From a virus, in the IMG/VR virus record IMGVR_UViG_3300040960_002256, positions 1-40,003 of that record: a stretch of DNA of 40,003 nt. One strand, written 5' to 3'. The notes beneath the pieces were generated by a model, which worked only from the letters and a program-made list of their open reading frames with translations, did no database searches and was not told where the DNA came from. Positions 1 to 40,003 of the stretch are shown here, piece after piece (position 1 is the stretch's first letter; every line of letters begins with the position of its first letter). The position numbers were made by a program, and so were the translations under genes.

Positions 1-205
1 TGTCACCATCTACAGAAATAAATCTTTCTGTTTCAGAAGCAGAAGCACAGGCTTTGTGTGCCGCATCAGAACCAAATACACCGTGTGTTCGTTTGGCCCA
101 TGGACATATATTTTTTAAATTGGCCCAATTTTCTTCCATGTTAGGTTCGTCAAAACTAATATAAAAAATGTCTATATCTGTTACGTCTATTATTTTATTA
201 CTCAT
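1..205 (-). CDS. Glycosyltransferase-like protein, 5' part only
   Basis: This gene starts at the ATG at 205 and runs off the left edge, so only about 68 N-terminal residues are visible. They begin MSNKIIDVTDIDIFYISFDE, continue with an ENW/PWAKR segment and the motif HGVFGSDAAHKAC, and end at FISVDGD. The pattern of a strand, then FDEPN, then AKRxHGV, then an acidic VDGD resembles a family of GT-A-fold glycosyltransferase-like proteins I know from marine T4-like phages, where the last motif would be the metal-binding DxD. The start overlaps the upstream stop by 4 bases (ATGA), which implies translational coupling within the operon that begins near 3059. The catalytic part is outside the window, so the activity is inferred. 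Confidence 0.55.
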   Translation of the reverse strand, partial: MSNKIIDVTDIDIFYISFDEPNMEENWANLKNICPWAKRTHGVFGSDAAHKACASASETERFISVDGD

Positions 206-402
206 ATTTTCCACTCGTGTTTTTCTTCAATGGCGTATTGTGCCGCTTGAACATAGTCTTTATCTTCTTCAGATAACACTGACCAAAACTTGCTGATCTG
301 CGTTGTTAAATTATACACTTCATTTGGATTTTTCAAATGATAATTTGTTTCCATCCAGTGCTGTAATGCATTCATTCTATCGTTAATTTTTTCTTTTAAC
401 AT
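202..402 (-). CDS. Small conserved phage protein, unknown function
   Basis: This 66-residue product starts at the ATG at 402, which overlaps the upstream stop by one base (TAATG). A longer reading from a TTG at 423 is possible, but the coupled ATG is the more natural start. The protein is charged and helical, with a central KFWSVLSEEDKDYVQAAQYA segment and a C-terminal IEEKHEWKI. I recall similar SKFW..LSEEDRDY..AR.A.EE proteins in marine T4-like phages, without a known function. It has no membrane segment, signal peptide or cysteine. It lies in the same minus-strand operon as the glycosyltransferase-like genes and overlaps the next gene by 4 bases. Confidence 0.7.
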   Translation of the reverse strand: MLKEKINDRMNALQHWMETNYHLKNPNEVYNLTTQISKFWSVLSEEDKDYVQAAQYAIEEKHEWKI

Positions 403-989
403 TATTCTATTTCTTTGTAGCAATAGTCATTATATACTCTTTTAGTCAAAACACAATGATTTTCTTTGTTTTTTGTTGAGTAATTTATAATCATTTCTTT
501 ATTTTTCAAAAGTTCTACTATTGGTAATGCTACAAATAATATTCTATTGTGCGGATCATTATCATAACACAATAAAAAATCTAAATGTGCAGTACCTTGT
601 ATATTTAAGTTCGCAAATTGTGTGTCATCTTTGATTCCATGTTTTTCTAACAAATAAGAACGGAATGCACTGTTTAATTTAATAGTGAGTTGACTTTGTT
701 TTTTGTTATTTTCAACTAGTAAGTCTGGATTTTGTACATTTTTTGGAATTTTATACAATCGCTCGTCAATTGAATTAACCAGCATATTAATTCTTTTCTT
801 TGCCAAATGAAATGTACCACTTTCAGTTCTATCAATGTAAAAATCTGCTGTGCTTAATTTACCTTCAATGAAATCTACTATTTTTTCATATTCAATTTCT
901 ATATAATGTTCAGATATATCGGGTTTATTTCTCATGATACCTTTGATATCTCTAGATTCAAAATCAAAAACTATGTATCTATATTCCAA
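402..989 (-). CDS. Conserved hypothetical protein (TTG start)
   Basis: The product has 195 residues and I do not recognise it. It begins YRYIVFDFESRDIKGI after the start and contains many aliphatic strands and charged residues, without a membrane span. An in-frame TAA lies five codons upstream of the TTG at 989 and no ATG lies between, so the gene must use TTG or begin 18 codons later at an internal ATG (935). A GGAG sequence seven bases before the TTG supports the TTG. The gene overlaps the 3' end of the upstream glycosyltransferase by 11 bases and couples to the next gene through TAATG. Function is unknown. Confidence 0.65.
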   Translation of the reverse strand: MEYRYIVFDFESRDIKGIMRNKPDISEHYIEIEYEKIVDFIEGKLSTADFYIDRTESGTFHLAKKRINMLVNSIDERLYKIPKNVQNPDLLVENNKKQSQLTIKLNSAFRSYLLEKHGIKDDTQFANLNIQGTAHLDFLLCYDNDPHNRILFVALPIVELLKNKEMIINYSTKNKENHCVLTKRVYNDYCYKEIE

Positions 990-1833
990 GTTTCTTCTCC
1001 AATTTTATAATCATTTCATCAGTTAAAAAACTTTTTGTGTGATAATGAAATGGTAAAGTCTGTGTGTAATTACCAATAGTAAGTTCACAGTCTTTGCTAA
1101 AAAAACAACCTATGTGTTTGTTCCACTCTTCTGAATAACTTTTATTCCAGTTTTGTAATTTGGTTTTCATATGTACAAAAGTTGGATACTGTAAATTTTT
1201 ATTGATAACTTCATTTTCAATTCCTAAAATTTTAATAGCCAGTGCATATATAACATCAGCACTGACCCAGTTCTGTCTTGGTGGATTTAAAAAATCTTCT
1301 TTGAACATGTTGTAATTTCTAAAAATGTATTCTACCAGTTTGAAAAATTCTTCAGTTAATGCACTGCCTCTTTTAAAGTGAAAAAATGCTGTGTATATAT
1401 TTGGTAATTGATTTGCTAAAAAAGTTCTACGATAATGTAAATCTTGTATTAGTTCACCTCTATAAGTGTAAACACCACCAGGTGCAGTTAAATTGTTTTG
1501 ACAAATTTTGTCCCACCAATGCCCAACGTCTTTAGTAAACAACATGTCAGCATCTAAAATCACAGTGTCGTCATACGGTGTAAAGTAATAATACTTCCAT
1601 TTATTATGCACTTTCCAAGTTTCTAATTTGGCATCATCTTCCCATGGGATATCTATAATGTTATCAAAAACAATTTTATATTTTTCTGGTATTACAGTGT
1701 CTTTGTCAACAGCAATAGATAACTTTCTCACAGTTTTTTGACTTTGTGCAATACTCATGGCCAGTGCGTATGCCATTCGCACATAGTCATGATTACCGTT
1801 TTGTACTATTGCTAGGTATCCTTTAGATGACAT
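979..1833 (-). CDS. Glycosyltransferase-like protein (GT-A fold, GT8-like)
   Basis: This is a 284-residue protein. The N-terminus GYLAIVQNGNHDYVRMAYAL followed by ALAMSIAQSQ is the opening strand and helix of a GT-A nucleotide-sugar-binding fold. Near residues 90-96 it has YDDTVILDADMLF, where D-A-D is the expected metal-binding DxD. Downstream, GGVYTYRG and the NIYTAFFHFKRG segment resemble the acceptor side of GT8-type enzymes. It has no signal or membrane segment, so it is probably a cytoplasmic enzyme that transfers sugars to a phage or host acceptor. It overlaps the gene before and after it by 11 bases each. The next gene upstream is a divergent paralogue. The donor and acceptor cannot be told from the sequence. 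Confidence 0.7.
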   Translation of the reverse strand: MSSKGYLAIVQNGNHDYVRMAYALAMSIAQSQKTVRKLSIAVDKDTVIPEKYKIVFDNIIDIPWEDDAKLETWKVHNKWKYYYFTPYDDTVILDADMLFTKDVGHWWDKICQNNLTAPGGVYTYRGELIQDLHYRRTFLANQLPNIYTAFFHFKRGSALTEEFFKLVEYIFRNYNMFKEDFLNPPRQNWVSADVIYALAIKILGIENEVINKNLQYPTFVHMKTKLQNWNKSYSEEWNKHIGCFFSKDCELTIGNYTQTLPFHYHTKSFLTDEMIIKLEKKLGI

Positions 1834-2710
1834 TGTTTACCTCTATTATTTTATCTGCTAATCTATTGAGAGCAAATTTATTCATTATATGTACATTGGT
1901 GTTTTTCATTTTACAAGCCAAATATGTACCAGGTTGATCTGGTTTATCTAATAATAATTTAAAACTGTTTTTCTCTGGTATATCAATTAAATCATCTATG
2001 CTGTGTGAATGTTGTAAAAATGGTATTGGTAATTTTGATATAAATTTGTTTGATGTTTTACCATTGAACAAATGTACTGCTATTGAAAAAGCAAAGTCAT
2101 TTCTAAACGTAGGATACTCAATATTGTAAACCAATCTATAGTAGTCCCAGTTGAGTTTTACATCTGTAACTATGTCAAAAAACAATTCAGTTTCTTTACT
2201 TTTTCTAAAAAAGAAAGCAGTAGCCCAATGGAAAATTGGTCCTTGATCAGAAATATATTTGAATTCATCATATGATCTAGTTGATAAAATATCTTTAGAC
2301 GTTGAATTGATTTGTAAATCGTAATTTAAATCCCAACATTGATCTAGTAAATTATTACAAATCAAATAGTCAACGTCAATTACTAGTGTTTCATCGTAGG
2401 GTGTCAAGTGATAACATTCATGACGATTGATGTTGTAAAAAGTTTCAATGACATTGCTGTATCTTGTGTCTGAATATCTTTTGTTATTTTTAACCAATCT
2501 TCTTTTGACAACTAAAATATTATCAATAATTTTAGAAACTGTTTCTTCTGAATAGCTTTTGTACAACCATTCTTTTGTGCCTGTGTCTGTGATTAATGTG
2601 ATATGATTATTTTTCATATTACTTTTAATCAAACAAGCATTTGCCAAAGCAATTTTGCCATAGTCTATGTGTCTGTTGTTGTGTGCGAATAGTAATATTC
2701 CACGTGACAT
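1823..2710 (-). CDS. Glycosyltransferase-like protein, paralogue of its neighbour
   Basis: From the ATG at 2710 this is a 295-residue protein; a TTG three codons upstream is a weaker alternative. It starts MSRGILLFAHNNRHIDYGKI and has KIALANACLIKSN, then LTPYDETLVIDVDYLI near residues 105-115, where D-V-D replaces the D-A-D of the neighbouring gene. The aligned landmarks (TPYDDTVILDAD against TPYDETLVIDVD, and AFFHFKR against AFFFRKS) show the two are related by an old duplication. The start lies one base after the stop of the upstream gene. It is probably a cytoplasmic GT-A-fold transferase. The substrate is unknown. Confidence 0.65.
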   Translation of the reverse strand: MSRGILLFAHNNRHIDYGKIALANACLIKSNMKNNHITLITDTGTKEWLYKSYSEETVSKIIDNILVVKRRLVKNNKRYSDTRYSNVIETFYNINRHECYHLTPYDETLVIDVDYLICNNLLDQCWDLNYDLQINSTSKDILSTRSYDEFKYISDQGPIFHWATAFFFRKSKETELFFDIVTDVKLNWDYYRLVYNIEYPTFRNDFAFSIAVHLFNGKTSNKFISKLPIPFLQHSHSIDDLIDIPEKNSFKLLLDKPDQPGTYLACKMKNTNVHIMNKFALNRLADKIIEVNNVI

Positions 2711-2711
2711 G

Positions 2712-3059
2712 TTATTCAACCAATGCTTTTACTTTTCTTTTTTGTGCAAGTTCTTGATAACTTCTAAAATATTCATTTACTGATTCAAAATATCTTGAGT
2801 GCAGTTTTGTTTGAAAATCTTTTAAATCTGTTATTTCAATAGGTGTTTTGTTTGAATCAAGTACACACATTGATTCTTTACCATTAGTAATAAATGAATT
2901 CACAAATGAAATCAACGATTCGTTAATGTAAAATAACCCACCATTGTAGGCAAAGTTTAATTGTGCTTCACACTGGTCTTGCAGTTTTGCTTTTTGATTT
3001 GACAGTGTTTGTCTATAGTTTGCAAAAGACAGTGCATTTTCTAGTTTTTCATTACTCAT
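2712..3059 (-). CDS. Small conserved phage protein, unknown function
   Basis: This 115-residue product starts MSNEKLENALSFANYRQTLS. It is mostly helical, with NFAYNGGLFYINESLISFVN in the middle and a basic end (QKRKVKALVE). I recall similar YNGGLF..T.ELISFV proteins next to structural or tRNA regions of marine T4-like phages, with no function assigned. It is the first gene of the leftward operon. Its promoter (3085-3113) and the tail-module terminator (3058-3103) overlap just upstream. The leader predicted from that promoter is only about 20 bases and contains AGGG nine bases before the ATG as the likely ribosome binding site. Confidence 0.7.
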   Translation of the reverse strand: MSNEKLENALSFANYRQTLSNQKAKLQDQCEAQLNFAYNGGLFYINESLISFVNSFITNGKESMCVLDSNKTPIEITDLKDFQTKLHSRYFESVNEYFRSYQELAQKRKVKALVE

Positions 3060-3103
3060 AAAAAAAGCCCTTCTATTATATCTAATTATAACTGAAGGGC
3101 TTT
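3058..3103 (-). terminator. Intrinsic terminator of the tail-fibre operon
   Basis: On the minus strand AAAGCCCTTC and GAAGGGCTTT form a perfect 10-bp stem around a 20-base AT-rich loop, and the second arm runs straight into a T tract. It lies just after the stop of the 305-residue late protein. It should end leftward late transcripts before the glycosyltransferase operon. Confidence 0.85.
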
Positions 3104-3113
3104 ATAATGTCAA
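3085..3113 (-). promoter_or_regulatory. Consensus sigma70-type promoter inside the terminator
   Basis: On the minus strand there is TTGACA (3113-3108), 17 bases, then TATAAT (3090-3085), an exact match to the bacterial consensus. The spacer holds one arm of the terminator hairpin and the -10 lies in its loop. The predicted start is near 3078, so the new transcript begins inside the hairpin and serves the operon from 3059 leftward. Confidence 0.85.
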
Positions 3114-3128
3114 TACTTAATTTATAAA

Positions 3129-4046
3129 TTATAAACTAGTTGTTGTAGTAAATGTTGGATTTGCAACTTGTACATAAGAGGCATTATCTGCCTTTGTAAA
3201 TGTAATAGTTGAAGTTAAAGTACCATCTACGGAATCAGTACCTGTCCAGCCATCACCTTCGTTTGGAGCAGAACCTAATCCACCACCAGTGTAAGTACCA
3301 GTTTCAGCGGCATGATCATCATTAAAGTTAAGTGTAAATGTGATTGTGCCTGCACTGTCGTAACTTGCTGTACCTGTTAGATCGTTAGCGGCATAATCGC
3401 CTGATCCTACATCACTTGTAAGAAACGTTTGAGCTGAACCTGTTAGATCATGAAAACCAATTGCAGTACCACCAGCTGATGCTGTAGTATCATTTGGACC
3501 AAAGCTCACAGAACCAATACCTGAAAGTAGGTTAGTCCATGATGTGTTTTGATCTGTTGTTGATCCACCTGATCTTGAAAATGCCATAGTAATTCTTCCA
3601 CCTGAGTTGAAGAAGTATCTAGCCGCGTTTGCTGATGCAAAAGCAACTGTGAATGCGTGTGTAACTGTGCCAGTCCATGCAGTTGTTCTTGTTGAAGTAA
3701 CACCTGCTATACCTGTTGATAAGTTACCACCTGCGGCAGTTAATCTGTTTGTGTTGATTGTTGTAATATCAGTTCCCAAATTTGATAATGGTAATATGTT
3801 ACCACCTGTTGAAACTGTGTTTGAAGCGTTGGTAATAGTTGAACCTTGATGGTTGGCCGCTGTCTGTAAACCAGATAGCAAAGAATTCCATTGTGCCGCT
3901 GTGATTGTTGCTCCTGCCGCCACTGTAGAAATCTCTGTTAAGCCATAACCACTGTCGCCTGAACCTGTACCAATCACTGTGTTGATATCACCGATGAATG
4001 AGTTATAGTCACTCGCGGTAATTGTATCACCTTGTTGATAAGCCAT
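3129..4046 (-). CDS. Phage tail appendage/structural protein
   Basis: This is a 305-residue acidic protein, rich in Gly, Ser and Thr, with no membrane segment. The N-terminus has two related units, GDTITASDYNSFIGDINTVI and ATITAAQWNSLLSGLQTA, which look like a duplicated attachment motif. The rest is predicted beta-rich and low in charge, as in phage fibre or decoration domains. I know similar proteins from marine T4-like phages as virion structural proteins, without a specific role. AGGAGT lies 9 bases before the ATG. The gene follows the 432-residue protein by one base and is last in the module, just before the terminator at 3058-3103. Host recognition or virion decoration is inferred from position. 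Confidence 0.65.
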   Translation of the reverse strand: MAYQQGDTITASDYNSFIGDINTVIGTGSGDSGYGLTEISTVAAGATITAAQWNSLLSGLQTAANHQGSTITNASNTVSTGGNILPLSNLGTDITTINTNRLTAAGGNLSTGIAGVTSTRTTAWTGTVTHAFTVAFASANAARYFFNSGGRITMAFSRSGGSTTDQNTSWTNLLSGIGSVSFGPNDTTASAGGTAIGFHDLTGSAQTFLTSDVGSGDYAANDLTGTASYDSAGTITFTLNFNDDHAAETGTYTGGGLGSAPNEGDGWTGTDSVDGTLTSTITFTKADNASYVQVANPTFTTTTSL

Positions 4047-4047
4047 T

Positions 4048-5346
4048 TTATTTTACTCCTATTGCAATAGTTATTTTTTCGACTTCTTGAGAAGTTTTAT
4101 TAGTTAGAGCCCTACCAATTATAGTTTTCCAACTATCCGTTGAGTCGGCACGAACAGCAACTCCTGGAATATCACTGCTGACCAACCTGTCACCTTTTGC
4201 TACTGGTCCTTTGACTAAACAAGGAACCCTTCCGGAAAACGCAACAAAAGGAAATTTTTCGTCATCTTGTTCTACGTCATTCATTCTAAATGCTGGCGCA
4301 GTTGAGATAACACCAAATACGTTTTCATCTGCTCTTTCGGCAGTTTTTGTAATTTCTTCAGCACCACCTAATGCAACTACCATACCAGGTTCCATTGAGA
4401 TATCTGCATGATATCTTTCTGCAATATCACCATATTGTGCTGATGTAGATACACCATAAATTGTTGCGTATCTTTGTGTGTTTGAACCTAAATTAACTGA
4501 TGCATTTGAGGATGGTCTAATATCACCAACATGATCTTGTGCTGTTGATTTTGTTAAAATTAAAATTGCATCACTATCATATGCTACTGATGAGTTTGAT
4601 GCATCTTGTATGCCAAGTGCCTCATCAGCCAATGGTGCTGTTGCCGCCGGATCTAAGAAACCGTCTCTGATGTTTAAGCCTGCTTGGATTGAATTTGAAC
4701 CTGCACCTGCTGTTGTTACAGAGAAGTTATTATAGATATCGTATTCTAATTTTGATGAATCTGCAATGTTGGCAGTTTGAGCACTGATATCAAATGATGC
4801 TGGAGAAAACAGTGCAACAACTTCTTCATTGCCTGCTCCATCTGTTGATACAACTGCTGTCACATCAACTTCTGCATTTGAGTTTGATGTAAATCCATTT
4901 TGTCTTGCCGTTGTTGCCCAAGAATTGTTTCCAATTTTTAGTGTTACTGCTGTGCTTCTTGTTTTTGATGAAGCCATTGCAGTTGAAACAAACGCAGTAC
5001 CATTGTAAATTTTGAATGTATCACTTGCGGTGTCTAACCACATAGTACCTGCTGTTGGTGACGATGGCGCAGAACTGTCTACAGTTACCTGTATTCTATT
5101 CCATGTTGTATCGTAAACTTTTAAAATATTTTCTGTAGTGTCATACCATAATTGGCCTTCAAGAGGGGAAGTTGGATTAGATGTGTTGGCTTGATTTTCC
5201 AACATTTTAACCAAGTCTTCAGCAATTAATTCACCATAACCTGTGTAATTTTTACCAATTAGAGTAATGCCACCTACGACCTGAGTTGTACCCGGTGTAA
5301 CTGTTGTTACCACAGATCCTCTACTGTTATTAATTGTGTATGACAT
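4048..5346 (-). CDS. Tail-fibre-like protein with Peptidase_G2-like C-terminus
   Basis: This is a 432-residue protein. The N-terminal part has MSYTINNSRGSVVTTVTPGT and GEL-type helices, then two copies of a W-D-T repeat (PLEGQLWYDTTENILKVYD near residue 62 and PTAGTMWLDTASDTFKIYNG near 97), common in tail fibres. From about residue 300 the segment YGDIAERYHADISMEPGMVV, then GGAEEITKTAERADENVFGV, resembles the Peptidase_G2 or intramolecular chaperone autoprocessing domain found at the C-terminus of phage fibres. If so, the C-terminal 130 residues would help trimerise the fibre and may be cleaved off. AGGAGT precedes the ATG and a late box lies 23 bases upstream. Cleavage is inferred, not seen. 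Confidence 0.65.
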   Translation of the reverse strand: MSYTINNSRGSVVTTVTPGTTQVVGGITLIGKNYTGYGELIAEDLVKMLENQANTSNPTSPLEGQLWYDTTENILKVYDTTWNRIQVTVDSSAPSSPTAGTMWLDTASDTFKIYNGTAFVSTAMASSKTRSTAVTLKIGNNSWATTARQNGFTSNSNAEVDVTAVVSTDGAGNEEVVALFSPASFDISAQTANIADSSKLEYDIYNNFSVTTAGAGSNSIQAGLNIRDGFLDPAATAPLADEALGIQDASNSSVAYDSDAILILTKSTAQDHVGDIRPSSNASVNLGSNTQRYATIYGVSTSAQYGDIAERYHADISMEPGMVVALGGAEEITKTAERADENVFGVISTAPAFRMNDVEQDDEKFPFVAFSGRVPCLVKGPVAKGDRLVSSDIPGVAVRADSTDSWKTIIGRALTNKTSQEVEKITIAIGVK

Positions 5347-5368
5347 TATACTTCTTTACTCCTAACTT

Positions 5369-5376
5369 TATTTATT
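5369..5376 (-). promoter_or_regulatory. T4-like late promoter box (AATAAATA)
   Basis: AATAAATA on the minus strand lies 23 bases before the ATG at 5346, in the only gap between two tail genes. The leader it would give contains AGGAGT at a good distance from the start. The same layout recurs at 6069-6076. Confidence 0.5.
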
Positions 5377-5391
5377 AATATTAGCATATTA

Positions 5392-6045
5392 CTACTGCAT
5401 TTGCACCCGAATTGTGTAAATTATTTCAATTTGACGGTTTGTACTCTTTTGCACTGGGTGAAATATCACATGTGAAAGCATTAAACTCTGCTCAATGTCA
5501 ATAGTTCCAGTACTGGTATTTTGATAGTACGCAAATAAACCAAGTTCATCAAATACATAACTTGAGTCATTTGTTGCATTATCAGTAGCATCTTGACCTG
5601 TGGGCTCGCCAAAGTCAAGTAAACATTTAACTTTTAAATCAGTATAAGCACCTGTTGATGCTATTACTTCAATATTGTTGTTTGGGTCACCACTTTGTAC
5701 AGTTGTTGTAGACGATGGTTTAGCAACAACTTTGGAATACGTTCTGTTGTATAAATCTGCAGAAGTATCTTTTGAAGTACTTGTGTTAGTACTTTTGTAC
5801 TTGATAGCACCCGTTGATAATACATCAGATCCACCATTACCAAAACCCATATGGTATATACCAGAATCGTTAAGTGTGTGATGTGACAGTGCTGAAGCAA
5901 TCACAAACGCCATATTTCCATGATGAATAGCGTTTTTCTTGTCCACTAGCACTTCACCGGTAGTTTTGTCTGTAATCAGTATATGACCTTCAACCTTAAC
6001 AGTGCCGGTTTCATTTGGTTTTTTGTTATTTTGTGTTTCTGACAT
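5392..6045 (-). CDS. Tail structural protein, conserved in marine myoviruses
   Basis: This is a 217-residue protein. It begins with a polar tail, then has VKVEGHILITDKTTGEVLVD, a beta-hairpin segment often seen in fibre or collar proteins, followed by NAIHHGNMAFVIASALSHH and GIYHMGFGNGGSD. The C-terminus ends in a beta strand pattern (RQIEIIYTIRVQMQ). I recall this family from cyanophage and pelagiphage tail loci as a virion structural protein with no defined role. AGGA lies before the ATG and a late box lies 24 bases upstream, so the gene may be transcribed on its own. It has no signal peptide or membrane segment. Confidence 0.65.
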   Translation of the reverse strand: MSETQNNKKPNETGTVKVEGHILITDKTTGEVLVDKKNAIHHGNMAFVIASALSHHTLNDSGIYHMGFGNGGSDVLSTGAIKYKSTNTSTSKDTSADLYNRTYSKVVAKPSSTTTVQSGDPNNNIEVIASTGAYTDLKVKCLLDFGEPTGQDATDNATNDSSYVFDELGLFAYYQNTSTGTIDIEQSLMLSHVIFHPVQKSTNRQIEIIYTIRVQMQ

Positions 6046-6068
6046 TTTGTTATATTATCCTATAGTGT

Positions 6069-6076
6069 TATTTATT
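6069..6076 (-). promoter_or_regulatory. T4-like late promoter box (AATAAATA)
   Basis: AATAAATA on the minus strand lies 24 bases upstream of the ATG at 6045, in a 61-base intergenic gap. The leader would carry AGGATA. Spacing and sequence match the box at 5369-5376. Confidence 0.5.
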
Positions 6077-6106
6077 GTCAAGATTAAAATAGTATTTAAC
6101 ATCATT

Positions 6107-7486
6107 TTAGTAGAAATCATTCCAAATAGTACCATTGTACCCTTGGTGTTTATTGACTGTAGTATTATAAACCATCATTCCTGCTGTAGGACTGCTAATT
6201 GCATCACGTTGTGTTGTAGTCATACTTGCTACTTGTATTGCATTAGTAAAAGTTGCTAAACCGTCAGCTTTTATAGTGAATACTTCACTGTAAGTACCTG
6301 TATTAGTCAAACCCAAAACAAACTTACCTGTGTTGTCAGCACCATCTCTGACAGTACTGATCAAACCAATTGTTTCGTTGTTTGATGTGTCATCTTGAAT
6401 TCTGAAAACAATAGCACCACCAAACCCGTCAGCCATGTCTGAAACTTTTTTACTCTGTATAGCCAATGCGTTTCTAGATTCGTTAGCATCAAATTCTCTA
6501 GTGAATTGTGATGTACCATACGGGTCTACTACATTTGTGCTTGTTGTAATTTTTTCTGTAGTTATTGCTGATATGTTTGCTGATGAAACATTTAGCAAAC
6601 TGTTGTTGTTCAAATTGATATTTGCTGTAGCTAATACTTCACCTGTGCCTTGAGGATCAAGTGTGATATTGTTTGCACCAGTTGACACAATTGAATTTGT
6701 TTGTACATCCAAGTCGCCACCAAGTTGTGGAGTTGTGTCTTCGCTAACGTTTTCGATTGAAACTGCTCTGGCTCTTGTATCTGTGTAATATAAATTTGTG
6801 CCTTCTGCTAAATCTGTTGTTGTGTTGGCAGATAAATCTGTGGTATCAACATCAGTTGATACAATCCAACTTGCACCATTGTATTTTAAAATAGAATTTG
6901 TTGTAACACCAGTTGTGTCAACATCTGACAATTGATTGATTGTGTTACCACTGATGTTAGTTGTGTTTACATCTGCTTGAAGTTCAAATCTTGAATTTGC
7001 TGTTACATATTTTAATATGTCTCCGTTAGATGGAGATGTTGCAACAACGTCTGCTAAATCATTTATTGATGCTTGACCAATTCTGTTATCAACTCTTGCA
7101 TCTGTAAAATATAAATTTGTTTGTTCTGGTATGTCTGCTGTTGATACTTGATTGGTACCTGTACCAAAATCTATGTGTGTATCGTTCACAGCATTTATGG
7201 CTATGTTTGATACGGCAATGTTTGCTACTCTTGTATCAACTCTAGTATCAGTATAATATAAATTTGTGCCTTCAATTAGATTTGTAGTTGTTTGATTTGC
7301 AAGAGTTACTCCCTCTGTGGAAGATAAATTTACAATTGAATTTGCTAATTCTAAAAAGTTTAAATCTAATTGCTCGTGTGTCAGCGGAGCACCTGTTATT
7401 TGGCCTGATGTAATAGCAGTAATACCATTAATTTGCGTTGTTACATTTGCCGATGTTGCTCGAAGTTTTATATTTGCTAGTGCCAT
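6107..7486 (-). CDS. Tail fibre protein with NLYYTD repeats
   Basis: This is a 459-residue fibre-like protein. Three repeats of the type EGTNLYYTDTRVDTRV, EQTNLYFTDARVDNRI and EGTNLYYTDTRARAV occur near residues 70, 120 and 225, separated by beta-rich LSDVDTT and SNGDILKY units typical of trimeric phage fibres. The C-terminus has TTTQRDAISSPTAGMMVYNT, then KHQGYNGTIWNDFY, a common fibre-tip ending. GAGG precedes the ATG. It lies 8 bases after the giant structural gene, so it belongs to the gp25-gp6-giant operon. Role in host binding is inferred from repeat type and position. The tip may bind the receptor. Confidence 0.7.
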   Translation of the reverse strand: MALANIKLRATSANVTTQINGITAITSGQITGAPLTHEQLDLNFLELANSIVNLSSTEGVTLANQTTTNLIEGTNLYYTDTRVDTRVANIAVSNIAINAVNDTHIDFGTGTNQVSTADIPEQTNLYFTDARVDNRIGQASINDLADVVATSPSNGDILKYVTANSRFELQADVNTTNISGNTINQLSDVDTTGVTTNSILKYNGASWIVSTDVDTTDLSANTTTDLAEGTNLYYTDTRARAVSIENVSEDTTPQLGGDLDVQTNSIVSTGANNITLDPQGTGEVLATANINLNNNSLLNVSSANISAITTEKITTSTNVVDPYGTSQFTREFDANESRNALAIQSKKVSDMADGFGGAIVFRIQDDTSNNETIGLISTVRDGADNTGKFVLGLTNTGTYSEVFTIKADGLATFTNAIQVASMTTTQRDAISSPTAGMMVYNTTVNKHQGYNGTIWNDFY

Positions 7487-7494
7487 ATTGTTAT

Positions 7495-10400
7495 TTATTC
7501 CTCACTAAAGTAACCAGTTAATCCTGATTGTGGTGTTGTGTAACCAGGCTCAACATAAGTTGTGTTGTATAAGTTAAAGTTACTAATTCCGCCTGCTCTG
7601 ATAAAGATTGCTTGATCTGTTGGATCTAAAGTTGCTACATCCCAGAACGATCCAGCACTGTCCCATGATGTAGCATCCCAGGTTGCTTGTACAGTTTTAT
7701 CAATTAATTCAGTTCCAGCAGGATCATGTGCTGACCATCTTGCTGATGATAATGCATCTGGTATAATGTGTTGTGAACTTGCAGATCTAACCACAGTGCT
7801 GTTTGCATGGTCTTGTATTGGTGTACCAAGCACACCTCTTCTGATTCCTGTTAGTGTGTTACCAGAAATACCAGTAAATTCTATTAGTTCTGATCCAACC
7901 CAAATTCTACTTGGATTATTAACATTTACAGTGCCGCCTGCAATTTTATTAACTGTTCCAATCACAATAGATGAATCATCTGGGTCTGTGATATCAATAT
8001 CATCCCAAAGTACAGATGCATTAGCAACTGTGATTGTGTTTGAATTAGAATTAATTTCAGCAGATAGAGTTGTTTCAGCCGCTTTAGGCAATCTCATATA
8101 TGTGGTTCTACCATCTTGACCATAAAAAATATTGAAAGCATATTGATCACCGTAACCGTGTGTTTCTGTTGTGTTACCGTCTTGATCAATATCAGCATAG
8201 TCTGGTGATGTTTGTTCATATGTGATCACAGTTAACGATAATGTTTCTTTAACTTTAGCAGGAACCATTTCTTCTGGATAATCTTCGTGTTGTGGTCTTA
8301 CAAAACCAGCACCGTCAAATTGTACAGTGACTAAACTCCAATTACCTGCGTCATAATCAGTAGCAAAACTTGATGAAGCCACGTGATCATTTTGTGCAAA
8401 GTAAACATAGTCTTCAACTAAATCCCATCTGCTGTTTTGTAAAACAGTTTCTGAAGATAAATTTTTATGATTAACATTACATCTATAAAGTTGACTGTTG
8501 TGTAATACAAGGTCACCTACAGCATACGTGTTTGCCACGTTCCATGCAGAGAAATGTGATAAGTCATTGTATCTCACATAACTGTTTGATGTAATTTGTC
8601 CTGATGCATTTGTTGTAACTGTTGTTGTATAATTTGTGCCTGCTACCCAGCCGTTTTTTGACTGGAACAGTGAACGATAAATTGTTTGTACAACATCCGA
8701 ATCCCAACCAATATCGTTATCATATCTGTGTTTGTCAATACCAACAGTGTTGCCTAATTCGTCAATTGTAAACGGTGTACCGTTTAATTCTAAATCTTTA
8801 AATGGAGCAATTATGTTATTAACCTGTTTTAAATATGCATCAACAGAATCTGCATTTGAAGTTATCAACGATGTCAGTTGTTCACCAAAATAATATTTTG
8901 CAACTCTTTCAATTGCTGATGAATCTGGAACTGTTGTCAACGATGTTCTAGTTTTTAATGCTTCAAGTTGTTCTGCTTGAGTACCACTTGATAATATTTC
9001 AATACTTTTAGTTATTCTGTCAAACACTAAATCAGTTTTTAAAGTTATTGATTGCTCGTCCATATCAACATTTGCTTCTTCAATTGCAGTTGATTTTTTA
9101 GACAAGAAGTTTAACAATTTGCCGTGATATGGTTTAACTTCATTTACATAACTTTCAACAAACTGGAATGTGTCTGGTCTGTAAGAAACTCTTTGTTGTA
9201 AACTGTTATCATTTTGTAACACATCAAAGTAACTGGTTTTAATAATCCAATCAATGTTAGTTTGCTCTGTGAAAATATAGTTTATACATTCAAATAACAA
9301 TTCACTTAAACTCTGTTTGTATGATCCAGCTAACACTGTGTTGTATAAAACATTCATCAGTTGTCTAATTTCTGTTGCACCTGTGGTGCTGTTATAAAAG
9401 TCTGTGTTTAATGCTACTGTGCTGGTTTGATTTGCAATTCTAACTAATTCATAAGTTGCAGGGTCAATGCCTTGGTCGTCTAGTTGAATTGTTGCATTTG
9501 CTGAATGATACGATTGTGTTCCTGCACTAGTGTAACCAATTGTTGTTCCTGTACTTGGCGAGTTATAATCTGTGGTTCCAGTTCCTGCTGTGTTAAGATC
9601 AGTTGTTGATGCAACTGCAATGTTTCCTGCCAGGATACTTTCTCTGTCACCATAAATGTAAATAGCCCATTTAGAATTATTATCAATGTTAACTTTGATC
9701 ACTTCGTTCTTTTTAAGAACACTTGTATCAATATCACTAGCAGTATCAACTACTCTGTTAATAATTATTGTGTTGTCATAACCAGGAATGAAATAATCAA
9801 TTTTGTCATACAAGTTTGAAGTAGTTACAGTTGAATCCCAGTTTGGATATTCAATATCAAGATTGATATTTGCTAAAATTTCATTTGTTTTATATCTAAA
9901 TACTCGTCTTGCTTCGCTATTGTTTTTAAACCACGATTGTCTAGGTCTAATACTGTTACCGTATCTTATATTTTCATGTAAATTAGTATCAGGCACTGCG
10001 TTACCTATTGCATCAATACCTGACAGTGAATCAGTGAATTTATTCCAAACGGTGTCAGGTACTAATTCATTTGGATCATTTTCTTTTAATAAAATCCATT
10101 GTTTGTGTATAGGATTGTCGTTGTCTTTGATTTTGTAATTTAATCTTAAAACACTGTTGTCAGTTGATATAAATCTTGCGACATTTGAAACCAATATACT
10201 TGATGCTGACACAGGTGCAAACCAACTTAAACCTTGTGATGTAGGATTTTTTAACAAACGTCCAACTGACAGTGCAGGTAACAATCTAAATTCTTTTTCA
10301 GGAGTAACAGTTCTGTTTTTGACCCAGAAATAATATACAGTAGTTGCAATACCTTGTTTGTCAGTTACAGTTTCTGTCACATATTCGGTTGTGCTTTTAA

Positions 10401-13400
10401 CAGTGCCATCAAGTTCCCAATTGTCTGGTGTTGATGTACTTTTTACCCATTCGTATAAATCAACAGTTGAACCTGGGAATAATGATCCCCAGTTTTTTAA
10501 TCTGTATTCTGTATCAAAATTTTCGTATTCAATATATCTTATAGTTGATGTGTCCCACCATAGTTGACCAACTTGGTTGTTACCCCATACGTATAAGTCA
10601 TTTGCTGTATTGGCTGTGGAAGATGTGTTTGTTACAATAGCAGGATCTGTGTTTCTGATATATGAAATTTCTTGTATTGCAACACCTGGGTATATGTTTT
10701 TGACAGGATCAAACACATCTAAGTCAATTTCGTTTATGCCGTCATAGTCATTGTAAACTCTTGATCTGTCTACTAATTTAGAATTAATTTGAGTGCTTTG
10801 TTTTCTCAAAGTGTTATTGAACAGTGTTTGATCTGGTGTTGGTGCATCATAATCAACATCGGAATTAATAATCCAATAGTCACTGCTTATTGTGATATTT
10901 GCTGAAACATTTGAATTACTTGCCAATGTATCATATGCTGTTCTCACAGTAGCATTTGCAGTCATAGTCATTGTGTACCAAGAATTGTCACCGCCGTTGT
11001 CTAAGAAAATTTTATCACCTTCAACAAATGTTATGTCTGAACAAACATTTGATACAAAATCATTTACTGTGGCTGATAGATTCGCACCCACATTGCTTTG
11101 ATCAACTCCGTTATTTCTTGATGCAAGTCTTACATCTTTCCAAGTATATAAACTGTAGTTGCCACCTGATAAATCATTTGCTGTCACAGTGGTAGCACTG
11201 CCATCAAGTTCAGAAATATTATACAATGCTTTTTTGTAATTAACTGTCACAGTTACATTACCTGTTGTTACGTTTGTTGATGATAAATTTATTGCTAATT
11301 CTACATTTGATCTATCTGTGATATTTGAATCAAATGTTGTCACTGTAGAATTTGCTGACAAGCTCTGATTTGTAAAAATATTTGTGTATGGTGTAGTTGA
11401 TGATGAACCTGCTGGTCTATGACCTAATTGAATTGTTGATGTAGTGCTCGAGTCAAATGCTTCGTTAACTGTGATAACAACATTTGAAATTGAGTTTGAT
11501 TTTAATAAAGGATCTGAAAACGGAATGACATTTTCACCTGAAGATAAATCTATATCAGTAAATAATACAGTATCTTTGATTGCAATTTCAATATCAGTTT
11601 CTCCTCTAAACTGTTTTCTATAACCTGAACCTGGTGCAGTTACGTATGCTCCAGTAATCACGCCACCTGATACAATTAAATTTGCTTGAGCAGGGTTATC
11701 GCCTGAAACTATAAACGAAGGAGACTGATAACCACTGCCTCCGCTGTTGATTTTTAAATTCTTTATACCGCCAAATGTTGCATCACCATATGTTGCTGGA
11801 TTTGTTACAGTAATTGTGTTTACAATCAAATCAACACCGCTGATTGAATAACAATCATTTACAGTTGATGTAGTACTGTTTAAGTCTACAATACTAATTT
11901 TGTTGTTAGCACTGTCAATTCCGTTTATTTCAAATTTTGCCTGAACACTTTCAGTGAATGTTAACACAGCATCTGTGCCTGCTGTACTATCAATAACAGT
12001 TCCGCCTACTGTGTCTGGGAATAAGTTATTAAGTGTGCTTACAGACTGATTACCAATTTTTGTAGCAGTTATGTTGACACTACCAATTTGTCCACTCTTT
12101 GATGTAGCAATACTGATTGTGGCTGTTCCGTTACCGGTTGATAATGATTGATAATCAGATGAAACAACAGAGATAGTATCGGTGGTTAATGTGTTTTTAA
12201 TATTGGCACCGATAGCAGGATTTGTTGAAGCATCTGTAAATGTTACAATGTCACCGCTTACACCTACACTGGCGATAATACCAATTAAATGATAATCTAC
12301 TCCAAGTGTGTTTGCTGGAGCCCAACTACCTATAACAATATTTTCGCCTACTAGATGATCTACACCACCAGTAGCACTAATTGAATTAACTTCGTTAAAT
12401 GTAGAAGCAACAGAACCCAATGTTATTGTGAGATTGCCATTTGGTGATGCTAGTTGAATTGTATCACCAACTTGATAATTTTGACCTGTGTTGACAATAG
12501 TTGGTGTTGTTGTGATTGTGTTGGCTGTTAATTGACTGCCTAATGTAAGATTTGATAAAGTGTGTCCTGTACCAAATGATGGTTCTATGTTTTTATTTGT
12601 AACTGTGCCTCTCAGTCTAACAACTGCATTTAATCCGGCTGAATCATTGTCACCTGTTAATATTCTGATGTCACCTGGTTCAGCATAAAAATTACTACCA
12701 CCCGATACAACATCAATATTAGTTATTGCACCGTTAGAATCAATTGTTGTTACATTACCTATAGCAGAACTTCCACCTGCACCACTCACTGTAACAGTGT
12801 CGCCTACTGAATAACCAGAGCCACCAACTAAGATTACCATCTCTGCCACTTTGTCAAACACTTCGTCAACAACAATGTCGGCACCTGAACCACCAATATT
12901 TGCAAAATCAAATGTTTTACTCACTGATTGATCTGCTAAATTTAAAGTTAAAATTTTGTTACCATATGTAGTTGTTATACTTGATGTGGCTGATGCTGGT
13001 TTTGGTAAAACCAATTCAACTGAATCACCATGATCAGTTAATAGTTTAGTTGCTTCTGAAAGTGTAACTGTGAATGGTTCGGTTGATGTAACATTTTCAA
13101 TTTGTTGTGCAATTGGTGTATATCTATAAACATTCCAATCATTGTTAGTATCTTTGGCTACCCAAACTAAATGTCCATTGTTTATTGTAATTGAACTATA
13201 ATTGTTTGAGTAATAATTTTGTAAATCTGTTTTTGTAAATGCTTGACCATTTACATCATTGTAATGCACATATCCTGCTGTTGGCATTTCAAACTGTTCA
13301 GATCTTGATGCAAACAGATTTTCTTTTGTTTGATCACCGTGTGGTTTTTTAACCCATCTTGTGTTGTCATCAACATCAATTGTAATAATATTATCAGTAT

Positions 13401-16400
13401 CAATATCAGTTGTAACTACATTGTCTTTTTTAGGTAAAAATTGTATAATTTGTGGATTGGTTTTAATCTCTTCATGGCCTAAATTAACTTCAATTGATTG
13501 ATTAATTGCACTACCACCAAAGTCTGCTAATTTGATTGCATAGTATTCGTAGATAGATATATCTTGATTATCTAAAACTTTATCACTACGTAACAATCTA
13601 TCAATTGCATTTTGTGAACCTTTTTGTTTGATAAAGCCTTGATAGAATCTAACTTGGTTTTCATCAATAATTTCTAAATTGTCTAAATGATCTCTTGACT
13701 GATATCCTATTGTGTGTAAGCCTGCTTTGTTGAGATCTTCGTTGTTGGTTGTAGTGTCCACATCAAGATACGTTTGTATATCTTTAGCAGAAGTATCAAA
13801 GTTACTGACAATACCTGTGTTAGTAATCAAATGACCATTTGCTTCTAACTTACCAAGCCAGTCAGTTGTTCTTAACACTGTTTGTTTTAGTCTTGGTTGT
13901 CTTAATGCAAGTATTGGATCGTATATGACATCACCAAATGATGTCACATTGTCAAATATAGTCACATGTTCAATTTCTCTTGTGAATAATTTTACAAAAT
14001 AAATTGGAGTGTTGTCATCAACAGTGATTGAAATTTTTCTTCCGTCTCTAATTACAGTTGTATTTGCTGTTTCAATTGGAAATCCACCTCTATCTAAAAT
14101 AGCATAACTGTCTCCAATTTGATCTTCAACATTTGCTACAATACCGCTAGTGGGTTCAAATGATACTTCATTTGCTAAAGGAGACAGAGTTATGATTGAA
14201 CCTGCTTCCCAATCTCCTAAACTCCAGAATAAAAATTCTTTTGCTGAATATAACCAATTATATGTTTCTCTAATTCTGTTATTTTGTGTGTCAAATATCC
14301 AACCTTGGTCTTCAAGATACCTACCCCAGTTGATTAAGAAATCAAATAGATCTTGAATTGAATCAAATTCAGTACCGTATTCAAAATTTTGTAATTTATT
14401 TCTTACAACATTTCTATAATAAGTTACAGCCGCACCGCCTTCCATTGGTATCTGTGCAACTGATTGAAAATTATTAGGATCAAAATTACTGCTGGTAGTG
14501 TGTGCTTTTGTGGTTTTATAAACTTGCCCTTCAAATTTGATATACTGACCAACACTTAAAGTTGTACCTGTGGAGAATGGTGGTGTATCAACTGGCTTAC
14601 CCCCAACTGAAACAGGTGCTGACGATCCATTTTTGTCACTGACTGTTGTAGTAAAATAATTTGCACCAGCATCGTAACCATGCACTTTATAACCAGTTAA
14701 CGTTTTTTCAACAATAACTCCTGAATATGCTTTTTTACCTAAGCCTTGTCCTTGGTGAACAAACGAAACAACATTGGTTTCTGGTAAAAAGATACTTGAT
14801 GTTAGTGAATCAGGTGAGTATGCTTCAGACTGTACTTTTAAAGAATCAAAGTCAATATACGATGCTTGTTTGATACCTAGTTGTGGTTGTACATTTCTAA
14901 TTCTACCGCCGTATAGTGTGCTTATGTCTTTGGTTTCGTTTAGCAGTCTTTCTGAAACATAATGATTGTAACCGTAACCAATAACTACTTCGTTTGTATT
15001 GGTTAATTCGCGATGAACATAAACATTGTTGTTTGTACGTTTACTGCTGTTGCTTGAATATATTTGTTTTGGATTTGCTTCTGCTGTTGAAACATTTAAA
15101 GTATCAAACATTGCTTCACAAAATTCTGCTGGTTTTAAAACTAACAGTGTTTTTGTAAATGCAAAATTGTATGAACTGTTAATCATAAAAGCCAACTCTG
15201 CAGGTGATATATCTCCTAACTTCCAATCTTTTTTGGCTTCAATTGATGTTGGTTCTGTAGTTATCAATCCAATATCTTTAGGAGATTTTATATTACCTTG
15301 TAAATCAACTGGCACATAGTTTGAAAAATTATCATGTCTATAAGGATTATTTTTATCAGTGTAAGTGTTGTCAACAAAATTTGCTCTTTTGCCTAATCTA
15401 ATAATTCCTTTTTCAATATCATTTAACAGTGTTTTTCTTTTGTCTACATTTACCCATGAATATGTTGAATCCCACCACGTTGGTTTGATAGAAAAGCCTA
15501 ACATTTCCCATGGATGTGAATCTGGTCTATGTGTTCCGTAAAACTTTTTGTATATGCCTCTCCAGTGACCCGGTGTTGGGTCATCTGATATGTTAGTAAC
15601 AGAACTGTAGTTCCAAGTTTTCCAATCACTTGAATCATAAGTGCTGTTTACTCGCATTTCAACTAGATTTTGTATTCCCCAATCATATGCTCTGTTTCTT
15701 ATTGCTTGTACATATTCTTCATAACTGTAATCTTTTTTGTTAAAGTAATTGCCAATTACAGTTTGGTATGCCATTGAAGGCACATAATCTGGGTCAATAA
15801 ATTTAGTTTCAATACCATTATAAATTCTTTTTTCAAGTTCTATTAATGCTGTATCTCTATAATCATTATATTTTAAAGTTAGCGAACCATCATGTCCTTG
15901 TGTGAATCTTTGTGTGCCACTGCTGTAATTTGAATCAATAATTGTTTGTGGTACATATGACTGTGCAATTCCTAATTTGGCTGGTGTAGCCGGAATCCAA
16001 ACTGGTTGTTTTGTTTCAAAGTAATCAACATAAACAGTATCTCCAATGATTGGTTTGCCAGGGCCTATAAAAACAATTTTTGTGCCGTCCGCATTGTCTA
16101 TAACATAATCAACATTCATTAAAAGTAAAACATCATTTTTATAAACATATAATGATTTTTTATCTTTGTCTGTTAGTGGGTTATAAGTGATATCAATTTC
16201 AAGACCAGGTGCACCAACTAACTGTTGTGACAATGTTGCGTTTTGTACAAATGATAATGTTGAACCAAAACTTTGTGTCCATGTTTTATTTGATGCTGTA
16301 ATTGGATATGTTGTTCTAGAACCTGTTTCACCATATGAAAGCATCATACTGTATGCCCAGTTATCAGTTGATTTTTTGTTTACATTTATTATTTTTAAAG

Positions 16401-19400
16401 CCTCATCAACTATTTGTTTACCAGACCATGAATTAATGTCATTGTCTCTGTTTACTTTTTCTAATGTTTTTAAAAATTTATTTTTAAATCTAACATATTC
16501 AGATTGTGAAAATTTAATTGCTTTTGCAATGTCTAAATCATCATTATTGACATGAGTCATAAACTTTAATAATGGAGCATTGTGTTGTAAAATATGTTCA
16601 CACAATGATACATTTTTTTCAGTATCTCTGTATGAGTTATTACCTAATGCAAGTCCTACTATGTCATTTTGATTTTGTATACCAGATGAAAAATGATTAA
16701 GTAAATTGCTGTAACTGTAACTAGTAACATCGTTGTTTGATGCATTATTAGACAAGTTTTTTGGTATTTCGTAGTATGCTCTTGATAACACTGTGTCAAC
16801 ATCGTTAGTATGAAATTTAATCAATAAGTGTTTGTGATTTTCAAGATCATTTGTGAATTTAATATATTTTCCTAAACGAATTTCATAATCTGTGTTTAAT
16901 ATTTTTAATTGGTTGTCAACATATACTTCTACACTGTTGTCGTTTGCTATTACAACATCTAAATCAAAATTATTTTTAATTGAATATTCATCAGTTTCAA
17001 ATTCTTGAATTAGTTTCTGATTGGATTTATCTTCAACAGCTCTCCATTCGTTATAATAATTTGTTTCAGTTTTGTCAGCAATAGTTGTATATTGATTATC
17101 AATTATATTAATTTTACCACCCATGCCAGCATGATTATGACAGTAGTAATACAACGTGTCTGGAGTTGATGCTGTAGGTATGATTTCTAAATATCTTGTT
17201 TTAGCTGAATTAAATGAATTTGATTTAAACACAAGTTCAGTAACTTCTACGTCATCAAGATAATATTTTATGCCAGTGCTATATGTTGATCCAGAATTGT
17301 GTGTTCCATCATTTACAGAACTAAACAAAAATGGATGATATGTTTGAGTATACCCATTATTAGAAAATGATGAATCATCAAGTATAAATCTGTAAGTGTT
17401 ATTTTTTTGAAAAATAACTGTCTGTTGTTTTACATTGTTAATGTAAAATCTATTACCAGAAACTGTAAATGCAGGATTAACAGCAACATCTAATTCCACA
17501 GTATCATTTAAAATATTTTTATAATCGTATTGCTTGTAATATTTAAAACCAGTTAATGCTGTTTCAGAATTTAAAAAGTTTTCAAATTCATAATTGCTTA
17601 TTGAATTGTATAAAGAATAATGTGGTGAAAAACCTAAAACATCATCAACAGCACCAGTGCCAACCTTGTAACCAAATATTTTGTTTCCAGCAAAACTACT
17701 ATTAGGATATTGAACCAAATCGTCAAGTGCTTTACTACTGCTATCATATAATGCAAACAACGGAGCCTGATTTAATCCTTGTTTTTGCTGTGCTAGATCC
17801 CAAGCATAACCAGTCCAATAGTATTCTTTACCAGCATTTGCTAAACCTAATTTTACAGTCACTTTACTGTAGTCTTGAACTGTAATACCAGAAACTTTTG
17901 TTAATAATATTGATGAACCAACACCTGATACTTCCCAGATTGAACTTGATACATCAAAGTCTGCTCCAGTGATATCCCATCCAACATCACTAGTTCCGTC
18001 AAGATCAATATCATGATCCCATGGGTAACTATCACCAGACCATTCAGTTAATGTTGTTTGAAAATTTGTATTAACAAATAGTATTTTCATGCCATTAAGC
18101 AAATCAATATCGTCAACTCTATAATTTGCTTGACCATTTATACTGTCAACTGTGTCTGACACTGCCAACACATCCACTGTGTAAACATGATCTTCACCAT
18201 AATCAAATAATCTTATATCTTTTTCAAATTCAAGAATAGGACGTTTTCCTTTTCTGTTAACATCTAATTGAAATACTCCTGCTTGAAACTCTGTTGTACT
18301 ATCCCAATAACCATCGTCCCAGCCACTAATTACTGATGTAACACTGTCCCACGGATGAAATACAGTAACTTCTTCTTGAAAGTCTTTGTATGCTGTAATT
18401 ACATCTTTGTGTACCCATCCGTTAGTTCGAGACCAAGGGTTTTTATCTTTTGATCCTCTTGCTATTGTGATATAGTCTGGATTTTCAATTGCAGGTACTG
18501 TGTCATACCTTGTGGAGTCCCAACCTTCTGTAGTTGATGATGTACCTTGTGTATTTGACGGATCCCATGGCAGAAATTTTTCATCTAAAAATAATTCTGT
18601 TTCACTACTAGTTTCAACAAAAAATATTCCATTTTTGCTTTTGATCCCTTCTATAAAATATTTTTTGTCTTGATAATTTGAATTTGTTAATGATGCAGAT
18701 GAAAATTCAATTAATAATCCAGACGTAAATGCTATACCATTTGGTGATGTATAATTTTTTAAACCAACAATATCATCTGGATCTATTTTATAAGTAACTG
18801 AAATATTATCACCAGCATTTAAAACAATACTGCTAGAAGAAAAATCTAAAGTTAACCCTGTTGTTTGATAATCAACTGTAGCAACACTATTGACTTGAAC
18901 CGTATCATGGGCACCAATTGGATATGATAAAGTAAAAGTTGTTTGATTTGCGGCAACTATAAATTGTTCAGTTTTACCTGCAACAACAACAGTTGGTACA
19001 CCTGAATCAAGACTTGGATACCAATAGTAGTTTTCATAGTTTAAAAATTTATCATAATCAATTGGCGGACCGTATGAATAATAGTTTTGACCAAATAATC
19101 TATTTTGATTATTAGTTTTACCATTTTCATGAGTTATATAGTCAAGAGCTTCAGTAAAGAAAACTGTGTCAATTGTTTGTAAGTTTGCAGGATCTTTTAA
19201 TACTGCTGTAGTTTCTAATTGATAATTTTGTCTAGAATTGTTTTTTTCTATTTTGTAATTGTCTTTGAATGGGTTATAATATGTACCATATTTTCTACCA
19301 ATCCACTCAGTGACTTTTTCATTTTGAGCTTTAGAAAATACTTGTTCTACTGTGCCATCAAAAAAGTTTTTTAATTTTGCAGTTTGTAAAAACTCAGGTA

Positions 19401-19425
19401 ATTTTGTGCTTACTTTATCAGCCAT
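7495..19425 (-). CDS. Giant 3976-residue baseplate/tail structural protein
   Basis: This single uninterrupted frame is nearly 12 kb. It follows gp6 by 5 bases, with GGGAG before the ATG, in the place where T4 has the wedge genes gp7-gp10. The N-terminus (KVSTKLPEFLQTAKLKNFFD) is of a kind seen in large phage baseplate proteins. Residues about 650-775 form a cupredoxin-like module (H697, C762, H765, M768). Residues about 1300-1320 hold the HPWEMLGFSIKPTWWDS motif, which I know from very large marine phage structural proteins. Residues 1618-1660 and 3622-3675 look like CBM5/12-type carbohydrate-binding modules. Residues about 2195-2610 contain GGSGY-type glycine-rich repeats. The C-terminus has several W-D-S/T units. 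It is probably a multi-domain wedge or adhesion scaffold. Exact equivalence to gp7 or gp10 is not shown. Confidence 0.75.
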   Translation of the reverse strand: MADKVSTKLPEFLQTAKLKNFFDGTVEQVFSKAQNEKVTEWIGRKYGTYYNPFKDNYKIEKNNSRQNYQLETTAVLKDPANLQTIDTVFFTEALDYITHENGKTNNQNRLFGQNYYSYGPPIDYDKFLNYENYYWYPSLDSGVPTVVVAGKTEQFIVAANQTTFTLSYPIGAHDTVQVNSVATVDYQTTGLTLDFSSSSIVLNAGDNISVTYKIDPDDIVGLKNYTSPNGIAFTSGLLIEFSSASLTNSNYQDKKYFIEGIKSKNGIFFVETSSETELFLDEKFLPWDPSNTQGTSSTTEGWDSTRYDTVPAIENPDYITIARGSKDKNPWSRTNGWVHKDVITAYKDFQEEVTVFHPWDSVTSVISGWDDGYWDSTTEFQAGVFQLDVNRKGKRPILEFEKDIRLFDYGEDHVYTVDVLAVSDTVDSINGQANYRVDDIDLLNGMKILFVNTNFQTTLTEWSGDSYPWDHDIDLDGTSDVGWDITGADFDVSSSIWEVSGVGSSILLTKVSGITVQDYSKVTVKLGLANAGKEYYWTGYAWDLAQQKQGLNQAPLFALYDSSSKALDDLVQYPNSSFAGNKIFGYKVGTGAVDDVLGFSPHYSLYNSISNYEFENFLNSETALTGFKYYKQYDYKNILNDTVELDVAVNPAFTVSGNRFYINNVKQQTVIFQKNNTYRFILDDSSFSNNGYTQTYHPFLFSSVNDGTHNSGSTYSTGIKYYLDDVEVTELVFKSNSFNSAKTRYLEIIPTASTPDTLYYYCHNHAGMGGKINIIDNQYTTIADKTETNYYNEWRAVEDKSNQKLIQEFETDEYSIKNNFDLDVVIANDNSVEVYVDNQLKILNTDYEIRLGKYIKFTNDLENHKHLLIKFHTNDVDTVLSRAYYEIPKNLSNNASNNDVTSYSYSNLLNHFSSGIQNQNDIVGLALGNNSYRDTEKNVSLCEHILQHNAPLLKFMTHVNNDDLDIAKAIKFSQSEYVRFKNKFLKTLEKVNRDNDINSWSGKQIVDEALKIINVNKKSTDNWAYSMMLSYGETGSRTTYPITASNKTWTQSFGSTLSFVQNATLSQQLVGAPGLEIDITYNPLTDKDKKSLYVYKNDVLLLMNVDYVIDNADGTKIVFIGPGKPIIGDTVYVDYFETKQPVWIPATPAKLGIAQSYVPQTIIDSNYSSGTQRFTQGHDGSLTLKYNDYRDTALIELEKRIYNGIETKFIDPDYVPSMAYQTVIGNYFNKKDYSYEEYVQAIRNRAYDWGIQNLVEMRVNSTYDSSDWKTWNYSSVTNISDDPTPGHWRGIYKKFYGTHRPDSHPWEMLGFSIKPTWWDSTYSWVNVDKRKTLLNDIEKGIIRLGKRANFVDNTYTDKNNPYRHDNFSNYVPVDLQGNIKSPKDIGLITTEPTSIEAKKDWKLGDISPAELAFMINSSYNFAFTKTLLVLKPAEFCEAMFDTLNVSTAEANPKQIYSSNSSKRTNNNVYVHRELTNTNEVVIGYGYNHYVSERLLNETKDISTLYGGRIRNVQPQLGIKQASYIDFDSLKVQSEAYSPDSLTSSIFLPETNVVSFVHQGQGLGKKAYSGVIVEKTLTGYKVHGYDAGANYFTTTVSDKNGSSAPVSVGGKPVDTPPFSTGTTLSVGQYIKFEGQVYKTTKAHTTSSNFDPNNFQSVAQIPMEGGAAVTYYRNVVRNKLQNFEYGTEFDSIQDLFDFLINWGRYLEDQGWIFDTQNNRIRETYNWLYSAKEFLFWSLGDWEAGSIITLSPLANEVSFEPTSGIVANVEDQIGDSYAILDRGGFPIETANTTVIRDGRKISITVDDNTPIYFVKLFTREIEHVTIFDNVTSFGDVIYDPILALRQPRLKQTVLRTTDWLGKLEANGHLITNTGIVSNFDTSAKDIQTYLDVDTTTNNEDLNKAGLHTIGYQSRDHLDNLEIIDENQVRFYQGFIKQKGSQNAIDRLLRSDKVLDNQDISIYEYYAIKLADFGGSAINQSIEVNLGHEEIKTNPQIIQFLPKKDNVVTTDIDTDNIITIDVDDNTRWVKKPHGDQTKENLFASRSEQFEMPTAGYVHYNDVNGQAFTKTDLQNYYSNNYSSITINNGHLVWVAKDTNNDWNVYRYTPIAQQIENVTSTEPFTVTLSEATKLLTDHGDSVELVLPKPASATSSITTTYGNKILTLNLADQSVSKTFDFANIGGSGADIVVDEVFDKVAEMVILVGGSGYSVGDTVTVSGAGGSSAIGNVTTIDSNGAITNIDVVSGGSNFYAEPGDIRILTGDNDSAGLNAVVRLRGTVTNKNIEPSFGTGHTLSNLTLGSQLTANTITTTPTIVNTGQNYQVGDTIQLASPNGNLTITLGSVASTFNEVNSISATGGVDHLVGENIVIGSWAPANTLGVDYHLIGIIASVGVSGDIVTFTDASTNPAIGANIKNTLTTDTISVVSSDYQSLSTGNGTATISIATSKSGQIGSVNITATKIGNQSVSTLNNLFPDTVGGTVIDSTAGTDAVLTFTESVQAKFEINGIDSANNKISIVDLNSTTSTVNDCYSISGVDLIVNTITVTNPATYGDATFGGIKNLKINSGGSGYQSPSFIVSGDNPAQANLIVSGGVITGAYVTAPGSGYRKQFRGETDIEIAIKDTVLFTDIDLSSGENVIPFSDPLLKSNSISNVVITVNEAFDSSTTSTIQLGHRPAGSSSTTPYTNIFTNQSLSANSTVTTFDSNITDRSNVELAINLSSTNVTTGNVTVTVNYKKALYNISELDGSATTVTANDLSGGNYSLYTWKDVRLASRNNGVDQSNVGANLSATVNDFVSNVCSDITFVEGDKIFLDNGGDNSWYTMTMTANATVRTAYDTLASNSNVSANITISSDYWIINSDVDYDAPTPDQTLFNNTLRKQSTQINSKLVDRSRVYNDYDGINEIDLDVFDPVKNIYPGVAIQEISYIRNTDPAIVTNTSSTANTANDLYVWGNNQVGQLWWDTSTIRYIEYENFDTEYRLKNWGSLFPGSTVDLYEWVKSTSTPDNWELDGTVKSTTEYVTETVTDKQGIATTVYYFWVKNRTVTPEKEFRLLPALSVGRLLKNPTSQGLSWFAPVSASSILVSNVARFISTDNSVLRLNYKIKDNDNPIHKQWILLKENDPNELVPDTVWNKFTDSLSGIDAIGNAVPDTNLHENIRYGNSIRPRQSWFKNNSEARRVFRYKTNEILANINLDIEYPNWDSTVTTSNLYDKIDYFIPGYDNTIIINRVVDTASDIDTSVLKKNEVIKVNIDNNSKWAIYIYGDRESILAGNIAVASTTDLNTAGTGTTDYNSPSTGTTIGYTSAGTQSYHSANATIQLDDQGIDPATYELVRIANQTSTVALNTDFYNSTTGATEIRQLMNVLYNTVLAGSYKQSLSELLFECINYIFTEQTNIDWIIKTSYFDVLQNDNSLQQRVSYRPDTFQFVESYVNEVKPYHGKLLNFLSKKSTAIEEANVDMDEQSITLKTDLVFDRITKSIEILSSGTQAEQLEALKTRTSLTTVPDSSAIERVAKYYFGEQLTSLITSNADSVDAYLKQVNNIIAPFKDLELNGTPFTIDELGNTVGIDKHRYDNDIGWDSDVVQTIYRSLFQSKNGWVAGTNYTTTVTTNASGQITSNSYVRYNDLSHFSAWNVANTYAVGDLVLHNSQLYRCNVNHKNLSSETVLQNSRWDLVEDYVYFAQNDHVASSSFATDYDAGNWSLVTVQFDGAGFVRPQHEDYPEEMVPAKVKETLSLTVITYEQTSPDYADIDQDGNTTETHGYGDQYAFNIFYGQDGRTTYMRLPKAAETTLSAEINSNSNTITVANASVLWDDIDITDPDDSSIVIGTVNKIAGGTVNVNNPSRIWVGSELIEFTGISGNTLTGIRRGVLGTPIQDHANSTVVRSASSQHIIPDALSSARWSAHDPAGTELIDKTVQATWDATSWDSAGSFWDVATLDPTDQAIFIRAGGISNFNLYNTTYVEPGYTTPQSGLTGYFSEE

Positions 19426-19430
19426 TAAAA

Positions 19431-22400
19431 TTAACTCCCGCTACCTACACCGGTGTAAGATGGATTTAAGCTGTTGCCGGTTAATCCGGTAATTATTTCA
19501 ACATCATTAACAGAAGCAGTTGAAAAGAATAATTCATTTAGTTCTGCTCTTACTTGAAATAAGTTACCAAATTTTGATTCGCTATCTCTTGGCACAATGA
19601 CCACTGACGAAATTTGTGAAGACAGCTGGTTGTGTATATACGTTGCTAGTTCAGTAAAGAAAAATGTATCACCAAAATCCCAATTACCAATTGCAAAATA
19701 ATTATTGATAGCATTTATAACACTTGTTTTAATTTGATTATCTGTAAATGTTGCACCAGGAATTTTTACAATTCTAAATGATGCTTGATTAGCCACATTT
19801 GCAGTTGAACCAAACAACAACTTAAATTTAGCTGGAGAATAAACTATTTGATCACCAATAGTTTTATATTTTTCTAATTCTAATAATGAAGATTTTAATT
19901 CAGTTGATGTTGGTTGTAAAGGTAATTCAGATAATGTTTTACCTGCTTTAAACCAGTTTTGTACATCAATATAATATGCTGTTTGTAAAATAATCATTTC
20001 AATTATGTTTGATACACTTGGATCAACACGTTGTGATCTTGGTGCTGAATGTTTGTGCTGAAAATAAAACGGTTCGTTTGTATTTGCTGTTCTTCCAATA
20101 TATGCTTTGTAAATAGTATCACCATTTACTCCATATCTTTTTGTATAAGAATTTGTAGTACCATTTGTTAATTTTGTATTGTTAAAATAAAACTGTTCAT
20201 CAGTTGTTAAAAATTCTAATCCTGTGCCTGTTAATACACTCACAACTGATACATCATGATTGATTTTGTAATAAGTGTAATTGTCATAATCGGTGTAACT
20301 GTTAAAAAATACATAGTGTGAATCATCAAGCAATCGTTCATGACCCAATGGATTATCAGGCATGCCATCATTGTCAGAATCTAAATTAGCAATTTTAACT
20401 TTTTTAGTATCAATGTATCCATCTTGTTCAACAAATTCTTCTACCAGTTCAAATGTTACAGGATTTTTTAACTGTGTAGTACTTGACGGATTAGACAGTA
20501 TTGTGTTGTCTTTGTTTATGTCCAGTATTTTAATTGTATCTTTAATTGCTTGACCTGTTTGTGTACTAATATTTTTGTATTTGTCAACATAATAAAATCT
20601 TACTTCTTCGGCACTTTCAAAAACATATTCTAAGCCTCTAATTGTGAAAACATATTTTGCACTTGCACCTGTACTTGATGCAGGCACATAAGATGCTCTT
20701 AGTAACCATGATGCATCTTGACCTAATGAATTATAGCCCCCAAATGTGTCATGGTATTGTACTGAAAAATCAGACGATGCATCAATAAAGTCTTCGTTTA
20801 TAACATACCAGTTATTTTCATTTAACGAAGGGTCTCTGAAATGATAACCAATGCCAAAGTCTAGACCTGATTCCATTTGTGCTTGTATTGATGCTTTTTC
20901 ATTCAATGACAATGCTGTCCTAAATGCTGGTAATATTGTTCTTACTTTTAAACCAGCAGTGATTGACTCATCAAGTGTGATAGAACCTGATGTTTCACTG
21001 TTAAGAATAGAACCATCGTTTGTTATACTAACAACTGTAGACCATTTAATAACAGTAGGGTTTGTATAACTGTCAACAAATTCTAATTTTGCACCTGGTC
21101 TAATAAATGCTAATTTGTCATTGCCGGAGTATGGATTGTTAAACACAGTAATCAACTGAGCTGTGTTTGGTTTGCCTGTTACTAGTATTGGTGCATTACC
21201 AATGTAAAAGAATCCGTTATTTGATGCTCCGCTAACCGGATATGGTTGCCAAGCAACTTGGTTAACTGATATTAAATCCATTTCAAATTGTTTATCAGAG
21301 TTACCTAAATTTGTGTAATTGGTTTCAACTGCTGTTTTGTAAGTGTCAAAATAAAAGTTTTTTAATTGTGATTTTTTTAATAAAGATTCTAACACATTGT
21401 CAACAATGTAAGTGTAACTAGAACTATCAGAAACTATTCCTGTAATATCTTCTGTGTCTAAATTGAAGTTTGGATTTTTATACAAGATGCCATCTTCGCC
21501 AAACACGTTTAAACTTTTTACTGTGCCTGTTGGATCGTTTGTGTCTAAATATCTTGAATGACCAATGTGCGTTCTATTGATTGTTTTAATCTTTTGAATA
21601 GTTTGCGATTGTGTTAAAGGAAAAATAGCATAATCTTCTGCATTAACCATTCTGTCTTGTGTATAGAACGCCACTGATGCATTGTTCTTAATGTTTGTAT
21701 TAGTTTCAGTGTCAGAAGAATTGTTGACTGTGTAAGTTAGTGTTAAACTTAATGTTGCCACATATTCTTGACCTGCTTTATTCAAATAAGTTACATTAAT
21801 TTCTTGATTTTGAATTCTGTTTGCTCTTAGTATTTGACCTTTGCCTGAGCTTCTTCTGTACCAAAATCTAAAGTTGCCTTTGGGTGCTGTACCAAAATTA
21901 CCATCAGCAAATAAAATTTTAACTTTGTCATTGTTTTCTGATTGCACGTTAAAAACATTTCTTTCTGCCAGAGCCAATGAATTGTAAATTGCATTTTGAC
22001 CAAATAATGAAGGAATTTTTTTCCATTTTTCTAATGGTACACCTGATGCATTAACTTTTTGTACCCAAACATCTAAATCGTTGACATTTGATTTGTTAAT
22101 AGAAACTGTTCTGTTAGGCAATGGTGTTGAAAAGAATTGATCTTCATATTCCATTTCACCTTCTTTGAAATATACAAAGAAACCAGTGTCTGTTGAACCA
22201 AACCCTTGGTTGTCATTTCTGTATATCATAGTGAACGCATCTGTTTGGTCTGGGGATCTTTCTTCTAAGTAACCATCAGTGTTGATTTGTGATTTAACAA
22301 CTTCAATTTTTGTGTTGATACCATCTACTTTTGCTGAAAAAGGTTTTACCACACTGGTATCAGTTTGAGAATTAACGTTGTAAATTTCTGTGTTGATGCC

Positions 22401-22940
22401 ACCAACAATGCCTTTTGATGACGGATTACCAAATTGGTTTGTAGAAACAAATAAAGAGTTTGCTATAGTTAACCATTGGTCGTACCAGTCAGCATTAGTT
22501 GGATCATTCCAATTGATTGTTAAATTTGACAAGTTGTTTCCGTTTGAATCTTCAATTGGTTCTGTTGTTGAAATTTTTGTAAGTTTTAAAATGCCTCTTG
22601 CAGGTACATTTCTTTTTATTCTGTAGTTGATTAGTTTTGCTAATCTTATAATTGAATCTCTTCTTTCTGCTGTGTCTAAGAAATTTTCTCTTGAGTTTAA
22701 ATCTGTTCTGAATGCAATACTTTGACCTAGGTATGCAAGTAAATCTATGATAGCAATAAATTCACTTGATTGAATATAGTCATTAAAATCTTCAGGATAG
22801 TTAACTGAAATGTAATTAAGCATAGTTGATCTGATTGAATCATAATCATATGCTGTAAAGTTTGCTTGTGAAAAACTTCTGTAAACTGTTCTCCATTCTT
22901 CTGCGGCAAATAAATTGTTTTGTCTTACTATCTGACTCAT
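19431..22940 (-). CDS. gp6: Baseplate wedge protein gp6
   Basis: This is a 1169-residue protein. The N-terminal 130 residues (SQIVRQNNLFAAEEWRTVYR, then DYIQSSEFIAIIDLLAYLGQ and FRTDLNSRENFLDTAERRDS) are a clear match to the gp6/BaseplateJ-type wedge proteins of T4-like phages, which form the ring that holds the baseplate together. The protein is much longer than T4 gp6 (660 residues), with the extra length in the beta-rich middle and C-terminal regions. The C-terminus shows the typical ending in which FRIVKIPGATFTDNQIKTSV is followed by a WDFGDTFFFTEL segment. The start overlaps the gp25 stop by one base (TAATG), so the two are translationally coupled. Confidence 0.93.
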   Translation of the reverse strand: MSQIVRQNNLFAAEEWRTVYRSFSQANFTAYDYDSIRSTMLNYISVNYPEDFNDYIQSSEFIAIIDLLAYLGQSIAFRTDLNSRENFLDTAERRDSIIRLAKLINYRIKRNVPARGILKLTKISTTEPIEDSNGNNLSNLTINWNDPTNADWYDQWLTIANSLFVSTNQFGNPSSKGIVGGINTEIYNVNSQTDTSVVKPFSAKVDGINTKIEVVKSQINTDGYLEERSPDQTDAFTMIYRNDNQGFGSTDTGFFVYFKEGEMEYEDQFFSTPLPNRTVSINKSNVNDLDVWVQKVNASGVPLEKWKKIPSLFGQNAIYNSLALAERNVFNVQSENNDKVKILFADGNFGTAPKGNFRFWYRRSSGKGQILRANRIQNQEINVTYLNKAGQEYVATLSLTLTYTVNNSSDTETNTNIKNNASVAFYTQDRMVNAEDYAIFPLTQSQTIQKIKTINRTHIGHSRYLDTNDPTGTVKSLNVFGEDGILYKNPNFNLDTEDITGIVSDSSSYTYIVDNVLESLLKKSQLKNFYFDTYKTAVETNYTNLGNSDKQFEMDLISVNQVAWQPYPVSGASNNGFFYIGNAPILVTGKPNTAQLITVFNNPYSGNDKLAFIRPGAKLEFVDSYTNPTVIKWSTVVSITNDGSILNSETSGSITLDESITAGLKVRTILPAFRTALSLNEKASIQAQMESGLDFGIGYHFRDPSLNENNWYVINEDFIDASSDFSVQYHDTFGGYNSLGQDASWLLRASYVPASSTGASAKYVFTIRGLEYVFESAEEVRFYYVDKYKNISTQTGQAIKDTIKILDINKDNTILSNPSSTTQLKNPVTFELVEEFVEQDGYIDTKKVKIANLDSDNDGMPDNPLGHERLLDDSHYVFFNSYTDYDNYTYYKINHDVSVVSVLTGTGLEFLTTDEQFYFNNTKLTNGTTNSYTKRYGVNGDTIYKAYIGRTANTNEPFYFQHKHSAPRSQRVDPSVSNIIEMIILQTAYYIDVQNWFKAGKTLSELPLQPTSTELKSSLLELEKYKTIGDQIVYSPAKFKLLFGSTANVANQASFRIVKIPGATFTDNQIKTSVINAINNYFAIGNWDFGDTFFFTELATYIHNQLSSQISSVVIVPRDSESKFGNLFQVRAELNELFFSTASVNDVEIITGLTGNSLNPSYTGVGSGS

Positions 22941-23365
22941 TATAATGTTTCTCTTTCAAATTCTAATTGCATTGTTGCTTGTTTGTTAAATGGTAAAACA
23001 TTAATGCTGATATCAACTCTAATTCCGTTACCAAATGAATCAAGATTAATATCTAATAATTCACATCTTGGATCTGTGTTTATGATTCTTGAACAATCTT
23101 CTATCAAATCTTCTTTGACACTTTCATCAAGTGGTTCGTACAGCAAGTCCCAGATAATTGAACCAAACTCTGGCTCCATTACTCTTTCACCTTTTCTTGT
23201 ATAAAAATGATTGATTAGATCTTGCTTGACCACGTCAATATCATATAGCATATTACTCTTGTTGCTAGAAAGTGTTGAAAAGCCCTTGTATATTTGGGCT
23301 GTACCTGTATTTTCACTGCTGTTTGCAGTTGAAGTGATCTGCGATGTTGAACTAGAATATACCAT
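22940..23365 (-). CDS. gp25: Baseplate wedge protein gp25
   Basis: This 141-residue protein is the size of T4 gp25 (132). The core DLINHFYTRKGERVMEPEFG, then SIIWDLLYEPLDE, is the hallmark of the gp25/GpW family, in which a short beta-helical wedge domain carries the EPEFG turn. gp25 binds gp6 and the tail sheath start. The N-terminal 30 residues are low-complexity Ser/Thr. AAGGA precedes the ATG. A late box lies 16 bases upstream (23381-23388). It is first in the minus-strand operon gp25, gp6, giant protein, fibre. Confidence 0.95.
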   Translation of the reverse strand: MVYSSSTSQITSTANSSENTGTAQIYKGFSTLSSNKSNMLYDIDVVKQDLINHFYTRKGERVMEPEFGSIIWDLLYEPLDESVKEDLIEDCSRIINTDPRCELLDINLDSFGNGIRVDISINVLPFNKQATMQLEFERETL

Positions 23366-23380
23366 GTTTTTCCTTGCAAA

Positions 23381-23388
23381 TATTTATT
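23381..23388 (-). promoter_or_regulatory. T4-like late promoter box (AATAAATA) for gp25
   Basis: AATAAATATTTGC on the minus strand lies 16 bases before the gp25 ATG. The resulting leader would be short but still contains AAGGA. This is the only candidate promoter for the 17-kb gp25-to-fibre operon that I can see. Confidence 0.55.
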
Positions 23389-23419
23389 GTTGTCTTTATA
23401 TGCTAACTTAACTATTTAC

Positions 23420-23448
23420 TTGACTTGGCATAATAAATAAGTTATTAA
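23420..23448 (+). promoter_or_regulatory. Early-type promoter with overlapping late box, for the ClpP-like gene
   Basis: TTGACT (23420-23425), a 17-base spacer and TATTAA (23443-23448) form a host-type promoter. The spacer contains AATAAATA (23432-23439), the late-box sequence, on the same strand. Either could start transcription into the ClpP-like gene at 23474. The -10 is a weak match, so the early reading is moderate. Confidence 0.5.
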
Positions 23449-23473
23449 CATATTAACATATACTATTTAACCA

Positions 23474-24034
23474 ATGAAAAAACTTGATACATTTTCAGCA
23501 GAAGACAGAGTAGAAATACTACTTCAAAATGACGATATACATTATCTCAATGGAGAAATCTGCGAAGAAAATATTTCAAAAACAATCAAATGGATTCTTG
23601 CTTGTAACATCAATAAAAAGCCAAAAAAAACTCTAAAATTATATGTCAACACAATTGGCGGTGACTTATATGAAACATTTGCATTAGTAGATGTAATGAG
23701 AAACAGTTATCATCATATATCCACTATTGGCATCGGTGCTGTAATGAGTGCTGGTATTTTGATTTTTGCTAGTGGCAAACAAGGTGAAAGATACATTGGT
23801 AAAAACACTGGTATAATGAATCATCAACATTCTGATGCAATGGAATCTAAAATGCACGATATGAGAGCACAAATGAAAGAAAATGTAAACTGTGAGCAAA
23901 GATCAATGCAAATCCTAAGAGATGCTACAGGATATCCATTAGCAGAAGTACGTAAAAAATTTAACAATCCTTCAGACCAATATTTCACAGCCAAACAAAT
24001 GGTTGACTTAAAACTAGCAGATCATATACTATAA
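23474..24034 (+). CDS. clpP: ClpP-like serine protease
   Basis: This is a 186-residue protein, close to the size of a mature ClpP subunit. The order of motifs is that of ClpP: YVNTIGGDLYETFALVDVMR near 57-76, then GIGAVMSAGILIFASG with Ser92, MNHQH with His117, and NPSDQYFTAKQMVDLKLADH with Asp168. The Ser-His spacing of 25 is identical to that of E. coli ClpP (97 and 122), and the Asp falls in the matching DRxxF-like position. It could be a self-compartmentalising peptidase, a prohead or scaffold protease, or a partner for host Clp ATPases. It has no ATPase domain or propeptide. The start lacks a good ribosome binding site. The next gene follows after 4 bases. Confidence 0.8.
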   Translation: MKKLDTFSAEDRVEILLQNDDIHYLNGEICEENISKTIKWILACNINKKPKKTLKLYVNTIGGDLYETFALVDVMRNSYHHISTIGIGAVMSAGILIFASGKQGERYIGKNTGIMNHQHSDAMESKMHDMRAQMKENVNCEQRSMQILRDATGYPLAEVRKKFNNPSDQYFTAKQMVDLKLADHIL

Positions 24035-24038
24035 ATGT

Positions 24039-24287
24039 ATGAGTGCTAATTTAAAAAACTTTGCTTCTGGCAAAAACTGGTGGTACATGGAAAAAGCCAC
24101 CGCAGACAAACTACTTGATGCAATCACAGACTATTACAATGACAAATTGTCCAAAAATGTGGATGTCTTATTTGAACCAGAAGATATAAGCCTTTACACA
24201 GCCGAAATCAAACAGGAACTTATGAAAACTGCTCCATTATTTTTTAAAAATATTGGAATAAAGTTGGAAGATTCTAAAATTGGCTAA
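24039..24287 (+). CDS. Hypothetical protein
   Basis: This 82-residue product is unrecognised. It is polar and helical: an aromatic N-terminal segment (GKNWWYMEKATADKLLDAIT) is followed by DYYNDKLSKNVDVLFEPEDI and an end rich in Lys. It has no cysteine, membrane span or clear motif. It starts 4 bases after the ClpP-like stop, so the two are probably co-transcribed and possibly coupled; an adaptor or inhibitor role is conceivable but has no direct support. The gene ends before the next promoter (24306). Confidence 0.6.
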   Translation: MSANLKNFASGKNWWYMEKATADKLLDAITDYYNDKLSKNVDVLFEPEDISLYTAEIKQELMKTAPLFFKNIGIKLEDSKIG

Positions 24288-24305
24288 AAAACTTGGATTT
24301 ATTGG

Positions 24306-24334
24306 TTGACTTTTCTTACAACCTGTAGTAATAT
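24306..24334 (+). promoter_or_regulatory. Early-type promoter
   Basis: TTGACT (24306-24311), 17 bases, TAATAT (24329-24334). Transcription would start near 24341, giving a leader of about 43 bases to the ATG at 24385, with AGGAGG at 24369-24374. Confidence 0.65.
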
Positions 24335-24384
24335 ATTATTATATGTTTAACTTACTTAAAAACCTACTAGGAGGTAAAAAGAAA

Positions 24385-24699
24385 ATGGCAAGAACTAAAC
24401 AATATGTAGTATACACAAGAGAATTTGCTAAAGGCAGAGTCTCAAACAAAGTTGGTGTGTTTATGGATGAAGCAAAAAACACACTTGATAACACTGGTTC
24501 TATTAACGGTGGTGTTATTAAATTTAAAAACCTAAAGATGTCTAGAAAAACTCCAACAACGGAACTAGTATCAAAAGGTTATGACTTCAATGTAAGAGTA
24601 ATTGGTTCTGGTAACTACGAAGTTGCTAAACAAATCAAAAACTCTGTAATTGAGTTACTTGCTGATACAGGTAAAACTGTAATCAACGCAAACGCATAA
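24385..24699 (+). CDS. Hypothetical small protein, probably well expressed
   Basis: This 104-residue protein starts MARTKQYVVYTREFAKGRVS. I chose the ATG at 24385 because a full AGGAGG lies 10 bases upstream. An earlier in-frame ATG at 24343 would add MFNLLKNLLGGKKK but sits at the predicted transcription start with no binding site. The protein is basic, with alternating strands, and contains GSINGGVIKFKNLKMSRKTP and then YDFNVRVIGSGNYEVAKQIK. The length, basic charge and lack of cysteine would fit a nucleic-acid-binding or structural protein, but I do not recognise it. It is a single-gene unit with its own strong promoter, binding site and terminator. Confidence 0.65.
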   Translation: MARTKQYVVYTREFAKGRVSNKVGVFMDEAKNTLDNTGSINGGVIKFKNLKMSRKTPTTELVSKGYDFNVRVIGSGNYEVAKQIKNSVIELLADTGKTVINANA

Positions 24700-24724
24700 T
24701 AATAACAATATTATTATAAAACTT

Positions 24725-24755
24725 AAAAGGGCGGTAAAATATCGCCCTTTTTTTT
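24725..24755 (+). terminator. Intrinsic terminator T1
   Basis: AAAAGGGCG (24725-24733) pairs with CGCCCTTTT (24743-24751), with inner GTA/TAT pairs including one G-U, and is followed by a T tract. It ends the 104-residue gene unit. It shares its core with the terminators at 25096 and 25543. Confidence 0.88.
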
Positions 24756-24881
24756 ATTTGGTAAATAATGACGAGTTAAGAGTAATAAGACAAGACGCAG
24801 TAGAATTAACAACTCCCGCCCTAATTTTAGATACAAACTTCCTCAAATATTAACAAATACTAAAACTAAAGAAAGAACAAC
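24756..24881 (+). promoter_or_regulatory. Long leader of the cold-shock gene
   Basis: The 126 bases between terminator T1 and the cold-shock ATG hold no gene. I see no convincing TTGACW promoter; a weak TTAAGA, 19 bases, TAGAAT is present. Complementary GAGTT (24773) and AACTC could form a loose stem. Cold-shock mRNAs in bacteria often have long structured leaders; that link here is only by analogy. Confidence 0.3.
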
Positions 24882-25082
24882 ATGAGTCAACAAGGAAAAG
24901 TAAAATGGTTCAATGCCACTAAAGGCTTTGGATTTATTGCGTGTGAAGATAAAGATGTTTTCGTACACATTTCAGCAGTTGAGGCCGCAGGCTTAAGACA
25001 GTTGAATGAAGGCGACGAAATTACGTTTGACACACAAGATGGACCTAAAGGTCCAAGTGCTGTGAATTTATCATTAGCGTAA
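24882..25082 (+). CDS. csp: Cold-shock domain protein (CspA family)
   Basis: This is a 66-residue OB-fold protein, the usual size for CspA. It starts SQQGKVKWFNATKGFGFIAC, which contains the RNP-1 motif KGFGFI, and continues with DKDVFVHISAV, which carries RNP-2. It binds single-stranded RNA or DNA and would act as an RNA chaperone during infection or at low temperature. A Cys at residue 20 (FIAC) is slightly unusual. The ribosome binding site is poor (AAGAAAG). It stands alone between two terminators and follows a leader of 126 bases. Phage copies of csp genes are known in several phage groups. Confidence 0.93.
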   Translation: MSQQGKVKWFNATKGFGFIACEDKDVFVHISAVEAAGLRQLNEGDEITFDTQDGPKGPSAVNLSLA

Positions 25083-25095
25083 TTAAAAATAAAAT

Positions 25096-25123
25096 AGAGG
25101 CGGTGGCAACATCGCCTTTTTTT
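25096..25123 (+). terminator. Intrinsic terminator T2
   Basis: AGGCGGTG (25098-25105) pairs with CATCGCCT (25110-25117), with one G-U pair and a GCAA loop, a GNRA tetraloop. A T tract follows directly. It ends the cold-shock unit. Confidence 0.9.
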
Positions 25124-25219
25124 ATGAAAATTTTATCAACATCAATAAAATTGCATTTAAATTAAATGATGTGTTAATTAAATTATCCACAATTTAAATA
25201 AAATTGAACAAATAAAGTC

Positions 25220-25248
25220 TTGCTTTTATCCACTTAATATGTTAGATT
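25220..25248 (+). promoter_or_regulatory. Early-type promoter
   Basis: TTGCTT (25220-25225), 17 bases, TAGATT (25243-25248). The start would fall near 25255, leaving a leader of about 30 bases with AGGAGG at 25270-25275. The stretch from 25124 to 25219 is AT-rich with no gene seen. Confidence 0.6.
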
Positions 25249-25283
25249 AAGCACAACTTTAAAACAGTTAGGAGGTCCTTATT

Positions 25284-25517
25284 ATGGATATTATTAACAA
25301 AGTAAAATCATGGGCGTCAGCATTAGCAGATGTCGGTGTATCATTAATAGCACTTGGGATTGTTCTTGAAGTGTTATTCAGCGGCCAAGGTATTCCGTTT
25401 TGGTCAAGCATTTCTGTAATTGGAAATGTGCAGGCAATACTATCAGGATTTAGTGATCAAGGATTACTAGGCTTGGTGGCTGTTTGGATTTTATATCACA
25501 TATATAAGTCTAAATAA
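25284..25517 (+). CDS. Small two-span membrane protein
   Basis: This 77-residue protein has two probable membrane helices, about residues 17-35 (GVSLIALGIVLEVLF) and 60-74 (GLLGLVAVWILYHIY). A Gly/Pro-containing loop (SGQGIPFWSSISVIGNVQAI) joins them, and a Lys pair ends the protein. There is no signal peptide cleavage site. I have seen similar short proteins with an FxxVIGN loop in marine phages, but no function is assigned. A holin-like or membrane-remodelling role is possible by size and topology only. It has a good AGGAGG eight bases before the ATG, its own promoter, and ends just before the shared terminator at 25543. Confidence 0.7.
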   Translation: MDIINKVKSWASALADVGVSLIALGIVLEVLFSGQGIPFWSSISVIGNVQAILSGFSDQGLLGLVAVWILYHIYKSK

Positions 25518-25542
25518 TCTTAGACCTCAAAGATCTTTGAAT

Positions 25543-25574
25543 AAAAAGAGCGGTAGAAATATCGCTCTTTTTTT
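25543..25574. terminator. Bidirectional intrinsic terminator T3
   Basis: AAAAAGAGCGGTA and TATCGCTCTTTTT pair across a GAAA loop, with one G-U pair on the plus strand. T tracts are present in both directions, so it can end the rightward membrane-protein transcript and the leftward gp5-like operon, whose last codons overlap it. Confidence 0.88.
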
Positions 25575-27021
25575 ATGACTGATTAGTTGTACTTTTGCTT
25601 TCGTGATCTAAATAAGGTTCTCTAGTTGGGAATCTAGTAGTAATAGACCCTCGTTGTGATTCTGTTTCTCTTGGTGAGTTAACTGCTGAACCTGTTCTAT
25701 TTTCTAAAATGTTTGTGTATAACAGATTGCCATCAGCATCTGTTAAAAATGAAATTCCTGATATTGGCGTTAATAACAATGCATCAAAGCCTGCAGAATT
25801 CATATCAATTCTGCCTGCACCACCGGCCGCAGTTTCTCTATGACCAATACCACTATTGATATGTGATGTACCAAGTTGTGTTAGTTTTAAATCTAAACCT
25901 GAGTATATGTTTGTGTTGTTGTTTGTTGTTAAACTAATATCGTCATCTGACTTTATTTTAGTTTCACCGGCAACATCAATATGTAAATTACCTTTTATAT
26001 CTCCTAAATCTCTAGTGGATTTAGGTTGAGTGTAATTGCCTGCTGAATCAGTATCAAGTGTATAATTGGCTTTTATATTAATATTTCTACCTGCTTCAAA
26101 GTTAATATCTCTATCTGCTCTCACATTAATATCTTTTTCAGTTCTCATTGATATTGAATCTGCACCCCATATTTCAATTTTACCTTGATTTGTTATTTCA
26201 ACCCAACCAGTTGCTGTGCTGTTAGTCACGTAAACTGTGTTGTTTGTGTCATCCAATAATATCTGTGAACCATTTAATGTTCTTAATCTAATGTGTTTTT
26301 GATTAGCATCGTCCATTACAAACTGATGCCCACCGGGTGTTAAAATACCAAAAACTTGACTTGGTGATTCTCTTCTAGCAGATGAATCACTAAGACCTCT
26401 AATTTCATCATTTTCTAAACCTTGATTTATTAAACCTTGATAATGAGGACCATGGGCAGGTCGTTTGGCTTTATCAATGGGCTCGCCTCTGGCTGTGTGA
26501 GCTTCTATGTCAAATATGTTTGCTAGTTGTGATTCATCACCTAATCTGTTTACTTCTGCTAACGGCACAATAGGTGATTTTTCACCAAATGTTTTACCTT
26601 TGGCAATACCTGGTACCATATGATTGATGCCTGGTTGAAACAAACAACCAATACATACACCATAGTTACTATTACCATTGACAAATGCAACTGCAACCAA
26701 ATTACCAATTGATGGTGGAACCATCCACATACCATATGATGTTTGTGTGCCTGCATATGTGTCTTCTAGTTCTCCTTTTCTTAAACCACTAGTACTGGTA
26801 GCACCTGCAAACGGAGAAGTCCAAATTACTGTTTTCCAACTTGTTTTGTCAGTTCTTGGTGTGTTTGAACCTATGATATGTACTTGCATTCTGCCCATTC
26901 TGGCTAAATCAGTCACACTCATCACTTCTGCTATTTTTATAACACCATAATCAATTGATTTACTATTGCCATCTCTACGAGATTTGTAATTGCTTGATGA
27001 AGATTGTGTTTTTTTTGACAT
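25573..27021 (-). CDS. gp5: Baseplate spike protein gp5-like, no lysozyme domain
   Basis: This 482-residue protein has the gp5/VgrG layout. The N-terminal OB-like domain spans about residues 25-130, starting at GVIKIAEVMSVTDLARMGRM and including GMWMVPPSIGNLVAVAFVNG. From about residue 225, GILTPGGHQFVMDDANQKHI begins the C-terminal part, followed by repeated strand units (SISMRTEKDINVRADRDINF, FEAGRNINIKANY, HIDVAGETKIKSDDDISLTT) that form the triple-stranded beta-helix of the membrane-piercing spike. The T4 lysozyme domain between these is missing, as in marine T4-like phages I know. It is the last gene of the operon starting at 31012. Terminator T3 lies at its end. Confidence 0.9.
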   Translation of the reverse strand: MSKKTQSSSSNYKSRRDGNSKSIDYGVIKIAEVMSVTDLARMGRMQVHIIGSNTPRTDKTSWKTVIWTSPFAGATSTSGLRKGELEDTYAGTQTSYGMWMVPPSIGNLVAVAFVNGNSNYGVCIGCLFQPGINHMVPGIAKGKTFGEKSPIVPLAEVNRLGDESQLANIFDIEAHTARGEPIDKAKRPAHGPHYQGLINQGLENDEIRGLSDSSARRESPSQVFGILTPGGHQFVMDDANQKHIRLRTLNGSQILLDDTNNTVYVTNSTATGWVEITNQGKIEIWGADSISMRTEKDINVRADRDINFEAGRNINIKANYTLDTDSAGNYTQPKSTRDLGDIKGNLHIDVAGETKIKSDDDISLTTNNNTNIYSGLDLKLTQLGTSHINSGIGHRETAAGGAGRIDMNSAGFDALLLTPISGISFLTDADGNLLYTNILENRTGSAVNSPRETESQRGSITTRFPTREPYLDHESKSTTNQS

Positions 27022-27024
27022 TTA

Positions 27025-29898
27025 TTATTGGTCTCCTACTTTAACACCTCGTTGATTTACAACAAAACTTAAATCAGTTAATACATCTCTTTGTAGGTGC
27101 AGTCTTTGTGTAAATTGTCCACCTTCAAATCTATGTTCTATTTTATAGATTCTATATATGCCTGTCAAGATTTCATCCCGCCTTTCGCTTACTGGTGGAA
27201 TCATTCCAGAACCAGGATCAACTTCTTCTGGATACATTGATTGAAACAGTATCATATTTTCATATTTTGGATCAGCAGATACACCTAAATTTTGTAGTAT
27301 TTTTTCTAAAGTATCAATTTCAGGTCTTGGTAACCAATATGGATCACCTATGATATCCATAGTCACTGACATTAAATCTATTCCAGGACCACCTGCAAAA
27401 GAATTTTCTAAAACTCGTTGTGCTTCTGCATTTTCAGATGAACCAGCATCTGTCATACCGTCGTGTGTATTAACTGCTCTGCCATAAAACTGAACATTTA
27501 ATTTTGTCAATGAATCTTCGGACAAGTTAACATTATCATTTTCCAATTTCTCAGCCAAGCGCCACTTTCCACCAATTTTAATTTCAAGTCCTTCATCATC
27601 TGCTGTCTTTCTAAGATCATTAAATCTTTCAACTTCTTTTAGTTTTATACCAGCATCTCCTTGTTTGATGTTATACTGTTGAATGTCTTTGTTGTATTCA
27701 TTAATCAAATTTTGATAGGCTGTTAGTGTGCCAGCATCGGGTTCAACTGCACCATTTTGTAATTGCTCTGTGTAGTTTTCCAAAAAGAATTTTCTTGCTT
27801 GTAATATTTGTTTGTGCTCAGCACCTGATATTACACCGTCTTCTGCCGCTTTGCTAAAAGTCAATTTCATTTCATTGCTTTTTTCTTTTTTATTTGCTTC
27901 TTCGGTTGCATTTTCTTGAAATTTTATCATGGTTGCTTCAGGTAATCTTTTAAAGACACCGTGCAGTTGATCATAAGGATAAACATATTGATAATTGAAG
28001 TCTAAATTAAATTCTAAAACATCAATGTTATCGCCTGTAAACAAATAATTGTATTTTTTATTAATCAATGCATTTTCCATCATGGTACTGACTCTTTGTT
28101 TGTGTCTTGTTTCGGGTGCTTGATATTCTTGTATGATTCCTGACTGCACTGTGGCCCAATCACTGACTGTAATAACATAATGAAAATGTCTTTGATAGTC
28201 TTGCCGTAAACTGTCAAAACCCATTGGTATTGCATGTGCTGTGATTGTAAATGCTTTTTTGGTTATAGCAATTTCGTCCCATTTTTCCACAGCATCTTTG
28301 TCAATGTCAGCCAACTGTTCTTGAATGCCTTTGATTTTGTCTACCATAAAAGTTGTTCTGGCCAAATGTCTTTCAAGTACTTCAGTAATACTTGAATCAT
28401 AATCAATTTCTGTTGTTACAATTGGGTTATCTAAATCTTTACCAAATATAATATGTTTGTTTTTTTCAGCATCTGTTACTATACGAGATTCTGTTATTCC
28501 AGTAATATCTTCATCTGAGCCTTTTATAGAAAAACTATATTTGTCTAACAGATACTTTGTAACTCCTAAATTGTGCTGTTCTTGTTGTGCTAATTCAGAT
28601 GCAAACCCATCTGTGAAATCTTTGAATTTTTTAATGTTAGATATTTTCATATCTGCAATCAATTGATGATCATCTGCTTTGCCAATATCACCATATCTTA
28701 TGGCTTCAATTTGATACACTGCACCACCGGCTTCAACTCTGTATGTTATGTTTCTTATCATAATAGCATACAATCTTCGTGTGCCTGGTATTTCAATGCC
28801 AGATGCATTGTGTATACCTAAGTTTCTTTCATCTTCAGTTTTCACTGGTTTGTAATCGCCAACTAATGTGCTGTCTTTTTTTCTACCTTTTAAATAAACT
28901 TGGATTAAAAAAGGGTGTTGTTGATAACGCTCAATACCTAGTTCTTGTGATGCTAACCATATCTGTTTAATCAAGTTGGCTGACTGTGGTTGTGTCACAC
29001 TAAATCTTATAACGGCCGCGGTGTTGACTCTGTCTGATCTTGTTAACCCAAATGTGTTTTCCATTTCTAAATTTGTAATGGTAGTAATAGTTTCTCCAGT
29101 GCGTGACAGTATTGATATCATTTGTTGAGATTCTTTGAGTAACATGTTTGGATCTTTGTCAGTTGAATAATCAAAAAATTCATTGCTGGTTGAGTAGCCA
29201 GATGTTAATGCATTTTCTCTTTCAAAAAATTCAGTCATAAATTTTTTACCAGCCATTGCCCATGTTATATCGTAAGTTACTGATTCATAATCATGCAACA
29301 CATTTTGCATGAAATTAGTGTCATTGAAAATGTCTAAACTGGCCTGTAATCTTTTTTCACCTGTTTCTGCTGGTTTACTGGATTTTTTAATAGTTGAGTT
29401 TGAATTAGTTTTGGTACTACCTTCTTCAATACCTTCATTGAGTTCATCAATTAATTGTTGATTGTCTTGTACATTGTTTTTTTCAACCTTTGATTCTTTT
29501 TGTTTATTTTCAGTTTTAAATGTGTCAAACTCATATGATGATGCATACTTGGCATTGAGACTATCTATAGAAGATTTCTCAATGTCTTTATCTTGATAGA
29601 AACCTCTTGCTTCTAACGCCTTGTTATTTGCTAAATTTTTATTGATATTTTTATTTGCCCAATCATTTGATAAAGCAGGATTATCAACATTAAAACCTCT
29701 TGCTTCTAGTGCCTTGTTACCTGCTGTACTGCTTTTTATAACACTAATTGGTTTAGATGTTGACGCATTTACAAATGCAGATCCTTGTGTTTCTGCTAAT
29801 TGCACATTGATATTGTTTTCTGGTTTTATTGTGATACTGTTATTGTTTTTTACAGCTCTGGGATTAAATTTTTTAAATTTAGATTCGTGTGATGACAT
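27025..29898 (-). CDS. Baseplate hub-like protein
   Basis: This 957-residue protein lies between the gp5-like spike and gp53. The C-terminal part has the signature of hub proteins (gp27, VgrG and related folds): LMSVTMDIIGDPYWLPRPEI, then GIYRIYKIEHRFEGGQFTQR and LHLQRD. The middle has RRLYAIMIRNITYRVEAGGA and YQIEAIRYGD. The N-terminal 200 residues are polar and probably disordered, with two copies of NKALEARGF 31 residues apart. A Lys/Glu-rich segment (about 665-770) may be a coiled coil. T4 gp27 has only 391 residues, so this would be an enlarged hub. The gp27 equivalence is inferred from fold-level signs and position. Confidence 0.7.
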   Translation of the reverse strand: MSSHESKFKKFNPRAVKNNNSITIKPENNINVQLAETQGSAFVNASTSKPISVIKSSTAGNKALEARGFNVDNPALSNDWANKNINKNLANNKALEARGFYQDKDIEKSSIDSLNAKYASSYEFDTFKTENKQKESKVEKNNVQDNQQLIDELNEGIEEGSTKTNSNSTIKKSSKPAETGEKRLQASLDIFNDTNFMQNVLHDYESVTYDITWAMAGKKFMTEFFERENALTSGYSTSNEFFDYSTDKDPNMLLKESQQMISILSRTGETITTITNLEMENTFGLTRSDRVNTAAVIRFSVTQPQSANLIKQIWLASQELGIERYQQHPFLIQVYLKGRKKDSTLVGDYKPVKTEDERNLGIHNASGIEIPGTRRLYAIMIRNITYRVEAGGAVYQIEAIRYGDIGKADDHQLIADMKISNIKKFKDFTDGFASELAQQEQHNLGVTKYLLDKYSFSIKGSDEDITGITESRIVTDAEKNKHIIFGKDLDNPIVTTEIDYDSSITEVLERHLARTTFMVDKIKGIQEQLADIDKDAVEKWDEIAITKKAFTITAHAIPMGFDSLRQDYQRHFHYVITVSDWATVQSGIIQEYQAPETRHKQRVSTMMENALINKKYNYLFTGDNIDVLEFNLDFNYQYVYPYDQLHGVFKRLPEATMIKFQENATEEANKKEKSNEMKLTFSKAAEDGVISGAEHKQILQARKFFLENYTEQLQNGAVEPDAGTLTAYQNLINEYNKDIQQYNIKQGDAGIKLKEVERFNDLRKTADDEGLEIKIGGKWRLAEKLENDNVNLSEDSLTKLNVQFYGRAVNTHDGMTDAGSSENAEAQRVLENSFAGGPGIDLMSVTMDIIGDPYWLPRPEIDTLEKILQNLGVSADPKYENMILFQSMYPEEVDPGSGMIPPVSERRDEILTGIYRIYKIEHRFEGGQFTQRLHLQRDVLTDLSFVVNQRGVKVGDQ
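29600..29719. repeat. Direct repeat inside the hub-like gene
   Basis: Two 27-base copies, 29600-29626 and 29693-29719, share 25 identical bases and begin AAACCTCTTGCTTCTA. They are 93 bases apart, so the reading frame is kept, and they encode the two NKALEARGF peptides on the minus strand. Confidence 0.85.
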
Positions 29899-29903
29899 GC
29901 TGA

Positions 29904-30200
29904 TTACCTCGATCCGGCAATAGCACTTGAATTTGGTAAACGTATCACAGTTCCGGTAGTAAAATCGTTGATTGGATCTTCAAACAGATCCATGTTTCTT
30001 GCAATAAACACCCACCACAATCTAGTTGATCCATACAATGAGTGTGCAAGTAAATCTGGTCTTTTATCAAATTTACTTTCTATAGTGTAATATTCATCAT
30101 CAGATCTTTGAGGTATATTTGGTAAAGACAAAATATCCAAATAGTCATTAATAATTTTAGTTGATGAATATTGTGAGTTTTCGTTACTTGCTCTAGCCAT
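29904..30200 (-). CDS. gp53: Baseplate wedge protein gp53
   Basis: This 98-residue protein has the gp53-type core: KRPDLLAHSLYGSTRLWWVF, followed by IARNMDLFEDPINDFTTGTVIRLP. The LWWVF and TxIRLP pieces resemble the LysM-like fold shared by phage baseplate wedge proteins; LysM proteins show YG...LWWVIA...N...D....L..G..L.IP. T4 gp53 is twice as long (196 residues), and this is the short form usual in marine relatives. It starts one base overlapping the stop of the upstream gene and ends 5 bases before the hub-like gene, so all four genes are one operon. Confidence 0.88.
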   Translation of the reverse strand: MARASNENSQYSSTKIINDYLDILSLPNIPQRSDDEYYTIESKFDKRPDLLAHSLYGSTRLWWVFIARNMDLFEDPINDFTTGTVIRLPNSSAIAGSR

Positions 30201-31012
30201 TAAATAAATCCTTTACTACCATCTTTGTTACCACCTTTTAACCAACTACCATCTCTAAAAGTGTCTAAGTTGAAACCATCTCTAACAGTTGACGGTGTTG
30301 GAGCATAAACAAGTTCTATAAACACGTTCAACAGTGAGGGCACAAAACTTTTTGAAACACCTTGCTCAACACTTTTTATATTGCCTTTTACTTTTTCTTT
30401 TAATTTTTTTCTTTCTTCAAGCTCTGCTACACCATAGTCGTTATCAATACTGGTATCAATAACTGCTAGTTCCTGTAATCTTTTTTCATCGTTGTTCATT
30501 GGTAAATTTTCTGGGCCATATCCGCACGGTATATAATCTACATCTTGTTCTAAACCAAATGACACTGTTCTAATTAGAACAGGAACTCTCTCAAACATAT
30601 ACGGACCATATGCACTAAACAACAGCACCGGGGGAGGAGTTCCTCTTCTGGCCAAGTTTTTACTACCAAAATATGTCATTGTTACAGATCTCAAAAAATG
30701 AAAAACAGCTAGTAAATACCTTGCTTCTTCTAGGTTATTTGCTGTAAACGGTGCTGTTACAGAAAATGTAGGAGATGCTCTTCTAACAAATGCATAATAA
30801 TCAAAATTTGTTTGCAATAGATTATATTGAGAATAGTCTACCTGTGCATGAGATACTTGTATTGCTGGTGTGTAGGGAAACACCAGACCGTTTGTATATG
30901 CAATAGGTGCCAACAGATTTTTTCTATAATCTTTACTTCCGCCGCCATACACTTCTTGCTTTGCTAATGGCTTTGCTTGTAATTTTGCTCTAAAGTCGTG
31001 ATTAATAGTCAT
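30200..31012 (-). CDS. gp48: Baseplate tail-tube cap-like protein (gp48/gp54 type)
   Basis: This 270-residue protein opens the leftward baseplate operon. Segments include NLLAPIAYTNGLVFPYTPAI, YNLLQTNFDYYAFVRRASPT and NNLEEARYLLAVFHFLRSVT, followed by MTYFGSK and GTPPPVLLFSAYGPYMFERV. These resemble the tube-cap proteins of marine T4-like phages, which are annotated as gp48. gp48 and gp54 are related, so the choice of gp48 is tentative. T4 gp48 has 364 residues. The ATG at 31012 has no clear binding site, and I see no perfect late box upstream on this strand. The ATG overlaps a plus-strand late box at 31012-31019. Confidence 0.72.
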   Translation of the reverse strand: MTINHDFRAKLQAKPLAKQEVYGGGSKDYRKNLLAPIAYTNGLVFPYTPAIQVSHAQVDYSQYNLLQTNFDYYAFVRRASPTFSVTAPFTANNLEEARYLLAVFHFLRSVTMTYFGSKNLARRGTPPPVLLFSAYGPYMFERVPVLIRTVSFGLEQDVDYIPCGYGPENLPMNNDEKRLQELAVIDTSIDNDYGVAELEERKKLKEKVKGNIKSVEQGVSKSFVPSLLNVFIELVYAPTPSTVRDGFNLDTFRDGSWLKGGNKDGSKGFI

Positions 31013-31019
31013 ATAAATA
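31012..31019 (+). promoter_or_regulatory. T4-like late promoter box (TATAAATA)
   Basis: A perfect TATAAATA on the plus strand faces gp55 (ATG 31105), about 85 bases away. It touches the start codon of the divergent tube-cap-like gene. If active it lets gp55 transcribe its own gene late in infection. Confidence 0.45.
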
Positions 31020-31069
31020 TTTAGTAATAAAATAAAAGCAGTATTTAATCATTTATTTGTCTTAAATGG

Positions 31070-31098
31070 TTGACATTTTAACATCTAGAGAGTATATT
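31070..31098 (+). promoter_or_regulatory. Early-type promoter of gp55
   Basis: TTGACA (31070-31075), 17 bases, TATATT (31093-31098). The expected start is at or within a base or two of the ATG at 31105, so this transcript would be leaderless. Confidence 0.8.
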
Positions 31099-31104
31099 TG
31101 TATT

Positions 31105-31905
31105 ATGGCAAAAAGAATAAATTATTTAAACAACAAAGACATCTTAAAAGAAATACACAAAAGCAAGAACAGTTTCTGTTGCTACACAAAGCCAGAGTAT
31201 GCAGATTATGATCTGATAATTACCACGCCTATTGAAAAAATTACCAAAACAAAAGTGCTTGAAGCACGTAGAAATCGTGCCGCTAGACTCACACAATTGA
31301 AGGCTGAAGAACTTGGATTAAAGAAAAAAGAAATTGCTGAGCATGAAATTAAATTAAGGCACGTGGATGATACTGATGTGATTATTAGAGTTGTTACATG
31401 GGATCACATTCCAGATGATCCGGATAGAAAAAACAATCCAAAAACTATAGCAGATACAAAAGTCAAACTAAATTTTATTCCTTTTAAACATTATAAGTTA
31501 AATGATAATAATGATTGGGAAGAAGTTGGTAAAAGTCATTACATTGGACACAATCAATTTAGTAAAGATCATGGTAGAATGACTAATAAACTTGGGTTGA
31601 TGTTTCTTAAACTGTGTGATAGATATGGCTCCAGATCTAATTGGAGAGGTTATACCTACAATGACGAAATGAGGGCACAAGCGTTGGTTCAACTGTCACA
31701 GATTGGTTTACAGTTTGACGAAAGCAAATCACAAAATCCATTTGCTTATTATACTGCGGCAATTACCAACAGTTTTACTAGAATTTTAAATGTAGAGAAA
31801 AAACATCAAAGTTTAAGAGATGATATACTAGAAAGTCACGGAATGAGTCCTTCTTACACAAGACAAATGGAAAATGAAATGTCCACTAAAGAAGGCAAGA
31901 AATAA
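31105..31905 (+). CDS. gp55: Late-transcription sigma factor gp55
   Basis: From the ATG at 31105 the product has 266 residues (MAKRINYLNNKDILKEIHKS). Its start matches the NYVNNKELL of T4 gp55, and the C-terminal half carries the sigma region-2-like core: LGLMFLKLCDRYGSRSNWRG, then YNDEMRAQALVQLSQIGLQF and DESKSQNPFAYYTAAITNSF. gp55 recruits host RNA polymerase to TATAAATA late promoters with the sliding clamp. T4 gp55 has 185 residues; this one has about 80-100 extra residues between the N-terminal motif and the core. A longer form starting at 31066 would include the promoter and is unlikely. The gene precedes gp47/gp46. Confidence 0.9.
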   Translation: MAKRINYLNNKDILKEIHKSKNSFCCYTKPEYADYDLIITTPIEKITKTKVLEARRNRAARLTQLKAEELGLKKKEIAEHEIKLRHVDDTDVIIRVVTWDHIPDDPDRKNNPKTIADTKVKLNFIPFKHYKLNDNNDWEEVGKSHYIGHNQFSKDHGRMTNKLGLMFLKLCDRYGSRSNWRGYTYNDEMRAQALVQLSQIGLQFDESKSQNPFAYYTAAITNSFTRILNVEKKHQSLRDDILESHGMSPSYTRQMENEMSTKEGKK

Positions 31906-31907
31906 AG

Positions 31908-31936
31908 TTGACTTTTTACAACTTTTAATGTATATT
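31908..31936 (+). promoter_or_regulatory. Early-type promoter of gp47-gp46
   Basis: TTGACT (31908-31913), 17 bases, TATATT (31931-31936), immediately after the gp55 stop. The start near 31943 leaves a leader of about 22 bases with a GGA before the gp47 ATG. It is the same promoter type as that of gp55. Confidence 0.8.
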
Positions 31937-31965
31937 TTTACTAGTTAATTGACTGGAAAAAAATT

Positions 31966-32970
31966 ATGTTTAAAAAAGCGGCCTGCTTTACTGATATACA
32001 CTTTGGCTTAAAAAATAATTCAAGACAACACAACAACGATTGTGAAAATTTTGTTGAATGGTTTATCAAAGAAGCCAAAGAATTTGGTGCAGAAACTTGT
32101 ATATTTTTAGGCGACTGGCATCATCACAGAAGTTCAATTAATATCAGTACACTGAATTATTCTATTTCTAATTTAAAAAAATTAAGCAAAGCATTTGAAA
32201 AAACTTATTTTATCACTGGAAATCATGATTTGTTTTACAGAGATAAAAGAGAAATTTCTTCTGTGATATTTGCTAATGAAATCCCAAACATTGAAATAGT
32301 TAACGAAATACTAGTCAAAGATGATGTTGCTATTATTCCATGGTTAGTTGGAAACGAATGGAAACAGATTAAAAATATCAAATGCAAATACATGTTTGGA
32401 CATTTTGAGTTACCAAATTTTAAAATGAATGCTATGGTTGAAATGCCAGATCACGGAGAAATACAGGCAGATCACTTCAGTCACATTGAAAGAGTTTTTT
32501 CAGGACACTTTCACAAAAGACAGCATAAAGGCAATATCAGTTATATTGGAAATCCTTTTGCTCACAACTACGCTGATGCATGGGATAACGACAGAGGCTG
32601 TATGTTTTTAGAGTGGGACAAAGAACCACAATACAAAATATGGGCAGATGGTCCAAAATACAGAGTTATGAATTTAAGTGATTTGCTCAAAGATCCAGAA
32701 ACATATTTAGATACTGAATGTCACGTACGAGTTAAAATTGATGTTGATGTAACATATGAAGAGGCAAACTTTATCAAAGAAAATTTTCAACAACAGTACA
32801 GTTTAAGAGAAATTAGTTTGTTACCACACAAACAAGCAGAAGAAGAAATAGAATTTCAGGGAGAAATTAAATTTCAAAGTGTTGATGAAATTGTGTTAGA
32901 TCAATTGAACAAAATTGAATCTGATAGTTTTGACAATCACATATTAATGGAAATCTATAATAGATTATGA
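31966..32970 (+). CDS. gp47: Recombination endonuclease subunit gp47 (SbcD/Mre11-like)
   Basis: This 334-residue protein is very close in length to T4 gp47 (339). It has the metallophosphoesterase motifs of Mre11 nucleases in order: FTDIHFG (D10, H12), FLGDWHHHR (D50), TGNHDLF (N86, H87, D88), and FGHFELPN and FSGHFHKRQ for the later His ligands. With gp46 it resects DNA ends for recombination-dependent replication. The stop overlaps the gp46 start by four bases (ATGA), as expected for subunits made in fixed ratio. The upstream promoter at 31908 is an early type. Confidence 0.95.
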   Translation: MFKKAACFTDIHFGLKNNSRQHNNDCENFVEWFIKEAKEFGAETCIFLGDWHHHRSSINISTLNYSISNLKKLSKAFEKTYFITGNHDLFYRDKREISSVIFANEIPNIEIVNEILVKDDVAIIPWLVGNEWKQIKNIKCKYMFGHFELPNFKMNAMVEMPDHGEIQADHFSHIERVFSGHFHKRQHKGNISYIGNPFAHNYADAWDNDRGCMFLEWDKEPQYKIWADGPKYRVMNLSDLLKDPETYLDTECHVRVKIDVDVTYEEANFIKENFQQQYSLREISLLPHKQAEEEIEFQGEIKFQSVDEIVLDQLNKIESDSFDNHILMEIYNRL

Positions 32971-34745
32971 TAGTTTTAAAGAACCTTACAATCAAAAACT
33001 TTCAAAGTATTGGTAATGCCACACAGGCAATTAACTTAAATCACGCAGGCTTGACACTGATACTTGGTAACAACTTAGATCTTGGTGGTGAAGGATCAAG
33101 AAATGGTACAGGTAAAACTACGTTACTAAATGCGTTGAGTTTTTGTTTGTTTGGAGATGCACTAACAAATATCAAACGAGATAATTTGATTAATAAAACT
33201 AACCAAAAAAACATGAGTGTTTCTTGTGAATTTGAAGTTGATGGTAAAAGTTATAAAATTGAGCGTGGTAGAAAACCAACTTATTTTAGATTTTTTTGCA
33301 ATGATGAGATTGTTAATGAAAAAGATACAGATGAAGCACAAGGAGAGAATAGATTAACACAAGAAGAAATTCATAAAGTGTTTGGTATGTCGTTGGCATT
33401 ATTCAAACAAATAATTGCGTTAAACACTTATAACCAACCCTTCTTGAGTATGAAAGCAACAGAACAACGTGATGTTATTGAAGAATTGTTGGGTATAACT
33501 AGATTATCAACTAAAGCACAATTGCTGAAAGAACAAATTACAAAATCAAAAAACGATATCAAAGAAGAAGAATTACGTATACAAGCAGTTAAATCAAGCA
33601 ATGAAAAAATTGAAGAAACTATTAGACGTTTTAAAATCAAAAGTTCAGCATGGCAGGATGAACATTCTAAAAAAATTAACAGTGTTAACACTGCAATCAA
33701 AGAACTTGAAAATATTGATATCAATTTAGAAATTGAAAAACACAAACAACGTGATTTGTGGCAAGAAGGCAACTACAAGATTAATGAAGCCAACAAATGG
33801 ATTCAAAGTGTTGGCAACGACACAGCTAAACAACAAAAGACTGTGTCTAAGTTACAAAATGAAATTGTGTCATTAGAAGAACACAAATGCTATGCTTGTG
33901 GACAAGAGTTACATGATAACAAACAAGATGAAATCTTAACAAGTAAAAAAGCATCACTTGAAGAAGCCAATGTGCAAATTCAATTAAATGAAAATCAAAT
34001 AGTTGAACAACAAACGGTTATTGACCAAATTGGAGACATTGGAGAAGCACCCACTTGTTTTTATTCAGATGTAGATCAAGCCTATCATCACAAACAAAAT
34101 TTAGAAAAATTGCGTAACGAACTTGATTTTGTCAGCAGTCAAGAAAATCCACATATTGAACAGATTGATACTTTGCAAAATCAAAACATTGAACTTATAG
34201 ATTACAACTTGTTAAACAATCTTACTAAACTAAAAGAACACCAAGAGTTTTTGTATAGACTGTTAACATCAAAAGATTCATTTATACGTAAAAAAATTAT
34301 TGATCAAAACCTAGCATACTTAAATGCAAGATTAAATCATTATTTAGAACTGTTATATCTACCACACGAAGTTGTTTTCAAATCAGATTTATCTGTGGAA
34401 ATCACAGAACTAGGTAGAGAACTAGACTTTGATAATTTAAGTAGAGGTGAAAGAAACAGACTGATACTTGGTTTGAGTTGGGCATTTAGAGACATATATG
34501 AATCCACAAGCAAACCAATCAATCTATTGTTCATTGATGAATTAATTGACAGTGGTATGGACACACAAGGTGTTGAATCAAGCATGTCAATATTGAAAAA
34601 AATGACCAGAGAACGTGGCAAGAATGTGTTTTTAATTTCACACAAAGATGAGTTAACTGGTAGAGTTAATTCAATCATGCATGTTGTAAAAGAAAACGGC
34701 TTCACGTCTATTTCAAACGATCTTGAGATTGTTTCAAATCATTAA
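32967..34745 (+). CDS. gp46: Recombination endonuclease subunit gp46 (SbcC/Rad50-like)
   Basis: This 592-residue SMC-like ATPase (T4 gp46: 560) has Walker A GSRNGTGKTT at 43-52, a long charged coiled-coil arm interrupted by the zinc hook CYACG near residue 308, the return coil, the ABC signature LSRGERNRL near 490 and Walker B NLLFIDELID near 518, with the conserved Asp-Glu. It forms the ATP-driven clamp of the gp47 nuclease, which exposes 3' ends in recombination-dependent replication. The ATGA overlap couples it to gp47. No terminator follows; a late-box-like sequence overlaps its stop codon. Confidence 0.95.
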   Translation: MIVLKNLTIKNFQSIGNATQAINLNHAGLTLILGNNLDLGGEGSRNGTGKTTLLNALSFCLFGDALTNIKRDNLINKTNQKNMSVSCEFEVDGKSYKIERGRKPTYFRFFCNDEIVNEKDTDEAQGENRLTQEEIHKVFGMSLALFKQIIALNTYNQPFLSMKATEQRDVIEELLGITRLSTKAQLLKEQITKSKNDIKEEELRIQAVKSSNEKIEETIRRFKIKSSAWQDEHSKKINSVNTAIKELENIDINLEIEKHKQRDLWQEGNYKINEANKWIQSVGNDTAKQQKTVSKLQNEIVSLEEHKCYACGQELHDNKQDEILTSKKASLEEANVQIQLNENQIVEQQTVIDQIGDIGEAPTCFYSDVDQAYHHKQNLEKLRNELDFVSSQENPHIEQIDTLQNQNIELIDYNLLNNLTKLKEHQEFLYRLLTSKDSFIRKKIIDQNLAYLNARLNHYLELLYLPHEVVFKSDLSVEITELGRELDFDNLSRGERNRLILGLSWAFRDIYESTSKPINLLFIDELIDSGMDTQGVESSMSILKKMTRERGKNVFLISHKDELTGRVNSIMHVVKENGFTSISNDLEIVSNH

Positions 34746-34751
34746 TAAATA
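34744..34751 (+). promoter_or_regulatory. T4-like late promoter box (AATAAATA)
   Basis: AATAAATATT lies at the gp46 stop codon and 32 bases before the ATG of the 2OG oxygenase gene. The predicted leader contains AGGA at 34770-34773. Confidence 0.5.
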
Positions 34752-34783
34752 TTAAAAAGTTTATTAAACAGGAACACAATTTA

Positions 34784-35461
34784 ATGGAATCACAACAAAA
34801 ATTAGAACAACATTTTAAAGATGACTGGCAAGGCGAAAAACACATTTATGATTGGTTGCGTAAACACACTAATATTCCTTATTTGCAACTTGATATAGAT
34901 ATTCCATATCCAGAAATTTACAAAGAAGCACTTGCAGTACAAGATCAGTTTGTGGTACACAGAAAACACGAAGGTGATGAAACTTGGAAAAGTGCTTGTT
35001 TGCATGGAGTTGATGTGCATGTAACCAACGATTGGAAAGCAGATGAATACAAAGACAAAGGCTGGACTGAACCTCCAGAATATAAATGGACCAGTCTTGC
35101 AGATCAATGTCCTGTAACTACAGATTTTTTTAAAAATACTTTTCCATATAGTAGATACGACAGACTAAGGTTTATGTGGATCGAGCCAGGAGGATATATA
35201 TTACCACATCAAGACTTACCTGAAAGACACTTTGCACCTGTGAATGTGTCAATATATAATCCTGAAGGTTGTGAATTTAGATTTAAAAACTGGGGTACTG
35301 TACCTTTCACACATGGTAGTGCTTTTTTAGTTGATGTTGGCCAAGCTCACTGTGTATGGAACAGAAGCAGTGAACCAAGATTGCACATGATTGCACATGG
35401 ATCAAAAGACTGGGATCGTTTTATACCAATGCTAGAAAGAAGTTGGAAAAAATACAAATAA
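34784..35461 (+). CDS. 2OG-Fe(II) oxygenase, aspartyl/asparaginyl hydroxylase-like
   Basis: This 225-residue protein has the jelly-roll iron-binding signature. YILPHQD gives His142 and Asp144, GQAHCVW gives the distal His189, and Arg199 in SSEPRLHMIAHG would bind 2-oxoglutarate. The surrounding text (YDRLRFMWIEPGGYILPHQD, then VNVSIYNPEGCEFRFKNWG and HGSAFLVDVGQAHCVWN) is like the aspartyl/asparaginyl beta-hydroxylase and related oxygenases common in marine T4-like phages. Its substrate is unknown: protein side chain, nucleic acid base or small molecule. It has a late box and AGGA upstream, and the next gene starts two bases after its stop. Confidence 0.82.
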   Translation: MESQQKLEQHFKDDWQGEKHIYDWLRKHTNIPYLQLDIDIPYPEIYKEALAVQDQFVVHRKHEGDETWKSACLHGVDVHVTNDWKADEYKDKGWTEPPEYKWTSLADQCPVTTDFFKNTFPYSRYDRLRFMWIEPGGYILPHQDLPERHFAPVNVSIYNPEGCEFRFKNWGTVPFTHGSAFLVDVGQAHCVWNRSSEPRLHMIAHGSKDWDRFIPMLERSWKKYK

Positions 35462-35463
35462 GA

Positions 35464-36639
35464 ATGACTAAGCCTACTAACATTCTTAATAAACAATATA
35501 CATTGGTTATCTTAAAAAATGATACTATTTTAGATAGTATTAAAGATTTCTTTTATCAAGACTTGTTTCATGAGATTGAAAATGTTGTTTATACTAGTAT
35601 GAAAGAGTTTGACCGTGTATTAGATAAAGTCAATACTAGTCATATTATTGTAATTCAAGAAGGTTGTTTCTTTTACGATCATCTCACAGTAAACTTTCTC
35701 AAAGATATTGACAGCAGTTTAGAAGAGTATTCTTTAATAGGACACATACTTAACCGTAAAGGTTCTTACTATAATATACACGAACAATGTTTTATTCTTA
35801 ATATAAATCACTGGCGTCAAGCAGGAATGCCTAAATTTTATGACAATTCTGTTGATAATTTAATTAGTGTTAAAAGGTCAGATGATAATTTCCACGATGA
35901 TTATACTCCTAAGTGGATTAGCAAAGATACTGAAAACACAGAACACACAGAAAAAGTTATCAAACTTAAATTTGGTGGCAAAGTTATCAGTGAAATGTTA
36001 AAACATAATTTTAAAATACGTCCTTTTGCTGAACATGAAAGAAATTCAAAAAAGTTTATATATTACGAACAGCAAGAACAGATAGAAAATTTACTAGCAT
36101 GGGATAAGTTAAACGCAAATCATAAACATTATTTTCCTTATACAACAAAACCACAAAGTATTGAATTCACAAATAATGGTGAACACTATATTTCAGTTGC
36201 AAATGGATTGGAAAGTTTATTTAGAATTAATAAAGTATATGAAGGTATAAAAAAAATTACATTTTATGATATTTCAATAACTGCATTAATATTCACTGAA
36301 ATTTTTATTAACAAATTTTATGACCATTATATTCAATTTGTTGATGATTTTCAAACTTTATTACCAAGCAAACATCATAAAATTAAACCAACTGATCATA
36401 ACATTACATTAAACAAAATCAAACCTGTATTAGAGCATATCAGGAATAACAACATAACAGTAGAGTATCTTGTAGGAGATATCACAAGAAATAATATAAT
36501 TAAAAATATTAATAAACCTACACTAATTAGCCTAACAAATGTGTTTACATATCAAAAAAATCTAATTAGAAAAGAAGAAAGAGAATCTTATATACAAGAA
36601 TTAAACAATCAACCTAATATTAAGGAAGTTTTATTTTAG
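35464..36639 (+). CDS. Unknown two-part protein, paralogue A
   Basis: From the ATG at 35464 the product has 391 residues; a TTG 21 bases earlier lies inside the previous gene and is less likely. Part one (about 1-195) includes HIIVIQEGCFFYDHLTVNFL, SLIGHILNRKG, CFILNINHWRQAGMPKF and NFKIRPFAEHERN. It resembles GT-like segments in marine phage proteins (GHILDR and LHxQ patterns). Part two (about 240-391) has YISVANGLESL, ITFYDISITALIFTEI, VEYLVGDIT and LISLTNVFTYQ, a layout like a Rossmann-fold methyltransferase (acidic residue after strand 2, Asn-Val-Phe after strand 4). The function is not known. A paralogue in opposite orientation lies at 37028-38116. No cysteine cluster or membrane span is seen. 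Confidence 0.65.
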   Translation: MTKPTNILNKQYTLVILKNDTILDSIKDFFYQDLFHEIENVVYTSMKEFDRVLDKVNTSHIIVIQEGCFFYDHLTVNFLKDIDSSLEEYSLIGHILNRKGSYYNIHEQCFILNINHWRQAGMPKFYDNSVDNLISVKRSDDNFHDDYTPKWISKDTENTEHTEKVIKLKFGGKVISEMLKHNFKIRPFAEHERNSKKFIYYEQQEQIENLLAWDKLNANHKHYFPYTTKPQSIEFTNNGEHYISVANGLESLFRINKVYEGIKKITFYDISITALIFTEIFINKFYDHYIQFVDDFQTLLPSKHHKIKPTDHNITLNKIKPVLEHIRNNNITVEYLVGDITRNNIIKNINKPTLISLTNVFTYQKNLIRKEERESYIQELNNQPNIKEVLF

Positions 36640-36647
36640 TATAAATA
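36640..36647 (+). promoter_or_regulatory. T4-like late promoter box (TATAAATA)
   Basis: A perfect TATAAATA begins one base after the upstream stop codon and 26 bases before the ATG at 36674 (a first-position match to the T4 consensus). AGGAGC lies in the predicted leader. Confidence 0.7.
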
Positions 36648-36673
36648 CCATTAGAATAAAAGGAGCAAAAACA

Positions 36674-37036
36674 ATGAATTTTGAACAATTGGTAAGATAC
36701 ACATTAGAATATGGTAATCAATTACGATATTACCATTGGCAAACATCTAGTTATGCACAACACGAAGCACTAGGTGAATTTTATAACGGACTATCAACAA
36801 AGATAGATGGATTAGTTGAATCATGGCAAGGTCGTAATGGAAACATCAAAGTCGACCAAGGCAGTGTTGAACTAGTTGATTATTCAGATGTTGATGCTGT
36901 GATTGAAAGTGCTGAAAATTTAAGAGATGCTTACGAACAATTTAAAGAAAAAATCAGTTACGGTGATATTCAAAATCAAATTGACGAAGTTGTTGAATTA
37001 ATTAATCACACAATATATCTATTAAAATTAAAATAA
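36674..37036 (+). CDS. Dps/ferritin-like small protein (DUF5856-like)
   Basis: This is a 120-residue helical protein. NQLRYYHWQTSSYAQHEALG and FYNGLSTKIDGLVESWQG hold His21-Trp22, His30, Asp45 and Glu49. In Dps the second His, Asp and Glu of the ferroxidase site are spaced +15 and +19 (E. coli H63, D78, E82), exactly as here from His30. The first His is 9 rather than 12 residues before it. I recall a DUF5856-type family of such proteins in T4-like phages. A Dps-like oligomer could bind iron or DNA in the virion or infected cell, but that is inferred. It has a perfect late box and AGGAGC upstream, and its 3' end overlaps the convergent gene by 9 bases. Confidence 0.65.
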   Translation: MNFEQLVRYTLEYGNQLRYYHWQTSSYAQHEALGEFYNGLSTKIDGLVESWQGRNGNIKVDQGSVELVDYSDVDAVIESAENLRDAYEQFKEKISYGDIQNQIDEVVELINHTIYLLKLK

Positions 37037-38116
37037 AATTTCAAATTTATTTTGGTGTTGCATGGCCATATTGTACCAGTAATTTTTTTCACCTTTTCTG
37101 ATGTGATTATGACTGTATTCAAACACATTTGACAAGTGAAGCAGTGTGTTGGTATTTACATTTTTAAAAACAAATAATCTTGTAATATCTCCATAACAAT
37201 AGTCTACTGTTATATCATTGTTTCGAATATGTTCTATCACAGGCATTACTTCGTTAACATCTTTGATATACTGATCAATTTGATTGTATCCATGAGCATC
37301 AACATGCAAAGTGGTCCATGGTCTTCCTCCAAAAGTATTTTCAAAATGTTCAACAAATTTTTTATAATCTGCTTCAAAATCAGACAACAGCAATTCTGTA
37401 AATATCAAAGCAGGCATTGATATATCATAATATGTGATATGTTTTATTGATTGATAAACATTTTTTATTTTACGTAGACTCTCAACACCGTTTGCTACTG
37501 AAATATAATTAGGATAAAATTCAGAAAATTCATTTTTTCTCACAGTTGTTGCTACTGGATAGTAGTAAGATTTAGGTGGAATACTTTCCCATGACAGCAG
37601 ATTTGTTACTTGATCTTTTTTACTGTAATATAAAAATGTTTTAGATTGATTTTCATAATTGTTAAATGGTCTAATTTTAAAATTATTTTTTAGTAATACA
37701 TCTATAACTTTATTGCCAAATTCACGCTCGTCTAATAAAAAGTCTGGTGCACCTACTTGTTTCCAATCATGCAAGTTCAAAATAAAAGTGTTTGACTCTA
37801 ATTTGGAATCATTATTTAATAAATTTCCTATTAATGAATATTGGTTAAAATCTTTAACTGTTTTTCTTAAAAAATCATTGTCTATATGATTAGTAAAAAA
37901 CACACCTTCTTCAATCACTATAGCAAATTTGTTTGTGACTTGTGTTTCTAAACATTTAGTAAGCTCTTGCTTTTCAATGCAAAAAGATTCTTTGATTAAA
38001 TCATGTAAAAGCATTTCATAAAAATAGTCTTTGATACTTTTTAATAAACTGTGATTTTTAATAATGATTAAACTGAAATTTTCTTCAATATCACTGACTT
38101 TGATTTCTGATTGCAT
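37028..38116 (-). CDS. Unknown two-part protein, paralogue B
   Basis: This 362-residue protein aligns end to end with the one at 35464-36639. Matching segments are FAIVIEEGVFFTNHIDNDFL, QYSLIGNLLN, NTFILNLHDWKQVGAPDF, NNFKIRPFNNYENQSKTFLY, YISVANGVESLRKI, ITYYDISMPALIFTEL, VDYCYGDITR and LSNVFEYSHNHIRKGEK, with both proteins ending in a E-[VI]-L-F tail. The middle region is shorter than in A by about 25 residues (a Lys/Asp-rich insertion in A). The gene is on the opposite strand and shares its 3' end with the Dps-like gene. A late box lies 36 bases upstream, inside the nuclease gene. The function is unknown. Confidence 0.65.
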   Translation of the reverse strand: MQSEIKVSDIEENFSLIIIKNHSLLKSIKDYFYEMLLHDLIKESFCIEKQELTKCLETQVTNKFAIVIEEGVFFTNHIDNDFLRKTVKDFNQYSLIGNLLNNDSKLESNTFILNLHDWKQVGAPDFLLDEREFGNKVIDVLLKNNFKIRPFNNYENQSKTFLYYSKKDQVTNLLSWESIPPKSYYYPVATTVRKNEFSEFYPNYISVANGVESLRKIKNVYQSIKHITYYDISMPALIFTELLLSDFEADYKKFVEHFENTFGGRPWTTLHVDAHGYNQIDQYIKDVNEVMPVIEHIRNNDITVDYCYGDITRLFVFKNVNTNTLLHLSNVFEYSHNHIRKGEKNYWYNMAMQHQNKFEILF

Positions 38117-38588
38117 CTTTGTTGTTTGTCCAAAATTCTTTTGCTGTGATGTATTTATAGGTCTTGTAAGTTTTAGAAAATGTTAAATCTTGCCATTGAG
38201 TTGGATCCCATAAAACAAATTCACCTTGCCTAGAAATTTTTACACACAATAACCATTTGTCTTGTGATTCGCAACTTTCTTGTGATTGACGAATCCATTC
38301 ATCGAGCTGTTTGACTTCTTCACCTAGTGCCAATTGATTCCATTTAAATTCACCGTAGTTTTTTGCTTCAATTACCAGCAGTGGAAATGAGTCAGGTGGA
38401 ATTATGTCACCTTTAAATCCTCTGGTTTGGTTTTCGCTTAATGTTTGTGTTCGCACAATGTTTTGACCACCCACAAAAGCACCCGAGTATGGTACTCGAG
38501 TAAATGATTCGTTGTACAAATCTGAGAGAAAATTTGCTATATCTCGCTCGTACGATTTGCCTTTGTTTTTGCTTTTTCTACCACTCAT
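38091..38588 (-). CDS. PD-(D/E)XK nuclease / Holliday junction resolvase-like
   Basis: This 165-residue protein has the features of PD-(D/E)XK nucleases. NKGKSYERDIANFLSDLY gives the helix-1 Glu14, GFKGDIIPP gives Asp61, and PLLVIEAKNYGEF gives the E-x-K pair Glu74 and Lys76. The basic N-terminal tail (SGRKSKNKGK) is like that of archaeal or RecU-type resolvases. It may resolve recombination intermediates or act as a structure-specific nuclease during DNA packaging. In T4 that job belongs to the unrelated gp49. The ATG at 38588 sits about 7 bases after a strong -10, so its mRNA has almost no leader. It overlaps paralogue B by 26 bases. Confidence 0.72.
   Translation of the reverse strand: MSGRKSKNKGKSYERDIANFLSDLYNESFTRVPYSGAFVGGQNIVRTQTLSENQTRGFKGDIIPPDSFPLLVIEAKNYGEFKWNQLALGEEVKQLDEWIRQSQESCESQDKWLLCVKISRQGEFVLWDPTQWQDLTFSKTYKTYKYITAKEFWTNNKDAIRNQSQ
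38152..38159 (-). promoter_or_regulatory. T4-like late promoter box (TATAAATA)
   Basis: A perfect TATAAATA on the minus strand lies 36 bases before the ATG at 38116, within the 3' end of the nuclease gene. It would allow paralogue B to be made late and separately from the nuclease. Confidence 0.5.
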
Positions 38589-38595
38589 AATGACT

Positions 38596-38624
38596 ATTAT
38601 ACATTATTTAATTGTTAAAAGCAA
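38596..38624 (-). promoter_or_regulatory. Early-type promoter of the nuclease gene
   Basis: On the minus strand TTGCTT (38624-38619), 17 bases, TATAAT (38601-38596). The start is expected within a base or two of the ATG at 38588. Confidence 0.78.
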
Positions 38625-38625
38625 C

Positions 38626-38633
38626 TATAAATA
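38626..38633 (+). promoter_or_regulatory. T4-like late promoter box (TATAAATA)
   Basis: A perfect TATAAATA on the plus strand, next to the -35 of the divergent early promoter, five bases before the first ATG of the methyltransferase gene. Transcripts would start close to 38640. Confidence 0.5.
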
Positions 38634-38638
38634 TTTGC

Positions 38639-39391
38639 ATGGAAGAAATGCGGCCAGATCTGTTGTATCAATTAACGATGAACATGATCGATGATGAATC
38701 AGAATATGATATCAAACAACAATATCACAAAGACATGATTTACAAAAGATGTCACGAACTAGAACTCACATCATACTTAAAACAGTATTATCAAAAAATT
38801 AGCACAAATCATGATCTTTCACAACCGTTGTCTGTGGTTGAATTGGGTTGTAGTTTTGGGTTTTTGTTCTTTGCAGAACAGTTGTTTAGTGATTTTAAAT
38901 TTAAAAGTTGGATTGGCTATGACATTGACCAAAAAGGTATAACAGTTGCAAACAAAATAAAAGACAGTCTGGGTTTTGACAATTGTCAGTTTATTCACAG
39001 TGCAACTACAAACACCAATACTGACATTTTATATGTCAAAGACAGTTATCCATTGGGCATGGACATATACCAACCTGGCAATTGTCCAGTACCAAACACA
39101 CACTTTAGTCAACTGCCCAGTGCTGACATATATCTAATAGACATTGAAGGTGCCTGTATTGACTTGGATTTAGATCAATTGGATTTTAAAGTCTTAATGA
39201 TTGAAACCAATACCAAATCTGCAACATCAAAGTTTTTGAAATTGATACTGTCACGTGAAAACACAACCTATAGATGTATACATTCACATGTGATAAAAAA
39301 TAATAAAGATAAAAGTTTCTATATCTTTGTGAAAAGAAATCCTGAAAACAATAATAATTTATTTAGACCTTATAGAGACAACTCGGCTTAA
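38639..39391 (+). CDS. FkbM-like SAM-dependent methyltransferase
   Basis: From the ATG at 38639 the protein has 250 residues. Other ATGs at 38648, 38678 and 38684 are possible, and none has a good binding site. SVVELGCSFGFLFFAEQL (motif I, Glu68 to Gly74) and SWIGYDIDQKGITVANKI (acidic residue after strand 2) form the SAM-binding site. ADIYLIDIEGACIDLDLDQL then LMIETN resembles the FkbM pattern LKIDVEGAE...L. FkbM enzymes O-methylate sugars or polyketides, so modification of a glycan made by the glycosyltransferases is possible. It is single, with no terminator except the weak hairpin at about 39403, and faces the structured RNA region. Confidence 0.72.
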   Translation: MEEMRPDLLYQLTMNMIDDESEYDIKQQYHKDMIYKRCHELELTSYLKQYYQKISTNHDLSQPLSVVELGCSFGFLFFAEQLFSDFKFKSWIGYDIDQKGITVANKIKDSLGFDNCQFIHSATTNTNTDILYVKDSYPLGMDIYQPGNCPVPNTHFSQLPSADIYLIDIEGACIDLDLDQLDFKVLMIETNTKSATSKFLKLILSRENTTYRCIHSHVIKNNKDKSFYIFVKRNPENNNNLFRPYRDNSA

Positions 39392-39400
39392 TTAAATTAA

Positions 39401-39463
39401 ATCACCTCCGCGATGGTGTTATCACGTCCTTTGCGGAACTGTGATCATCTTTGCGATACTGCT
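39401..39463. repeat. Three imperfect tandem repeats
   Basis: Units 39401-39420, 39421-39443 and 39444-39463 begin ATCACCTCCGCG, ATCACGTCCTTTGCG and ATCATCTTTGCG. Units 2 and 3 are clearly related and unit 1 is looser. On the minus strand units 2 and 3 form short stems around the same loop, GCAAA (UCC/GGA and AUC/GAU). Confidence 0.55.
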
Positions 39464-39865
39464 AATTTTGATTTGTATTAGATTCTATATGAGTATGCAC
39501 TTATTACCAAGATTTGGCCATACTTCACCCGTTGCCGGGCGAAGTACTTTTCTTTGTTAATAAGTTGTTTTGTTACTCATTACCAGAGATCAGTCATCTA
39601 ACTCACGGAACCTAAAGAGGCGGTTGGCCGGTACCCCTATCATTCCTACTTCATCCAACGGGACTTGTACATACCCAGAGTTAGCAGTTTATGTACAAGA
39701 CAATGGTTGCATTTCTTTCTCTAGCAGAGCCATTATCATTTGTGCCTTAGTTAACACTTGCCTTGCAACACTAGATTCACCATCTTTATGACGCATTTCT
39801 AGGATCTTATTGATCAATTGAGTTGCTATGTTATGCCTGAAAATTTGCCTTGATATTTGCCTATA
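39401..39865 (-). ncRNA. Candidate structured non-coding RNA with pseudoknot
   Basis: The 547-base gap between genes is GC-richer than its surroundings and folds well on the minus strand. Helices (plus coordinates): 39664-39673 with 39690-39699 (10 bp); its loop 39681-39688 with 39458-39465 (8 bp), making a pseudoknot; inside that, nested 39574-39580 with 39489-39495 (7 bp), 39556-39565 with 39499-39507 (9 bp, one bulge) and 39521-39531 with 39536-39546 (11 bp) closed by a GCAA tetraloop. Further up, 39730-39737 pairs with 39699-39706 (8 bp, stacked on hairpin 39719-39729). The wobble pairs are G-U on the minus strand but would be A-C on the plus strand, so the RNA is leftward. A promoter at 39875-39903 could make it. 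The class is unknown. Confidence 0.6.
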
Positions 39866-39938
39866 TAATTTGTATAATGTAACAAGTAGCAACAAAAGTC
39901 AACCTCTTTTTTGATTAAATACACAAAAAGGCAAATAT
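39854..39938. repeat. Inverted 10-base motif ATATTTGCCT/AGGCAAATAT
   Basis: ATATTTGCCT at 39854-39863 is the exact reverse complement of AGGCAAATAT at 39929-39938; a near copy, AAATTTGCCT, is at 39842-39851. One copy directly precedes the ATG at 39939 and the others fall near the start of the leftward transcript. They could be operators or RNA-level control sites. Confidence 0.4.
39875..39903 (-). promoter_or_regulatory. Early-type promoter toward the structured RNA
   Basis: On the minus strand TTGACT (39903-39898), 17 bases, CATTAT (39880-39875). Transcription would begin near 39868 and run left through the structured region. The -10 is imperfect, but the -35 and spacing match the other early promoters in the window. 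Confidence 0.55.
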
Positions 39939-40003
39939 ATGGTAGAATGGGATTTTACAAGTCATTGGGATTACAGAGATTGCAGACTAGAAAACAACGG
40001 TTT
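39939..40003 (+). CDS. Unknown protein, 5' end only
   Basis: The frame opens at the ATG at 39939 and is still open at the right edge, giving MVEWDFTSHWDYRDCRLENN and one further residue. AAGG lies eight to ten bases upstream as a possible binding site. The Trp- and acid-rich start is not diagnostic, and I cannot assign a family. It diverges from the structured RNA and shares with it the AGGCAAATAT motif. Confidence 0.5.
   Translation, partial: MVEWDFTSHWDYRDCRLENNG

What the first reader, a model, noticed from the sequence alone, without database searches (positions are those of the whole stretch)
39401..39865. A pseudoknotted structured RNA in an intergenic gap, possibly a new phage RNA class
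Seen directly: on the minus strand, a set of helices nest in order, CUGCUAA...AUGAGUA...ACUUAUUAAC...an 11-bp hairpin with a GCAA tetraloop, then their partners in reverse order. The outermost helix (8 bp, 39681-39688 with 39458-39465) uses the loop of a 10-bp hairpin (39664-39699), so the fold is a pseudoknot. Wobble pairs (39521-39546 and 39699-39737) are G-U on this strand and A-C on the other. The segment is GC-rich within an AT-rich genome, and an early-type promoter points into it. Known large phage or marine RNAs include GOLLD, ROOL, manA and IMES; I cannot assign it to any of them.
Basis: partly seen in the sequence, partly recalled or inferred. Interest (0 to 1): 0.82.

Follow-up and report, generated by a model that had tools for sequence, protein, structure and literature searches.

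The report
Uncharted structured RNA of aquatic phages
A stretch between genes of an uncultured marine virus of bacteria encodes a large, elaborately folded RNA found in well over a hundred aquatic viruses and, in a related form, in freshwater bacteria; its job is unknown, but it sits beside a DNA-cutting enzyme in the viruses and carries two loops that nearly always have the same sequence, a pattern that has no ready explanation.

Summary
The minus-strand RNA is real. A family found by sequence scans (over 140 loci, at least 124 distinct cores, marine and freshwater IMG/VR contigs; T4-type capsid gene on 16 of 20 records checked) shows strong compensatory change: 88.6% of 3116 cells paired, 31 pairs changed on both sides, 0/500 shuffles. 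G-U far outnumbers A-C (263:36), so the RNA is on this strand. The RNA also runs further 5' (to ~39865), through a spurious 68-aa ORF.

It is not entirely new. Rfam's little-studied Polynucleobacter-1 (RF01718) is the 5' domain of the same class in seven phage loci, and eight Burkholderiales copies share the 3' core. RF01718 does not detect the window.

New here: the 3' core, two loops with an identical 7-mer (121/121 scored phage loci; 7/8 bacterial) that change in concert, and constant linkage in phages to a GIY-YIG or PDDEXK_15 nuclease (61/61 loci with full flanks). Function is unproven; I favour a trans-acting scaffold for DNA processing.

The parts
39401..39866 (-). whole structured non-coding RNA (approximate ends: start inferred from the -10 box, end from the last 3' hairpin)
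39897..39902 (-). -35 box TTGACT
39874..39879 (-). -10 box CATTAT, spacer 17
39738..39865 (-). 5' domain, variable between lineages; its position corresponds to Rfam RF01718 in some relatives
39730..39734 (-). helix Pa 5' strand AAUGG (pairs with 39702-39706)
   Evidence: 100% paired, 3 of 5 pairs with double changes
39702..39706 (-). helix Pa 3' strand CCAUU
   Evidence: 94.9% paired, 5 pairs with double changes
39664..39673 (-). hairpin Pb 3' strand
39678..39684 (-). pseudoknot strand CUAACUC in the loop of Pb
   Evidence: 100% paired, 5 of 7 pairs with double changes
39655..39659 (-). helix Pc 5' strand GUUGG
   Evidence: (double changes in freshwater copies)
39623..39627 (-). helix Pc 3' strand CCAAC
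39634..39638 (-). helix Py 5' strand AGGGG, crosses Pc (second pseudoknot); start of the conserved GGGGUACCGG core
   Evidence: (G-C:47, A-U:14)
39616..39620 (-). helix Py 3' strand CCUCU
39575..39585 (-). repeat loop 1, UGGUAAUGAGU
39499..39509 (-). repeat loop 2, UGGUAAUAAGU: same sequence as loop 1 in 10 of 11 positions
39521..39546 (-). hairpin Pf with GCAA tetraloop, between the two repeat loops
39403..39457 (-). 3' end: three short hairpins (39447-39457, 39426-39438, 39403-39418); replaced by a different module in other marine relatives
38091..38588 (-). PDDEXK_15 nuclease gene (PF24608), linked to the RNA in this clade

Best explanation
What it is (shown): a non-coding RNA of about 465 nt on the minus strand of a tailed-phage contig, with its own promoter-like sequence, a double-pseudoknot core and two hairpin loops that carry the same sequence. 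It is a divergent phage lineage of a wider RNA class whose 5' domain, in another lineage, is Rfam RF01718 (Polynucleobacter-1). How it works (inferred): it acts in trans as a scaffold in the element's DNA processing. The double-pseudoknot core holds the two identical loops in a fixed relation, so that each can contact an identical partner site; the RNA thereby gathers two copies of the same thing, most likely two copies of one nucleic-acid sequence or of the same RNA. In phages this would act together with the neighbouring junction-cutting nuclease, in bacterial islands with the neighbouring integrase. My probabilities: real structured ncRNA 0.98; same class as Polynucleobacter-1 0.9; trans-acting 0.8; acts in DNA processing next to those enzymes about 0.3; loops recognise a shared nucleic-acid partner rather than a protein about 0.5.
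For: Structure: covariation far above shuffled and slid controls in three separate alignments (freshwater phages, marine phages, bacteria). A model built from freshwater copies only finds the window at E 9.3e-6. RNA level and strand: G-U 263 against A-C 36, and 37 against 4. Non-coding. Class: seven loci with RF01718 directly 5' of the core; bacterial RF01718 copies share Pb, PK, Pc, Py and the 3' GAGCG..AGCGA hairpin. Trans-acting: the nuclease is upstream, downstream or on the other strand of the RNA. Linkage: 61 of 61 loci with both flanks have a GIY-YIG or PDDEXK_15 gene within 2.3 kb, and RNA and GIY-YIG distances agree (Spearman 0.77, permutation maximum 0.19). Two unrelated nuclease families take the same place. 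One copy per contig, 20 of 20. Repeat loops: 121/121 identical against 18 expected; the loops change together while the rest of the 3' domain and the nuclease hardly change; 7 of 8 bacterial copies obey it with other 7-mers.
Against: No function, expression or binding was measured. SegE GIY-YIG genes also occur without the RNA in isolates (Melnitz, S-SRM01 and others: no RNA by model R1), so the enzyme does not need it. The bacterial copies lack both nucleases within the 3 kb held. The loop sequence flips between loci whose nucleases are 98.6% identical, which speaks against recognition by the nuclease itself. No complement of the loops was found inside the RNA or enriched at gene starts (15 observed, 23 expected), so the proposed partner is not identified. 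L219 breaks the identity rule, and L029, L055 and L059 differ in one base.
Confidence: 0.4

Rival explanations
1. A GOLLD/ROOL-like RNA-only particle: many copies assemble into a homo-oligomer, and the two identical loops are equivalent docking elements in neighbouring subunits. The neighbouring nuclease is only a stable genomic neighbour.
For: Large, multi-pseudoknotted phage RNA of unknown function, like GOLLD and ROOL, which form RNA nanocages with intermolecular loop contacts (PMC12286853). Loop coupling is independent of the protein. Bacterial copies lack the nucleases.
Against: No covariance match to GOLLD or any Rfam large RNA. No tRNA genes nearby in 47 loci, whereas GOLLD and ROOL are often near tRNA islands. 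The 7-mers are not self-complementary in general, so simple kissing does not explain identity.
Confidence: 0.3
2. A cis-acting element: the RNA is a 3' UTR (freshwater phages) or 5' leader (some marine phages) that controls the neighbouring nuclease mRNA.
For: Same strand and adjacent in most loci (92 upstream GIY-YIG, 9 upstream and 15 downstream PDDEXK_15). Weinberg 2010 marked Polynucleobacter-1 'y' in the second column of its motif table, which I take from memory to mean cis-regulatory.
Against: Nuclease before, after and on the opposite strand (three PDDEXK_15 and three GIY-YIG loci); an antiparallel gene lies between RNA and nuclease in the window; own promoter-like sequence in the marine clade; bacterial copies without either nuclease.
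Confidence: 0.12
3. Relic or part of a homing element: a nuclease ORF plus structured RNA that moves as a unit, like an intron or HEARO-type element.
For: Constant nuclease neighbour; weak similarity of the GIY-YIG protein to group I intron endonucleases (TIGR01453, 20 bits, below cut-off); integrase in the bacterial loci.
Against: No group I, group II or HEARO match at E up to 10 for the window. Single copy per contig. Lies between genes, with conserved neighbours, and its distances follow those of the GIY-YIG gene.
Confidence: 0.1
4. A DNA element (replication origin, packaging or recombination site) whose inverted repeats only look like an RNA fold.
For: Plus strand also folds better than shuffles (z -3.1); neighbours are DNA-processing genes.
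Against: G-U pairs outnumber A-C about 7 to 1 and 9 to 1 on the minus strand; crossing helices with covariation; promoter-like sequence and 3' hairpins.
Confidence: 0.04
5. A short protein (68 aa, 39689-39895) with an overlapping fold.
For: tblastn finds relatives of the frame.
Against: In-frame stops and frameshifts in relatives; no Pfam or PHROG match.
Confidence: 0.01

Closest known systems
Polynucleobacter-1 RNA (Rfam RF01718; Weinberg et al. 2010, PMC2864571)
   Same: In seven phage loci it is the 5' neighbour, 35-140 nt away, of the same 3' core. Bacterial copies have the same pseudoknot, Pc, Py, repeat loops and 3' GAGCG..AGCGA hairpin.
   Different: The Rfam model covers only 141 nt of the 5' domain and misses the core and the loops. 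The window's own 5' domain does not match it. Phage copies sit by nucleases; bacterial ones by a DUF6641 gene and an integrase.
GOLLD and ROOL RNAs
   Same: Large pseudoknotted phage RNAs of unknown function.
   Different: No covariance-model match to GOLLD, or to ROOL in the Rfam-wide scan; no tRNAs nearby; different core; nuclease linkage.
HEARO/OMEGA RNAs (nuclease with adjacent RNA)
   Same: Structured RNA next to a nuclease gene.
   Different: Other nuclease families (GIY-YIG, PDDEXK_15), no Rfam match, no evidence for a guide segment.
IS110 bridge RNA (PMC11208160)
   Same: One RNA with two functional loops next to a DNA-rearranging enzyme.
   Different: No IS110 recombinase among the neighbours examined; loops here are short, identical hairpin loops; no DNA target known. 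Analogy only.

Membership tests
Polynucleobacter-1 (RF01718) | match of the window to the Rfam model at or above 37 bits | tested here: not met
   no match in G000
Polynucleobacter-1 (RF01718) | relatives carrying both the Rfam domain and the window's core, contiguous and in one order | tested here: met
   L119, L127, L171, L153, L220, L221, L222
Polynucleobacter-1 (RF01718) | bacterial RF01718 copies share pseudoknot, Pc, Py and 3' hairpin with the phage RNA | tested here: met
   97.6% paired, 0/500 shuffles; match of architecture by eye; model R1 itself does not hit them
GOLLD (RF02032) | covariance-model match | tested here: not met
   best 4.9 bits in 10 records
GOLLD (RF02032) | location near tRNA genes | tested here: not met
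   no tRNA in the window or 47 loci
ROOL, OLE, HEARO, group I/II introns, tmRNA, RNase P, manA, IMES (Rfam 15 as a whole) | any match up to E 10 | tested here: not met
   only chance matches of miRNA, snoRNA and similar families far below cut-off
GOLLD/ROOL-type homo-oligomer | RNA-only multimer | not testable with these tools
   needs mass photometry or cryo-EM
HEARO/OMEGA-type guided nuclease | guide segment matching a DNA target, and nuclease of that family | tested here: inconclusive
   nuclease family differs; loop complements not enriched at gene starts; DNA targets not tested
IS110 bridge RNA | IS110 recombinase next to the RNA | tested here: not met
   representative neighbours are GIY-YIG, PDDEXK_15 or Phage_integrase

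The most novel reading that the evidence does not exclude
A bridge-like RNA: the two identical loops base-pair with two copies of one short DNA sequence (for example both partners of a recombination or resolution event), and the RNA directs a junction-processing enzyme (GIY-YIG or PDDEXK_15 nuclease in phages, tyrosine recombinase in bacterial islands) to them. The strict, fast and concerted change of both 7-mers would follow from the need to match two copies of the same site.
Probability: 0.07. Interest if true: 0.96.

Novelty: new variant of a known kind. Interest (0 to 1): 0.78.

Why it matters
It adds a nuclease-linked member to the small set of large phage RNAs without a function. The two-loop identity rule is an unusual kind of covariation (same with same, not complement with complement) that is strict in phages and nearly so in bacteria; explaining it would reveal either a new tertiary contact or a shared trans partner, and it can be tested directly by making the loops unequal.

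Tried and rejected
Protein reading of the 68-aa frame (stops and frameshifts). GOLLD and all Rfam families for the window. The genome-collection hits to CCGTTGGATGAAGTAGG: of 13, only L045 has the rest of the RNA; the others are isolated 17-mer matches. Isolate phages and plasmids: no DNA match. Noncoding gaps beside the resolvase of PA5oct and Phosso: no sequence or model match. Third internal strand complementary to the repeat loops: none above shuffles. Antisense pairing of the loops to gene starts: none. Recognition of the loops by the GIY-YIG protein: loops change while the protein does not. T4 gene-60-like ribosome bypass (identical take-off and landing sites around a hairpin) was considered because of the RGA-UNA repeats, and dropped because I saw no conserved reading frame there. 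Search of 399 Burkholderiales genomes with the phage core model: nothing, although RF01718 copies there have the architecture, so that model does not reach them.

Full report
OBSERVATION. The window's minus strand at 39395-39745 folds at -100.5 kcal/mol, better than all 100 shuffles (z -3.88). No Rfam family reaches its cut-off in the window and nothing meaningful appears up to E 10. A 68-aa frame lies over its 5' half; a search with that frame brought 14 viral loci, but their DNA shows that the conserved thing is the nucleic acid: among 13 sequences long enough to judge, four have in-frame stops and four are frameshifted, one being in both groups.

FAMILY. Marine and freshwater are my reading of the clades and of the Rfam note for RF01718, since IMG/VR gives only sample numbers here. 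Contigs reach 322 kb; 16 of 20 records checked carry a T4-type major capsid gene and each has exactly one copy. The phage isolate collection has none at DNA level.

STRUCTURE. Mutual information on 89 sequences put Watson-Crick pairs at the top. In 61 freshwater-type sequences 52 pairs in 9 helices are 88.6% paired, 31 pairs have changes on both sides, 324 cells against 115.5 shuffled, 0/500. In 14 marine sequences including the window: 96.1% paired, 14 pairs with double changes against 6.9, 0/500. Slid controls fall to 36-49% paired. The loop of hairpin Pb pairs with 39598-39604 (pseudoknot 1), and Pc (39655-39659/39623-39627) is crossed by Py (39634-39638/39616-39620) and, in freshwater copies, by a further helix (pseudoknot 2). 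G-U exceeds A-C 263:36 and 37:4, so the fold acts as RNA on the minus strand. A covariance model made from freshwater copies only finds the window at 39580-39703, E 9.3e-6.

REPEAT LOOPS. Two hairpin loops flank hairpin Pf, about 57 nt apart, in the frames CUC-N7 and UCU-N7. In 121 of 121 scored phage loci the two 7-mers are identical; shuffling gives 18 (maximum 32 in 2000 shuffles). The scoring required A at positions 3 and 6 of each 7-mer but not identity. Ten variants occur in that set. Between L168 and L139 both loops differ by the same G-to-A change while the surrounding domain is otherwise almost unchanged. The 7-mers differ even where the adjacent GIY-YIG proteins are 98.6% identical. 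No complement exists in the RNA above chance. The window has UGGUAAUNAGU in both loops; three marine relatives differ at one base.

CLASS. A wider Rfam scan of relatives hit RF01718 Polynucleobacter-1. It lies directly 5' of the core in seven loci of at least four distinct sequences. Searches of Burkholderiales genomes with RF01718 (3 of 399 and 6 of 399, one shared) gave eight bacterial loci; downstream of each Rfam match is the same architecture: Pb with pseudoknot, Pc GUUUC/GAAAC, Py, repeat loops (identical in 7 of 8, with 7-mers such as AACAAAA, AGCGAAA, AGAGAAA), Pf, and the GAGCG..AGCGA hairpin. Counted on these eight: 97.6% paired, 9 pairs with double changes against 3.6, 0/500. The only paper in the held library that names Polynucleobacter-1 is the 2010 table. 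The phage-trained model does not itself hit the bacterial copies, so the last link rests on shared order of parts and on loci that hold both domains.

CONTEXT. In phages the RNA is near a nuclease: SegE_GIY-YIG (PF19835) or PDDEXK_15 (PF24608, PHROG name RusA-like resolvase). Of 148 loci 139 have one in the stretch held; the other nine end at a contig or stored-data edge beside the RNA; with both flanks of 2.3 kb present it is 61 of 61. A random position in the same loci is within 2.6 kb of one in 45% of cases, so the linkage is strong but the loci are short. Order and strand vary. In isolates SegE GIY-YIG occurs without the RNA. In bacteria the neighbours are DUF6641 and Phage_integrase, with neither nuclease in 3 kb.

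MECHANISM. Shown: a conserved, strand-specific, non-coding, double-pseudoknot RNA with an identity constraint between two loops. Inferred: trans action (from variable position and strand), work alongside DNA-processing enzymes (from neighbours only), and a shared partner for both loops (from identity and lack of internal complement). Not shown: expression, binding, function. GOLLD/ROOL-like self-assembly (PMC12286853) is the strongest rival.

NOVELTY. By Rfam's criterion the window is not RF01718, but it belongs with it by shared core. The new parts are the core, the loop rule, the phage distribution and the nuclease linkage. I therefore call it a new variant of a known kind, not a new class. 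The library of papers searched is open-access only, so an unpublished or subscription description cannot be excluded.

Noticed in passing
L206 1487-2500 (Sinorhizobium phage Phosso) and L205 979-2491 (Pseudomonas phage PA5oct): Long stretches with no or only tiny annotated ORFs beside the PDDEXK_15 resolvase gene of two cultured jumbo phages; the Phosso stretch folds well on the minus strand (z -5.9). No match to the RNA described here.
   Followed up: partly
L212-L219: RF01718 RNA in Burkholderiales lies in loci with a DUF6641 gene and tyrosine recombinases: the bacterial RNA seems to travel in islands.
   Followed up: partly
L080 12839-12908: Near-threshold match to Rfam freshwater-2 RNA (RF02980, 47.1 bits, cut-off 49.9) in a phage contig.
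   Followed up: no
window 39850-39878 (+): Strong promoter-like site TTGATA-17-TATAAT (11 of 12) pointing right, to the gene that begins near 39940, opposite to the RNA promoter.
   Followed up: no
window 35443-36639 (+) and 37028-38116 (-): Two long ORFs with similar sequence and no Pfam or PHROG match that look like diverged copies of one unknown family; relatives stand near the RNA in 13 cases (cluster 10).
   Followed up: no
L025, L028, L029, L045, L054, 3' of the RNA core: The 3' end of the marine RNAs is swapped between unrelated hairpin modules (CACCAUCGCGGAGGUG type and CUAACG..CCUACGUAG type).
   Followed up: no
window 7495-19425 (-): Single ORF of 3976 aa in the virion gene region.
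   Followed up: no
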